DNA of 64,000 nt from Symbiodinium natans (taxonomy: Eukaryota; Sar; Dinophyceae; Suessiales; Symbiodiniaceae): contig CAJNDS010000042.1 of assembly GCA_905221605.1 (NCBI GenBank), forward strand, positions 1-64,000, in the 5' to 3' direction. Under the pieces are notes generated by a model that was given only the letters and a program-made list of their open reading frames with translations, made no database searches and was not told the DNA's origin. The translations under genes and the position numbers were made by a program. This document shows, piece after piece, positions 1 through 64,000 of the stretch (positions are counted from its first letter, which is position 1; every line of letters begins with the position of its first letter).

Positions 1-268
1 AATAAAATAATAAAATATTTAAATATCATGAATAATTTCCCATCCTAATATTTATTATCTCCTCGAATCATCATTCAATTAAAAAGAAGAAAGAAAATCA
101 TCATCGAACATAATATCCCCCCCGATCTCTCAATCCTAATGATATTTTAGATAATTCATGATATTGAATTTCGAATAGAAATTAGTTCTTCATGAAAAAA
201 TCTATCTATAATCTTATCTAGTAAATCTCAAATGATAATAAAAATAATTATTATCATAATAATAGTAA

Positions 269-299
<31 letters not shown>

Positions 300-660
300 G
301 AGAGAGCAGTTGCCAAAACCGGCTGTTGGTGCTAATGGACGCAACATATGGGGTGTCGCTTTCAAGTGTTCCCATCGTTTTACAGGGTTTTAGCATCAAT
401 TGATGTCTGCATGCAGGTGTCGCTTTGGGAAAAAATCAAGGCTATAGCATACCCAACGGCTCATTAACTTAGGGGTGTCGCTTTTCAAGTGTTCCCATCG
501 CTTTACAGGGTGTTGGGCATTGGTGTGTGTCCTTATTTACTTGAATTGCTGGGGGTTTTGGCGCTTGCTCATATATATATATATATCATATTTATCCTCA
601 TTGGCCGGTTTTTATTGACATTCTAAAATATACTTCAGGGGCTCCGACCAGCCGATTATT
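1..660. other. AT-rich non-coding start of the window
   Basis: Low-complexity AT-rich DNA with (TA)n at 279-299 and 574-586. A roughly 47-bp unit, GGGTGTCGCTTTCAAGTGTT and following, occurs at about 350-396 and again at 471-520 with a few changes. No coding signal seen. Confidence 0.6.
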
Positions 661-1464
661 CCAGATTTCTTGTTGTTAGGGAAAATTCATCTCCAAAAAA
701 ATCACATCAAGTCCATCATGGCGGCCGTGTTTTTCAAGTCGCCGCTTACAGCCCAAACATCCGCCGAAGGAATCCGCGTTCCTGACCTGCAGGTGGACAC
801 TCTGACACTGCACGAAACAAGTTCCTGCGATCCGGGAAGCCTTCTCTTGCCAAGCCGCCGGATCCTTGCAGGTTGTGGGTGGATTGTTCTCACAGCTCCA
901 GAGAATAAGACATGTTCAACCGTTCACCATGCCTTCGTCGCCTGGCGAAGCCATGGCAGCTCGCAGGCGCCTCGGAACCGCATGCGACACCCGAAGCCAC
1001 GATTGCGCCATGCGATTTTGGCCTGAGAAAAGGGCTGATGTGCGCTTGCTCCAGAACTTCTTGACGCGTGGCCCTCAAGGAAGAAGCATTGTACGATGGG
1101 GCAAGTTCGGCACAAGATGGGCATCTTGAACCTTCAAACCTCATCACATGAAAAGACACAACGAGACAGACCCCCCTGTTTTTTTTCTGCCCGACCGAAG
1201 CGTGCTGCAACAGCTGCAAGAACATGCAAACGGTGCTGGCCTGCATGCTGTGCCCCTCTCCTGGCAGAACGGCCTTCAGCGAGCCGGGGCCTCAAGGCTC
1301 CGATTCCCATGATCCATCTGCCGCAAAAAAATGATCTTTCTGGCTAGCACGCACGCCGACCTTGACATGAAATGATGACGGTAAGTCTCGCGCAGGCCGG
1401 ATCGGCGGCCAACTCCTGCAGAACCGCGAGGCAGAGGCGCGCCTGCACTTGGGCGGCAGGCAAA

Positions 1465-1556
1465 CTGCAACTTCTTTGCAGCATCTGCCTGCAAGCCATC
1501 CAACAAAGACTTCCGAGCCTCTTTGTCTGCCGATGCGGACATCTGCCTCACCACAC
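1465..1556 (-). CDS. Exon-like segment, unrecognised
   Basis: Follows CCCATTAG and reads VVRQMSASADKEARKSLLDG then LQADAAKKLQ, a charged helical composition. About 70 bp upstream is ILNIWVDADQTK before a GTAGGC donor, but the phases of the two do not fit directly. Confidence 0.4.
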
Positions 1557-2099
1557 CTAATGGGGCGTCAAGCAGCGTGGAAACAAAGCCTACCTTGGTC
1601 TGGTCTGCGTCCACCCAGATGTTCAGGATCTACATGGCCTTCCTTGTCTATAAACTTTATGCTCATCTTACGTATGGATCGGGACCAACGAACTCCCGAA
1701 AAGTGACGCCGATCTCAGAGCAAGCCCTCTGTCCCCAAAATGAAGCGGCCTTCCAAGACTTCAACGCAGGAGGCCTCGGCAGCACCAATCGCAATGCCCT
1801 CTGCCATGTGTGGCATCGCAACGCTGCCAATGCCGAGCTCACCATGCTTTGCTCCAAGGTCATATTGATGCTGTGACGATGATTGCTACTACTAGCGCAC
1901 TGGTTTTGAATAGTATGGCAACGCTGGATTGTTGCCACTGTAGCTTCAAACCCAGATCACCATCTCGGTTGACCTTGCCTTCGGGATCGTTATTGCTGAC
2001 ATCATCAGCATCGCTACCATCAGTTTTTTTTTAAATTTAATCGTACACTGATCATCGCCAATGCTGTGTTGATCCCAAGGCCGCCACGGGCGGTGAATG

Positions 2100-2340
2100 A
2101 GAGCCCTGCAGGACATTCTTGCCAAGCAACATCTGCAAGAACCACTCTGCTATAGCTTCCGTCCAAGCCTTGCTCTCAACATGGCCCCTATCTAAGGCGT
2201 GCCAGGCGGCCAAACTCTCTGCAACTGTGGCTGCGTGTTGCTTGTAGCACAAAGTTATCTCAATCGATCCAGAGTGTGCATCCAAAACATGTTGAGCACA
2301 TCCCGCCTTTCCGACACAGAAGCTCCGGAGCGCGGTAATG
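2100..2340 (-). CDS. Exon-like segment, unrecognised
   Basis: Open frame containing AQHVLDAHSGSIEITLCYKQ and VESKAWTEAIAEWFLQMLLG. No domain recognised. It may belong with the exon-like piece at 1465-1556. Confidence 0.35.
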
Positions 2341-2419
2341 AAGATATGAGCATGCTGGGGAGCGAAAGCTCTCTCCTGCAACGGGCCAAGAGATCTGCAT
2401 TTCGTCGTCATAAGGCATA

Positions 2420-5400
2420 GACCACCCTCCTCACGCTGCTCTTGCTGGCTGCTGCTCCAGGTGCGGCCTCAAGTGGTTGTGAATCCTGGTTTCCCTGAGG
2501 CACCCACTGCACATGCCAAATCGTCACTTGGTGCCACAGCTGCTAGCTGAGGAATTGTCCGAGGCCTCAGCAAAAGCTGTCGAAAAGCCGCAGGCCGGCC
2601 TGGAGGGGACCATCAGCCCCACCAGGTTTTATAAGGCTATCCGAGCTGACCGGTGACTCGTGAGTCGGGAACATGGGTCCATAACAGAGTGGGCCGAGTC
2701 CGAAAACAAAAAAAGGGAGGCGAAAGGCGGTACAGCACGAGACACGACACAAGACAGCATGAGTCGGAACACACGGAGGAGAACAGGAATCGAGCGTGTC
2801 CATCAAAAGCTTTGAAAACCCTACTAAACCCTAAACCGATGCGTTTCTCCAGAGGCTTTGCTGTCGACATGGGTTCAGGGGCTGCTCCAACCGTGGCTGA
2901 ACAGGGCCGGGGGGGGGGGGGGGGGGCGGCGAGACTTCCGAGCGGACTTTACAAACGTCTAGTTGCTGTCCCTCCTCTCCTCTCTGAGCCCAATCCTCCG
3001 AAGTCAGCTGTCTGGCGGCCGGGGCATCGTCACCCGGTCTGCATGCAGCCTGCACCACAAGAGGAGGACTCGACCACTCCGCGGGCACAGAGCCCTCCAC
3101 TCCCGGAGCCATGTGCACCATATCATGGCTGAGTAGTCCCCCCCTAAGCACATGAAAGTGCCTTTCGGCAAGACTCTATGCTAAAAACGGGTTGGCAGCA
3201 GCTGGAAGGACTTGCATGCAAGCCGCGGCCTGTGCGAAGGCTGAAAGGGCCAGGAACGCGGCGTCGTCTGCCACAGTGTTTGGAGTTAGCAAGTCCTTGT
3301 GTGCGGCAATGCAATCCTTTCACAAAAGACATGCACGCGGATCCTGCTGCCGGGGCCGAAACTTGAAACTTCCGGATTCTCGGGTAGTCTCGGTAAAGCG
3401 AAACAAGGCACTGTCGGGTCGTTGTGGGCACTCCAGGGATTCTCCGCAAGATTCTGTGAAGATGGGCACTCCAGGCATGCTCTTCGGGATGTGGGCACTC
3501 CAAGAATACTGTGCGGGATTCTCTGCGGGATCCATCGTTACCACAAGTACCGGACCCACTCCAAAGAAATTAGCGGGGAGAGCCTGCCCGAGAACTTTCG
3601 AACCTCGCTGTTCTTCCCTTGCTGCCCACAGACACACCTTCGCTGTCGCCTGACAACCCCATCCGAATGTCCTGCACAGTCTCACCACCCTCCGCCAACT
3701 TCTCTGCCAGTGCCATCAAAGCCGAGAGCTTCTCCTCAAGGCTGTGAAGTTGTAGACTTCCGCTCAGCATCTTGCCTTGCCAGTGCCAGAATGCCAACAT
3801 ATTCCGACCCAGCCTGGCTAGAGGTCTCCGACTCGCCCTTTGGCAAAGCCTCGAGCGCCAGGTTTTGTGGAAGGGATCGTGTGGTCTGCTGGTTCCTACA
3901 TTGGGTTAGCCGTGCCGACAACTGGGAATAGAGCCATAGCTGCGACGCGCGAGTACAGCCCAGCAAGAGTGGACAAGTACCTGAGCTTCATCGTGATCCA
4001 ACGCAAGAACGGCGCTCTGCATTCTTGCCCTTCCTTCGCACAAAAAATAGCAACCGGCTTGAACCAACGATCTATCCATGCGTTAATGCTCCACGTTTCC
4101 AGGTTCTTCTGTTAGAGTTGGCAGTGATTTGCTCTTCGGTCGTAAGAGTGCAAGATGTCGAAACCCCCCAACCCCAATCCACACCCCCCCAAACCCCCCA
4201 CCCGCCCCCGCAAGATTGCACCAAACCTCTCGTTTGGGTTTCCTCGCCGCCGGGCAGGCCGAGGCGGCTCGCGTAGCGATAAAGACTGAGGTCGCTTTCC
4301 TGTCACACTACGTGGACACGTCAGCACTCAACTGCTGAAGGAGAGACCGTCGCCGGAGTACGACGGTCCGACTTGCAAGAGGGGTATCCGTACTCAGCGT
4401 TGGTAAATGTTGGTGATGTCAACTTAAGTCAGGGCTTGCTTGGCTCTGCCTGGCTGCAATGCGACATCCGGCAGCTCTCCTGGCGGCTGCGCTGCGCGAG
4501 CCAACGCAGATGCAGCAGCAGGGAGCAAGTCAAGCCGCTCGAGGTGCACCTGTTAGGATTTACTAATGGGATCGGTGTTTCAAGGTTGTGGCCCTTAGGG
4601 GTTGCATAGCAGCCGTACGCAAGCTAGTGCAGGCGCCTGACTCAGAAGTTTTGCTGCGCGACGGATGGCTGTCGGAGGAAGTTCGTGCAGACGATGACTC
4701 AGCTCCTGCTTGCGTCTGCGCACGGATATGAGCTTTGACACACCTGCAAAGAGCCCGCCTGAAAGGCAAAGTCAAAGAAGGGCGGGCAGCAGACGTGTCC
4801 CTCGCAGGAAGCCACCCACCTAAGCAACAACATAGCTCCATGTCACAGACTTCCTTTAACGCCCGAACCCATCGTGGAAAAGAAAAGACGGTAGTGCTGC
4901 CAAGCAACTCCAGAATTGAAACAAAGCGCAAGGCCATATCCTGCATGTCGGATCTTGCAGGCGAATGGGTGGACTATTCTGCCCTGCAGTAGCCGAGGCC
5001 AAGAATCCCGAATCGACTTGCCAACCATAACCACTTGTTTGACGAATAGCAGCTCTATTTCCCTCTGGTCTGATAGTTCGAGAGGCTGCAGCCAAATGCT
5101 TTCGTCTCCTCACTGCGTGGCAGTCTCGGAAGGGACTGGAGCCTGGGCTTTCGCCACGTCTTGTGGTAGTTATTGTAGCCCATTTAGCACGCACTGCCAC
5201 GATCGACACTGCCCCCACCTCGTCTGGTAAAAGAGCTAGAGAGCAACTGCGGCTTACTGCGGTTCCGAACTACTGAGAATGTGCTTCCAAGACACGCCAG
5301 CTGTCGCAGCAGGCCAACCCAAGCCTGGCTTGGGCTCTTGGCACGTTGCGGTAATACTCCCCTCTCCCACAGGTTGCCTGCCAAACCGCTACTCCCTGGA

Positions 5401-5600
5401 ACCTTCAAGAGGAGTAGTCAAGTATGTGCAAGGGAGGAGAATGTGTGGGAAGCTTCTGGGAAGATCGATGAATTCACCAAAGGCAGAGGTAAACATACGG
5501 AGAATTGCACCGAAGAACCGCAGCCCCTTCCGTTCGGTACAGCAAGACGTCCTTTAGGTCAGGTAGCCACTGCCAAGCACACAAAGCACAGTAGGCTGAA
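2420..5600. other. Region without a recognised gene; short tandem motif at 3.4 kb
   Basis: Several short open frames on both strands but no domain or paired splice sites that I trust. At 3423-3535 the motif GGGCACTCCA recurs three times with intervening GGGATTCT-type sequence. A poly-G tract lies at 2910-2926. Confidence 0.4.
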
Positions 5601-5639
5601 GACGAGACTACAAATACGAACTCACCGCACCGATTCCTC

Positions 5640-6035
5640 CTAAACGCTGTGACAGTGCATTTTGCTTTAAGGCTTTCAGCAGGACAGTGGCATCAGGGGT
5701 TTGCAAAGAGGGGAACTTAGCTAGAGAAAGAGGAAGCTTTGCTGTCCACTGCACAACAGAGTACAAAACTTGGCAGAGTATCCCTGTGCGTGTGCACATT
5801 TCAATGTATATTCATATTTCGCATGTCCCCTGCGTGCTACGTGAACTCTATCGGTCTCGTGAATTCACCAGCCACGCCGGCTCCACTTTCGGGGCAAATG
5901 TCCGAAGCTTTGGAGCCTGTATCGTATCCAGAGAATCACCGCTTTTCGATGCGTTCGCCAAAGTGGCAAGCGAACGTACAAAAGCGTGTTCAATCAAGCA
6001 AGCCGTCAACAGTACTTTGTGCAGATGAGACTTGG
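5640..6035 (-). CDS. Two exon-like segments, unrecognised
   Basis: About 5868-6035 reads VLLTACLIEHAFVRSLATLA then NASKSGDSLDTIQAPKLRTF. About 5640-5780 reads VLYSVVQWTAKLPLSLAKFP then ATVLLKALKQNALSQRL. Both look like globular protein; splice boundaries were not fixed. Confidence 0.35.
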
Positions 6036-6525
6036 TCAAGTGCAACGGCGAAGTCGACAACGTATCTGACACTACCACTGCAGGTACGAGCACCTGAGTA
6101 GGAACGCGCCTCTTTCCCTTCCAAGCGGAGCAGAGGTCCAGTCAACTCCAACCTTACAGCAACGTTCTTTGAGTCGAAGGCAGCGTGGGGCTCTCACTCT
6201 CTGTCTCTCTCTCACTCTCTGTCACCATCTTACTCTTCTGCGGCGACTGTCCTATACAGCATTGGTGTCCCTTTCAAACCATTTCGTCTTGCATGTTCTC
6301 TCACTCTCCCTCACTCTCACTCTCGCACTCTGCTGAGCACGTGGCCACCTGAGCTCCTCGTCCTGGCAGTGCTTCAGCAAGCCTTCAGCGTTCGAGCCTG
6401 AGCTTCGGAAGCGTGCGGAGAATGGCGAAAACAAAGGGAGCTCCAAAACGCGCTCGGTGTCAGGCTTACCACCTGCGAGACGAATGCTTCAGCTTCTGGC
6501 GACTGAGGCCTGGTCTCCATGAGCG

Positions 6526-6590
6526 TGTTAGGGTTTAGGGTTTAGGGTTCAGGGTTTATAGGGTTTACGGTTTAGGGTTACAATACCACA
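6526..6590 (+). repeat. Interstitial telomere-like tract (TTTAGGG)
   Basis: GTTTAGGGTTTAGGGTT followed by degenerate copies. Confidence 0.8.
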
Positions 6591-7004
6591 GCCGTCCAAT
6601 GCTGTGCTGCATGCTGTGCGTAGCTGTGAATGCTGAGACAATGCAGCGGTCAGTCCAAAGCTGAGCAGATGATTCCTAAATCTTTCGAAAGCTTCCCTGC
6701 CATGTCTGCTGCTCTCTCGACAACATGCCAGGTGGGCGGAAGACTGGCTGCCAAGCGCGCCAAACCAGAGAGGCAAAGACCCAAGTCCTCCTGGGCAGAC
6801 TCCTTCCAGACAGGACCAAAAGAACACAACTAGAGCAAGACATAAGCAGGACCTTAGCCTTAGGAATTGCCTCCGTCTTTGGGAAGCTCCTTAGAAAGAC
6901 ATCTCCCGTCCTGCGACTCTTGCAGTGTCTGCTGAGTAGAAGCGGCGAGGACCGGCCAAGCCGAGTCCAAACAGCTCGACACCTGATAAAATGGAGGTAG
7001 CAAT

Positions 7005-7374
7005 GCCGTGGCAGTCCGTCTCTGCTGAGCAACGCAACTCGAACAGCTTCACTGTCACATCTATGAATCCTCGCATTCTACTCAATACTGCACACATTTG
7101 CACACCCTTCAAACTCCTACCGTACAGCCAGAGGTTGTAGCTGGTTGCGGCCAATACAGTGGGAGAGCGGAGCCTTAGAGACCCGACCTACGGAAGAAGC
7201 CGTGGGAAGCCGTGGCTTGGCTTGCGGCGCCTGCTGCTTTTGCTTTTGGTGCGTGTCCAGCGCCGCCGAGAGCTCTACAAGAGCCCTGGCAAAGTCCTGC
7301 AAGTTGCAGCGTCCCGCAGGGCGCAAGTTTGCGTCAGGAGCGGCCCTTGCTTCACCGAGCCCGTCGTTTAGCAA
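7005..7374 (-). CDS. Exon-like segments downstream of repeat gene copy 1
   Basis: About 7145-7374 reads RCNLQDFARALVELSAALDT, and about 7005-7120 reads MCAVLSRMRGFIDVTVKLFE in another frame. They are probably separate exons of one minus-strand gene; not recognised. Confidence 0.35.
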
Positions 7375-8167
7375 GCCTGAACTCTCGAGCCCTCAAGCCC
7401 AAACCTGCAAAACCGAATGCCCGAGCACAATTCATGGAACCCCAACCCCTTCCCCCCCCCCCCCCACACACATTAAAAACCCTCCAGTCTCCCTGCAACA
7501 TCCTAGACCCTAAACTCCCTAAACTCCCCAAACCCTGATCTCCCTACACCCTCAACTTTACACTCGCTAAGCTCCCCACACACTCCCTCAACCCTGAAGG
7601 GCGCTCCCACAGAGACCGCTTCGAGAGCTCGCCGGCACGGCCATGTGCCGCCCCGGCGATGGCCTCAGTGGCCCCCAAGCTCTCAGGGCTTTTCGGGCTT
7701 TTAGAGTGGCAGAAGGGTTGCCAGAAAAGCCAGCTGCAACAGCGTGAAGGGCTTAAGACTCTAGTGGCAGCAGGATTTCTCTTCCGACCTCCGACGCCCG
7801 TCACGCCAGGAGAGTGAGCAGAGCGTCCGAAGCGTGTCCGAAGCTGGGATTTCTGGGAGCACGCCCAGGCACGGAGTCAGCTCTGGGCCACCCCACGGCT
7901 TCTATATCCTCTATACACAACACCTGGGGGCCGAGAGACTCTCGCGCTCGCATGTCACCTCTGAGGGACATTGCGTCAAAATGCATCGCAAAGCGACAAA
8001 ACTGAGAGGCTGTATCAGGATCGAACCCTTGCTGTACGAGATGGGGAGACCTGAACCAAAAGACGACAAAACTTCCGATGTCATAACGACTATTGCCACG
8101 ACAAACTGCGAGCCCGGAACCAGGATCCAAGGAAGCCGAGAGCTCTGACCCGTGGGCTGCTCAGAAC

Positions 8168-11100
8168 TCAATATGGGCCATGTCGGCAAACAATTCCGCC
8201 CCTGCATTCCCTGCGCCCATAGTGATACCACCAGCCACCTCGGCAGTACGAGCCATAGCGGCACACCAACAGGTTTGCAACCGCAGTCGTGCTGTTGGTG
8301 TCGTCCTGCATCATGGTCGTGAAGTTCGAAGCGCTGCCTGAGGTATCAACCTCAGAACCGACATCCCTGTCGGCCTTGTAGCCGGACTTGCACACCAGCG
8401 CTCCACTGCACTTGCGAACACCATTGATCCATAGCCAAGTGCCGCGGCACACGACCCCGAAGCGGCAGGAGATCAAGTTGCTGAAGCCATGGGACTGGTT
8501 CAAAGCATCATACGTGGGCTCGACAGGACTCAATGCCACCAGTGCAGTGTCTTGGCTGTCACTCGCACCAAGATTGAGCGTCGGCTCGCTTGCCTCAGAG
8601 CCTGCGTAGTATGGGCCATGTCGGCAAACGATTCCGCCCCTGCATTCCCTGCGCCCATAGTGATACCACCAGCCACCTCGGCAGTACGAGCCATAGCGGC
8701 ACACCAACAGGTTTGCAACCGCAGTCGTGCTGTTGGTGTCGTCCTGCATCATGGTCGTGAAGTTCGAAGCGCTGCCTGAGGGATCAACCTCAGAACCGAC
8801 ATCCGTGTCGGCCTTGTAGCCGGACTTGCACACCAGCGCTCCACTGCACTTGCGGACACCATTGATCCATAGCCAAGTGCCGCGGCACACGACCCCGAAG
8901 CGGCAGGAGATCAAGTTGCTGAAGCCATGGGACTGGTTCACAGCATCATACGTGGGCTCGACAGGACTCAATGCCACCAGTGCAGTGTCTTGGCTGTCAC
9001 TCGCACCAAGATTGAGCGTCGGCTCACTTGCCTCAGAGCCTGCGTAGTATGGGCCATGTCGGCAAACAATTCCGCCCCTGCATTCCCTGCGCCCATAGTG
9101 ATACCACCAGCCACCTCGGCAGTACGAGCCATAGCGGCACACCAGCAGGTTTGCAACCGCAGTCGTGCTGTTGGTGTCGTCCTGCATCATGGTCGTGAAG
9201 TTCGAAGCGCTGCCTGAGGGATCAACCTCAGAACCGACATCCGTGTCGGCCTTGTAGCCGGACTTGCACACCAGCGCTCCACTGCACTTGCGGACACCAT
9301 TGATCCATAGCCAAGTGCCGCGGCACACAACCCCGAAGCGGCAGGAGATCAAGTTGCTGAAGCCATGGGACTGGTTCAAAGCATCATACGTGGGCTCTAC
9401 AGGACTCAATGCCACCAGTGCAGTGTCTTGGCTGTCACTCGCACCAAGATTGAGCGTCGGCTCACTTGCCTCAGAGCCTGCGTAGTATGGGCCATGTCGG
9501 CAAACGATTCCGCCCCTGCATTCCCTGCGCCCATAGTGATACCACCAGCCACCTCGGCAGTACGAGCCATAGCGGCACACCAGCAGGTTTGCAACCGCAG
9601 TCGTGCTGTTAGTGTCGTCCTGCATCATGGTCGTGAAGTTCGAAGCGCTGCCTGAGGTATCAACCTCAGAACCGACATCCGTGTCGGCCTTGTAGCCGGA
9701 CTTGCACACCAGCGCTCCGCTGCACTTGCGAACACCATTGATCCATAGCCAAGTGCCGCGGCACACAACCCCGAAGCGGCAGGAGATCAAGTTGCTGAAG
9801 CCATGGGACTGGTTCAAAGCATCATACGTGGGCTCTACAGGACTCAATGCCACCAGTGCAGTGTCTTGGCTGTCACTCGCACCAAGATTGAGCGTCGGCT
9901 CACTTGCCTCAGAGCCTGCGTAGTATGGGCCATGTCGGCAAACGATTCCGCCCCTGCATTCCCTGCGCCCATAGTGATACCACCAGCCACCTCGGCAGTA
10001 CGAGCCATAGCGGCACACCAGCAGGTTTGCAACCGCAGTCGTGCTGTCGTCCTGCATCATGGTCGTGAAGTTCGAAGCGCTGCCTGAGGTATCAACCTCA
10101 GAACCGACATCCGTGTCGGCCTTGTAGCCGGACTTGCACACCAGCGCTCCGCTGCACTTGCGGACACCATTGATCCATAGCCAAGTGCCGCGGCACACAA
10201 CCCCGAAGCGGCAGGAGATCAAGTTGCTGAAGCCATGGGACTGGTTCAAAGCATCATACGTGGGCTCGACAGGACTCAATGCCACCAGTGCAGTGTCTTG
10301 GCTGTCACTCGCACCAAGATGGAGCGTCGGCTCAGTGGCCTCAGAGCCTGCGTAGTATGGGCCATGTCGGCAAACGATTCCGCCCCTGCATTCCCTGCGC
10401 CCATAGTGATACCACCAGCCACCTCGGCAGTACGAGCCATAGCGGCACACCAGCAGGTTTGCAACCGCAGTCGTGCTGTTGGTGTCGTCCTGCATCATGG
10501 TCGTGAAGTTCGAAGCGCTGCCTGAGGTATCAACCTCAGAACCGACATCCGTGTCGGCCTTGTAGCCGGACTTGCACACCAGCGCTCCGCTGCACTTGCG
10601 GACACCATTGATCCATAGCCAAGTGCCGCGGCACACAACCCCGAAGCGGCAGGAGATCAAGTTGCTGAAGCCATGGGACTGGTTCAAAGCATCATATGTG
10701 GGCTCTACAGGACTCAATGCCACCAGTGCAGTGTCTTGGCTGTCACTCGCACCAAGATGGAGCGTCGGCTCACTTGCCTCAGAGCCTGCGTAGTATGGGC
10801 CATGTCGGCAAACGATTCCGCCCCTGCATTCCCTGCGCCCATAGTGATACCACCAGCCACCTCGGCAGTACGAGCCATAGCGGCACACCAGCAGGTTTGC
10901 AACCGCAGTCGTGCTGTTAGTGTCGTCCTGCATCATGGTCGTGAAGTTCGAAGCGCTGCCTGAGGTATCAACCTCAGAACCGACATCCGTGTCGGCCTTG
11001 TAGCCGGACTTGCACACCAGCGCTCCGCTGCACTTGCGGACACCATTGATCCATAGCCAAGTGCCGCGGCACACAACCCCGAAGCGGCAGGAGATCAAGT

Positions 11101-11343
11101 TGCTGAAGCCATGGGACTGGTTCAAAGCATCATATGTGGGCTCGACAGGACTCAATGCCACAAGTGCAGTGTCTTGGCTGTCACTCGTGCCAAGATGGAG
11201 TGTCGGCTCACTTGCCTCAGAGCCTGCGTAGTATGGGCCATGTCGGCAAACAATTCCGCCCCTGCATTCCCTGCGCCCATAGTGATACCACCAGCCACCT
11301 CGGCAGTACGAGCCATAGCGGCACACCAGCAGGTTTGCAACCG
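8168..11343 (-). repeat. 438-bp tandem repeat array inside repeat gene copy 1
   Basis: Seven full units and one partial unit of 438 nt (one unit 432 nt) that are almost identical at DNA level, including synonymous positions. This points to recent unequal crossing-over or gene conversion rather than old, purified repeats. Confidence 0.92.
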
Positions 11344-11656
11344 CAGTCGTGTTGGCGGTGTCCTGCATATCTGCGCTGGCAGTGCTGCTGCTCTGCAAGC
11401 TCGCATCCTCACCTGTCGTCTGGCACACAAGCGTGCCATCACACTTGGGCACGCCCTCCAGCCAAACCTCAGTGCCGTGGCAGAGCACGCCATAGCGGCA
11501 AGAGATCACGTTCCGGACGGCCCAAGACTGGTTCGTCGGGTCGAAGACTGAGTCACCCTCCACATCAACCGCAGCCGGCACGGTCCCGCGCAGGCTCTGT
11601 GCTTGGGCTGCGGGGAGCTGCCAAAGGGCCAGGAGAACGAAGAGGACTGACGACAT
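8168..11656 (-). CDS. Secreted cysteine-rich tandem-repeat protein, copy 1 (1162 aa, single exon)
   Basis: An uninterrupted frame of 1162 codons. Residues 1 to about 19 form a signal peptide (MSSVLFVLLALWQLPAAQAQ), so the product should enter the secretory pathway. A single N-terminal module is followed by seven full repeats of about 146 residues (438 nt; one is 432 nt) and a truncated eighth that ends in CRHGPY and a TGA stop. Each full repeat carries two modules with the same spacing, C-x5-C-x12-C-x5-C: an A module (GGWWYHYGRRECRGGIVC) and a B module (RGTWLWINGVRKCSGALVC). Counting the first and last, there are 16 modules. Linkers are acidic and Ser/Thr-rich and contain the N-glycosylation sequons NQS, NFT and NST in most repeats. 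The start ATG lies two bases after a pyrimidine-rich AG acceptor. I recognise no known family; an extracellular or cell-wall glycoprotein is an inference. It is unusual in lacking introns when its neighbours are split into tiny exons. Confidence 0.92.
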   Translation of the reverse strand: MSSVLFVLLALWQLPAAQAQSLRGTVPAAVDVEGDSVFDPTNQSWAVRNVISCRYGVLCHGTEVWLEGVPKCDGTLVCQTTGEDASLQSSSTASADMQDTANTTAVANLLVCRYGSYCRGGWWYHYGRRECRGGIVCRHGPYYAGSEASEPTLHLGTSDSQDTALVALSPVEPTYDALNQSHGFSNLISCRFGVVCRGTWLWINGVRKCSGALVCKSGYKADTDVGSEVDTSGSASNFTTMMQDDTNSTTAVANLLVCRYGSYCRGGWWYHYGRRECRGGIVCRHGPYYAGSEASEPTLHLGASDSQDTALVALSPVEPTYDALNQSHGFSNLISCRFGVVCRGTWLWINGVRKCSGALVCKSGYKADTDVGSEVDTSGSASNFTTMMQDDTNSTTAVANLLVCRYGSYCRGGWWYHYGRRECRGGIVCRHGPYYAGSEATEPTLHLGASDSQDTALVALSPVEPTYDALNQSHGFSNLISCRFGVVCRGTWLWINGVRKCSGALVCKSGYKADTDVGSEVDTSGSASNFTTMMQDDSTTAVANLLVCRYGSYCRGGWWYHYGRRECRGGIVCRHGPYYAGSEASEPTLNLGASDSQDTALVALSPVEPTYDALNQSHGFSNLISCRFGVVCRGTWLWINGVRKCSGALVCKSGYKADTDVGSEVDTSGSASNFTTMMQDDTNSTTAVANLLVCRYGSYCRGGWWYHYGRRECRGGIVCRHGPYYAGSEASEPTLNLGASDSQDTALVALSPVEPTYDALNQSHGFSNLISCRFGVVCRGTWLWINGVRKCSGALVCKSGYKADTDVGSEVDPSGSASNFTTMMQDDTNSTTAVANLLVCRYGSYCRGGWWYHYGRRECRGGIVCRHGPYYAGSEASEPTLNLGASDSQDTALVALSPVEPTYDAVNQSHGFSNLISCRFGVVCRGTWLWINGVRKCSGALVCKSGYKADTDVGSEVDPSGSASNFTTMMQDDTNSTTAVANLLVCRYGSYCRGGWWYHYGRRECRGGIVCRHGPYYAGSEASEPTLNLGASDSQDTALVALSPVEPTYDALNQSHGFSNLISCRFGVVCRGTWLWINGVRKCSGALVCKSGYKADRDVGSEVDTSGSASNFTTMMQDDTNSTTAVANLLVCRYGSYCRGGWWYHYGRRECRGGIVCRHGPY

Positions 11657-11672
11657 CCCTGGGAAAAGGATG
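11657..11672 (-). promoter_or_regulatory. Splice acceptor just upstream of repeat gene copy 1 (spliced-leader or 5' intron acceptor)
   Basis: On the minus strand the sequence CATCCTTTTCCCAG ends two bases before the ATG. A pyrimidine tract plus AG so close to the start is what is expected of a trans-splicing acceptor for the dinoflagellate spliced leader; a cis acceptor of a 5'-UTR intron would look the same. Confidence 0.6.
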
Positions 11673-11816
11673 CGCTCGTCTAGAGTCTACACGGGACAGT
11701 CGCTGAGTCACTAGTTTTGCCAAAAGCTGGTGGGGCCACGCGGAGCACGGCTGGGCAAGCATCTGCCTGGACATGATTGGACGAGCAAACGACATCAAAT
11801 GACTCAATGCACTTCA

Positions 11817-12290
11817 TTTCCATCCGGCGAGCGTGTTGTGGGGCTTCTGGGGTCTTCTAGCGTGTTCAGGGCAACTTTAGGGATTTAGGATGATTTAGGG
11901 CCTTGAGGGCTTTTTAGAGCTTTTTTAGCCAAGAGAATGCTTGACTTTATTCGGCCCTTATTGCGGAAAGTTGAGTCAGGGGCTCACGTTGCATGTCATG
12001 CATGTCTAGGGCTGAAGCCGCGGCAGCATCTGGGAGCACAAGGGGCCTTGCAGAAGAGATCGTCACAACTCATCCCTGAATTTCATTGAGAGAGTTGGCA
12101 ACATCTGGTTTTACAATCGTAGGGCCTATGTGCATGGTCAGGAGAAGCATCGCATGAATGCACACTGCAAGGTTCGGGCGACCGTGCCAGGCCGACCAAG
12201 GCATTGCACATGTCCTGAACCGAGAGCCAAGCCAACACTCACATAGGATCCAGCTTCCTGCTGCTGCCTGATTCTAATCTGCTTCCACCT
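11817..12290. other. Spacer upstream of duplicated block copy 1
   Basis: Unique sequence beginning exactly where homology to copy 2 ends. It has degenerate GGGATTTAGG motifs at 11875-11925 and no convincing exon. Confidence 0.5.
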
Positions 12291-12294
12291 TCAA

Positions 12295-12509
12295 TGACAC
12301 ATTTCTCGAATTATTTGCTCTGCTGGTCCTGTGTACTGAGTTCCTTCAGGGTTTCCGCCTGTGCAAGAGGCAACTTGGTGTCGTGCGGGCCACTCTGCAG
12401 CCTGCAACTGCAGACTTGCTGAGGAGTTGGCCCGTTCTGCCAACGTTCTTTGCAGCGCCATAGCAACATCAGCAGCTGCTGCCTGACAGAGCTGCACAGG
12501 AGTTTCCAC
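12295..12509 (-). CDS. Exon-like segment upstream of repeat gene copy 1
   Basis: Reads TPVQLCQAAAADVAMALQRT then LAERANSSASLQLQAAEW. The helical, Ala-rich sequence is open for 72 codons. Not recognised. Confidence 0.35.
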
Positions 12510-12934
12510 ACGAATGAAGCCGTCACCGCACCGGCCTCATGAGCAGAGTGGGAAGTCTGGCTGCCAACGGCTCCTCACGAATGTCAAGCCCGCATAAGAC
12601 ATAAGTGTGCACCTTCCATGAAAGCACTAAGTCACTATGTTTTGTGGAGACTGGGTCTGCACGTAGCCCCCCGCACGATGCCTACTGCTCTCTCCGGGGC
12701 AGATTCAACGCCACCAGGCGCGCCGCACGCACTGCAGTCGCACACACTGCAACGCAACTTATCTACAATCTATAGGATGTGCAGAATCGCTGGCTCTGGC
12801 GTCGTTTGGCGTCCTGTGCGCAGTTTTACAGCACATACTCGGACATTACGTAATATGACTAATCCAGGCTAAAAATAGTAACATATTTGCTAGCTTTGAC
12901 TCCGTAAGGGTTTACGGCTAGACTCATAGGGGTC

Positions 12935-13110
12935 AACATTTTTTGCGTCGCAGTACCCATTCTTTCACCGATCTGAAGATCGCAGGCCCCGTCCAGACAA
13001 TATTGTGTACAACGAGTAATTCTTCAAGTCGGCTGTGGGGGAAGTTGCAGCGAGCCTTCAAAGTCAAGGCACAGTGTCGGGGCTTTGGTACTGCAGTGCA
13101 CTTGCCGCTC
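12935..13110 (-). CDS. Exon-like segment, unrecognised
   Basis: Reads NFPHSRLEELLVVHNIVWTG then PAIFRSVKEWVLRRK. Not recognised; boundaries not fixed. Confidence 0.35.
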
Positions 13111-14475
13111 TTGATTCTGGACCACACTTCGGAGGTCCCTTATTCAGGTACAAGTGCAGTACTTATGGCACTTCTATAGTGGAATCCCATATCGGCAGAA
13201 CCCTCAAAAGGGCCCGCTGCTTACCAACCCATCCGACCCCTCCTGAAAGCTCAGACGCGGCAGCACTTCTGGCAGCTGCCAGGCGCGCCAGCCTGAAACC
13301 CCCCCCTCCTTCAGAGATCTCTCGCTTCACAGAGAACAAGACGCACCAGACCTTCGCTTGGCTTGGCCTTGGGAGGTTTCAGAAGCTGAGGCCAGGGCGC
13401 AGCTGCCAGATCGCGGGCTTCCAACAGCTGGGAGCCTGTCGATCTGCAAGCGCTTGCAGCGTCGTTTCGGATGCACACCCCAGTGCTCCCCTGACAGGCT
13501 GCAACGCGTCAACACGTCGCGCACCGGTCTGTGCACTGCTCACTACGACTTCCCCCGCGCACTGATTCGAAGGCCTTCCACGGCCTGTGAGGCCACGGAG
13601 AGCGTTGCGGCCTTAGGACGTCTGGCACTGAAAAGATGAAACAAGTTAATCGAAGATCTACCAGCAGCTGTTCACATTGTTCACCAAGAAGACGGCTGCG
13701 CAGAGCTGTGCTTCGAACTTCGAACCCCACACGCTCAGGCAGCTAAGGAACAACTCGAGTCTTTAGTGACTCTTCAGTGACTAGGCTCCAAGCTCCGGCT
13801 GCCTTTCCCAGACCCTGGCGCAAAATGGCGCAACATGCATCGTCGGAGCAAAGCCCAGAAGGCCGAGCCACGCCTCCATGGCAATGTAAGCTGCTAGGGC
13901 CTCTCGCGCTTGCACCTGGAACAAGCCGGTGCTACTCTCAGAAACAGCACGTCGTCATTCAAACGGCTATGACTTCGAACACCTGACACATGCCCGCACA
14001 AAACTAGAGCATTGCAGATGACTCGCCTTCGACCATGTGGAACTCGAAGATGGCAAGCGATCGCTGGCCACCTTGGCATATGTCCGAGCCTTAGCATCCC
14101 AGCGTTTCAGAAAAGGATTGACCGCCTCGGCAGCTACTGGCAAAAATGTAGAAATACTTCCAAGCATGCGTCGTTCACGTTTCCGAAAGCCTTGCCTTGT
14201 GGCAGAAGCTCAGTCCATCATGACCGCGAAGCATCTTCGCACGTGCAGTCATGAGGCGCGCATTATCTTGGAGCACTCTGCTCCTCAGAGGCAGGTCGCC
14301 ATATTGGCTGCTGCTTACCCACATGAGCAAAGAGATTAGCAAGGCTCATGCCAACCCCAGTATTTATTTTGGAGCTCGTGCTTTGGAGCTGGGCAAATTG
14401 CACAACTGTCCCGCGGCTGCATGATATGATTTGCTGTGCTGGATGGACAGGGTGTGTGCAAGAGCTACGGGGGGG

Positions 14476-14555
14476 GGAAGAGAGAGAGAGAGATAGATAG
14501 ATAGATAGATAGATAGAGAGACAGAGGGAGAAAAAGAGAGAGAGAGAGAGAGAGA
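14476..14555. repeat. (GA)n/(GATA)n microsatellite
   Basis: AGAGAGAGAGATAGATAGAT and following, then a second GA tract. The reading frames across it are low-complexity artefacts. Confidence 0.9.
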
Positions 14556-14962
14556 ACGGGAGGCGGAAGACGGCTCTGCAGGGATCACTCGGCAGCAAAG
14601 TGGCTTCAGCTCCTGCAAAAATCCAGCATGCACACAAGACTGCACAGGTTTCAGTCTGCCATCCCCAGTCTTTGCGGCCGGCTTGGTCCTGAACTTGGAG
14701 TGGCGCCCCCCCTCCTGCAAGCAAGAAAGCCCACGCCGACTCCAGATTGTGCTGAGGCTTCCCTTCTCGTCTACTGCCATCATCCTAGTATATAATCCCA
14801 CAAAATATCCCCGGAATCCCAGCAAAACCCCAAAAACCCGAAAATGTCCTGGTGGCGTGAGGCCCAGCGCTGGAGGAGCTCCGCGGCCGATGCTCCGAGG
14901 AGCCGCCGAAGAATGTCACAGCAGGCCGAGGTCTCCTGTATAAGCTTTGTATGGTTTAGGTT

Positions 14963-15060
14963 GGGATGTTCCCCCTTATGCTAACAGTCCTTGATAGGGA
15001 TTCTAGTAGGGGGGTACTATAATCCCTACTGAGGACTGCTAGTAGAAGGGGGAACATCCC
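14963..15060. repeat. 98-bp imperfect hairpin (46-bp inverted repeat, 6-base G loop)
   Basis: The left arm starts GGGATGTTCCCCCTT and the right arm ends AAGGGGGAACATCCC. By eye 39 of 46 arm positions pair; the loop is GGGGGG. This resembles a foldback or MITE-like element. No coding capacity. Confidence 0.85.
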
Positions 15061-16420
15061 AAGGCTTCGGGATGTAAAGGGCTTTAGATGCCTATTTAGG
15101 GTTTTATCGAGGTCCATTGATACCTCGCGAAAACAGCGAAGTACCAACAAGGGTTCTGACACAGACACAGGCGGAACACCAAGCATTCTGCAAGAATGTT
15201 TCAAGGATCCTCCCCACGGCAGAGCAACCAGATCGATCTTCGCAAGAGCTCTCGGCAGTGCACCTGGACAAGACGAAGCTAACGATGCAGGCTCAGGCAA
15301 ACCTCACTACAGCCTGCACACAACCCCAAAAGCCCCCAACCCCGAGTCTGTTCTTAGCTCGATCCGGCAGGACGACCCGGCCGATCCTGCTTCGGGCACT
15401 CAACCAGCACGCGAAAGAGCCCACGGACCGAGGCCGTCTTTGGGACCTCTGGCACCTCTGCAGTTCATTGGAGGATGTACAGGATGTGACAGGGGCATCC
15501 CCCCCTAAAAAAAACCCATCGAGGCAAGACGAGGTCTCCGAGATCCGGGCCATCCCGTAGGGGTCCTGCAAACGCGGGGGGGGGGGGGGGGGGGGGTGGG
15601 AGCCTTCCTTCTACACTTTATAATGAAATAGGGGAGCCCTAAAATAGGCTCCCAAATAGTAGGATTCCCTTATCATAAGGACCCGAATAAGGTACCCCAA
15701 TTTCGGAAACCACCAAACTGCATGCACCTCTATGACCCGGTGCTCAAACTTTGAGATGTCGTCGTCGCTCGACAAGCAGTCCTGCAGCCGATCCCTTCAA
15801 AACGGGAACAGGGCACACCAGATGTTAGAAACTCAATGCTCGTAGTAGGGGTGCTGATGGCTCAAGCAATCTTTGCATAACTAAAGGTATCCAAGCCCCA
15901 AAAGCCTCAGGGGCCCTTGAGGAAGGGTTGTGGTACCACTGCACAGGTAGATGCAGGTAGAGTCCGGCAATGACGAAGATCTTTCTGGGCCCAGAAGCCC
16001 GGCAAAGCATGAACTTGCTTGGTGCGTCCCCCAACAGTCCTCGAACTTCACCTGCAAGAAATACACTTGGGTCGAAGGAGCTCTCGAACAGCTTTGTTGA
16101 GCCCTAAGAACCCTACGAGTTCGTACTAGCAAGTACCAGTAACTAGTAAGTACGAGGCAGAACTCTGAGAACCCTAAGAACCCCAACACGCGATTCAACT
16201 CGACGGTCGTGTGGTGTGCTCAGAGGGCACCGGGTAAGAGGGCCCTTTGCTTCGGGGATTCGGCTAGCAAAATTGTACTGTAAAGTGACCCCCCTCCCTT
16301 GGTCGAACCCGTAATATGATACTTGAAAAAGGCGTAGGCAGCTAAGTGCCTTGGTTGCTCGGGTGTGATGCGTTGAATATACATTCACTTCACGTCAGTT
16401 AAACTCAGTCAAGCATTTGG
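15061..16420. other. Region without a recognised gene
   Basis: Contains the poly-G tract and the dispersed repeat above. Short frames on both strands lack domains or convincing splice sites. Confidence 0.4.
15605..15708 (+). repeat. Dispersed short repeat, copy 1
   Basis: The reverse complement, starting GGTTTCCGAAATT and containing AAGGGAATCCTAC and ATTTGGG, matches 43106-43215. It follows a poly-G tract at 15577-15597. Confidence 0.6.
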
Positions 16421-16424
16421 GCGC

Positions 16425-16935
16425 TCCCCACACTTGCCTCAAGCACCTTCGTATCGTAGCCAGCATCATACAAGCGACTCCTGCAAACAAATCTACCTAC
16501 TTCAGCTCCTTGCTGCAAACTCAGATCCGGTCTCTCCCCTGACATCTGCCATCTCTTGCCTGGTGTACTCGGTAAAGTAGTGCATGAGTGATCCTGGCGC
16601 AGATGCCAAGCATCCTTCCTGCCAAGCAAGACTCCAATGACTCCAATGCCCGAGCTGCATGATCTTAGCACCCTCTTTGACATATCTTACAGCGCGCAGC
16701 CGACATGCACGTGGCCTCGCAGCTGTCCGTCAGGATCCATGATGCCCTGATGCAAGTGAGCTATCACATCCGACCACAGCAGTTGGATGAAGACAGCTGC
16801 AGCACTACTAGAAATCCTGTGCGCGCTGTGCAGCTGGATCTGGGTCTTCGGCTGTTCTGCGGTTTCGATGACGCTCTGTGCCATCTCCTGCAAACGCGCA
16901 AGCCCGAGCTCGCTTCGCATGTGATTAGAATGATT
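16425..16935 (-). CDS. Cluster of three exon-like segments, unrecognised
   Basis: 16700-16900 reads LARLQEMAQSVIETAEQPKT after a CAG acceptor and continues VFIQLLWSDVIAHLHQGIM. 16505-16640 reads SLMHYFTEYTRQEMADVRGE then TGSEFAARS. 16430-16490 follows TTTGTTTGCAG and reads SRLYDAGYDTKVLEAS. They lie in one transcriptional direction and could be one gene. No domain recognised. Confidence 0.4.
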
Positions 16936-17417
16936 AGACCTTGCAGGTGACTTCATGTTTTAATCAAGCTGTCCATGCGGAACTCAAAAGGGAGGAGCAC
17001 GGCACTCTTCTCGCCGGCAAAGCGCTGCCTTGGCATCAGAAGCACGACTGCAGAAACCATGCCCACACGCTGCACCCACCCGCCTCTTTACCCACCACCA
17101 CTTAACAAGTTACTAAATCAGCAGCAGTGGGTGCGCAAGTTAAGGTCTGTACTGTACGTCGACCCTTCGAAGCATATCGCACTCGTTAGCAGCTGTTAGC
17201 AACTTACTGCCTGCTGCCATCTGCTGCTGGAACGCTGGAGCGCAGTCGTGCTGAATGGGATCACCAATGCACCAGCGACCGCAACCTTCAAGCTTCTTTG
17301 GGGAGGGGCGTCGTAACTCGGTGTTTCTCGCAGAAATTGCACGCCTGGTGGTAAGCTTCGACGGCCTGCCGTGCCCTCCTGGGGAGTTGCTTCAAGCGGT
17401 CGCCGTCCCATGCTGCC

Positions 17418-17633
17418 ACAGAAACACTGAGTTGCGCGGCTTCAGGATTAGGATGTCATCCATGGTCAACGGATTGCAGGGCGCATGGAAGAAGAGCACC
17501 ACCTTTGCAAAGGCAACAAAAAACGCGGGAAGAACCGCAGCCAGGTCTTGGAGCCACATCAAGAGTCCGGCAACTGTGAGTACCGGTGAGATGGTCCATT
17601 CCTCCGTGGCCGCTTCGGATACTGACTTGCTGT
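17418..17633 (-). CDS. Exon-like segment with membrane helices
   Basis: Open frame reading PVLTVAGLLMWLQDLAAVLP then AFFVAFAKVVLFFHAPCNPL and MDDILILKPRNSVFLWQHG. Two hydrophobic stretches suggest a membrane protein. An acceptor CTCACAG lies at about 17574 and a GC donor at about 17418. Family not recognised. Confidence 0.45.
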
Positions 17634-18162
17634 GACCTCAACCATCCAGGTCCGGCAGGCACAAGAACTCTGAAAAGCACGTAGGGATTCTTTGATTCTT
17701 CTGGCTTAGGTTACGCTTTTGATTTGTGCTAAATCCCTTTTGATACCAGAACCCCTCATCAACAGGAAAAGGGAGCCTAGTCTAGCACCACCAACGTGCC
17801 AATGATTGACATCACTCCGCACAGCGAAGGTACCAGGTCGAAACGAGACGTCGTGGTGCAAGTCGTCTGCCTGGGATGCCGAGCCGATACCATCACAGCG
17901 CTGTCAAGTCGAAGACATCCTTCCTGGCCTTGTGATCATGAAGCGACCCCTGTTGGGTTCGATGCGCCTGAACACGGGAAAGATCTGTGCAAATCGCTGA
18001 GAAATTCCTACAGACCCCATTGCTCTCAGAGCCAGCTGAAATACTGCGCCTCCCCCCTGTCTGCAGCCGCCATCAAAGCATGCCTCATCTTTGATACCTT
18101 GATGCACAGACTCGCGTACTAGTCTGCTATGTAGTGCATGGTCTCTACTCATCTCTACAGGA

Positions 18163-18246
18163 TGAAAGAAGCGAACTTGACCACAGCCTTGGCAGTGGCA
18201 TTCTCCTGGATCGTGTCCCACATGCCTAGCCCGAAGCTGCCACGGA
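18163..18246 (-). CDS. Exon-like segment, unrecognised
   Basis: After GTGGCAG it reads FGLGMWDTIQENATAKAVVK then FASFIL. It lies about 600 bp upstream of the membrane segment at 17.4-17.6 kb on the same strand and may be part of the same gene. Confidence 0.4.
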
Positions 18247-19124
18247 AAATATTTCAGGTTGGGCCAGTAGTGCCACAACGGGTGGCAAAGCACGCCTGGT
18301 GCAGAGGCCCGGTAGCGATAGGTTGGCTTTATGGAGTGACCTCACCAGCAGCTTCCCTTAAGGAGTCTGCAACTCTTCAAACAGTGGACAGACGAATGCA
18401 GCAAAGCAACTGAGCAAGTCAGAGCGCATTCCTCACGAGCACAGTGAGCAGCATCACTTTTAGTGTGAGCTTCTACAGAGTTAGGCTCCACAGGACGAAG
18501 AGTCCTGCCATCACTTCCTGCACAGTCCCTCGTTTTTGCTGAAGGTGCGGCTGGAATCCTTGCAGCCATGGATGGAGAAGCAGCGAAGGGCACGATATAA
18601 TTCGACGCGTCCAAGAAGCACCGCAAAAACACTAAAGCAGTCAAGAGCCTTCGATGCCAGTGATCTGATCAGCCTTTACAGCATGCAAGGTGCAGTGATG
18701 ACTTTGGATGTGATGTCATGTGAAAGCAGCAGAACACCAGTCTCGTGCTCCAGCAAACGTGCAGTGCAGGCCTCCGACGTCTTTCGAGGGGCATCCTTTG
18801 GGTCCTGTGGCTTCGCAGGGTCCTTTCAACGGGTGACGCGGCAGCATGCGCAGACAGGCGCCAAGTCCGAAGAACCCCCATTTGAGGCAATGGCCTCCCG
18901 CACCTCCGACTGGGCTACTGTCGACCTCGGCAGCGTGGTGCTTAGAATGTGCAAGACATGACGTTCGGCATGCCTGCGGCCTACTGGTACAAGCTGTTGC
19001 AAGTGTCTCGGAGCGGCTGGGACGCAAGAAACACCAGACTTGCCGCATCCGAGGTGCTTTCGAGTTTCCCTGACAGCCTATGCTGCGGCAGGCCGGCAAA
19101 TCAAAAAGGACAAAAAACTCAAAG

Positions 19125-19230
19125 CAGCGAGGAAGTTCTTGTAGCCCGTCTATCGAAGGCCCCATGATCTTATCATCCGTCGCCAAGACGCCCAGGGCAT
19201 GAGCTTGTGCAAGGACGGTGCATCCTTGTC
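19125..19230 (-). CDS. Exon-like segment, unrecognised
   Basis: After CTGACAAG it reads CTVLAQAHALGVLATDDKIM then GPSIDGLQ. Not recognised. Confidence 0.4.
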
Positions 19231-20429
19231 AGGCTCATTCTTTGTCCACCTCCGGGGTGTCCTCACAAGCATGCTACGATTCTTCCGGCCTAAGATCTGG
19301 CTCCGTTTAAATCCAGCGAGTTCAGAAGGCACAAGGGGTATGCACGGCATGCAACCCCCCCCTCAAACATGCCATCATCCTTATAGGAACTCCAAAAACC
19401 GGCAACCTTCCACCTTAAACCCCGAATTAGCGGAAACCATGGGAAGCCCTGATAAGCGTCCTGGCCGTCGCCGCCAGCCTGACCACTTTGCCATCCCCAG
19501 GACCTGCGACTTGCCATCCCCCCAGAAAAAGCACCCAAAAACGTGGAGCTGTGAAGTCCCTCGAACCGTTCCGACTCGTGCTGGCGCGTTGTTTGAAGTG
19601 GACTGGCTGAGTCGGCAAAGGATGCTGTGAGAGTTCTGATTTGCATTACGATGGGCCAATGCTTGCAGATTCCGGCGGGAGCCTGCGCTTCTAAACCGCC
19701 AGGCCAGTGCATTGCTCTAGGGCTTGGAATCGAAGATTAACTGATTAGCAGTGATAGAATGAAGTACGTATTGATCCGAGACCAGGGCGGGCTACCGGCT
19801 GCCAGTGTCGACGGTCACTGTCCAAGGCCACACCGGCCGCCGCAATGAGGCCCCCGGCACCTCACAAGAGCCAATCTCAGACCACGCTTTGCTCTTCGCT
19901 GAATTTTATTCTGGCCTGATGGCGTTGTCGTGCCCCTGGCAACAGTGACGCCGCGTCCGTGAGCCTCTTTGCAAGCTGGCTGCTCACTACTCCTTGTCGA
20001 AGCTTCGGACGACAGGCTAGCGGCTTGCAGATAAGTGGCAGGTCGAGGAAAGGAAACCTCCCGCTTGTATCCGGCGGGCATGTCATGGGTACGTGAGGGC
20101 TATGCCAAGCTGCTACAAGTCGTCTGCTGAAGCTCTCTGCTACAGGACTTCTGGTAGATGTTCGTGCTGGATGTGCGATCTGCGTGTTGAACTCATGACT
20201 GGCCTCTGCTCGAATCGGAAACAAGCCACAGGTGCAGATTGTTGCGCCTACACTTGCTAACACTTCCACTCAATCTTAACCGTCTTAACCTTGTCAGGGC
20301 AGGATTTACACTCTCCGACCGTTGCAGTTTGCAGGCATGTCAAGGCGCAGACGAAAGACTCCGTCAGCCCCGGCTGAGCTGCTATGGGACTGATTCGGCC
20401 AGCAGCCTGCACCGGGCTACTATCGACAT

Positions 20430-20645
20430 TCATTATCATCATTCTCGTGGCGCGGGCCATCGTCATCACCACCATCATTGCCGTCATCGGCGTCAACATT
20501 GCCATCATTCATATTGATCCTCATCCTCATCTGCCGGCGGCGTTGGCAGCACCGTTCCCATCATGATCATCCCCATCCCCATCCTCATCGTCGTCGACAT
20601 CATTGCCATCATGACCATCGGCATCATCGCTACCATCATATTTTC
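20430..20645. repeat. Cryptic CAT/ATC trinucleotide-rich stretch
   Basis: Dense but irregular CAT/CATC triplets make several frames rich in Ile or His; treated as low complexity rather than protein. Confidence 0.75.
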
Positions 20646-21204
20646 AGACAGGAGGTGGAAACACAGACCGGGACGCATGCCCTGACAGTATGCAGACAGT
20701 TCTGAGGAAATGGCCTTTCATACTGAGATCTTCCTGAGATTCGAGCCATTGCAATTTCCGCAGAGCGCTGCGGGTGCGCAGAGACGAGCTGCTCTGCCTG
20801 CACAAGCAAGAGCGGACTTGAGCCGACCAGCGTTGCAGGAATCTGGACTGTCGGGGGTCACCTGCTGCAGCAGCTCAGCCGCAGTTGCAGCATGCTGTGG
20901 TCGAGGCCCTCCTCCACACTCCAGTGACTCCAATGCTCTTACAAGGGTTGATATAGGGCTACTAGCAGGGCTATTTCGGGGTTGTCTAGGGTCATAGGGT
21001 TCTTGGGTCATTGTGGGTGGTCATTTCCGTCTTCGTAGAGGGTGACAGCAATGGCCGTTGGCATGTCCATGCAAAACCCGTCTCCTGCGCCAATGACCGC
21101 GCGGGGGAGGCGAGCTGCATGAGCCAAGAAGGAATCTAAACCTCAATTGCTCCCAAAGAACAGCACGAACAGCACATCAAGAGCTCTCTACTTCGACTTG
21201 GATC

Positions 21205-21280
21205 CAGAATACTATAACAATAATCATAATAAGAATAATAATAATAATCATAATAGTAATAATAAGAATAATAATAACCC
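21205..21280. repeat. AAT-rich microsatellite
   Basis: Irregular AATAATAATCATAAT repeats. Confidence 0.85.
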
Positions 21281-21689
21281 CCGAACGGCCGACTGGACTG
21301 GGACTCTACTGCCTTGGCTCTTGGTAGTTCTTGAGCTGCCAAAGCCAAGGCCCCAGCTCCCTGCAGCAGTTGCCAGCACCATGGCATTTGACCAGGGCAG
21401 CAACAAGCAAAGGCGGCTTCAGTGTGAGTTCTTCTGCACGTCACACTCGGTCATCTTGCTGCGTGTGGCCGAAGCTGATAGACTTGGTGCACTTTAGGGT
21501 TTAGGACTTAGGGTTTGAGGGCTTAGAAGTTCCTCGTCGTAGTTGCCGGTTGTGTTAACGCGGCCTTTTCTCCTCTCCTTGATTCTAAAGGGGAAGGTTT
21601 GGTTGAACATAGGTCTGATATGAGGATATTCGTGAGTGTCGAGCTGCAGAGCGTGGAAGCTTGAGGCAAAGTTGCCGGCGGCGGACAAT

Positions 21690-22395
21690 TTGTAAAAAAC
21701 CTAGAAACCCTTCAAATCCTCAAAATTTTAAAAGGCCGGCCATTTAAAATTTTAAGGTTTTTAAGGTTTTAAGGATTTTAAAAAATCTAAATGGTTTGGG
21801 GAGGGGCCCGGGGCCGGTCCAAACCATTTAAATGTTTAAGAATCTTTACAATCCTTAAAACCCTTGAAACTTTTAAAAGGCCTGCCATTTAAAGCTTTAA
21901 GGATTTCAAGGATTTTACGGCCTTGTAAAATGTTAAAAAGCCTTAAAATCTAAAATGATAAAAGGCCGGCCAATAACATTTTACGGATTTTAAGGATTTT
22001 TAAAATTTAAATGGTTTGGGGAGGGGCCCGGGGCAGGTCCAAACCATTTATCCTTTAAAATCCTTAAAATATCAAAAGGCCGGCCATTAGAAATGTTAAG
22101 GATTTTAAGGATTCTGCGACCTTTCAATTTTTAAATCGGCCTTTTAAATTTAAAAGCGGCCTTTTAAATTTTTAAAAAGCCTTAAAATCCTTACAATCCT
22201 TAACATTTTAAAAGGCCGGCCATTTAAAACTTGAAGGATTTTAAGGATTTTACGGCCTTTTAAGTTTTTAAATCGGCCTCTTAAATTTTCTAAATGCCTT
22301 AATATCCTCAAAATCCTTAAAATTTTAAAGGCCTGCCACGCAAAATTTCAAGGTTTTTAAGGTTTTTAAGGATTTTTGAAAATTTAGCTGGTTTG
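21690..22395. repeat. AT-rich array with GGCCGGCC palindromes
   Basis: AAAAGGCCGGCCATTTAAAA or a variant (GGCCTGCC) occurs at about 21729, 21878, 21960, 22076, 22211 and 22330, separated by 80-150 bp of TTTTAAGGATTTT-type sequence on both strands. Two copies of GGTTTGGGGAGGGGCCCGGG lie at about 21792 and 22012, and a truncated one at 22391. No coding potential. Confidence 0.85.
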
Positions 22396-22396
22396 G

Positions 22397-22755
22397 GGAG
22401 GGGGGTCTAACCACAAAAGTTGAAGAAACCAAGGTTCAAGCATCGAAAAACAAGAGAGGGGTCTAACCACAAAAGTTGAAGAAACCAAGGGGGTCTAACC
22501 ACGGGAAAACAAGAGAGGTGTCTAACCACAAAAGTTGAAGAATCAAGGAGGTCTAACCACAAAAGTCTGAGAAACCAAGGTTCAAGCAACGGGAAAACAA
22601 GAGAGGGGTCTAACCACAAAAGTTGAAGAAACCAAGGGGATCTAACCACAAAAGTCCAAGAAGCCAAGGTTCAAGCAACGGGCAAACAAGAAAGGGGTCT
22701 AACCACAAAAGTTGAAGAAACCAAGGGGGTCTAACCACAAAAGTCCAAGAAACCG
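22397..22755. repeat. Tandem array of GGTCTAACCACAAAAGTTGA units
   Basis: A unit of roughly 33 bp alternates with a longer variant that adds GGTTCAAGCAACGGGAAAAC. Around nine copies of TCTAACCAC are seen. A (CT)n tract follows at 22757-22795. Open frames across the array (WFLQLLWLDP repeats) are artefacts. Confidence 0.9.
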
Positions 22756-23511
22756 TCTCTTTCTCTCTCTCTCTCTCTCACTTTCACTTTCTCTTGTCCC
22801 CTTTCGCCTTCCCTCGCATCGTTCCACGCCCTTACCTTCCCTCCTTTCCGCCCTACCCATACCGATGCATCGCACAAGCGCACAAGCAAACAAGACATCG
22901 GTATTAGTTTTCTTGTCCTCGGAGTAGACATGCAAGCAAAAACAAACTGCCATCAGGAGGGTGACACTAAACAAATTGCAGTTTGGGACGGCTGGCTTGG
23001 CTAGCAAGGTCGCACACAGCCTCTATGATTCAGAGACGGTGCTGTCAGACATTATCGGGTCTTGCACGTGCAGACATAAGATGCGTCTAAGATACGTCTG
23101 GAGGGTGCACATGCCGCTCCGCAACTAGCGTGCCCGCACCAGAAGCAAGCAGACTCAGCTGCCACCAAGCACATACCAAGCACCATCAGCGGCTCCTGAC
23201 AGCTCTTGAATGATGTCACATGTGCGCTGCTTGTTCAACGTAAAATGCTGAGTTCAAGCCTGGACCCAAACGGGTTCAGGCTGTAGGGTGTTGCCCACAC
23301 ACTTGGGCAACCTTGGGCAGCTTGCATCTGAGGCAGGGGCAGCTCCGCAGCCAAGAACTCGCAAGCGGACTCTGGCGGAGGCCGCTCCCTGAGAAGCGCC
23401 TCAGTGGGGTTCTTGGGGCTTCGGGTTTTTGGCAGTAAGAGCTTGAGGGTTCTGGATTCTAGGCCTTACTCTGGGATTCAAGGGTTCGAGGTTTAGGAGG
23501 CCTTCAGGAGC

Positions 23512-23703
23512 TTAACTCGGGCTTGGGAGGAGCGGCAGGTCGTGTCCGACAGTGTCGAGTAATCGAGTATATCTCGAACAGCCCTGAATCCTCAAAATCT
23601 GCGACTGAGCAGCTTCCACCGCACCAGCAAGCCTCCCTTCCAAGTCGTGCCTCAGACGAGACATGCAGAGACCAGAGGCAAGCGCTTCCCCCCTCGTGAG
23701 CAC
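23512..23703 (-). CDS. Exon-like segment downstream of the desaturase
   Basis: Reads RHDLEGRLAGAVEAAQSQIL and RIQGCSRYTRLLDTVGHDLP. It lies about 220 bp past the desaturase stop and could be a 5' exon of the next gene on the strand. Not recognised. Confidence 0.4.
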   Translation of the reverse strand: MLTRGEALASGLCMSRLRHDLEGRLAGAVEAAQSQILRIQGCSRYTRLLDTVGHDLPLLPSPS

Positions 23704-23922
23704 AGTGAGTGACAGCCCAGGCCTTCCGAAACCCTACAAGTTGTGCCCTAAAGTGCCCCCCCCCCCTCCATGGCCTATGGACCGCCCCCTAAACTGCAAG
23801 GAGGCTGTCCGATGACCTGCCCGGACGCGGCAGGCATTTGGTTGCCCTTCGACACATCTAGGTCTGCGACACCGGCCAGCCTTCGGGCCGGTTTTTGCTA
23901 AGAAAGCATACTTGAGAAGCCC

Positions 23923-26227
23923 TCACTCGCATACCACAGAGCTCCCCATCTTCGCTTCGCTTGCCGAGCGCAGCTTTGCAGCGATTTGGGCATCGCTGGG
24001 CAACTGCACGTCCCAAATCACGCCGAGCTTCTCCAGCAGAACGACCAAGGACTGAGTCGCGGCTGATTCAAGAACACGCAAGATCACAAAGTCAACAGGT
24101 TTCACACTGGAAGGCTAGGGGATCATTCCAGATTAGGGCTCCTTTTGGGAAGCCCTTGTCTGATGAGTTTGTCAGCGTTTCATTATGAAAAGCTACCTAT
24201 CAGAGGACCCCTCATTTTGAACAGCCTATATCCCGCGCACGGATTGAACATTGCTTGCACTTCCAGGTCCTCGTGCTCATTACGTTGGGGATCTTCAGCA
24301 ACGTGTGGGCCCGAAGGGTGGCCCCCGGTTCCCCAGACTATGCCCCTGATGCGACTGAGATTCGTAGGTCAGATCGAACTGCCCCCTTGGGTCACGCAGG
24401 TCTTTGAGTGCTCTCTTGCTTTCTTGATGTTGTTCTACGTAGGAAAAAGTCAGGATCGTTTGAAGCAAGAAACGGGAAAAGCCCATGTCTCGCAGACCTT
24501 GGAAAGGCGTGATGATTGTTGTGCCAGCCTTCGCCTGAGGACACCATAGCCACCCAAACATTGTTCTTGGAGTCGTCCCCTGTCTTGAAGGGCTGCTCGC
24601 CCCAAACATGCGCAAAGGAATTGACCGCTGAGACTCCTCGGTTGTACCAACCCAGCTCGGTCTCAAGATTGCAGGCGAGTCCCTGCTAAAGCTCGACACC
24701 TGTGGAGTGTTCCTAAACCGCTAAGCACCCCCAATCCTGTCCGCAGTGTGAATGGAGAACCCTATGGGCTCTTCAGCAGTAGCTGAGGGCCGGTCCGTGA
24801 ATACCAAGGAGGAGTCGGACGACGAAGCCCCAGACGACAAAGCTCCAGCCACCCAGAAGGTACAAGAGCACGACTTGAGAGATTTGGTGCAGGTAATATG
24901 TTTGCCTCAACCAGTCGTAAAATTCCGGGGACTCTCTGTAGAACCAGGGGAGGTAGGCTTCATCCTCCTCTCCAGGCTCCACATGGTTGTGCGAAGCCAC
25001 AATGGCCTCTGGCATCTTCGTTAGGATCCTCTCCTTCTCGAAGAACCATCCAGCGTGGGCAGTCCAGAGACCCTGAAGGGCGTATCGTGTGATCTAGCAG
25101 TATGGTATGACATAGTAGTATAGTACAATATAGAAATATAGTATGATATAGAAATATAGTATGTGTAAAGTATAGTGGTATAGGATATCAGGTCGGCAGG
25201 TTGGCTCAGGGCTCTCTTCGCCACATTCAGGCTTGCGGTGGGAGGATGTTTTTTGGCTTCCAGGCTTCCGTACGGCTTGGGCACGGTGAGAAAAATACTA
25301 AAACAGTCTCGCGCCTCACGTGGCGTGTGGGGATCCCATGGGGTGTCCGAGAATCGGTGGTGCCACGTGTGGTTCATGGCCCACCATATCGGGTTGCCCT
25401 GCATGTTTAAGGCTCCGCACCACGCGATGAAGTACCTTGAGAGGGCATGAAACGCATCGTCAGAGTACTTCAGAGTGCTAGCACAGCATTTGCCGTCCCG
25501 GACACCTGGTCTTTCAAGCAACTGCGCTATGAAACAACCGACCTGATTCCGAGCTGCTCGAAGTACTTGTGACACTGAAAGGAGAGGTGTGTCAAGTGCC
25601 TGTGGTAGGACAAGGAGATTCCCAGCGTCTGCAGCGATACAAACAAGCCAAGGCAGCACGCAAGGGCCGGAAGTGAGAACGTGCCAGGTCCTGCGGACAC
25701 TGCTTGGTCAGATACCCACTATAGCACTGGCTGCATCTGGATTTACTCTTTGGGCAGGGTTCTGCAGCGGCATGGTCTTGAAACAAAAAAAGTGTTCGAG
25801 AATACAAGGCAATACAAGGTCCACAGGTGAAGGCGATGACGTGCAGAATCAAGAAGTAGCTTGCCCTGAGGAAGTCAATGGTGTGTTTTTTGGTCGCCGG
25901 CTTGAAGGAGAAAGCCTCCACACCGTCCGAGAGCGGATACACGTATCTGAAATCCTCTGCAGCCCATGCGGGAGGGCTCTTGGAGCTTGCTGAACCCGAG
26001 CGCACCGAGGATACAGCTCGCCTCAAGATCTTTGCAGAAGTTGCCGAAGCCACTGAAGCCAAAGCTAGTCTGGCGAGGCTTGGCATGGAACCAGCACAGC
26101 AAGGCCGAGGTGTGCGCACCTCTCGCGAGCTGAGCCCTCTTCGTGGCTGAGAGGCTGCGGGCACTAGGGCGCTCCCCTTTGCGGCACCGGTGGAAAGGCT
26201 GGGCACAAATTCGCTTGGCAGAGCCAT
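23923..26227 (-). CDS. Delta-9-type acyl-CoA/acyl-lipid fatty acid desaturase, seven exons
   Basis: Membrane di-iron desaturase that inserts a double bond into saturated acyl chains. Exons on the minus strand: 25822-26227, 25558-25690, 25315-25435, 24796-25072, 24483-24636, 24364-24385 (tentative), 23923-24051. Lengths and phases agree and sum to 414 codons including the stop. Histidine box 1 is SYHRHLTH (exon 2), box 2 [20 protein letters not shown] (exon 3), box 3 [18 protein letters not shown] (exon 5). The last exon ([17 protein letters not shown]) matches the usual C-terminus of plant and cyanobacterial members. Hydrophobic segments lie near FLILHVIAF, after box 1 and at [19 protein letters not shown]. 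Donors are GA or GC in all six introns; acceptors are AG. The start is uncertain: an in-frame ATG at 26314 would add 29 residues. The first 80 residues are Ala/Ser/Arg-rich, so organelle targeting is possible. The short sixth exon lacks the usual tryptophan pair after box 3; a missed microexon is possible. Confidence 0.94.
25073..25314 (-). other. Desaturase intron 3 with an AT-rich minisatellite
   Basis: The GC-AG intron between the box 2 exon and the next exon contains irregular copies of ATATAGTATGATATAGAA at about 25100-25190. Confidence 0.7.
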
Positions 26228-26569
26228 TGCAGGGAAAAAAATCGCCCCTGAGCCTATGTCTGTTTGTGTTTGGTCACAGCAGCGCCGATTCGACGCCAGC
26301 TGCGTTTGAGCCATGGAGAGGAGACAGTGGAGAAACCTTGAGGACGTGAGTAGCTACAACCTGGTTGAAACAAAAGCCGGAGAGCCATGTAGGGGCTTGA
26401 ATGATAGATCAGGTGCACAGCTTTACAGTGCTCTACTTGCTGGTCCCAACTGCAAAGCTAGCTGCTAGCTGTGTGAAATTGCTTTTTCAGGCCCCCTTCT
26501 CTTTGATGAACTGGTGGAAAAACCGCCGTGCCTCTTCTCAGGCTCTACACTCTCATGCAGACTGGTCGA

Positions 26570-27412
26570 GCACCCGGCATCTTGATGTACTCTGCAGCAG
26601 TGCACTTCGTGATCGGATCACGCGCCTTGGCAAGATCTCCGCACTCCATGAGCGACGAAGCGCCTTGCAGAACTCTGCCAAGGCACTTGTTCGTCGGCCC
26701 TTGGAGCAGGTTCCTCCCCTTGACCTGCCAGGCCCATGAGTTTGCATTGTCGGCAAATATGCTCTAAGATCTGAGATGACTTGAGCTGGCGACTTCTGGA
26801 TGCTTCCCGAAGCAGCACCTGCAGCTGCTCGACAACACACCGGGGCTAGAGGGCAAAAGAAGTTGCAAAAGTGTGCTGCTCCGCCTTGGCTTCTGGGAGG
26901 TTGCTCAGGTCTGAGTCTAAACAACCTCGGACCCGCAGAGGTGAGCAGGCGAGCAGGCGAGCGCGTCTCTGTGAAAGGCGTGCACTGCATACATCGCATA
27001 ACCAGGAATCTTACAGCCTCCCAGGTGGTGAAAGATCTCCACTTTGCCGTAGTGATCACTTGCCTCTGTGGGCCAAAGAGGCTGCGTAGGAGAACCATGC
27101 AGGGTCAGGCTGCAGGCGGACCTTTGCAAAGTGAAACGAGGTGGAGTCCTTCAAGCTGCCAACTGTCTGCCTTGGGCAACATGCTGTTTTTGAATACAGT
27201 ACTCCGCGAAGCTTTCCAGTAGGTCCCCCCACGAGTCGCCGATGCTGACTGCAGCGATGGTGGTCGTCCCTAAGGCTGCAGCATCCTGGCAACATGGCAA
27301 CAAATCTAAACTGCCAATAAACCCTAGATAAATCCACTCCGAAACCCGCCTGCTGAAGAATCAGTTCCACCATCTGGGCTTCTGCATGCGCTATCGCTTC
27401 TACAGGAGATTT
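26570..27412 (-). CDS. Unrecognised gene fragments upstream of the desaturase
   Basis: Exon 27171-27285 is bounded by TTGCCAG and a GC donor and reads DAAALGTTTIAAVSIGDSWG then DLLESFAEYC. About 27325-27412 reads EAQMVELILQQAGFGVDLS. About 27035-27082 reads ASDHYGKVEIFHHLG before a GC donor. At 26570-26710 all three minus frames are open, so the coding frame there is not certain. Function unknown. Confidence 0.45.
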
Positions 27413-28154
27413 TCTTCTGTCGGCACTTGAGCCTGACGGCTACGTGCCGAGCCACGCGTGGGAACGTCTCCAGCGAAAGCGGCACCAAGCTGCCACCCGC
27501 CACCCCCGAAATACTATGGCTGTGCAAATTTACGCAAGTGCACATGTCACCAGGCACGTGCTGCGGCCAAGCAGACCTAACACATCTCACCGTCTTTTGT
27601 CTTTCCGCACGGCTCTCTCCTAGATTGTTGAAAGACTCGTGCGTTCTGCGACTGGGGCTGTCTGTTATGCAATGTACCAGTGCAAAGAAGCTGATGTACG
27701 AGCAGAGCTGCAGCTGTGAGTACCTTTGTCAAGAGGCAGACGATGGGAGAACCTACATCTACAATTTGCTGGGGCAGTTTGCTCATTCCAGCAAGCGCCT
27801 GTTGCGCCTAAAGTTGTGCCATAGTTTTATATCTGGCGATTAGGACATGGAGTTCAGGACTTGCAATTAGTAAAAGGCGACAAATTGGGTTTAAGCCACA
27901 TGGCCTCGAATGGCACAAGCACTTCTGCTCCCATGAAGACTTTAATCCTCATAGGAATTCGGTGAAACCGGCTGCTCAACCGCTGCTCTGCCCTGAGCCT
28001 CCTGCGCAAAAATATGAGGGGCATTTCGGGAGGGATACACTCCGTGCCCAGGAAGTGGAAACTCTTCAGTCGAAACGGCGGTGGACTGTCAGAGGACTCC
28101 CCCTCCCCTGGTACCCCTGTACAGGAGGTATCATTATGCAGATGTGGCTTAACT

Positions 28155-29050
28155 CTACTTTTCAGAAACTAGGTCCTGCAAGCGTGTCCTAAGATTCTGG
28201 GTAGCAGCCCTCGAATTCTTAGCTACAGGAGGTAAAAGAAGTTTCGGTTCTTCGGGCATTCCGTGTTCACAGGGGCTCGCTGACACGGTTGAAACTGCCG
28301 ATCTGATCAACCCGGAAAATTGAGGCCCGAGCGCGGGGTCATCATGCACGGATGCTGCGCCTCGTCCGAATTGCGGGCTGTAAAGTCTGAGCTGCTTCTT
28401 CTTTCCTACCACGAGGGTACCATGCAAACAGAAGATTGTTTTTCGGAGCGTATGGCGTGTGGTGTTCGAAAGAAATGCTCGGGCTTGTGCTGCCCATGGA
28501 TCAAGAGCTCCTCCAGCAGGTCCTGCAGGTACCAAGAACGGCTGAAGGTCCCGTGCGACCACTCGGCATAGCAAGGCCACCCCAGCCCTTCAGATGTCCC
28601 TCCCGCGTCGAGCATGCTCGCAACTCCCTCTGGCAACGCGCAAGCCTTCTTGTAGATGTCGTCCGTGAGCTTCTTCCACCTTGGCTGCCCCACAGACGAG
28701 CATCTAAAGATCTCCGGACGCACCTCAGAAACCTGTAGGATCCTGGAGGCTTTGCCACCAGCTTCTGAGGTCCAGACTCCTCAGCATCAAGGGTCAGAAG
28801 TCTCCAGCCCCGGCGCCAGATCAGACGTTGCTGCAGCTTCGTCTCCTGAAAACGTGATGCCCACACAGGGCACAGCCGGCAAGCAATCTGTAGACCATGG
28901 CCTATAGACAATGCATGGCAAGGACGGTATAAGAACAACACATGGAGGTTTCTGAGGCCAACGCTGCACGTACCAGGCGCTGGCCTCCCATAGCTGGTGT
29001 AACCTCGGAGCGACACTTTTTTGGATCGAACTTGTTCAAGACCTCATGTT
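28155..29050 (-). CDS. Unrecognised multi-exon gene, 3' part
   Basis: The clearest exon is 28421-28732 (104 codons), bounded by CCTACAG on the 5' side and a GT donor. It starts VSEVRPEIFRCSSVGQPRWK and includes LTDDIYKKACALPEGVASML and WYLQDLLEELLIHG. Upstream, about 28995-29050 reads RKHEVLNKFDPKKCRSE before a GT. Downstream, about 28155-28300 reads EEPKLLLPPVAKNSRAATQN then LRTRLQDLVSEK and a TAG stop at 28155-28157, a candidate C-terminus. No family recognised. Confidence 0.55.
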
Positions 29051-29331
29051 TTCTCAGACCATGGCATAATAGTCATCATAGGCATCCATGACCTGTAAGA
29101 CGGTTTTGCCCAAGACCAAGTGAAGGGTCAGCACAGAGTCCTGGCCAGCACATCAACGCTCTCCAGACTGTGCCACGTCGTGCGAACAGAACACTCTGAC
29201 CTGCAGGATCGGAGTCACTGCCTCGGCAACAGCTGGGTTTTCCGCGAACGGCTAGGAACATTGAGAATGCAATTCAGCTTCAGCGGCCATGGGCCATGCA
29301 ACAAGCATGCCAGAAACTACGCCCAAATCGA

Positions 29332-29480
29332 TCAAGTTACGACATCCATTTCCTGCTCAAGGATCCGCAAGATGTCCTCCACGGTTGTGCGCGGAGCTTT
29401 CGAAATTTTCGCTTTGGGACGACTCTGCGTGGCTGTTGCTGCATTTGCCACATGTTGCTTCCATACCCCGCGGCAAGGCT
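29332..29480 (-). CDS. Exon-like segment, unrecognised
   Basis: Open frame with VWKQHVANAATATQSRPKAK followed by TTVEDILRILEQEMDVVT. The basic then amphipathic character looks coding. Boundaries are not fixed. A plus-strand frame over 29530-29790 with a hydrophobic stretch is a weaker alternative for the neighbouring DNA. Confidence 0.4.
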
Positions 29481-30209
29481 TCTTCTGCCTTCTCGACATC
29501 GGACAGAGGGGTTGGGATGATCGCATCATGTGCCTGGCACACCAGTGTTCGAGAAAGAAGATCAAAACGTCACCTGGCTTGTAGCTGCAACCAACGCTTT
29601 GGGTGCGCCTCGCTTTCGGCCTTCAGATTTTGCAGCCACAGCTGCACCTGGGCCGGCAGCACCTGTCATGCTTGCATCGGTCACTCTTCTCATCGTGGCG
29701 TGGCTTGTGATCCAGTGTAGAAGTGTCAATTCGGGCGCACCGTCGGATGATAATCCAAGCGCAGACAGTCCTCCAAAAGACGAAACCTGAGTAGATCTTG
29801 CAGACGGAGTACGACTTGTCAAATCGAAAAAAAAGGTCATTTTGCCCCGAATGTCTCGAAAACGTGACAAAACCATAGAGGCCATCAACAAGTCAAGCGT
29901 GCGTGAGGTTAACAAATCCAACTAACAATATGCTTCGCATGGTGCCGCCAGGAGCGATCTGAATGGAACACGGATCACGGGAAACCGTCTCAGTTCCACA
30001 AAGGTGCCCATGGCATGCTTACATGAGTCCGGACGGTCCCTAGACGAGGAAGATTCCTGCAGAAGACCACGCCTGCAAGCTCAGATATTCAGAAAGCCGA
30101 GGCTTCGGCTGTCTCAGAACATCCGGCTTCGTCATGCGAACCTTAAATCTAGCCCAGCAGAGATTGCTCAGTCCCGCGTCCAAGGCTTCAACCGTCACGA
30201 CGTCTCGGT

Positions 30210-30430
30210 TTATGGGTGCTCTACTCCACTGGCCCCTTTGTTTTTGCAGATTCTCGGCGACCTGGGCTCCATGCTGGAAGCCCCATGTTCAGTTCGGCAC
30301 ATCGCGAAAGGTAGGCCACTCGAGCCTGAGACGTCTCTTCTTGCCAACACTTTCCCCCTGTCTCTACCGATTCGTGCCTCGTCCGAGAAGATGGACATCA
30401 CCGTCAGAGGGATAACTGAAGTGCACTGAT
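30210..30430 (-). CDS. Exon-like segment, unrecognised
   Basis: Open frame reading VIPLTVMSIFSDEARIGRDR and onward for about 70 residues. No domain recognised; splice boundaries not fixed. Confidence 0.35.
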
Positions 30431-30774
30431 CTTTGCCTGAGCGAATTCTAGCAAACCCTTGAAGGCGACGACCGCAAAGACCGCTCAATGCTTCCAGCGC
30501 TTCCCGAGGCCACTGCTGAGTTCCCTAAAGAAGGGCGCCATCTCGCGCAGCATTGCCTTCGAGGCGATATTGTTCTACGATGTTCTACGATGTTCTGTGG
30601 TATCTAGAGAAGCCGACGGAACTCCTAGGACTCGAGATTCTCGTGAGCAAGAATCTCAGAGCGGCCAAGGCGGCCAAGATGCGCCAACCAGCCGCGGATT
30701 GCGAACATCAAGCCTGGAGATCCACGTGCCACTTGAACCCCCACAATCCCTCCACAGCTGCGCGGACTCCGCGC

Positions 30775-30842
30775 CTAGCATGCACGTTCATCACTTCGAC
30801 ATACATGTCCAAGACGAAGTCATCTGACAGGCGGAAGAGCGC
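30775..30842 (-). CDS. Exon of an unrecognised gene
   Basis: Bounded by GTGTCAG on the 5' side and a GC donor. It encodes ALFRLSDDFVLDMYVEVMNV plus HA. Composition is typical of a folded protein and no stop interrupts it. It may belong with the exons at 31.5-32.0 kb or with those at 29.3-30.5 kb. Confidence 0.6.
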
Positions 30843-31044
30843 CTGACACTCGAGTCCACTAAACTTAAACAGAGCGCTGCTGAGTTCAAGTTTGAAGGGG
30901 GCTGCCCTGCACAGTTCAGGTCTATAAACGGCTACTTGCTCTTTGCTTCGACACCTCGTTGCCCATGAGGGACATGAGCGTCTGATCCCGCAGGCCAGCC
31001 CTGGCGAGCCTTGGAGAGGTCTTCTACAAATTAAGGACAGACCA

Positions 31045-31201
31045 TATACATATGTATACGATGTATATACTAAACAAATATAAACATATACATATGCACA
31101 TATCTAGACATATAAATATAAATATAAATAATTCAATAAATAAATCAATGAATATATGTATATATATATATATATATAGAAATATAAATATATATATACA
31201 C

Positions 31202-31235
<34 letters not shown>

Positions 31236-31240
31236 TATAA
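31045..31240. repeat. (TA)n-rich microsatellite
   Basis: Long stretches of ATATAT and TATAAATATAAATA. Confidence 0.9.
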
Positions 31241-31399
31241 ACAAAGGAAAAAAAGGTATTGGGCTAGAGATAGCTAGACTCGGGCAAGAGCACTCGTGCC
31301 AGACAAGGAGCCAGTGAAAAACTTGGCAGAGCCGTGTCGAGGAGGCACTTTTCACCTGCCAGGCCGATGCAACGGCGACGCGCAGTGTTTCCAGCCTCC

Positions 31400-31487
31400 C
31401 TACTATAAACCCTAGACCCTAAATCCTAAACCCTAAATCCTAAACCCTAAGTCCTAAACTCTAGACTCTAAGCCCTAAACTCCATGG
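31400..31487 (-). repeat. Interstitial telomere-like tract (CCCTAAA, degenerate)
   Basis: Runs of CCCTAAATCCTAAACCCTAA with single-base variants over about 85 bp. Confidence 0.85.
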
Positions 31488-31681
31488 GGTGAACCCCAGC
31501 CTCCCTGGCAAGCTCGGAGCCAATTCGATTCAGCAAGTCAGCACCGCCTCGGCAAGCAACAAAAGCGGTGCCGCAGAGGCATCGAATCGAAACAAAAACT
31601 CGCGGCCAGGCTCACCTGCTCAAAGTGCTAGAAAGTCTATCCAGGTCCAGTCAGTCTCCGCAGGATTCGGCAGGTGAGGAC

Positions 31682-31966
31682 CGCGCGATATCTCGCCATC
31701 ACAAAGGCCTTGAGAACCCGTAGGATGCGGTCCAGCGGCATGGTGATGAGGAGCTCCTCCAAAAGAATTTGACGAGTAGAAAATACATGAAATTGCGCAC
31801 CATGTTGGGAAGCCCAGGTTTAAGCCAACCCGCATCTCTAAACCCTAAACCCAGTGAGGAAACGCACCTCATCGTGGGAATACAGGACAACCCTTTCATG
31901 AAGGCTTTTTGTGTAAGTTTCACAATGACACCGGGCGTTGAAGTACGAAGTACCTTCCATGTCGAT
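31682..31966 (-). CDS. Two consecutive exons of an unrecognised gene
   Basis: Exon 31868 to about 31966 (contains GTSYFNARCHCETYTKSLHE, ending YSHDE) joins in phase across a GT-AG intron to exon 31682-31756 (ELLITMPLDRILRVLKAFVM, then ARYRA). The second is followed by a GT donor. A further candidate downstream (about 31490-31560) reads ADLLNRIGSELAREAG. I do not recognise the family. The gene lies just downstream of repeat gene copy 2 on the same strand. Confidence 0.65.
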
Positions 31967-32499
31967 ACTTGACGATGTCTAGGGTTCTGAATCGCCGGCT
32001 GGTCAGAGTTGCATGCCATAAGTCGCTGCAACGTTCTGCTTATGTTGGGCAGAAGGGTTGCCAGAAAAGCCAGCTGCAACAGCGTGAAGGGCTTACGACT
32101 CTAGTGGCAGCAGGATTTCTCTTCCGACCTCCGACGCCCGTCACGCCAGGAGAGTGAGCAGAGCGTCCGACGAAGCTGGGATTTCTGGGAGCACGCCCAG
32201 GCACGGAGTCAGCTCTGGGCCACCCCACGGCTTCTATATCCTCTATACACAACACCTGGGGGCCGAGAGACTCTCGCGCTCGCATGTCACCTCTGAGGGA
32301 CATCGCGTCAAAATGCATCGCAAAGCGACAAAACTGAGAGGCTGTATCAGGATCGAACCCTTACTGTACGAGATGGGAAGACCTGAACCAAAAGACGACA
32401 AAACTTCCGATGTCATAACGACCATTTCCACGACAAACCGCGAGCCGGGGAGCAGGATCCAAGGAATCCAAGGGCTCTGACCCCTGGGCTCCGCAGAAC

Positions 32500-34803
32500 T
32501 CAATATGGGCCTTGCCGGCAAACGATTCCGCCCCTGCATTCCCTGTGCCCATAGTGATACCACCAGCCACCTCGGCAGTACGAGCCATAGCGGCACACCA
32601 GCAGGTCTGCAACCGCAGTCGTGCTGTTGGTGTCGTCCTGCATCATGGTCGTGAAGTTCGAAGCGCTGCCTGAGGTATCAACCTCAGAACCGACATCCGT
32701 GTCGGCCTTGTAGCCGGACTTGCACACCAGCGCTCCGCTGCACTTGCGGACACCATTGATCCATAGCCAAGTGCCGCGGCACACAACCCCGAAGCGGCAG
32801 GAGATCAAGCTGCTGAAGCCATGGGACTGGTTCAAAGCATCATATGTGGGCTCTACAGGACTCAATGCCACCAGTGCAGTGTCTTGGCTGTCACTCGCAC
32901 CAAGATGGAGCGTCGGCTCAGTGGCCTCAGAGCCTGCGTAGTATGGGCCATGTCGGCAAACGATTCCGCCCCTGCATTCCCGGCGCCCATAGTGATACCA
33001 CCAGCCACCTCGGCAGTACGAGCCATAGCGGCACACCAACAGGTTTGCAACCGCAGTCGTGCTGTCGGTGTCGTCCTGCATCAGGGTCGTGAAGTTCGAA
33101 GCGCTGCCTGAGGTATCAACCTCAGAACCGACATCCGTGTCGGCCTTGTAGCCGGACTTGCACACCAGCGCTCCGCTGCACTTGCGGACACCATTGATCC
33201 ACAGCCAAGTGCCGCGGCACACAACCCCGAAGCGGCAGGAGATCAAGCTGCTGAAGCCATGGGACTGGTTCAAAGCATCATACGTGGGCTCCACAGGACT
33301 CAATGCCACCAGTGCAGTGTCTTGGCTGTCACTCGCACCAAGATGGAGCGTCGGCTCAGTGGCCTCAGAGCCTGCGTAGTATGGGCCATGTCGGCAAACG
33401 ATTCCGCCCCTGCATTCCCTGCGCCCATAGTGATACCACCAGCCACCTCGGCAGTACGAGCCATAGCGGCACACCAACAGGTTTGCAACCGCAGTCGTGC
33501 TGTTGGTGTCGTCCTGCATCAGGGTCGTGAAGTTCGAAGCGCTGCCTGAGGCATCAGAACCGACATCCGCGTCGGCCTTGTAGCCGGACTTGCACACCAG
33601 CGCTCCGCTGCACTTGCGGACACCATTGATCCATAGCCAAGTGCCGCGGCACACAACCCCGAAGCGGCAGGAGATCAAGTTGCTGAAACCATGGGACTGG
33701 TTCAAAGCATCATACGTGGGCTCGACAGGACTCAATGCAACCAGTGCAGTGTCTTGGCTGTCACTCGCACCAAGATGGAGCGTCGGCTCAGTGGCCTCAG
33801 AGCCTGCGTAGTATGGGCCATGTCGGCAAACGATTCCGCCCCTGCATTCCCTGCGCCCATAGTGATACCACCAGCCACCTCGGCAGTACGAGCCGTAGCG
33901 GCACACCAGCAGGTTTGCAACCGCAGTCGTGCTGTTGGTGTCGTCCTGCATCATGGTCGTGAAGTTCGAAGCGCTGCCTGAGGTATCAACCTCAGAACCG
34001 ACATCCGTGTCGGCCTTGTAGCCGGACTTGCACACCAGCGCTCCGCTGCACTTGCGGACACCATTGATCCACAGCCAAGTGCCGCGGCACACAACCCCGA
34101 AGCGGCAGGAGATCAAGCTGCTGAAGCCTTGGGACTGGTTCAAAGCATCATACGTGGGCTCTACAGGACTCAATGCCACCAGCGCAGTGTCTTGGCTGTC
34201 ACTCGCACCAAGATGGAGCGTCGGCTCAGTGGCCTCAGAGCCTGCGTAGTATGGGCCATGTCGGCAAACGATTCCGCCCCTGCATTCCCTGCGCCCATAG
34301 TGATACCACCAGCCACCTCGGCAGTACGAGCCATAGCGGCACACCAGCAGGTTTGCAACCGCAGTCGTGCTGTTGGTGTCGTCCTGCATCATGGTCGTGA
34401 AGTTCGAAGCGCTGCCTGAGGTATCAACCTCAGAACCGACATCCGCGTCGGCCTTGTAGCCGGACTTGCACACCAGCGCTCCGCTGCACTTGCGGACACC
34501 ATTGATCCATAGCCAAGCGCCGCGGCACACAACCCCGAAGCGGCAGGAGATCAAGTTGCTGAAGCCATGGGACTGGTTCAAAGCATCATACGCGGGCTCG
34601 ACAGGACTCAATGCCACCAGTGCAGTGTCTTGGCTGTCACTCGCACCAAGATGGAGCGTCGGCTTAGTGGCCTCAGAGCCTGCGTAGTATGGGCCATGTC
34701 GGCAAACAATTCCGCCCCTGCATTCCCTGCGCCCATAGTGATACCACCAGCCACCTCGGCAGTACGAGCCGTAGCGGCACACCAGCAGGTTTGCAACCGC
34801 AGT
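32500..34803 (-). repeat. 438-bp tandem repeat array inside repeat gene copy 2
   Basis: Five full units and one partial unit of 438 nt (one 432 nt). Units within this gene share variants such as ACTGAGCC-type codons (Thr in SEATEP) that are rarer in copy 1, consistent with separate homogenisation of each array. Confidence 0.9.
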
Positions 34804-35112
34804 CGTGTTGGCGGTGTCCTGCATATCTGCGCTGGCAGTGCTGGTGCTTTGCAAGCTCGCATCCCCACCTGTCGTCTGACACACAAGCGTGCCATCACAC
34901 TTCGGCACACCCTCCACCCAAACCTCAGTGCCGTGGCAAAGCACGCCATAGCGGCAAGAGATCACGTTCCGGACGGCCCAAGACTGGTTCGTCGGGTCGA
35001 AGACTGAGTCCTCCTCCACACTAACCGCAGCCGACACGGTCCCGCGCAGGCTCTGTCCTTGGGCTGCGGGGAGCTGCCAAAGGGCCACGAGAACGAAGAG
35101 GACTGACGACAT
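32500..35112 (-). CDS. Secreted cysteine-rich tandem-repeat protein, copy 2 (870 aa, single exon)
   Basis: Paralogue of the gene at 8168-11656, in the same orientation. It has the same signal peptide apart from small changes (MSSVLFVLVALWQLPAAQGQ), the same N-terminal module, then five full 146-residue repeats and a truncated sixth ending CRQGPY before TGA, giving 12 C-x5-C-x12-C-x5-C modules. Repeats carry the same A and B modules and the NQS/NFT/NST sequons, with a few copy-specific changes (ASGSASN with a two-codon loss in one unit, TDS for TNS in another, GHRE for GRRE in the last). The ATG again lies two bases downstream of a pyrimidine-rich CAG. Flanking DNA is also shared with copy 1, so this is a genomic duplication followed by gain or loss of two repeat units. 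Function unknown. Confidence 0.91.
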   Translation of the reverse strand: MSSVLFVLVALWQLPAAQGQSLRGTVSAAVSVEEDSVFDPTNQSWAVRNVISCRYGVLCHGTEVWVEGVPKCDGTLVCQTTGGDASLQSTSTASADMQDTANTTAVANLLVCRYGSYCRGGWWYHYGRRECRGGIVCRHGPYYAGSEATKPTLHLGASDSQDTALVALSPVEPAYDALNQSHGFSNLISCRFGVVCRGAWLWINGVRKCSGALVCKSGYKADADVGSEVDTSGSASNFTTMMQDDTNSTTAVANLLVCRYGSYCRGGWWYHYGRRECRGGIVCRHGPYYAGSEATEPTLHLGASDSQDTALVALSPVEPTYDALNQSQGFSSLISCRFGVVCRGTWLWINGVRKCSGALVCKSGYKADTDVGSEVDTSGSASNFTTMMQDDTNSTTAVANLLVCRYGSYCRGGWWYHYGRRECRGGIVCRHGPYYAGSEATEPTLHLGASDSQDTALVALSPVEPTYDALNQSHGFSNLISCRFGVVCRGTWLWINGVRKCSGALVCKSGYKADADVGSDASGSASNFTTLMQDDTNSTTAVANLLVCRYGSYCRGGWWYHYGRRECRGGIVCRHGPYYAGSEATEPTLHLGASDSQDTALVALSPVEPTYDALNQSHGFSSLISCRFGVVCRGTWLWINGVRKCSGALVCKSGYKADTDVGSEVDTSGSASNFTTLMQDDTDSTTAVANLLVCRYGSYCRGGWWYHYGRRECRGGIVCRHGPYYAGSEATEPTLHLGASDSQDTALVALSPVEPTYDALNQSHGFSSLISCRFGVVCRGTWLWINGVRKCSGALVCKSGYKADTDVGSEVDTSGSASNFTTMMQDDTNSTTAVADLLVCRYGSYCRGGWWYHYGHRECRGGIVCRQGPY

Positions 35113-35127
35113 CCCTGCAAAAAAGGA
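35113..35127 (-). promoter_or_regulatory. Splice acceptor just upstream of repeat gene copy 2
   Basis: Minus-strand CCTTTTTTGCAG ends two bases before the ATG, at the same position as in copy 1. The bases differ (TTTTTTGCAG against TTTTCCCAG) but the pyrimidine tract and AG are kept, which suggests the site is functional. Confidence 0.6.
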
Positions 35128-35271
35128 TGCGCTCGTCTAGAGTCTACACGGGACAGTCGCAGAGTCACTATAGTTTTGCCAAAAGCTGGTGGGGCCACGC
35201 GGAGCACGGCTGGGCAAACATCTGGACATGATTGGACGAGCAAACGACATCAAATGACTCAATGCACTTCA

Positions 35272-37850
35272 CCCCGGCTGCGGCCTCTGCTCGTTTGGCG
35301 TACTGGCCCCAGAGCTCGGGCCTTGCAGCTATAGAGACAAAACAACAGCAACAAAAAAAACCAACACCCATAGTAGTCCTATAGCCCTTTTGGGCACCCT
35401 TCTCTCATGCCTGTTCCGAGCCCCGCTAGGGGCATTTTGCGACAAACTCCCAGGCATTCTGAGGCCAACACTGTGATTCGCCTGTCGCCCAGGAAGCCTC
35501 AATGGTCTCCTGAAAGCATGTCCGCATATGTCCGCACTTCACCCTAACCCTTGAGACCCTAAACCCCGATACTGTAGAACCTTAACCCCAAACTCTCAAT
35601 CCCCAAGCTGTCGCCGGCCGCACCAGGAACTCCAGTTCGAGCTTCTGCGTCCCATCCGGTACGGGCTGGGGCCTTAGGCGTGGACGTCCGTGATCTCTAG
35701 GGGTAAATACTGGCCTGGCACGGGGTTTGGATAAATTTAGCGGGTTTCCTTGAAATTTGGTTGCTTTAGATAAAGAACCTTCCCCCAAATGAGCAGGCGA
35801 GTAGGTATTTGGGTACGGGGTTTGAGAGCAGTAGGGTCACCTTTCGGCTTCTCACTTTCGGCACATGCTGTTCCATGCACCCCTGAACCCCTATGCCTTC
35901 AAGAAGGCCCAAACTGAGACCCCCAAATCCGAAACCCCAACAGCCCCTTCAGCCCTCAAACCGCAACCTCCCCCAACCCCTCTGAGGGCGCCAGCGGCAC
36001 GCGGGCTGCCGCAGCGTCATAGAACTGATCGGACGGGTGCCCGGGCCTCGGCCATTGGTGAAGTTTGGGGTTCAGGCTGCAGGATTTGGGGGTTTCGTGT
36101 TTATGGCAAAGCTTATAGGTTGAGGGATTTAGGGTTGTTGGTTTGGCACGGATGGTACTGCGGCAAGACAGCGCATCGTGCAGGGCCGAGGGTGACAAAC
36201 AACAGTGGACGTCGAATATCGGATGTGGCATACCGTCTTTCTTTCCTGCAAAAGATGCTGCACAATGCAACACATAGTATGACGAATGCAACACATGAAG
36301 AGGCCGCGTATCTTGCCTAGTCTGCAGCATCAGAGACAGTACTTTGTGGTATGTTCCAACCGCAAGAAGGATGCTGCGTGTGCATTTTGAGCAACCTGCT
36401 GGAATCGCCCCACTTTGTGGGCCAACGATTCGTCTGATGCGGTGAAACTGCCGCTTGAAACACGTGTCTGTGTCAGTGGCAAGGAACAGAGCATCCAGCG
36501 ATCAGGACTCCTTTGTGCCACAATCAGCTCAGCTGCGCTGGTGCCTCAGCCTCTGCAGCGGCCCAGAAATGGATTAAACGATGCCAAAACCCCAAGCATT
36601 CCTAATCCTTAACCATACACATAACCCCAAGAATTCCTAAGCCCTAACTCTACACATCCTTCTAAGCAGTGTTGCAGCGGCCAGCCTCGTCAGCCTGACC
36701 TTTCTCTTTCTGGTCCGCAGTGTGGTCATCAGAAGCAATCCGATCGAGAATGCCATCGAACCTGGGAGCTTGGGCTGATAGGGCTTTAAGGGCTTGCGGG
36801 GGGGTAAAGCCCAAATCTTCATCACGGGGTGCTGCGCCCCCCCCCTCTTGTGCCCCCCCCCCCCCTTAATATGTAGGGCTTGCTGCAAGTGGTTCTCCAG
36901 TGTAAGTCCCTATTAGTGCCTTATTAAGGGCTTAGTTCAGCCTTATTCGGTTTCCCGCCTTTGCAAGAAAATAAGGCTTGATTTGTGCATTGATAAGGCC
37001 CTATTCTTTGGGTTTGATGCGATGTGCTTGTTTCGGCCTTATTTCCCGCGCGAGTGGTGTAGCAGTGTAACCCTTACCCAGATGTTGCAAGCTGTAGCAT
37101 GTTTTCTATCAGAGGATGAATATAAGTTACACGGCTGTCAGAGGGAGTAGGACAAGAACATCTCCCTTGAAACATCGCCGGATTTCTCTGCGCTAGATCT
37201 GCTTGCAATGGCCAGCTAGATGACGTACCAGCCTTGTGCCTGGACGGAATAAGCCCGGAATAAGCCTGGAATAGGCTATTCCGGCCTTATTCCGGGCTTA
37301 ATCCGGCCTTATTCCGGGCGTATTCCGGGCTTAATCTGGGCTTACTCCGGGCGTATTCCAGACCTGTTCCGGGCTTGTTTAGGATGGAGGGTCAAGGGGA
37401 TGGGTTGTTTAAATGGGTTTTTCGGTCTCGTCGGTTGTGAGGAGGTGGAAATACAAGTCGCGCGCACAGATTGCCGCCAAATCCTGTTTGGCCAATCTCA
37501 CTGCCCCAGGCATTCTTATTCCTGCCTTATTTCGGCCTAGACGTCGCAAAACCACTGAAACCGAAATACGCCTCACATGGCTTATATATTAAGGGGGGGG
37601 GGGGGGGCACAGCACCCCATGACTTCAGGAGTCCGATCATAAAACTGAACTCCAAGGAGCTCTTCGCGGGTTTTCTCCGGTCCCTCTGCACGGGCCTGCT
37701 AGTCATGAGAATGCACCCGATCTGTGTCGGCTTTTGCGGGGTGTACTCTAAACCTCGCTTCATGTTAGTGACGGCCGTGAGCTGCGAATTGAGTATCTGC
37801 AGAAGGACCCTTCCGAAGCTTGAACTCGGTTCAGGAGCAAAAGCACCCAC
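35272..37850. other. 2.6-kb region between repeat gene copy 2 and the DUF3626 gene
   Basis: No recognised domain. It contains degenerate CCCTAAA motifs near 35545-35600, poly-C at 36838-36868, poly-G at 37590-37607 and the hairpin-forming array at 37245-37375. The minus frame at 37527-37850 (FGRVLLQILNSQLTAVTNMK) continues past the last resolved DUF3626 exon and may be intron or a further exon. Confidence 0.45.
37245..37375. repeat. Array of GGAATAAGCC / GGCTTATTCC units forming an inverted repeat
   Basis: GGAATAAGCCCGGAATAAGC and the following copy face GGCCTTATTCCGGGCTTA copies at about 37275-37310, so the strand can fold back. Related TTATT motifs continue upstream (36910-37060). Confidence 0.7.
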
Positions 37851-40800
37851 CTCCAGCTCCTGCTCCATGTCCTCCACCCATGAGATCTGCCACCCTTTGC
37901 TTTCTGCCAGGCCCTGGCAATGACATGTCGCACATAACGCCCAAGTTGGTAAGATCTACCGCGCCTGGTAAGTTTTGGCCCGTTTCTTGTGCCGGCCATG
38001 GATGACGATTCGCTCAACATGCCTGAGCGCCGACAGTGGCAAAGGCATGAGCTGGCTGTGGGCATATATATATATATACATACAGAGATATGTACAATAT
38101 CTATATATATATATACACATGTATGTCACGCGATCTCGAAAGGCGCTTTGAGACGGGGCACTTTGCCAAGTCGATCTCACCGTGGACCTGCACCTCCTTG
38201 TACTTTCCCCATTGTTGGCATACTGCCTGGCTGGAGCAGGCAACGAAGCAAGTCGTGGACATGCAGACTACCTACGAACAATGCCCTTGCTTATGCCACG
38301 GATCATGGGATCCGGAGAATCTGGAGCGCCTTCGAGTCCCCGATTCTCTCGTGCCCGTGCTTCGCCAACATCACGATTTCTCGCAACTCGTCGTCGCTGT
38401 ACTCCTGCCAGGACTGTCTCATGTCACCTGCCGATATCTGCCGTACTCACAGCGAACGCAGCATGCCGTGATCCCGCTGGGCTCCGGCGCTTGCCCTGAG
38501 CAACCAGCAATGAAGACTGAAGAGCACCGTCGCATCACGACACCAAAATTGCGCGAGCAGTTGATCAGCAAACTTCCTTACGTAGAAACACGGTGGAAGC
38601 ATCAGCACGAACTTCCCTAGGAAGAGGGGGCAGTTCGTTGATCAGCAAACTAACCTGGAGCGAGTTCGCAGCTTGTGGATCGGCATTGCAACATGTTTGC
38701 TGATCAACTGACCCCGCTTTCCAGGGCAATGTGCCGATCAACGAAGGGCCTCCGCTTTTTCCAGGGAAGTATGCTGATCAACTAACCATCCGTTTCTGTG
38801 CAATTTTGCTGATCAACTGTTCCTCCCCCGTTTCAAAGGTAGTTTGCTCAACACCCTGTTTCTATGGAAGTTGAGCAGCATGCTTCCCTCGAAATAGGAA
38901 CAGGACCACGTCCACAGGCACATGCAGCCATGAGCGCAAAACAAAGCAACAGATTCTAGCGAGGGTTAGGATTTGGGCTTTAGGCGAATGGCTTTGGGAT
39001 TTGGGACGTAGGTCGCTTCCGCGCCAGTATTTAGTGGTCAAGCCCGTGGTAGCAGTAGCACATTGCTTTCGCTTCAAGGCATGTGACCCCATGCCGACAC
39101 CCCCTTCCATACTCTTGGGGGTCTCGGAATCCGACCCCCCCAAACACTCGGATCGACTGTTCTGATGCAGTTTGCTGCAATTGGTTGAGCGAAAGGCCTT
39201 TTGGTTGCTTTCGTCTATGGCTTCCGCAGACATGTATGGTTGAGTAGCAGTCTGTTCTGAAGCTAATTTTCTCTAGGAACAGGTGCATCACCAGTAGGGA
39301 TCGTCCCTTGTGTTGCAACAAAGCTCCAGAATTTACTGCCAACAATCAATGGGAATGGCCAACTACTATTGGCGTGCTTAGTAGCCAAAGCCGAACAACA
39401 TCGACCTACTGCAGCCGTTGCCGGAAGGCGCTGCTTCACAAATCAAGGAAAGTCCAGGTACTGGTGAGTGTGCACCCTTTGCCTATTCAGGGCAGTTCAG
39501 GGCGGCGCATGCGAATGGCCATTGGGAAGCAATCTGCACCAAGTCGCAACAGCCTTCCAACTTCCAAAGCTTGAAGCAAACCAATCAGGGACCCTCTGCT
39601 TGTAGCAGCTGCTGCTGGTAGAAGAATCGGAACCCCCAAACCTCGAGAAATCGCCGGACTTGGTGGAAGGTCCCCATCTTCTTCAACTTTCCGCCCCCCG
39701 GCTCCAGCAGGGAGTGGGCGCAGAAGTCCAGTACCGCAAGCCGCTGAGCCTGAAGGCCGCCAGAGTCCTCGCAGTCACATCTGGATGAAGAATAAGAGAA
39801 AACATAAGAAAAAGAATAAGAATCAGAATAAGAATAACAATCAGAAAAAGAATAATAAGAAGAAGCATGATAATCATAACTTGGGTTTTGGGGAAGGCTC
39901 AACTAGGGCGCGTTCGCGCTTTGCGGGTTTCGAGGGTGTCTGGCCTTAGAAAGGTTTAGGAGCGCGGGGCTTTGGGATCCAAGCGCTTGGTGTTGGTCTG
40001 CACAAGCGAGCTTAGCGGCTCGTGTTGCTTTGAAGTTATATGCTGATGATTCTTGCAACTGCCGCTGCATCGGGCGACTGCTAACTCGAACTCCAGGTCC
40101 CTTCAGAAATTCAAGGCTCCCACAGGCCTGCGCTGCCAACGTGCAGCGCAATCGGACATCCTCAAACACAGGCGTGCGTGGGAAAAAGACTCCCTGGATG
40201 CAATGTCCGAGTCACCTTGAGAACGAGGTAAGAATCACCGTACTGCTGGCAACCGTAGACGCCGTGCGGATCGTTCCTGAGATCTTTCCCATCATCTCAT
40301 GCAGGGATCTCACTGTGGGCAGCTTGCGCCCACCGAAAGGGCAACAAAGCCCATGCTCATCTGACAGACGCTCCCCAAAGAAGGGCAAGGGTGACAAGGT
40401 TGTAAGGTTGTAGATTGCGGTTGTCTCCCCATGACGATCGAAACGGCATTGCCATGCTCAATAGCAATCTAAAATTTTGCATTCCAGTGCTAAAACAGTA
40501 CGCAGCCCTCCATGATGCAGGAAGTGACCTCATGATTTGTCACCAGGCTCACTTTTAAGATTTCGAGTCAAGCAACATCGATTTCACTTGTAAGGGGAAC
40601 GACGCAGCATTAAAAGTCTTGTATAGTCGCCTACTGAAGCAGGCTGCAATTCTTGAAGTCCTGATGCAGGACCTCAACAACAACTGTCGCGCCGGTCCCA
40701 GCACAGCACAAGTGCGGCAAAGCTTCCAAACGTTCAGAACACCATACCTTGGCTGTTGGTAAAACCCCGCATAAGTTCCCCACAAACATCTGAGCCGAGC

Positions 40801-42526
40801 TACTTGGGCCGGTGGAAGGGCTCTGCATCGTGGTAGGAGTCGCCGAAGAGGGATCGCTCCCATTTCTTGCGGACTTCGATATTCAGCAAGCCACGGGAGC
40901 TGTTTGTCCTGAGTCGGGGGACCCGTCACACTTACGATTATACGATGGTAATATCCACACATACATTACATCTGATGCGGATCCTTTGCTCCTGTGGGAC
41001 ATTGTCCAATGATCTCATCATGTCACAATCAGGAACCTCAGGAACCTCTACAGAGTCCCTTCAAATCTCTGTGGGTGTTGCTGCGCTGAGACTCTCGAAC
41101 TGGTTCCGATAGTGCGAGTCATCTTTCAGGAACGGCGTGATCCCGTCCAGGTCAATGTGGACAATGACCGGTGCCAACTCCCTGCGCACATTCTAGAGCG
41201 TGATCGCTAGGTTGCTATGAAATACAGCTAGAAGTTCTAAGTCCCCCAGAATACCAGTAGCGTATTGCGCATTCCCTTCCAGCAGTGCCTGATCCACGCA
41301 AGCGTCATCCACATGTCCTGCACCCCATAGCCCAAGGTTTCGAAGCGGGTCGTCAGCTCGGGGAGCGCGTGCTCGTGATTGGCGCGAGCCAAGCATCGCA
41401 CGTGGTGCAGCGCTTCCTCCGAGACACCGGGAATGTCTCGGACATGCGCTTCATGCACATGCCCTTCATTCAGCCTTAAATCGTGCCAGGAATCCAGCTG
41501 ACACCCATCCAGGAGCGCCACTGCCGCTAGGTCGGCGAGGCTCACCAGTGGCCTCCAGGCGGCCTCAGATGTGTCTTTGACTGGTTTTAGACTCTTGGGC
41601 GCTACAGTCTGCCGTCCTTTGCCCTTTTTGGCTTGCATGCATTGCATGCCTGCTCCTCCTCGCGGAAGCCGGCGGCCAGGAGTTGGCAGCGCAGGTCGTC
41701 CTGCAAAGTTCTCTTTGCCACCAGCATCACAGGGCGTCTCTTGCATTGATACCCTAAACCCTAAACTTCCTAAACTTCCTAAACATCCCTAAGCCTCTAA
41801 GCCCTTCTTCCAGAAGCGGGGCCTTTCGCACCTCCTCTGTGACTTCGAGGTCGGCACCCCGGGCCGCGATCTGCTGTCTTCGCAGATCCAGGAACTTGTG
41901 GCAGCCCCCAAAGCGGCCCACACAGTGCAGAAACTCATGGTGAGTGATCCTGGCAAGAACGACATTGTACCAAAAGGCGCAAATGTCGTATCTGACGCGT
42001 GCAAAGCCCTGCACTGCAATAACAGACGAAACTGCAGGCGATTTGATCATGGGCGGTCTTCCCATCAGGATCTCTGTCCACCGTGTTGACAAACTTGTCG
42101 ACTTCAGCACTCCCATGGGGGAAGCCGAGATAGTCAAGCATGTACTCAATCCTCGGGAGTCAGGAGAAACGTCATGTTGTGCAAGCCGCACCGATTCAGA
42201 CACAAGCCGCTGCCGCGACAGTTTCGCGACCGAACTTTGCACAGGTCCAAGCTTCTCTGCGCCTTGAAGAACTCCATTTCCGTTCCTCCCAATGTCAGGT
42301 TTGCAAACTAGCATCCGCCTGGTGTAAAGCTCACCAAGCCCCTACGGATGTAAACTCGTGACGCACACCTTGGCCGTCTCAGCCTACCTCTACTGCAGCC
42401 CGAGCTGCTTGTCAAAGCGAGCGAACGCAGCAGCTGTAGTTTGCTCTTCGCAATACCATTCCAAATCGAGGTGGTCAAGAGCATCATGAGCTTCCTCCTT
42501 GCAGTGAACACACTCAAAGGCGTTTG
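37851..42526 (-). CDS. EF-hand and DUF3626-like fusion protein, 16 exons resolved (both ends open)
   Basis: Exons in order of translation: 42409-42526, 42253-42285, 42059-42151, 41832-41949, 41650-41739, 41289-41563, 41095-41181, 40804-40908, 40727-40747, 40216-40276, 40128-40160, 39705-39767, 38330-38404, 38162-38202, 37965-38022, 37851-37913. Phases agree at every join. The N-terminal exon has ECVHCKEEAHDALDH, a possible zinc-binding CxxC/H motif. EF-hand 1 is FDKNGNGVLQGAEK, EF-hand 2 is VDRDPDGKITHHEF; both have acidic or polar ligands at 1, 3, 5 and Glu at 12. Then come WMTLAWIRELAPVIVHIDLD, HYRNQFETNSSRG, KKWERSLFGDSYHDAEPFHR, PKYGVLNVWNDPHGV, QYGDSYLVLKDVRLRCT, EYSDDELREIV, YKEVQVHGEIDL and HVERIVIHGRHKK, which match the DUF3626 pattern (QFET, WE..LFGGAY, PKYGxLN, EAQVHGxVDL). 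This combination is one I associate with dinoflagellates. Function is unknown; calcium control of the DUF3626 part is inference. One join inside 41289-41563 may hide a frame-preserving 81-nt intron. True N- and C-termini were not found. Confidence 0.92.
38060..38122. repeat. (TA)n microsatellite inside a DUF3626-gene intron
   Basis: Two TATATATATATA tracts between the exons at 38022 and 38162. Confidence 0.85.
38405..39704 (-). other. 1.3-kb intron of the EF-hand/DUF3626 gene with repeats
   Basis: Lies between exons ending ...DFCAHSLL and starting EYSDDE (GA donor, AG acceptor). It contains the AAGAAT-type microsatellite at 39786-39865 and a series of TGATCA palindromic repeats at 38555-38880. 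Confidence 0.75.
38555..38880. repeat. Intronic series of TTGCTGATCAACT palindromic repeats
   Basis: GTTGATCAGCAAAC or its complement recurs about six times at roughly 25-60 bp spacing. Confidence 0.75.
41752..41812 (-). repeat. Intronic telomere-like tract (CCCTAAA)
   Basis: ACCCTAAACCCTAAACTTCC and degenerate copies occupy most of the 92-bp intron between exons 41832-41949 and 41650-41739. Confidence 0.85.
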
Positions 42527-42720
42527 CTTGCAAGAGGACGCTCGCATCTCCCTTCCGATTAAGGAGCATGTTTTCCCCTCCATCTTCCTTTTCGTCTCTC
42601 TCTCTCTCTCTGAGTATTTTCCGGTGCCCCCTCCTCATTTTCTGCGGCCTCGCCCCGCTTGATGGCCTGCGAGTGGCAAAGCCATGTTCACGCAAGCCAA
42701 GCACACAACATACCAACATA

Positions 42721-42850
42721 CGTTACATTACATTACATTACATTACATTACATTACATTACATTACATTACATTACATTACATTACATGAATACGTTACA
42801 CTACATTGCATTGCGTTGCATTGGCATTGCATTGCATTGCATTGCTATAC
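42721..42850. repeat. (CATTA)n pentanucleotide microsatellite
   Basis: About 13 perfect TTACA units, then degenerate CATTG units. Confidence 0.95.
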
Positions 42851-42992
42851 ATTACTTTACACTGCAATTTTCATGACATTTCATGACATGCCATGACATA
42901 CACACACACACGTAAAACAAGTATGCACATAAACATAAGTAGATACATACACATAAATATATAGAGAGAGAGGTCGTGTGTGTGTGTGGGGC

Positions 42993-43090
42993 CTCTTGGC
43001 ACCGCTGCACGAAAGCGTGGAGGGCGTGGTCCGGCTGTTCCAAGAAAGGCCTGGCGCAGTCAGCCGAAGCATCTTGAAGACTGGACTTGG
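42993..43090 (-). CDS. Exon-like segment upstream of the EF-hand/DUF3626 gene
   Basis: Reads SSLQDASADCARPFLEQPDH then ALHAFVQRCQE and ends at a GC donor beside a GT-rich microsatellite. It could be a 5' exon of the EF-hand/DUF3626 gene. The link is not proven. Confidence 0.45.
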
Positions 43091-43105
43091 CCACGCTATT
43101 TGGGG

Positions 43106-43215
43106 GTTTCCGAAATTAAATTAATTAGGGGCACCTGAACTTGGGGTCCTTATTACAAGGGAATCCTACAATTTGGGGGACTCTAGCAGGGGTCACTTGA
43201 TTTCATAAACCCCAT
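43106..43215 (-). repeat. Dispersed short repeat, copy 2 (inverted relative to copy 1)
   Basis: Shares GGTTTCCGAAATT, GGGTCCTTAT, AAGGGAATCCTAC and ATTTGGG in the same order with the reverse complement of 15605-15708, with indels. Confidence 0.6.
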
Positions 43216-43289
43216 TTAAGGCCTGTTCAAACGAAGCATGTGGAAACCGGACACCGATCAAGGCCGGTCACGGTGAGACGCAGTCCGCC

Positions 43290-43460
43290 TGCCCTGGGCC
43301 CCGAGGCCCTGACCCAAACCCCAGCCAGCATTGCTGGCTCCCTCGTTTTGTCTTGATCTTCGTTGCTGTCCTTACGAAAAATGTCTGCTGAGAATGCCTC
43401 GGCAAGCCTTCTAGTGCCACTGGGGTGTGCGGCGCAGCTTCTCCCGACCAAGGCCGAGTG
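43290..43460 (-). CDS. Exon-like segment, unrecognised
   Basis: Reads RRLAEAFSADIFRKDSNEDQ then DKTREPAMLAGVW. Strongly charged and open; boundaries not fixed. Confidence 0.3.
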
Positions 43461-44244
43461 AACATGCATCATGGAGCGGATGGGTAATCGATGTTTACAT
43501 ACTAGTCATGCGCTTTCAGCTTAATTTCGCCTCAACTACTAGCGGAACACCCAAATGGGGGGAGGGGGGGGGGGGGGTTGGGGATCTGACTGGCCACTTC
43601 AGCCTATTGCTGCCCAAGCCCGAAACCACGTCTTGCTACGTGGGGCAGGCGACTCCACGTCAGCAAGCAAGTCATGCTGTTGTCCGAGTTGTGTAAGGGT
43701 ACTGGCAGAGAGACTTTAACACGGCCTGTGCAACAGCAAGCGCTTAGGCGATGCCCAAAATGGTGTCAGCGCACAGGGGTTCTTGGAAAGTGTACACGAT
43801 CGAAAACTACAATGTTGCTGACAAATCCTACACAGATGCTTTGCCTGTATGATTGTACGAGATGGTACCATGATGTGCCATGCCTCCGAACGCCCGTAGG
43901 TCCGCAAGCCACCCAAACTCTGAACAAAGATTCACTGATCTGAGCGAGAAGGCAACAGCAAAGCGAGCCTCTCTTTCAAGAGCGCCGCCAACCGTTCACT
44001 TGAGGCAGCATGACGGCTTAAGGATGGCGGCTTCCTCAGAAAAGAATGGTATGATGACTATTCTCAGCGGGCTCTTGTTGCTGACCTATGTGCACAGTGG
44101 TCGACATGTGATGTCACAGCCCAGACACGGCCAATAGGAAGGCAAACCGGTTTTGCTGCAGGCAGGCTGAGCAGATACCAAGCTGCCACCACATCCCATC
44201 AAGACAGTCGATGGAGGGGAGCGTCTTGTCTGTGTGTACTGATA

Positions 44245-44990
44245 TCAAGAAGAGTGCACAAGGGACCTAAAAAGGTCACTTGGACTCTCTTGTCCCAAAA
44301 ACACATGTGCCTTCATGTGCCTCATCCAATAGTCTGTGCCACAGCTCATCAATGCGTACGTGTCCCGTCTAGAGACATAGAGCCAATGCAGCATTTCGTT
44401 GACTTCCATGCTTGCAGACGCTCTCGCAACTAAGCGACACGAACCGCCTATGATGCTATTGACAAGCAAATCAGAACTGGCGTGGGCGTGAGGTTCTGGC
44501 GGCGCAAAGCCGTGACGGTCACTGCTCCGAAGCGGATGTTCCAGTGCCTGCACTCGCAGCTTTCTGCCATTTGTCAAGGTCGTTCAAGCCCTGCGTTCAG
44601 TCCACGAGCTGCACGATAAAGAAAGCAGGCGGGTGTCGGCTCTTCTGTAGCGAGTGCTCGGCTGAGCTGGGCACGGCATGGGTTGCTGTCAGCGAAGCAG
44701 GGATGGGCCTGTCACAGAGTTCAGAAACACGAAGCTTTGATGTTTCGACTTTCGATGTCTTTAAGTGCCTGGTTCGGGTGTCCCGCACCGTCAACTCCAA
44801 CTTCTCCGCTGGAGGCCTGGCACAAGGGGTATTTTAACAGTATTCCAAGGGTTGCGGCTTGGCATTCAGGGAGAAGGTATGACAGAGCAGGCTCTGCATT
44901 CCACTCTCGGCACTGGATGCAAGGCTTCAGGTCGTCGAGCTTGGGCTCTTTGAAGCTCACTCTTGTGCAACACGCCGGCATGACACGATG
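44245..44990 (-). CDS. Three exon-like segments, unrecognised gene
   Basis: 44860-44990 reads FKEPKLDDLKPCIQCREWNA then EPALSYLLPE. 44600-44800 reads LTVRDTRTRHLKTSKVETSK then LRVSELCDRPIPASL. 44245-44530 reads VNSIIGGSCRLVARASASME then EMLHWLYVSRRDTYALMSCG. The reading frames differ, so introns must separate them. No family recognised. Confidence 0.4.
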
Positions 44991-45329
44991 GATATGTGCG
45001 TGGCCTCAGCGTAAGAAAATCTCCAACGCCGGGAGGGGCCAGAGGCCATCAGAGGCCAAGGGGTGCACGAGTTCTGAGGCTGGAATACCCCGCGCAAGAC
45101 AAATTCCACCGACCCCGACAGATTGGGCGGACGACCATGTACTGCGCATCGTGGCGAAATGCGTCCGTGGGAGGCTTTTCGATCACATCCTTGCAACCGA
45201 CAGGATCTGACTGTTCTGCTTAGCTTCCCTGGATTCGCTGCTAAGGTTTTTCATAATGCCAAACACACAGTCAGTCCTCTCTGACGTCCTCTGGCGCAGG
45301 CATCGTCTTGGCCTCCCCATCACCAGACG

Positions 45330-45470
45330 CTCTCCTCTCCTAGAGTCTGCGCCTTTCGAGGCGCCACCAGCAATACCAACAACCCCCCACCACGCCAGGC
45401 TGCGGACGCAGAAAGCCTCGAACTCATCCTCCTTTCCAGAATGCTCCGCCCTGCAGAAGTCTTGGCATGG
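45330..45470 (-). CDS. Exon-like segment, unrecognised
   Basis: After CTTCTGCAG it reads AEHSGKEDEFEAFCVRSLAW then WGVVGIAGGASKGADSR. Probably coding; function unknown. Confidence 0.4.
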
Positions 45471-45499
45471 GAAGGCACACTGCTTCAGTCAGGAGATTC

Positions 45500-47900
45500 C
45501 AAACTGAGCCTGTTCATACACATTCCTTCCCGCATCGATGCTGAGCGTATACAAAGAATCCGCTCCAGAACAGCAAAAGCTACGCAAGAGGCTAGGGGTT
45601 ACGCGTTCGGAGATGCCTGGGGTGTGGGAGCTGCTTCGAAGTTTCTTGAAGCTGCTGGCCTGAGCCTGGCTCGCTCGCTGGCCCGGACACGTGGGTAATT
45701 GCGCCTGAGCAGACACGAACATTAAAATGTTCCTATCCCCCCATCTCCATCTACCTATGGCTGCAAGATATAGATAGATTCGTGCATCTGCTACATACAT
45801 ATGTGGCATCTGTTGCAAATGTTACATGTGTTATGCTATATATGGAAAATATGCGGAGATATACGCATGCTTACCCACTCTCCCACGACAAAGCGCCTGC
45901 CGCCATTGCTGTCATGGGGCGGGTGGGGTGCCAACATACCAGAACTCCAAAAGTTTAAGGCACAGTATTCCAAGATTCACACAACAAGGAGGCTCAGATG
46001 TCCAAACCTTCACAAATCCACACAGGAGCTCGCCGTCTTCACCATTTGCATACGCCACCATACACCGACAAATGGAGGGGTCCCTTACCCGCGTGCTACC
46101 GATGCACCAACCAGTAAATACCATTAGTCGTGTCTTCGAGAAGAAACAGCCCTTCTACATGTGGGGGAACGAAACAAAAACAACGAGCACATGTGTACTC
46201 CCCCCCCCCCCCTAAAAGAAACACCCTCAATATGATTTCAGCGAACCCCACCTGGGGGGGGGGGGTGGGGGGTGCGTGGTTTTTGGAGGGGTAAATATTT
46301 ATAGATGCATACGTATATATAGTATGTACAGATATGTAGTATCTAACATCTACACATATAAGGACGTTGCTGTGACAGCGTAGCGCACCTGGCGCTCGGA
46401 GCTGGAGGAGGGCTTGCAACAGCGGCCATGGGCTCCGGGCTGCAGCTGCGGTACTGGGTATGAACCCTAAACGCCCTAAACCCCAAACCCTGAACACACT
46501 CACAATCCGAATGTAACATCGACTCTCTAACGGCTAGTAGGAGCCTGCATCCTGAACTTGCACAGCGTGCTATGGGACTCATATTCAGTAGCTGGGAAAG
46601 CCGGAGTTGAGCCAAGGCATCCCGCGCGAGAAAACATCGGGACACAAGAGGCATCTAGCCATCAGCAATGCCCCTTCAGCTGCCCCGCGTTGCGGCGACA
46701 TGATCCGGAGATTGCACGCATGCAGATGAAGATGGCCATACCTTGCCCTGCCAGTAGTGCTCTCGACCCACCCATTAATAAATAATTATTATTATTACAC
46801 TTATAATTACAATTATGATGATTATTTCATTTATTATTAGTATTGTTATTATTCGTATTCTTATTGTTACTAGTATTATTAATCATAAATGAAGGCCCGG
46901 AGTGGCCGCAGCTCCTCCGTGATGCTAAGCCACACCGCTTTGAGCGTTCGGGGCTGAGGTTCGAGGGCCAAGAAGAGGTTTAGGGTTTAGGGTTTAGGGT
47001 TCAGGGTTTAGGGTTTAGGGAGTCTTAAACTGTTTTTCGTCGGGGCCCTTTGCACTTCAGGCCGGAACAGGAAAATCACCAGAAGGCAGACTGAAGAATC
47101 ACCAATCGTAACTAGCGATTTATTGGAGAAGGGCAACCTTCGGCCAGGTATGTATAGGGATGATCTCGCACCCTTGGGTCTGCCAGCGTGTGTCTTGAAA
47201 CTCTAACCCCCACACCGTCGGACTTGCTTTGCAAGCCAAGCACCCGGTCAGAGTTTACTGCCTGTTCCAGCCGGACATCAAAACGAATTCTCGGATTCAC
47301 ACATCGCAAATGGACACATCGTTGCCAGAGGCGTCACTTTTGTGAGAGCCTGACTTGGCTTTGGTCAGGCTTGTCGTGTCACAGGTTACTACTTACTACT
47401 TCAGGGAGCTCCGGGCCCCCGCAGGCTATGTTCCTGTGCCGGAAACAGCTGCTGCAAGCAGGACTACAGGAATGTTGCAAGAGGTTTTGCCGGGGCACAG
47501 GTGCTCTCCCGTCCCTGTACACACCGCAATGGTCCCTCTTTCTGCATGTCTCTGCTACTTTTCTGCTACCCTTCTTCCGTGTAGGGATTCTCCGCCAGCT
47601 CCTCAGAACGTTCTCGGATGCAGGCGAAGTTGGCATCCTGCATCAATCTTCTGGATTCGGATTCCGCTTCCGCGGTTGCAGCCAGTAGTGTAGGACTTGG
47701 ACTAAGTTTCGGCTACACATGGCTACACCAAGTCTGTAGTTGCTACTCTGCGCCTGCACATCTTGCCCGTTCAGACCACCCAGCATGCAAATAACAGCAG
47801 AAGTGTTCGTAGAGTCATCAAATTCAAACAAAGCTCAAACCCGACAATCGTCGGTTCTGACTGCACCAGGAGCCATCGGAAGACATGCCGAAGTACACTG
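45500..47900. other. Region without a recognised gene; several simple repeats
   Basis: Contains poly-C at 46201-46212, poly-G at 46254-46266, ATT-rich DNA at 46785-46885 and a TTTAGGG tract at 46978-47022. Short frames on both strands are not supported. Confidence 0.4.
46978..47022 (+). repeat. Interstitial telomere-like tract (TTTAGGG)
   Basis: Six TTTAGGG units, one with TTCAGGG. Confidence 0.9.
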
Positions 47901-47949
47901 TCTAGGAGCATGCTAGATTGCACCTCACTGAAGCAATTGCAACTGCTAC

Positions 47950-48110
47950 TGCCGAGTCCAGCATCCAGGACAGAAGCCGCAAGAAACCACTGCAGTCGAT
48001 GCAGCTGCCCCGCTGCTCCACCTCCCCAAAGCGGATGCTCACTGCAAATTCTACGGGGGGGCCTTGCTGGACAGCCATGTTGCGCATGAGACATCTACAC
48101 TCCATTCCCG
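47950..48110 (-). CDS. Exon-like segment, unrecognised
   Basis: Reads MECRCLMRNMAVQQGPPVEF then AVSIRFGEVEQRGSCIDCSG. Cys-rich and open; not recognised. Confidence 0.4.
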
Positions 48111-48312
48111 AAGTATCCGGTCTCGAATCCGCACGAAGACACAATACGTGATTTAATATGTGTTAGCGTCGGCCTCAGCACATGCTGCCAAGAGGAGTAT
48201 GTTGGAGGGGTTTCTGCTTTGCATGGTGTGTATGGAAGACACAATGCAGCGGCACACTATGCTCACCTATAAAGTATACTACAAGGATATAGCTGGGTAT
48301 CTTCAAGCGGTC

Positions 48313-48670
48313 CATGTTGGCAAGAAGTCGGCCCGTCTGAGGGTGCAGCAGGCAAGGTGTTCTGCATATCAAGTGCAGCTCGCGCCTGGTAAGACAACAC
48401 CAGGGATTCTCTATGCGCAAGATGCACTTCTAGCCAGCTTGTGCCAGCGTTATATTGGTCGTGCGCGAATCACTCGCCGAAAGTTCACTGCGAGGACTTG
48501 CTGCTCTCCACGCCTACGAGGGCTAACGGTCGCGCTTGCGCCTTCAGCAGTTTCAAGTGGGTTGGCGTCAGAGGAACTCCAAGCTCACCTTAAGTCCGAT
48601 TGTCAAGGCATCCATCGCAGTCCATCGCATTTGCACTGCAACGTTTTCGAAGTACTCTGCTCTGCTCCCC
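48313..48670 (-). CDS. Two exons that join in phase, unrecognised gene
   Basis: About 48597-48670 reads AEYFENVAVQMRWTAMDALT then IGLK and ends at a GTGAGC donor. The next candidate, after CTTACCAG at about 48395, reads ARAALDMQNTLPAAPSDGPT and is in phase. Their presence makes the 203-codon plus-strand frame over the same DNA an unlikely gene. Confidence 0.45.
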
Positions 48671-49370
48671 GTCGTCCTACGCACCTACACAATGCGATAT
48701 TCGCGCGCTGCGCCCTGCGCGCCACATCCTTGGAGAGCGGCGCAGCAGCTTCCACAGCCGCGAATGGGTAAGCTTCGGTTCCTCGGTCACCACGCTGTCC
48801 CAGGGTCCAGTCGCAAACTCGCAAACCGCCACAACCGCAACATCCTACAACAGCGGACTCGACTTGATGTCTGCACTTGCAGCACTTTGCTCAGTGATGG
48901 CCGGGGCATGAGCAGACTGAGGCTCTTCTGATGAAATCCGCTCCAGGCCTGAAGGATCTCACGAATTTGAGCATCAACACCCTGTCGATGCCCGCTTTTT
49001 GCACTTTGTGCCCTTCAATTTTTGGTGCTATTTGCAAGGGTTGCCGTACTCGGGGTATGGTCACTAGGGCGTCCCGAGCAGTGCTCCCGAGGCGAGTGTC
49101 TGAAGATGTCTGAAGTGCTGAAAGCTACGGGAATCGGATGTGTCGGGGTCGCGATCCCGGCAGCTGTCGTAGGTACAGATTCAATGATATGAGATGGGCT
49201 CAAGGCTCGCGGTATATGGGGATTGCGTAGGAACTACCACTCCACCGGGAAGCTGAAGGAGAGTGCACTATTAAATACCCTTCAACTGAGCAGAAAGTAC
49301 AAGGAACGAGTATTGGCAACATGTCCGAGTGTATGCTGCACTTGACACCATCTTCGTCTGCGGCCCACAC

Positions 49371-49449
49371 TGGGTTCAGGGACAGGTTCCTCATCTGAGT
49401 CGCTGTCACTCCTCCTGTCCTCGGCTTTGCTGCCAGCAGTCCCCACCTC
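49371..49449 (-). CDS. Acidic exon, unrecognised
   Basis: Bounded by TCCTGAG/CTCAG-type acceptor sequence and a GTGTGG donor. Reads EVGTAGSKAEDRRSDSDSDE then EPVPEP, a Ser/Asp/Glu-rich linker-like stretch that could be phosphorylated. Confidence 0.5.
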
Positions 49450-50498
49450 CTGAGCCCCGTCATTTGAGCCTCGAAATGGCCTCCTGAGCACGTGGCATTA
49501 GAATGCTCGCACCATGTAACGAAGACCTCGGCACGCCAAGGCTGAGGTACTAACAAGCGACCATAGCAAAAACCAACTGACTTGCCAGCGACCTTGACTC
49601 TTAGGAGTCAGCAACCCGAAGCTCCTCTTGCTCTTTGTCAGAGAAGAGGTGCGATCTGGTTTGACTTTCCACCTCGAAACAACTTAAGAATTTTGCAAAT
49701 AATCTACTGGCATCTACTGAGTAGATCGGAGTCATGGAGAGCCTGAATACCCATCATCAACATGTCCTGGCTCCGGGGGTCTCGCTGTCTTAACATCCTC
49801 TTCGGTCTGCAGGACGCGCAGGAAGTGCACCTGATAACACAGCTTAATCAACCCAGCATGGTGTGGGGAGAGTCAAAAAAGCCAGACTCAGGCACGCAGC
49901 GCACACAGGCAGACACAGAGAGAGACAGATAGGCAATAAACGGAGGACGGACAGACAAAGGAAAGAAAAACCAACAGACGCAGACGAAGAACAGACGGAG
50001 AGCAGACTCAAGAAACATGCAGAGACACGTGAGGACACACCGAGATGGGAACAAACACCCGCACGCCCAGAACATGGACATAAACACAGCACCCGCCGAG
50101 CCCCGCACGAAATTCCAGAACGTGATGCCTGGAGCGCCGGGCAGCCCCACCTCCTCCTGAAGGCCACGTTAACCCAAAGAAGGCCAGAATTGCGACACAG
50201 TGTCTGAGCTTTCAAAGAGTGCTGTCACAAACAATGTTGCACCTCACTTGCACCTCCACGGCGTGCGGAGAGGCGCGCTTGCTCGAGCAGGCCTCGCACC
50301 CACATCGGCGAATCAAACATGCATGAAGCGTGTTGGGCCGAAACTTTTGAAACCATCTTGAGAGAGGGGCGAACGAAGTGCCTCTGATCGTCCACCTACG
50401 TTCGACCACCCGAAAGGACAGCGGCAAGCTGGAAAATTTTTTGCGGAGGCTCATGACTCGTGAGCGTTGAAGTCCAAGCAGCTGTGCGAAGATCAATC

Positions 50499-53075
50499 TT
50501 CAAGTCAGACAGAAGTGGTGGCATTTCGTCGCGAGTAAGCTTCCGATTGCCGTCTGTGTCGTACCTCGATGCTGGCATGCGCTTGACAGTGCTGCCCTGC
50601 TTGTCTTGCAACATCAGGGTTCTTTGTCACTACCACTCTCCAGCTTCCATGTGCCCAAGTACCACTTTGCACCCAATCATACTTGACAAAACTTCTTGAG
50701 CTTCAACATCAACAGATCGAGACAATTGAGCCTCTCTACCCCTTTAGAATCATCTTGAATCATCTTGAACCTTCCCTTGGAAAATTCCGAGTCGGTCGAG
50801 TCGACTAAGCCTGAGACTTGTCGAAGGCCTGCTGAAAGGTTCGGACCTGTTGCAACTGCTACCTTATGTCATATGTGCTGTATACTATATACAATAAACT
50901 ACATACCATGCATATATACACATACAGGCACAGATAAATACGTAGACACGCCAACTAAGAGCTCAATCTTATTTACAAGTACTACACTATGCAAGATTCA
51001 CATGAAGCGCCCTATTCCCCGATTCCCGACAAGCCGGTGAGTCCCCGAGCCTCGTCATCTGTAAAGCCTGCCTGGCACATTGTTTCGTAGAGATGTAGCA
51101 GGCACCACGTGAGACCACAAGTCATGCCCCACTTCTGAAAGGAAGGGTCCACCAAAACCCCACCACCTGCTTTCGCATCTGGCTCAGGATTTGCCGCCGC
51201 ATGTTGTCAAGCACCTGCACGAAGTCGTCCTTGGGAGCCGCAAAGCTCCCGCAGATTTGCGGGCTCCAGATGTGTGCTCCACAAGGGCAAGATCTGCACA
51301 AAAACCCTGGGCCCTGCACGAAATCAATGTAGCGTGAGTCCCGAACCCCTGGTCAAATCTTCTGAAGGAAATCGCCCGACTTTCCAGAGATAAAAGCTCC
51401 ACAAAGCTCGGAGCTGCCAGTGCCCGCCTTGCAGACACTGGCTTATCACGCTGACGCTGACACGCCGATCCATTTGTGTAAGCACTGACCTCAGGATGAC
51501 AGACACAGAGAAAGCGAGTTCAGAATCCTCAATGTCAATGAAAGCCTGAGGGTAGTTGAGGGAAGAGCTTCAGGCAGTCTTGCTTCAGAACAAGTTCGTC
51601 TTCGCAGTTGCGGTCGAAGACCTGATAGTACATCGGATGCTGCAGAGACGAAAGACTTCAACAACGATGCCGCTGCCTGCTTCAGGTGGCTGAGGCACTC
51701 ATCACGGTGAAGCCTCGGCAGCAAGCCAGAACCACCTGAAGAATGGATTCCAAAGGGCACGTGACATCACAAGACTTGGCCCCTCACCGAATCAGCCTCA
51801 AGAACCTGATCCAATGCATGCCAGCCCGGATGAAACAAAGATGGACAGGTTGAGGTTTCGAGTTGGGGAGTTTAGATGAGTTTAGGGTTTGCTGGCAGTC
51901 CCTCTTCCCTGTAGGACGCATGGCTGCTCGAAAGTCTTACAACACCACGGTGTCGACGTTGTCGACTGCAAAGCAAACTACTTGCGGCCAGGGTCTAGAG
52001 CGTCCCCATTTACCGCCATGCGACCTACCAACTACGACAGAACAAGCCGAAATCTTGAACGTGCTACCTTTCGTATTCAATTCCTCTTTCAGAAGAACAC
52101 AAAAAACTCAAAACATGGCAGACAAAGCAATCTGCTCCGAGCCACTCTGGAAAGCCCATTCGGTCGGCGCCGTCCAGGTTCACGGACTGGCGCAGCGTCG
52201 TGCGATTTCTTGTTTCAAGGAAGCCAGCAATGGGGAGGGGGTAAGATGGCTTGTGAAGTGCTCGATGATGCTCTAGCTCTAGGGGTGATGTTATGTTGAA
52301 TCCGAATCCAGGCATAAGTTGACGTCCAGAGTCAACGCTTCAGAGGGTTTCTCCTCAGTACGACCGAAGCCAAGCAAACCATGCGCAGCAAGTACACGGA
52401 GCCATGCAGGTTTGGGTCCTTGGACAAAATCACGGTGCCTGGAAGTAGCTGTCTGCGGCATCCAACCTTAAATCGGGCGCCTCTCCCAGTGCTTTGGATG
52501 CCTCATTTCACACTTTTGTATGCCGGGGTTGTGGCTCGATGCTGAAGCCCAGCCACCGCAATATGGAGGCGACCTCCAACACGCCCACCTGTCCCGAGCC
52601 TTAGGGTTCCATGGTGCCATCGTGCCACCCAACAGCACGACACTGCCCTGCACATCCCTGCACTACGCCACTACGCCGCTATGCCGCTATGCCTATGGCG
52701 AGCTCTGCAGGAGAGCTCCCAAGCGTGCTCTGGAATGTGGTTGACATGTCCATGACACCTCTGCTTGAGTCAACCACCTTCTGTGTCGAAAGCGCGAAAC
52801 ACCTCGAAGAACTCGTCCTAAGTGGGTCGGTGACAGAGCTCAGCCAGCCTCAAACGGCGCTGCAAAGTGAGGCAACCACGACATCGCATCGGCTGAATCC
52901 ATCCTTGGATACATCAATCGCAGATGTCGGCCGGGCGAGTTGGTCACCCAGCTTCCACCATCCCAGGTTCTGCCCACAAGCCCATTATTACCCAGTGTAT
53001 ACCCAGTGTCCGTGCGGCAGAAATCTTGCGCCAGGTGAACAAAGCATTCGAAATCGATTTCCTGGTCCTGCGCAG

Positions 53076-53111
<36 letters not shown>

Positions 53112-56100
53112 GCTCGCGTGCACAAACAACAGCCGACGCGGCTCTGTGTGTTGGTCGATCTCGATCTTTCTCTCTCTCTCTCTCTCTCTCTCTTCTTCTT
53201 ATTCTTATTCTTATTATTCTTCTTCTTCTTCTCATTCTTCTTCTTCTCATTATTATTCTTCTACTTCGCCTTCGTCTTCTTCTTCTTGTACCCAGCGAAG
53301 GATCTCTCTCTCTCTCCGTCTCTCCTACACGCATAACCTCCCCGAAGGGAGGCCGCCCTCGCTGACTCTCTCTTTCTCTCGTCACTTGCTTTCGTTCGTA
53401 TGCTTTTCTCCATCCTTTGTACTTGCCTGTCTTTTCTCTCTGTTAACTCTTCATATTGACCACCCGTTTGCGCTGCTCTTCTTGCGGGCTTGGGGATGCT
53501 TTTGGGTGCCCTCAGCTTGAAGGGTGGAGCTGCAGTCCTTGGAGACCTTCTGTCGCTCCAGGAGGTCCTCCAAATCTGCTCGCCTCAGTCATCTTGGCGA
53601 GCTGCGTTGTTGTGACTCTGTGGCTCTCCTTGTGGTTCTCCTCCCCACCCTGAACGCCCATAAGAAACTTACCAAACTCAGCAGCACATCCGCACAAAAG
53701 ACATGGACCTCGTAAACAAAAAGCACAAGCCAAGCCCTACAGGGCCCATCTTGAAGCCAGAAGCGCTTCTAGGATGTGGCTCGTCCTCTGAGTTTTTGAG
53801 ACTTTTTGGAGTGCAGGGCCCAAAACCTGACCATATTGGGTTTTTGGAAAAAAGGCTTACGTCAATCAAGGTCAGGGTAGATGCAACCATGATCAACCTT
53901 GAGCGCCGTGCAAAGCAATATAGCCAAGGTATCGAAAAGCCTCCTTAGCACATGGTGACACGCTCGTGGCGAGCGGTCTCCAATGAAATGATGGAATGCA
54001 CTCTCTACACTGCAGTGCTACCTTCTGTGTGTACTTCACAGCAGACGACAGTCCCACTACGATTGCCAGCACGGGCAGCACCCTCACGTGTGCAGTCTTT
54101 TACCTCCAAGTGAATGAAGTATGTTTATTCCTGGCAGCATTTGTTGCGGCATCATTACTCCACAATCCATGACAGCTTGTGCTTGGGCACTGGCCTTCAG
54201 GTCGTCCTGCCGCAGCAGGCCTGGACGGATCTTTCATCGTCTGCACAAACTCAACAAAACGACGCCACGCACTCTGTGTTTTAAACAGCGGTTGTCACCT
54301 GATCCTATGTAGTCAACCTTGTCGAACTTTCGCCTGTACCTGGCATCAGCAAGACTCTGCAAGAAATGCAGAAAATGACAAGACACAGAACCTCTCACTT
54401 GCATTCCGTAATAAACGACGTGGAACATGTGGCCTGGTGTTATTCAGCAATGATGTATTAATCTTATTTGTGTGGCAGGGGTTGGCAGAGGCACCAGGTA
54501 ATCTCAGCCTCTCTAAGACGCCTTGCCCAAACCTGAGCATGCACAACACACAGGCTGCTGTACTGTGGCAACCGCGAATTATAATGTTCCAAAATTGCTG
54601 CGCAGCCAGGACTTCTGAGTGGGGCTCCAGGTACTCACGGAACTGCATACCCTGCCTGAGCTTACATGCCAAATATTTAAGGCACTTGGCGCATCGAAGC
54701 TCGATTGCCGGCTTTCTTGGCACGTGATTGATGCTGAATCACAACCGTCTTCCCTCGAAAGCTACGAGTACCTGGCAAGAACTCTGACCGCTTTTCTGCA
54801 TTCATGCTGCTGTACCCTAATTGGTTGTTCCCTCAGTACAGATATGACACATGTCACACATGTCCTTCTGATAGTTTCCTCCAAGTCACTCTTCCAAGTT
54901 CTGACCACCCTGCTGCCGAGACAAGGCTCGCTTGGCTGCCTGGACACGTCGAGGCAACGCACGGTGTGTCTTGTGCTTCGATGTGTAGCACCACTGCGTC
55001 AGAGCGCAGATGAGAGTTGCTGAGTAATTTCAGGGTCTTTCATACTCAAGCCATGGCCGCACAGGTTATCTTCACGGGGCTTAAGTATATGCAGCATACC
55101 ATGGCAGCGAGCTTACATGAGATTTGAAGGACGACTGCGCTGGGAAGGCCTTTTCCTCTTTCTTCTTCTGCATCTGCAGCAAAACCTGCCAGCAAACATG
55201 TCAAAACACGTCACAATGCAGGAATCTGAGATTTGAGAGCCGTCGTGGTTCAAGGCAACTGGCCTTAAAGAGTAGAAGTAGGGAGACAACTACTGGGCTT
55301 GCGTACCTGGCCTCGTTCACAAGCTTCACGCCCATGCTAAGCGTCTGTGGCCCAAACCTGGTCTGATACAACAAGAACCCTCAACACGAAACCCTAGAAC
55401 CCCACCCTAAACAAACCCCACATGCGCTCGAGCTCTGCGTTCTCGACCCCGCCTTTTCATGGTACCGCCACGCTACACCTCCAAACCCTGCTCGTTAACC
55501 CTGGAAGCGCTGATCCTACACCTCAACCCTAACCTTGAACCCTAAACCCTAACCCACCACGAACCACGGAGAGCAGAGTGAACCATGAACGAGAGGCATG
55601 GGATCGAAGGGTGGTATGCACGGGGGAGGGGATGCCATGCCGATAAAGAAGGTAGCAAGCTTGCGGTGACCTGACGGCTCTCCAAAACGAAGAAGAGTCA
55701 ACATAAGCCCGAGATAGCACAGGAAAACTCACCCCGAAACAACCTCAAAGGAAACCCGAAATGAGTTCAACATGTTATTTCGGGTGGTTGTATAGCTTAG
55801 CATGTTTCAACAAGACATTTGTCTCCAAAAAAACCTACACCCTCTGAACCTATGAACTCTATAAACCCAAAAATAATAACTATAAATAACTAAAAGCCCT
55901 ATAAACCCCATAAACCCTGCAGTATAAACCCTTCCTTTGCTTTGTTCGACTCGGCCCGCAGATTGCAGCGACTCTGATACCCGGGTGCCAGGCAAACTCA
56001 TCAGTGCATCTCCCATATCCCCTTCCGGCACCTGCCCACAACCCTCTCAGAGAAGCACAAAGAGGGCAAGAGGCAAGTGTCACCAAGCCTCGCGTAGCTT

Positions 56101-56969
56101 GGAGCCCACGACCGGCACGGCAAACTTGTAGAAGACCGCATAAAGGTCTCTGACCTGAGACCGGAATGAGCCCTCTGTAAACAAGAAACCCATCTGAACC
56201 CATCCGACGTAAAGTGTGTGACCGACCTCTGCTTGTGAGAAGCCCTCCGTCTTCTTGTAGACCTCGAGCTTTCGCTTAGGGTTTTCGCCCAGGGCTTTCT
56301 GCATCCCTTCGTGAAGCTATGCCCTCACCAGAGAAATTATGCTTCAAAGTCTTCCAGGGTTCCGGCCGTAAGCAAATGGATGAATTCATGGAACTCAATG
56401 GTGCCAGTGTGGTCCTGGAGGAGACAACAGCTGTCGAATGCTGTCGAGGGGCGGAACCGCCGTGATAGAAGCCGACACAGCAGCGGCATGCCGGCTCCTC
56501 ATCAACCACAGCGATGGCAGCTTCCTGAGTGCCAAACAAGCAAGACAGTCAAGGGGGGAAGCAGAAGCTTGCCTGGGCACATGGGCTCTGAGCTCCAGAC
56601 CACCGTCGATTTGAATGGCGTGATGCTGAAGGAGCGCATGACGCCCTGCCGTTTGGCGCAACGCGCAGATGGGCGAACTGGATGGCAAAAGCCAGCCTCG
56701 ATCTCTTCGGTGTCCAAAGAACCCGAGCCATCTTCATCAAACTCCCGAAACACTCTCTGTACCTCAAGACAAGGAGACAAGCTTGCAGGAAAGTTGGGCC
56801 TTTATTGGGGTAGGCCTGAGCCCGCTCGTAGGATGTGTACTGTCCTATGAAGCGGAGGTACTCCTGGACAGGGGATGTCACAAGGGTAAAAGACCGGAGG
56901 CCGGGCAGATTGAACCTCGAAGTCGAGGGTAGCGAACTTTGTGAGCTTCTGAGTGATCTCCAGAATGAC
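50499..56969 (-). CDS. Multi-EF-hand calcium-binding protein, many small exons (partial model)
   Basis: The first eight exons join in phase: 56916-56969, 56816-56863, 56697-56762, 56601-56645, 56498-56524, 56343-56414, 56227-56298, 56122-56154. They read ...FATLDFE/EYLRFIGQY, then EF loop DEDGSGSLDTEE, GVMRSFSITPFKSTV, EF loop DEDHTGTIEFHE (split by an intron after the second residue), LEDFEKALGENPKRK and GFSQAEVRDLYAVFYKF, the start of another EF helix. Further EF exons follow: 52778-52817 with 52524-52599 (loop DTEGSGQVGVLE then ASILRWLGF), 52133-52186 (NLDGADRMGFPE), about 51644-51676 (GSGIVVEVFRL), 51167-51229 (DDFVQVLDNMRRQ) and 50499-50564 (DTDGNRKLTRDE). Donors include GT, GC and GA. 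Exons between 52.8 and 56.1 kb are not resolved, so this could be two adjacent EF-hand genes. The role is presumably calcium sensing or buffering in the cytosol; no membrane segment or signal peptide is seen in the resolved exons. Confidence 0.82.
52818..56121. other. 3.3-kb stretch between resolved EF-hand exons
   Basis: Holds the microsatellites above and CCCTAAA-like motifs at 55375-55560. It should contain at least one missing exon if the flanking EF-hand exons belong to one gene, because the helix ending VFYKF at 56122 needs a calcium loop. I could not place it. Confidence 0.45.
53073..53330. repeat. (CA)n and (TC)n/(TTC)n microsatellites
   Basis: CACACACACA at 53079-53109, then TCTCTCTC and TTCTTCTTA-type repeats. 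Frames here are artefacts. Confidence 0.95.
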
Positions 56970-57039
56970 CTGCACTTTTCTGGACACGCAAGAGGGGACC
57001 ATCCTGAGAGTGCTTATGGCAAAAATTGAGCTCAGCCGG

Positions 57040-57115
57040 TTGCAGTAGGCTGGAGAAGCGAAGGGGGGAGGGGGCAGGGGGCAGGGGGCAGGGAGCGGCT
57101 GGGGGGGCTCCGCGA
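57040..57115. repeat. G-rich GGGGGCA tandem
   Basis: Repeated GGGGGCAGGGGGCAGG on the plus strand. Confidence 0.8.
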
Positions 57116-58318
57116 GTGCAGGCGGCAGTTGGTCGGGTCCCAGACGGTTCCAGCGCCATTACAAGAACTGAGAAGAAACGAGAAGTTCACGGTCCGCCTG
57201 GACTGCAGAGGGCGATAGCTGAACGTGCAATACCGGATGCCTAGACCTTTTGCCCTGAACTGTGCAAACAACAGGCAGCTGCGCATAGTGACAGAGTGTG
57301 CACGCTCCCGTGCCGACCCAGTTGCCTTTCCTGCTCTGTCTCGAGACGCTGTCTCACTTCCAAGCGCATTCGACCTAGTATGACCTAGTATCCAGTAACC
57401 CCGTATCAGCCAGAAGCACCATATAGATATAGGTCTGTTCTATCTGTAAAGTCCCCGTGTAAAGTGAGTGGTCTAGCACAACATTGAGCCAACAATCAAC
57501 CTCTAAACGGGTGAGACCTCCTCGCCGAAGCCAGGAGCAATTCCGGTGCGTTTGCGGAGCAGTGATTCTGCTATAGCGAGTGGCCCACTGACCCCAGGCA
57601 ATCTGAACGGTCTTGTGCTTTGCCTGCATGAGTCTAGAAGTACGTACAAGTGTGGCATACCGAGTTGGGATGCAAGCAGCACTCGCCAAAGGGTGACACT
57701 TCCTCAGTCCACGCCACATGGACAACTGCGGCACCACCAACACAGAAGAACCAGCAAGGAATGGTGGGTGAGGCCACACGCGCATCATGCATCAACGTGG
57801 TGCCACCGAATTTCTCTGCCGGACCCTAATAACGGGGCCTTCCTAGTATGATTGAAAAATAGGACCGTATTGGACCGTTTTCGACAATGCGCCGTTGTGT
57901 TGCAGCTAAAGCGTCAGGCTGGAGACCTGCACAGCAAGTCCATTCTGCGTTTGCGATCGCGATCTGGCCACTTGAAGGACTGCATCGGTTTGCTAGACTG
58001 ACCCGATGAGGGATGGCCCAGCTCACGATGACCGCTTTGCGGTAAAAGGATAAGCCAAAGAGCATCCGCTTCACTCCAGTGATTTTGGCATGGCCGCTAC
58101 CTCAGCTTAACGCCATGTCACCACCGACACTTTCCACGCGCAAGATGTGGATGACAAAGCAAAGATAGCAAAGGCTCACAAGCATGAGGCCACAGCAAAT
58201 TCATTGTGATGACGGGCTCGGCTTTGGTTTCCTCGTGCAATGCGACAGAATCACTGAGGAGCCCTCCCCACCAACTGCGCAAGCCGGCGCAATCCGTTCA
58301 ACCATGTTCAACCCCGAC

Positions 58319-58641
58319 CTCCAGGTCGCCACGCTCCGCCAAAAGCTCTGCGGCACGGCTGGCCGCGCGCTGGCGGATTTCAGCCTATGCACCCTCCCCT
58401 CAATACCACGGTATGCTTCTTGAAACCTTTAAACTGTCTAAAGCTCGTCGAGGACCCCCACCTCCTTGGCCACCTGCTCGCGCTTGGCCAGCTCTATGGC
58501 GCGTTGAGTCCGATCCCACTCGTCTTGGTAGGACTTCAGCTGCAGAATGTCCTCACGTCGGCCAGTCAGGAATTTGTCACATGCAGCCATCAGAAACCTA
58601 GTCAACGACTTGCGTGTGACTGAATCAAAGGTCCATAGCCA
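58319..58641 (-). CDS. Two consecutive exons encoding a coiled-coil-like region
   Basis: Exon 58462-58641 (60 codons; starts after AAACTCAG, ends at GT) reads SLTRFLMAACDKFLTGRRED then ILQLKSYQDEWDRTQRAIEL. It joins in phase across a GT-AG intron to 58319-58384 (AEIRQRAASRAAELLAERGD then LE, followed by GT). The result is a long charged helix typical of a coiled coil. No family recognised. Confidence 0.6.
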
Positions 58642-59388
58642 CTGAGTTTGATGTCTCCGGCTTGCAGCACCCGCACAATCCACCGCCACCTCAGCTCAGG
58701 CACTTCACTCAAGCAAACGAGCCGCGCAGGCCTTTTTCATGTGCAAAGCTGCCGTGCAGCTAAGGTTCTGAAAAGAGAAAGCAGTACCCGGTCGATTGCC
58801 GCCATCCAGCGCACAGTCCATAGGCACGGTGTTAAACGATCCAAGATAATGCAAGGGCTGTAACGAGCTGCTGTGACATGTTAGTAACATGTTTCTTGTT
58901 GCCTCATGCGCTTTGGGGTGGCGTCCCCGGTCACAAAGCGGCGTGGCTAAGAACTACAACCGCAACCTCTGTTGGAGATGCTTGCCTTCACAGAAGCAGC
59001 TGAGGTGGTCTCTGCATGTATCTGACCAAGACTCCAAGCCAATGATCTGCGAGGTTGAGCGATGGATGCACAAGGCCATCCTGACTGGCTGTTGACATGG
59101 TGCCTACCTACCTAAGCTCTCCACCTGGGCATCAATCTTCAGGTAGCCCAAGTGAATCAATGCCTTCTCAAGGTCATCTACCTTGTCACACCATTCAGCA
59201 TGCTTTGCTCCGAGCTGTTTCCGCTGATGCATCATGGGAAGGCTGGGTGCACCACGTCAATGTCTGAACCTCCCGTCCCAAACAGGCAACTTCTGGATCT
59301 CATAACTGGCTTGAGAAGACGGATGGAAGTCAGCTCACACTGCCAGCATTCTTTGGGGCTTGCTTTCGGGGCGCATCGCCCCTAGCTT

Positions 59389-59446
59389 GCGGCATCCCAG
59401 GCGCTTCCAATGCTCTTGAAGCGATAGAAAGCTTCCCTGATTCTCT
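59389..59446 (-). CDS. Exon-like segment, unrecognised
   Basis: After GGGCACAAG it reads ERIREAFYRFKSIGSAWDA before a GC donor. All three minus frames are open here, so the frame choice is inference. Confidence 0.3.
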
Positions 59447-59712
59447 CCTTGTGCCCATGTCGCTCGCGATGCAAAATCTATCACTGTAAGCGGGCTGTGC
59501 AGACACGCTGTCCTGCTCTGATGCTGGAAAGCTGGAGATGTCTTCCACCTACAGGAGCGGCAGCAAGCATCCGTGCACCCAGTACAAGCTAGCAAACCTG
59601 CGACTCAGTCTTATCAACAACAAATAACAGCAATGAAGGCCATGGCAAATCACGTGTTCGGCGCTGGAAGGCCTCGGGCCTCGGGACCTATGAGCCATGT
59701 CTTACCACTGCC

Positions 59713-59960
59713 TTGAAGCGGGTATACATCTGCGCAGGAGCCTCTGCAGCAGGTTCGCAAATGCTGCGAAACGTAAGTTTCCCTGACCACGGATGGCTTT
59801 CCAAAGCAACTTGATGTAAACAGGCCAGATCTTCCGGCGGATCGAGGATCTCCTTCAGCTCGAACTCGTTCCCCAAATCGGCCTCGTTGAACGCCTCGAT
59901 GCTTGGTTGCTCCATGCCGACAAGAGATGTGATTTGTGAATTGTATGACGTGAACATCAA
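59713..59960 (-). CDS. Exon with canonical GTAAGA donor, unrecognised
   Basis: About 85 codons ending MYTRFKAV before GTAAGA. It contains MEQPSIEAFNEADLGNEFEL and ILDPPEDLACLHQVALESHP. An in-frame Met near 59915 could be a start. Not recognised. Confidence 0.5.
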
Positions 59961-59969
59961 GTGACAAGT

Positions 59970-60592
59970 GACCGAGAGAATGCGACGGCAAACAACCCAG
60001 TCCTGTCCTTCCTTTCAAAAAGTCCCTGCATGTCCCTGGTATGTACACCTTGCCGACAAGCTACGGTGCGCCGCAGAAGTCTGGCAACTGTCTCTTCCGC
60101 AAGGGAGGCTCTCCTCACGGAGTTCCTCCGCGACTCGCCTGATTCCCAAAAAGGCTTGAGATGAAGAGAAGTGAAGACGACCACAAGAAGCAATGGACCA
60201 ATGGACTCTCCAACCGATGTCTCCCACCTCCTTTGGCTGACCGTGGTGAGCCGTCCAGGAGCTCTTTGCGAGCCTGTGAAGATGTCTTGCGTGGTCTGTC
60301 TAACACCCGGCCATGCATGACGTGCGCATAAAGTAAAGAGGTGATCGAAAGGCACCCAAACCATGCGGAAGTCTGAGTTCTGTACCGCTTGTTGGGCGGC
60401 AACAACCACATCGCCGAACTTGGCCAGACAAAACAGGTGCGCCATCCAGCACAGCAACCAATCGGCATGCGGCATGTTGATGGGTTTACTGTAAGACATG
60501 TGGTCTGCGGGTCGTGAATGACCTGAGCTGCCTGCAGAGTTGAAGCTCTGCTTGATGGAGCTTTTTCGCCGGCCCTGGCGGTTTGCTCTCAC
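59970..60592 (-). CDS. Long exon-like frame, unrecognised
   Basis: A 211-codon open frame containing ADWLLCWMAHLFCLAKFGDV and AAQQAVQNSDFRMVWVPFDH, then basic sequence RRNSVRRASLAEETVARLLR. It is among the longest minus frames outside the repeat genes. It may include unrecognised introns. No domain recognised. Confidence 0.4.
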
Positions 60593-60619
60593 GTTCTCAC
60601 TCCTACGTCTCCATGTCAG

Positions 60620-61260
60620 ACCGCCGTGATCTTAACCCTCAATCCTAGTATAAACCTTGAAAACCAGCTGCCTCCAAGGTCTTTTCGCTATCCTCCTCCT
60701 CCTCCTTGCTGCCTGGGATCCTGGCCAGAACCTGGGTGCCCTTGGCGCCGCAAAGACTTGGGGCAAACTGAGGGGGTCTTGGGTGGGGGGGTCGGGGAAT
60801 GGGGGCGTGGCTTTAGTTTGGGGGTGTGGCTTGGTAGGGGGTCTTGGGTCGGGGGGTGTAGCAGTGTCGCGATTCCTAGCCATGCGTTGCTGGTGCGCTT
60901 TCTGGGATGCCTTGACAAGAAGCCCCCCGAAAACTTTCTGGGTATTGCGGTTGGGTGAGGGCAATTCGGGGAAAACTGGGACAACCAAAATTCAGGAACC
61001 CGTGTCGCTAACTCCGTGGTGCCATTCGGGGCCCTTGAGCCACCAGTTCGGGGACCGATGTGGAACGCCCTGCAGTCTGGAAAGACTTCTGGGGCATTCG
61101 ATGGCTTTCGTGAGGTTCTGGGAGCGTGGTTTTGGCCCACTTCAAAGTGAGCTCGCACGGGATCAGCGCGCACCAGAAGTGACAACTATACGTGCTGCAA
61201 GCAAGCAGGCAGGCAAGCAAGCTCATCGTTCTGAAATGAAAGGGGACTGATCTTGACAAT
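60620..61260. other. G-rich region without a recognised gene
   Basis: Tandem GGGGGTGTGGCTT and GGGGGTCTTGGGT motifs at 60770-60865, followed by sequence with several GGTTCGGGG and CATTCGGGG motifs. Pro-rich minus frames here reflect the repeats. Confidence 0.5.
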
Positions 61261-61469
61261 TTGTCCTTTCTCTGCTACCTGCTACCGTGCTGATGAAGCT
61301 GTACCAAGAACTCCCCGGCTTCCGACATGGCCATAGCTTCGTGTTTTGCTGAAACACACCTGCTTGAACTGGCATAACTCTCAGGAGACAGGGCGGGGTT
61401 TAATAACACATTGTCCTATTGTCCCCGCTCCAATACCTCGATGGCATCACTTTCGCTCGGATTGGAGGT

Positions 61470-61740
61470 TTAGGAAACCCTAAACCCTAATTAAGCCCTA
61501 AACCCTAAACCCTAAACCCCAAACCCTAAACCCTAAAGGCTGCGCGAAGCTTGGAAGCTGGCCCACAAGGAATCCTCCTTCGACCGCCGGCGCATGAAAA
61601 GGCTGGCACCAGAGACCTTCTTCCTTGGAGAGCAGCGAAGCAAAAGTACACGCTTCGTGCACTTAGCCTAAACACCTCCAAACCCCAAACCCCAAACCCC
61701 AAACGCCAAACCCCAAACCCCAAACCCTAAACCCTAAACG
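61470..61740 (-). repeat. Two interstitial telomere-like tracts (CCCTAAA and CCCCAAA)
   Basis: 61471-61535 has CCCTAAACCCTAAACCCTAA; 61675-61740 has a CCCCAAA variant series ending in CCCTAAA. Confidence 0.9.
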
Positions 61741-62086
61741 TTGCAGTGCACTCGTGGGCGCCCGGCAGTCCAAGCAGCTCTCGCACGCACATGGGAGATC
61801 CACTGTTCACGACCTGTATCGGCCTGCTGCGGCTGCTGTACCGGAACACTCTGAAAGTCCCAAGCCCACAAGGAAAAGGGGAGGGGAGGACAAAAAGATG
61901 GGTGGTGCTTGGGCCCTAGCAGCTGGCCCAGCATCTTCCTCTCCGCTGCCGTGCCTCGCCGGCGAAGGCCACAGCAGTCCACAACAAAAGTCACCGATTT
62001 TTGTCCCCCACTGTTCGTGTCATGAGGCAACCCCGAACATAGCTGACCTCCCCATTCTCGAGCTAGCTCAGGCTCCGACGCTGCAC

Positions 62087-62140
62087 CGCGCGTCGGTAAG
62101 CCATGTCAAATGCCTCATCAAACTTCATGACTTCGTTGAC
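62087..62140 (-). CDS. Small exon (18 codons), unrecognised
   Basis: Bounded by CCTGTGCCAG and a GTGCAG donor. Encodes VNEVMKFDEAFDMAYRRA. Short but has clean sites at both ends. Confidence 0.5.
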
Positions 62141-62623
62141 CTGGCACAGGGGAGAAGCCGAAAAAAAAAAACACCATCTGTACTCTAAACTCCAAACCCT
62201 AAATATCCTATTCTGCCCAAAGAGGCCCCAAACAGTAAGGAGACCCTGTGAGCCCAGGGGTCCAAAAGCCACGACCGTTTCGCATTTCGCGAACACAGAA
62301 GCCGCAAAAGAACATGATGACAGCTTCCGGGACGGTCCAAAAAGTGAGCAGGCTTTGAGAAAATCCCAGCTTTCTCGACTCATTAGGAACCCCTTGGGGG
62401 TAACATAACATGAACAAATATTATATATATATATATGGACTAACATGAGTACAATACATATGAATGCAAATATGAACACAAAAACCAAAGAATCATCCGA
62501 AATCCCAAGCGCTGTCCGGAGAATCGCTCAAGGGCCCTTGGGCCGGCCTCCTGCTTGGCCTTCTTCCTCTGCTTTAGCTGCGCCTCGCGCAGAGGAACTT
62601 AGGGGGCCGCCCTGAAGAACTGT

Positions 62624-62630
62624 CGGGGGG

Positions 62631-62663
<33 letters not shown>

Positions 62664-62676
62664 CGGGGGGGAGGGG
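62624..62676. repeat. Long poly-G tract
   Basis: An interrupted run of more than 40 G; sequencing length is probably unreliable here. Confidence 0.9.
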
Positions 62677-62929
62677 GCCTTAGGGTTTTCTGTTATGGTT
62701 TTTGCCACGTTTTTCGGACTGTGTGATGGTGGTTGGTGGTTAATTACTAGTGTATATACTGTATGTTCCTAGGCAAGCACGCAGCCCACTCAAGCTTGGC
62801 GTGTTTTTCCTCTAAGCTTTTATCACACCTCAGACGCCTTGCCGGACTGTGCCAACAAGAATGAGCTTGGGGCGACGCTGAAAGCTTCTGACAGAAATGC
62901 TTGATGTGCTCAGCTCCAGCGGCACAGAC

Positions 62930-63060
62930 AGCTGGAGTTTTTGTGGGCGTACGCACGTGCCACGTACTGATAGCTTTCCACGTGCCAATGATCACGATGG
63001 CGCCAGCTTCTTGGCTCTGCAAGCACTCCCTGGTTGGCATCCGGCTTCAGATCTGCGAGG
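62930..63060 (-). CDS. Exon-like segment, unrecognised
   Basis: Reads DLKPDANQGVLAEPRSWRHR then DHWHVESYQYVARAYAHK in one frame; another open frame reads AGAIVIIGTWKAISTWHV. Coding is likely but the frame is uncertain. Confidence 0.35.
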
Positions 63061-63651
63061 TCGAATCCAAGATCTTCTCCATCTGGCTAGCCCGCAGGCA
63101 CCAGCTACAACTCATCTCGAAGCAAGCTTTCGTTTGCAGCTGCTGCCTTACAGGACTTGCCGGTTGCAAAACTGCCTGGCTGGCTGTCACAGCAAAAACA
63201 TGTTCGACTGCCGAGAAGATGCTTCTTCCCAAGCTTCTACGCAGATCGCATCGTACAAGATGAAATCCTGAGGAGACAAGTACTGCAAGGTGACATTAGG
63301 ATAAGAACGCATCGTGCTGCAGGATGTGCAGCCCAAGGTCTATTCGTTGCACATCCCCAACATGTTGCAAGGCTGCTTGGACGGATACCTTGTGCAGACA
63401 GCAAAGCAGCGACTGCCAAGATGTGCCTGCACTGGCAACCGAGCCTCAAAGCACAGCAAAGAATACTAAAGCGTGCATCGGGCCTTGGCTGCAGAGTCCA
63501 GGGAGTCATATCCGCCGAAGCCATTTACACCACAGGAAATCGCCGGAAGTGCAATGGATTCTGCACGAGCCTTGGCATCCTAGCACCTAGAACACTGCTT
63601 GGAAAGCCGTCCTCTTAGATAATCTTCTTTACTGATGGACAAAGCCTTCAA

Positions 63652-63792
63652 AGAATTGCAAACCAGGCACTGCGTTTGCCAAAGCGAAGATGTTCCTGTA
63701 TGTGTCTGCCAGCACCTGCTCTGCCTTCTTGTGGGCTTCCGCTGTAGACTTCGCAGAGCCAGCACAGCGGACTGCTGTGTCATAGTCGGGTC
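63652..63792 (-). CDS. Exon-like segment at the window edge, unrecognised
   Basis: After CATACAAG it reads PDYDTAVRCAGSAKSTAEAH then KKAEQ, followed by a possible GT donor, and stays open through VLADTYRNIFALANAVPGLQ. Likely part of a gene that starts beyond the window end. Confidence 0.5.
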
Positions 63793-64000
63793 CTTGTATG
63801 GTCAAGATAAGAACAGCCGCACTGCAGCAACAGACGCATAAAGTCGACAGCTTGCAATACACCAGGCCGGCATGCAGAGAACAAACCACGAACGGCAAGC
63901 AAGACAACACGCAACACAAGGTAACTACAGCCTGAGTGGCCAACGGCGTGAATGACATGCGCGCACTGGAGCAGGTGACCGCGGGTCAGCCGGGCTTCTC

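What the first reader, a model, noticed from the sequence alone, without database searches (positions are those of the whole stretch)
8168..11656. Undescribed secreted protein family built from a C-x5-C-x12-C-x5-C module
Seen: a signal peptide, then 16 copies (12 in the twin gene) of a 26-residue four-cysteine module in two alternating flavours. One is rich in Trp/Tyr/His (GGWWYHYG), the other has WLWINGV. I cannot place the module in any family I know. Inferred: a disulfide-stabilised, glycosylated extracellular or wall protein, with repeat number as a tunable property. This is the best candidate in the window for a new system.
Basis: partly seen in the sequence, partly recalled or inferred. 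Interest (0 to 1): 0.8.

Follow-up and report, generated by a model that had tools for sequence, protein, structure and literature searches.

The report
Dinoflagellate secreted four-cysteine repeat glycoprotein
A pair of neighbouring genes, very probably from the free-living dinoflagellate Symbiodinium natans, encodes large, probably secreted proteins made of 16 and 12 copies of a small, hardly changing four-cysteine domain that matches no described family we could search; it is most likely a multivalent part of the cell's outer coat, but its job is unproven.

Summary
An intronless 1162-aa frame (8168-11656, minus) has a signal-peptide-like start and 16 C-x5-C-x12-C-x5-C modules; a twin 24 kb away has 12. 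The genome is Symbiodinium natans by contig-length match. Relatives exist in other records: five long arrays, short Symbiodinium paralogs and one MMETSP transcript ORF. Cores are 94-100% identical between genes, linkers 51-79%.

(1) The domain is about 40 residues, not 26: an Asp at -14 and an N-glycosylation sequon at -11 from Cys1 usually belong to it. (2) There are three flavours: an N-terminal B0, then alternating A and B. (3) Repeat number does not look freely tunable: arrays hold 16, 12, 8 or 4 modules, although repeats are homogenised inside genes.

No Pfam, NCBIfam, PDB-sequence or PDB-fold match held up. UniRef calls two S. natans relatives "Sushi domain-containing protein"; Pfam does not support that. 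In the window genes cationic A/B cores (+3 or +4) alternate with acidic linkers (-3 to -5) without dibasic sites.

Best explanation: a multivalent cell-surface or extracellular-matrix glycoprotein. Rivals: carbohydrate-binding array, peptide polyprotein, extrusome content. Secretion, glycosylation, disulfide pairing and function are inferred, not shown.

The parts
8168..11656 (-). Gene 1: intronless frame of 1162 aa, 16 modules, order B0-(A-B)7-A; stop codon 8168-8170
11597..11656 (-). Gene 1 signal-peptide-like segment (residues 1-20), followed by the conserved SLRG start of the presumed mature chain
   Evidence: hydropathy; motif; no signal-peptide predictor available
11423..11500 (-). Gene 1 core of the N-terminal module B0 (residues 53-78), charge -1
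8172..11362 (-). Gene 1 tandem array, 438-bp unit (146 aa = A + linker + B + linker), 7.3 copies, 98% matches
11222..11347 (-). First A module with 8-residue flanks: first row of the single-module fold (mean pLDDT 70)
10988..11113 (-). First B module with 8-residue flanks
32503..35112 (-). Gene 2 (twin): 870 aa, 12 modules, B0-(A-B)5-A; identical to P0004; stop codon just below
35053..35112 (-). Gene 2 signal-peptide-like segment (residues 1-20)
   Evidence: P0004
7708..11816 (-). Gene 1 copy of the duplicated block: frame plus about 460 bp of 3' flank and about 160 bp of 5' flank, about 97% identical to gene 2
32048..35271 (-). Gene 2 copy of the duplicated block; no similarity was seen just outside it
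11657..11670 (-). Pyrimidine-rich stretch plus AG and GG just before the ATG: possible splice or spliced-leader acceptor (inferred, not tested)
   Evidence: sequence; similar in gene 2

Best explanation
The genes encode secreted, repeat-built glycoproteins of the dinoflagellate cell surface or extracellular matrix (amphiesma, pellicle or mucilage). Each ~40-residue domain starts with D-x2-N-x-S/T, which carries an N-glycan, and continues into a two-disulfide antiparallel beta-sheet whose central hairpin exposes an aromatic, cationic strand (A: GGWWYHYGRR; B: TWLWINGVRK). Acidic, glycosylated spacers set the domains apart and balance their charge. The intact chain therefore acts as a multivalent strap: many identical sticky domains bind wall polysaccharide or acidic partner chains and so cross-link the coat. 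Shown: composition, order, core conservation, sequon position, charge alternation, homogenisation inside genes. Inferred: secretion, glycosylation, disulfide pairing, binding partner, location.
For: Signal-like start and no later transmembrane-like stretch in the window proteins. Every Cys of genes 1 and 2 lies in a module. Unit cores 94-100% identical between gene consensuses, the other columns 51-79%, in 15 of 15 pairs of 6 genes. Asp exactly at -14 in 97 of 104 and sequon exactly at -11 in 90 of 104 modules of 12 proteins; 14 and 14 of 16 in gene 1. A/B cores +4 in 15 of 15 of gene 1 and 10 of 11 of the twin, the last +3; linkers -3 to -5 in both. All linkers are net negative (-1 to -6) in the 7 long-array records P0001-P0007 although their letters diverge (P0001 is gene 1 in another record). 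Single-module model: four short strands, residues 11-30 at mean pLDDT 81-83. Short relatives end in Gly-rich tails (P0008; C157 paralogs, runs of 14-18 Gly).
Against: No proteomic, localisation or binding data. The B0-A-B fragment model is poor (mean pLDDT 38) and no fold match supports a binding role. B0 is not cationic in the window genes (-1). Some distant members break the pattern: P0014 linkers are -1, +2 and 0; P0009 has neither Asp nor sequon in 2 of 2 modules, P0013 has the sequon in 2 of 4 and P0014 in 1 of 4; C157 B0 lost the sequon. P0003 and P0007 each have one Cys outside the exact modules.
Confidence: 0.45

Rival explanations
1. Carbohydrate-binding array: each module is a small two-disulfide aromatic carbohydrate binder, working like fungal CBM1 or hevein-type domains, and the array gives avidity for cellulose or glycans of own wall, prey or bacteria. 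A special case of the best explanation in which sugar binding is the primary activity.
For: Size, disulfide number, clustered aromatics and glycosylated linkers resemble such domains (resemblance recalled, not tested). W, Y, F and H make up 18.6-20.3% of core residues in 10 of the 13 proteins counted (11.4-23.1% over all) against 3.7-10.9% in linkers. Dinoflagellate thecal plates are cellulosic (passages of PMC9959387).
Against: No Pfam carbohydrate-binding match for window proteins or relatives; no fold match.
Confidence: 0.2
2. Polyprotein precursor: the chain is cut in the linkers and releases many copies of two cationic, Trp/Arg-rich, disulfide hairpin peptides (A and B) with antimicrobial or signalling activity; acidic linkers mask the charge before release.
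For: Near-invariant cationic cores between variable acidic linkers is the pattern of multi-copy peptide precursors (pattern recalled). Charges; conservation.
Against: No dibasic site in any linker of P0001-P0007 (P0008, P0011 and P0013 have 1, 1 and 2), while 'RR' and 'RK' lie inside the cores; the domain includes the upstream Asp and sequon, so the linker is not free spacer; B0 is less cationic than A and B in the long arrays (-1 to +3).
Confidence: 0.13
3. Extrusome content: a disulfide-packed matrix protein of trichocysts or mucocysts that is discharged, comparable in role to minicollagens of cnidarian nematocysts.
For: Signal-like start, Cys-dense, repetitive, paired paralogs. Minicollagen Cys-rich domains polymerise by disulfide reshuffling (start of the abstract of PMC4863159 seen in a listing).
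Against: Cysteines are even and confined to modules in genes 1 and 2; no sequence relation shown; no listed title or abstract made the link.
Confidence: 0.12
4. Sushi (CCP) repeat protein, as UniRef labels two S. natans relatives.
For: Name given by UniRef to P0011 and P0014; four cysteines per domain.
Against: Pfam scans of P0011, P0014, gene 1 and 20 single domains list no Sushi match at E up to 10 (HMMER's filters drop most matches above 0.1); the 26-residue core is less than half of a Sushi domain (size recalled).
Confidence: 0.03
5. Assembly artefact or untranslated satellite that happens to be open.
For: Highly homogeneous tandem repeat; record P0001 has the same gene with units 2-4 arranged differently, so repeat order may depend on the assembler.
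Against: Synonymous-biased changes in cores; same frame, order and cores in other records; public gene model P0011 and transcript record P0012.
Confidence: 0.02

Closest known systems
P0011 and P0014, unnamed proteins of Symbiodinium natans (UniRef: 'Sushi domain-containing protein')
   Same: Same domain (P0011: 8 modules, B0-A-B-A-B-A-B-A; P0014: 4 modules by a loose pattern); same genome (C169, C1447)
   Different: P0011 A cores have drifted; P0014 matches fall in separate frames of 164 and 60 aa, one of its cores is deviant and its C-terminal half has no module
P0012 (MMETSP transcript ORF, 339 aa) and P0013 (308 aa)
   Same: Signal-like start, SLRG, four domains each; Asp at -14 in 4 of 4 modules of both, sequon at -11 in 4 of 4 and 2 of 4
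   Different: Only four modules; 37% and 38% identical to the twin's N-terminal part; organism not named in the listing
Fungal CBM1 and hevein-type small disulfide carbohydrate-binding domains (recalled)
   Same: Works-like only: about 40 residues, few disulfides, clustered aromatics, glycosylated linkers
   Different: No Pfam match; Cys spacing different (recalled); no binding shown
Minicollagens of cnidarian nematocysts (start of abstract of PMC4863159 seen in listing)
   Same: Secreted, Cys-rich modules that stabilise a secretory structure
   Different: No sequence relation shown; here cysteines sit in 26-residue cores
Galaxins of corals (title and start of abstract of PMC2726143 seen in listing)
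   Same: Secreted repeat proteins with regularly spaced cysteines (partly recalled)
   Different: Organism and, as recalled, di-cysteine motif differ; not compared by alignment

Membership tests
Dinoflagellate D-x2-N-x-S/T ... four-Cys domain family (defined here) | Core C-x2-G-x2-C-x-G ... C-x-G-x3-C | tested here: met
   41 of 43 distinct cores of 13 proteins fit; the two that do not are one each of P0011 and P0014. In 19 cores chosen for diversity all seven positions are invariant
Dinoflagellate D-x2-N-x-S/T ... four-Cys domain family (defined here) | Asp at -14 and sequon at -11 from Cys1 | tested here: met
   Gene 1: 14 and 14 of 16; 12 other proteins: Asp 97 of 104, sequon 90 of 104. P0009 fails in 2 of 2. 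Shuffled upstream letters give 7.9 of 70 on average (maximum 16) for the range -9 to -13 against 59 of 70
Sushi/CCP (PF00084) | Match to the Pfam profile | tested here: not met
   No match listed at E up to 10
Sushi/CCP (PF00084) | C1-C3, C2-C4 disulfides in a ~60-residue beta module (recalled) | not testable with these tools
   No coordinates for disulfide geometry; core is 26 residues
CBM1 / hevein-type carbohydrate binders | Match to a Pfam profile or fold | tested here: not met
   the model is of middling confidence, so the fold part is weak
CBM1 / hevein-type carbohydrate binders | Binds polysaccharide | not testable with these tools
   needs a binding assay
Multi-copy peptide precursor | Dibasic cleavage motifs between copies | tested here: not met
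   0 dibasic sites in linkers of P0001-P0007; other proteases not excluded
Multi-copy peptide precursor | Near-identical cationic copies between acidic spacers | tested here: met
Antistasin, Sgf11_N, PYRIN and other Pfam names listed for the whole chain | A stretch that passes on its own | tested here: not met
   0 stretches for all ten listed families, five of them above their whole-protein cut-off: weak scores summed over repeats

The most novel reading that the evidence does not exclude
The arrays are length-standardised: the cell keeps a long (16-domain) and a short (12-domain) version in spite of constant homogenisation, by adding or losing blocks of four domains (4, 8, 12, 16), so that a near-neutral block-polyampholyte of fixed span acts as a ruler or strut of the cell coat. 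It would be a new kind of repeat-counting extracellular scaffold, built from a domain not seen outside dinoflagellate-type records.
Probability: 0.1. Interest if true: 0.7.

Novelty: new variant of a known kind. Interest (0 to 1): 0.47.

Why it matters
Most conserved lineage-specific genes of Symbiodinium lack any similar protein in UniProt (PMC8045281, passages read). This is a well-defined one: a sharp domain signature, nearly frozen cores, a pair of intact genes, short intron-bearing paralogs and at least one relative recorded as a transcript. If it is a coat protein, it gives a handle on what the dinoflagellate surface is made of beyond cellulose, which would bear on cyst formation and on host recognition in symbiotic relatives. 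The core-versus-linker contrast is also a clean case of concerted evolution under strong selection on one segment of a repeat.

Tried and rejected
Pfam hits on the whole chain (Sgf11_N, PYRIN, Antistasin and others, five above cut-off) were rejected: 0 stretches pass alone, and of 20 single domains 1 matches PYRIN at best E 0.2 and none the others. The best single-domain Pfam hit, DUF7631 (2 of 20 domains, best E 0.033), is far below its cut-off on full proteins and was not taken as kinship.

A spliced-leader relic in the 5' flank (sign of retroposition) was sought: no exact match of four patterns in the window; the best local match is 7 bases in both genes, reached by 166 and 197 of 500 shuffles, so rejected.

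Viral contigs and GTDB prokaryote genomes: 16 and 35 pattern matches, none confirmed by tblastn. Rfam (gathering cut-off) and tRNA scans of the window: nothing. Of the 9 other stop-to-stop frames of 200 aa or more I scanned 7: no Pfam family at E up to 0.1.

The 217-aa fold (mean pLDDT 38) is used only to note strands. The 42-aa fold has no PDB neighbour worth naming: one Foldseek hit at E 8.1, and VIA-align could compare only that one chain.

Literature: of ten searches the two with module letters found no paper; in the others no listed title or abstract described such a family, but five of them held more papers than were listed, and the library lacks most subscription journals and all preprints. 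Passages of PMC8045281 and PMC9959387 were read, no paper whole.

Limits: protein searches scored only the ~8000 candidates sharing most words. Rows left out: P0001 from the six-gene comparison and, because it is gene 1 in another record; gene 1 itself was not in the 104 modules and was counted apart; P0010 and P0015 (degenerate). The 19 and 20 rows of A4 and A6 were chosen by hand; of the 27 domains printed, 7 were left out of A6, among them both of P0009, the last of P0008 and two of P0014, which lack the upstream signature in whole or part, so its 'invariant Asp' is not a count over the family. The unit tree missed two unit borders (one unit of P0003 of double length, last unit of P0004 absent).
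Full report
WHAT IS THERE. The frame at 8168-11656 on the minus strand is real: 1162 codons from ATG to TGA. It consists of a signal-like start, 16 modules C-x5-C-x12-C-x5-C and no cysteine elsewhere. Shuffling the same residues gives 0.0135 such matches on average, at most 1 in 2000 shuffles. The order is B0-(A-B)7-A. B0 is a third flavour that occurs once, at the N-terminus. The twin, 32503-35112, is B0-(A-B)5-A, 870 aa. The DNA repeat is 438 bp, one A-B pair. The two genes lie in a duplicated block (7708-11816 and 32048-35271, about 97% identical) that ends about 160 bp before the ATG and about 460 bp after the stop; the sequence just outside is not alike.

WHERE IT COMES FROM. The genome that holds the window has 759.4 Mb in 2543 contigs; the window starts contig C42. 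Two other family loci lie on contigs of 1,080,303 and 798,452 bases, exactly the contig lengths listed for two proteins that NCBI assigns to Symbiodinium natans (P0011, P0014). I therefore take the organism as S. natans, a free-living species (PMC8045281, passages read). P0001 seems to be gene 1 in another record with a longer contig (366,939 against 247,058 bases for C42): nine segments in both, six identical at the same place, one moved from second to fourth place, two different. Whether that is an allele or an assembler effect I cannot tell.

RELATIVES. Three protein searches, between them covering lengths of about 80 to 2030 aa, returned 15 proteins: P0001-P0007, P0008-P0010 and five new ones, P0011-P0015; searches scored only the candidates sharing most words. 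Of those with a name, P0008 is S. pilosum, P0011 and P0014 are S. natans and P0012 is an MMETSP transcript record, labelled as a complete ORF as far as the truncated name shows; the species of the others is unknown to me. Viral contigs and GTDB prokaryote genomes gave no confirmed relative. In the window's own genome the one answered search found the two window genes, a third long gene (C169, 603-aa open frame), four short tandem paralogs on C157 and a locus on C1447. P0002, P0003 and P0005-P0007 were not seen there, so they probably come from other genomes. The C157 copies carry introns: B0 of the first copy is split, and only a GC-AG join gave a full module in the range scanned. They end in runs of 14-18 glycines and CW. 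Later genome searches with more distant queries did not complete, so the family count is a lower bound.

Aligned on the first cysteine, 90 of 104 modules of 12 proteins have an N-glycosylation sequon exactly 11 residues upstream and 97 of 104 an Asp exactly 14 upstream; in gene 1, counted apart, 14 and 14 of 16. For the range -9 to -13, 59 of 70 distinct sequences have a sequon against 7.9 on average, 16 at most, when the 17 upstream letters are shuffled (the sequences are related, so this is not a probability). Of 43 distinct cores 41 fit C-x2-G-x2-C-x-G ... C-x-G-x3-C, and 36 fit the full 26-residue form with the mid Gly. The conserved unit is thus D-x2-N-x-[ST]-x4-N-[LIVF]-[IL]-x-C-x2-G-x2-C-x-G-x6-G-x3-C-x-G-x3-C, about 40 residues. 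Exceptions: P0009 has neither Asp nor sequon, P0013 keeps the sequon in 2 of 4 modules, P0014 in 1 of 4, and the C157 B0 has lost it. SLRG (or SLRR) follows the signal-like start in 9 of the 10 records with such a start; P0014 lacks it.

SELECTION AND CONCERTED EVOLUTION. Between the unit consensuses of six genes the core columns are 94-100% identical and the remaining columns 51-79% in all 15 pairs. Inside the window, 12 units show 1 nonsynonymous and 7 synonymous distinct changes in cores against 15 and 12 in linkers (Fisher P = 0.047; units are not independent). In a tree of 42 units from eight records, the units of seven form one group each (support 0.77-1.00); those of P0001 alone do not, but P0001 and its twin P0004 together do (0.87). 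So repeats are homogenised inside genes while the cores hardly change between genes. In the paralog P0011 the A cores have drifted by three or more residues from the common A, the B cores by one or two.

NUMBERS. Modules per protein: 16 in gene 1 (and P0001, the same gene), P0002, P0003; 12 in gene 2, P0005, P0006; P0007 has 11 and begins with what looks like the last Cys of a B0, so probably 12; 8 in P0011; 4 in P0012, P0013, P0014 by a looser pattern; P0008 (marked partial) has 3, P0009 2, and the first C157 copy 3 with the split B0. The B0-(A-B)n-A order alone makes even numbers; multiples of four need n odd, which holds for the long arrays (n = 7, 5, 7, 7, 5, 5, 5 and 3, P0007 inferred). 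P0003 and P0005 group together and again are a 16/12 pair. The sample is small and related, and repeat collapse in assembly is possible, so I hold the fixed-length reading only as the novel case.

CHARGE. A and B cores carry +4 (one +3) in the window genes; linkers -3 to -5. Linkers are net negative, -1 to -6, throughout P0001-P0007 though their letters diverge, and negative in P0008, P0009 and P0011-P0013; whole chains of P0001-P0007 are near neutral (-13 to +7). Linkers of P0001-P0007 have no dibasic site; P0008, P0011 and P0013 have 1, 1 and 2; cores have many. P0014 does not follow the charge rule (-1, +2, 0).

STRUCTURE. A single A module with five other window modules as alignment gives mean pLDDT 70, residues 11-30 at 81-83, with four short strands; the 217-residue B0-A-B fragment is not reliable (mean pLDDT 38). 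Foldseek on the PDB gave one hit at E 8.1, which VIA-align did not support. Profiles of the core and of the 40-residue domain match no PDB sequence. Pairing of cysteines is unknown; the symmetric 5-12-5 spacing suggests nesting, as a guess.

WHAT IT MOST LIKELY DOES. I favour an intact extracellular glycoprotein of the cell coat in which many identical aromatic-cationic domains on acidic glycosylated spacers bind and cross-link wall polysaccharide or partner chains. In favour: signal-like start, glycosylation site as part of the domain, no dibasic processing motif in the linkers of P0001-P0007, cores almost frozen, Gly-rich tails in short paralogs. Missing: any localisation or binding datum. 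The carbohydrate-binding array is a sharper form of the same idea. The peptide-precursor rival explains frozen cationic copies between acidic spacers but not the conserved upstream Asp and sequon. Extrusome content cannot be excluded.

WHAT IS KNOWN. Pfam, NCBIfam and PDB gave no match that I accept. UniRef's name 'Sushi domain-containing protein' for P0011 and P0014 is not reproduced by Pfam. The literature searches named under Tried and rejected turned up nothing on the family in what they listed. Hence: a new domain family, Symbiodinium and a marine transcript record as far as named records go, of the known general kind 'secreted Cys-rich repeat protein'.

Noticed in passing
8168-11656 and 32503-35112, N-termini; P0001-P0005, P0008, P0011-P0013: SLRG (or SLRR) stands directly after the presumed signal peptide in 9 of 10 records with a signal-like N-terminus; it might be a sorting or processing motif of dinoflagellate secreted proteins.
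   Followed up: partly
L009 and L010 (G000 C157, about 158.5-167.1 kb): Four tandem short paralogs with introns, one inside the B0 module, and C-terminal runs of 14-18 glycines ending in CW; one intron seems to be GC-AG.
   Followed up: partly
L011 (G000 C169:226156-227799, -): Third long gene, 8 modules; its A cores have drifted more than its B cores. TTTAGGG repeats lie within 200 bases upstream of its ATG.
   Followed up: no
P0010 and P0015: Degenerate frames with broken modules in other records: possible pseudogenes of the family.
   Followed up: no
6528-6579, 31406-31480, 46977-47020, 61475-61537, 61678-61739: Short arrays of telomere-like heptamers (TTTAGGG and variants) scattered through the window.
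   Followed up: no
22398-22754: Tandem array of 89-bp units (with 59- and 32-bp periods) GGGGTCTAACCACAAAAGT..., function unknown.
   Followed up: no
P0001 against gene 1 (8168-11656): The same gene in another record has units 2-4 in a different arrangement at constant repeat number: allele, gene conversion or assembly effect.
   Followed up: partly
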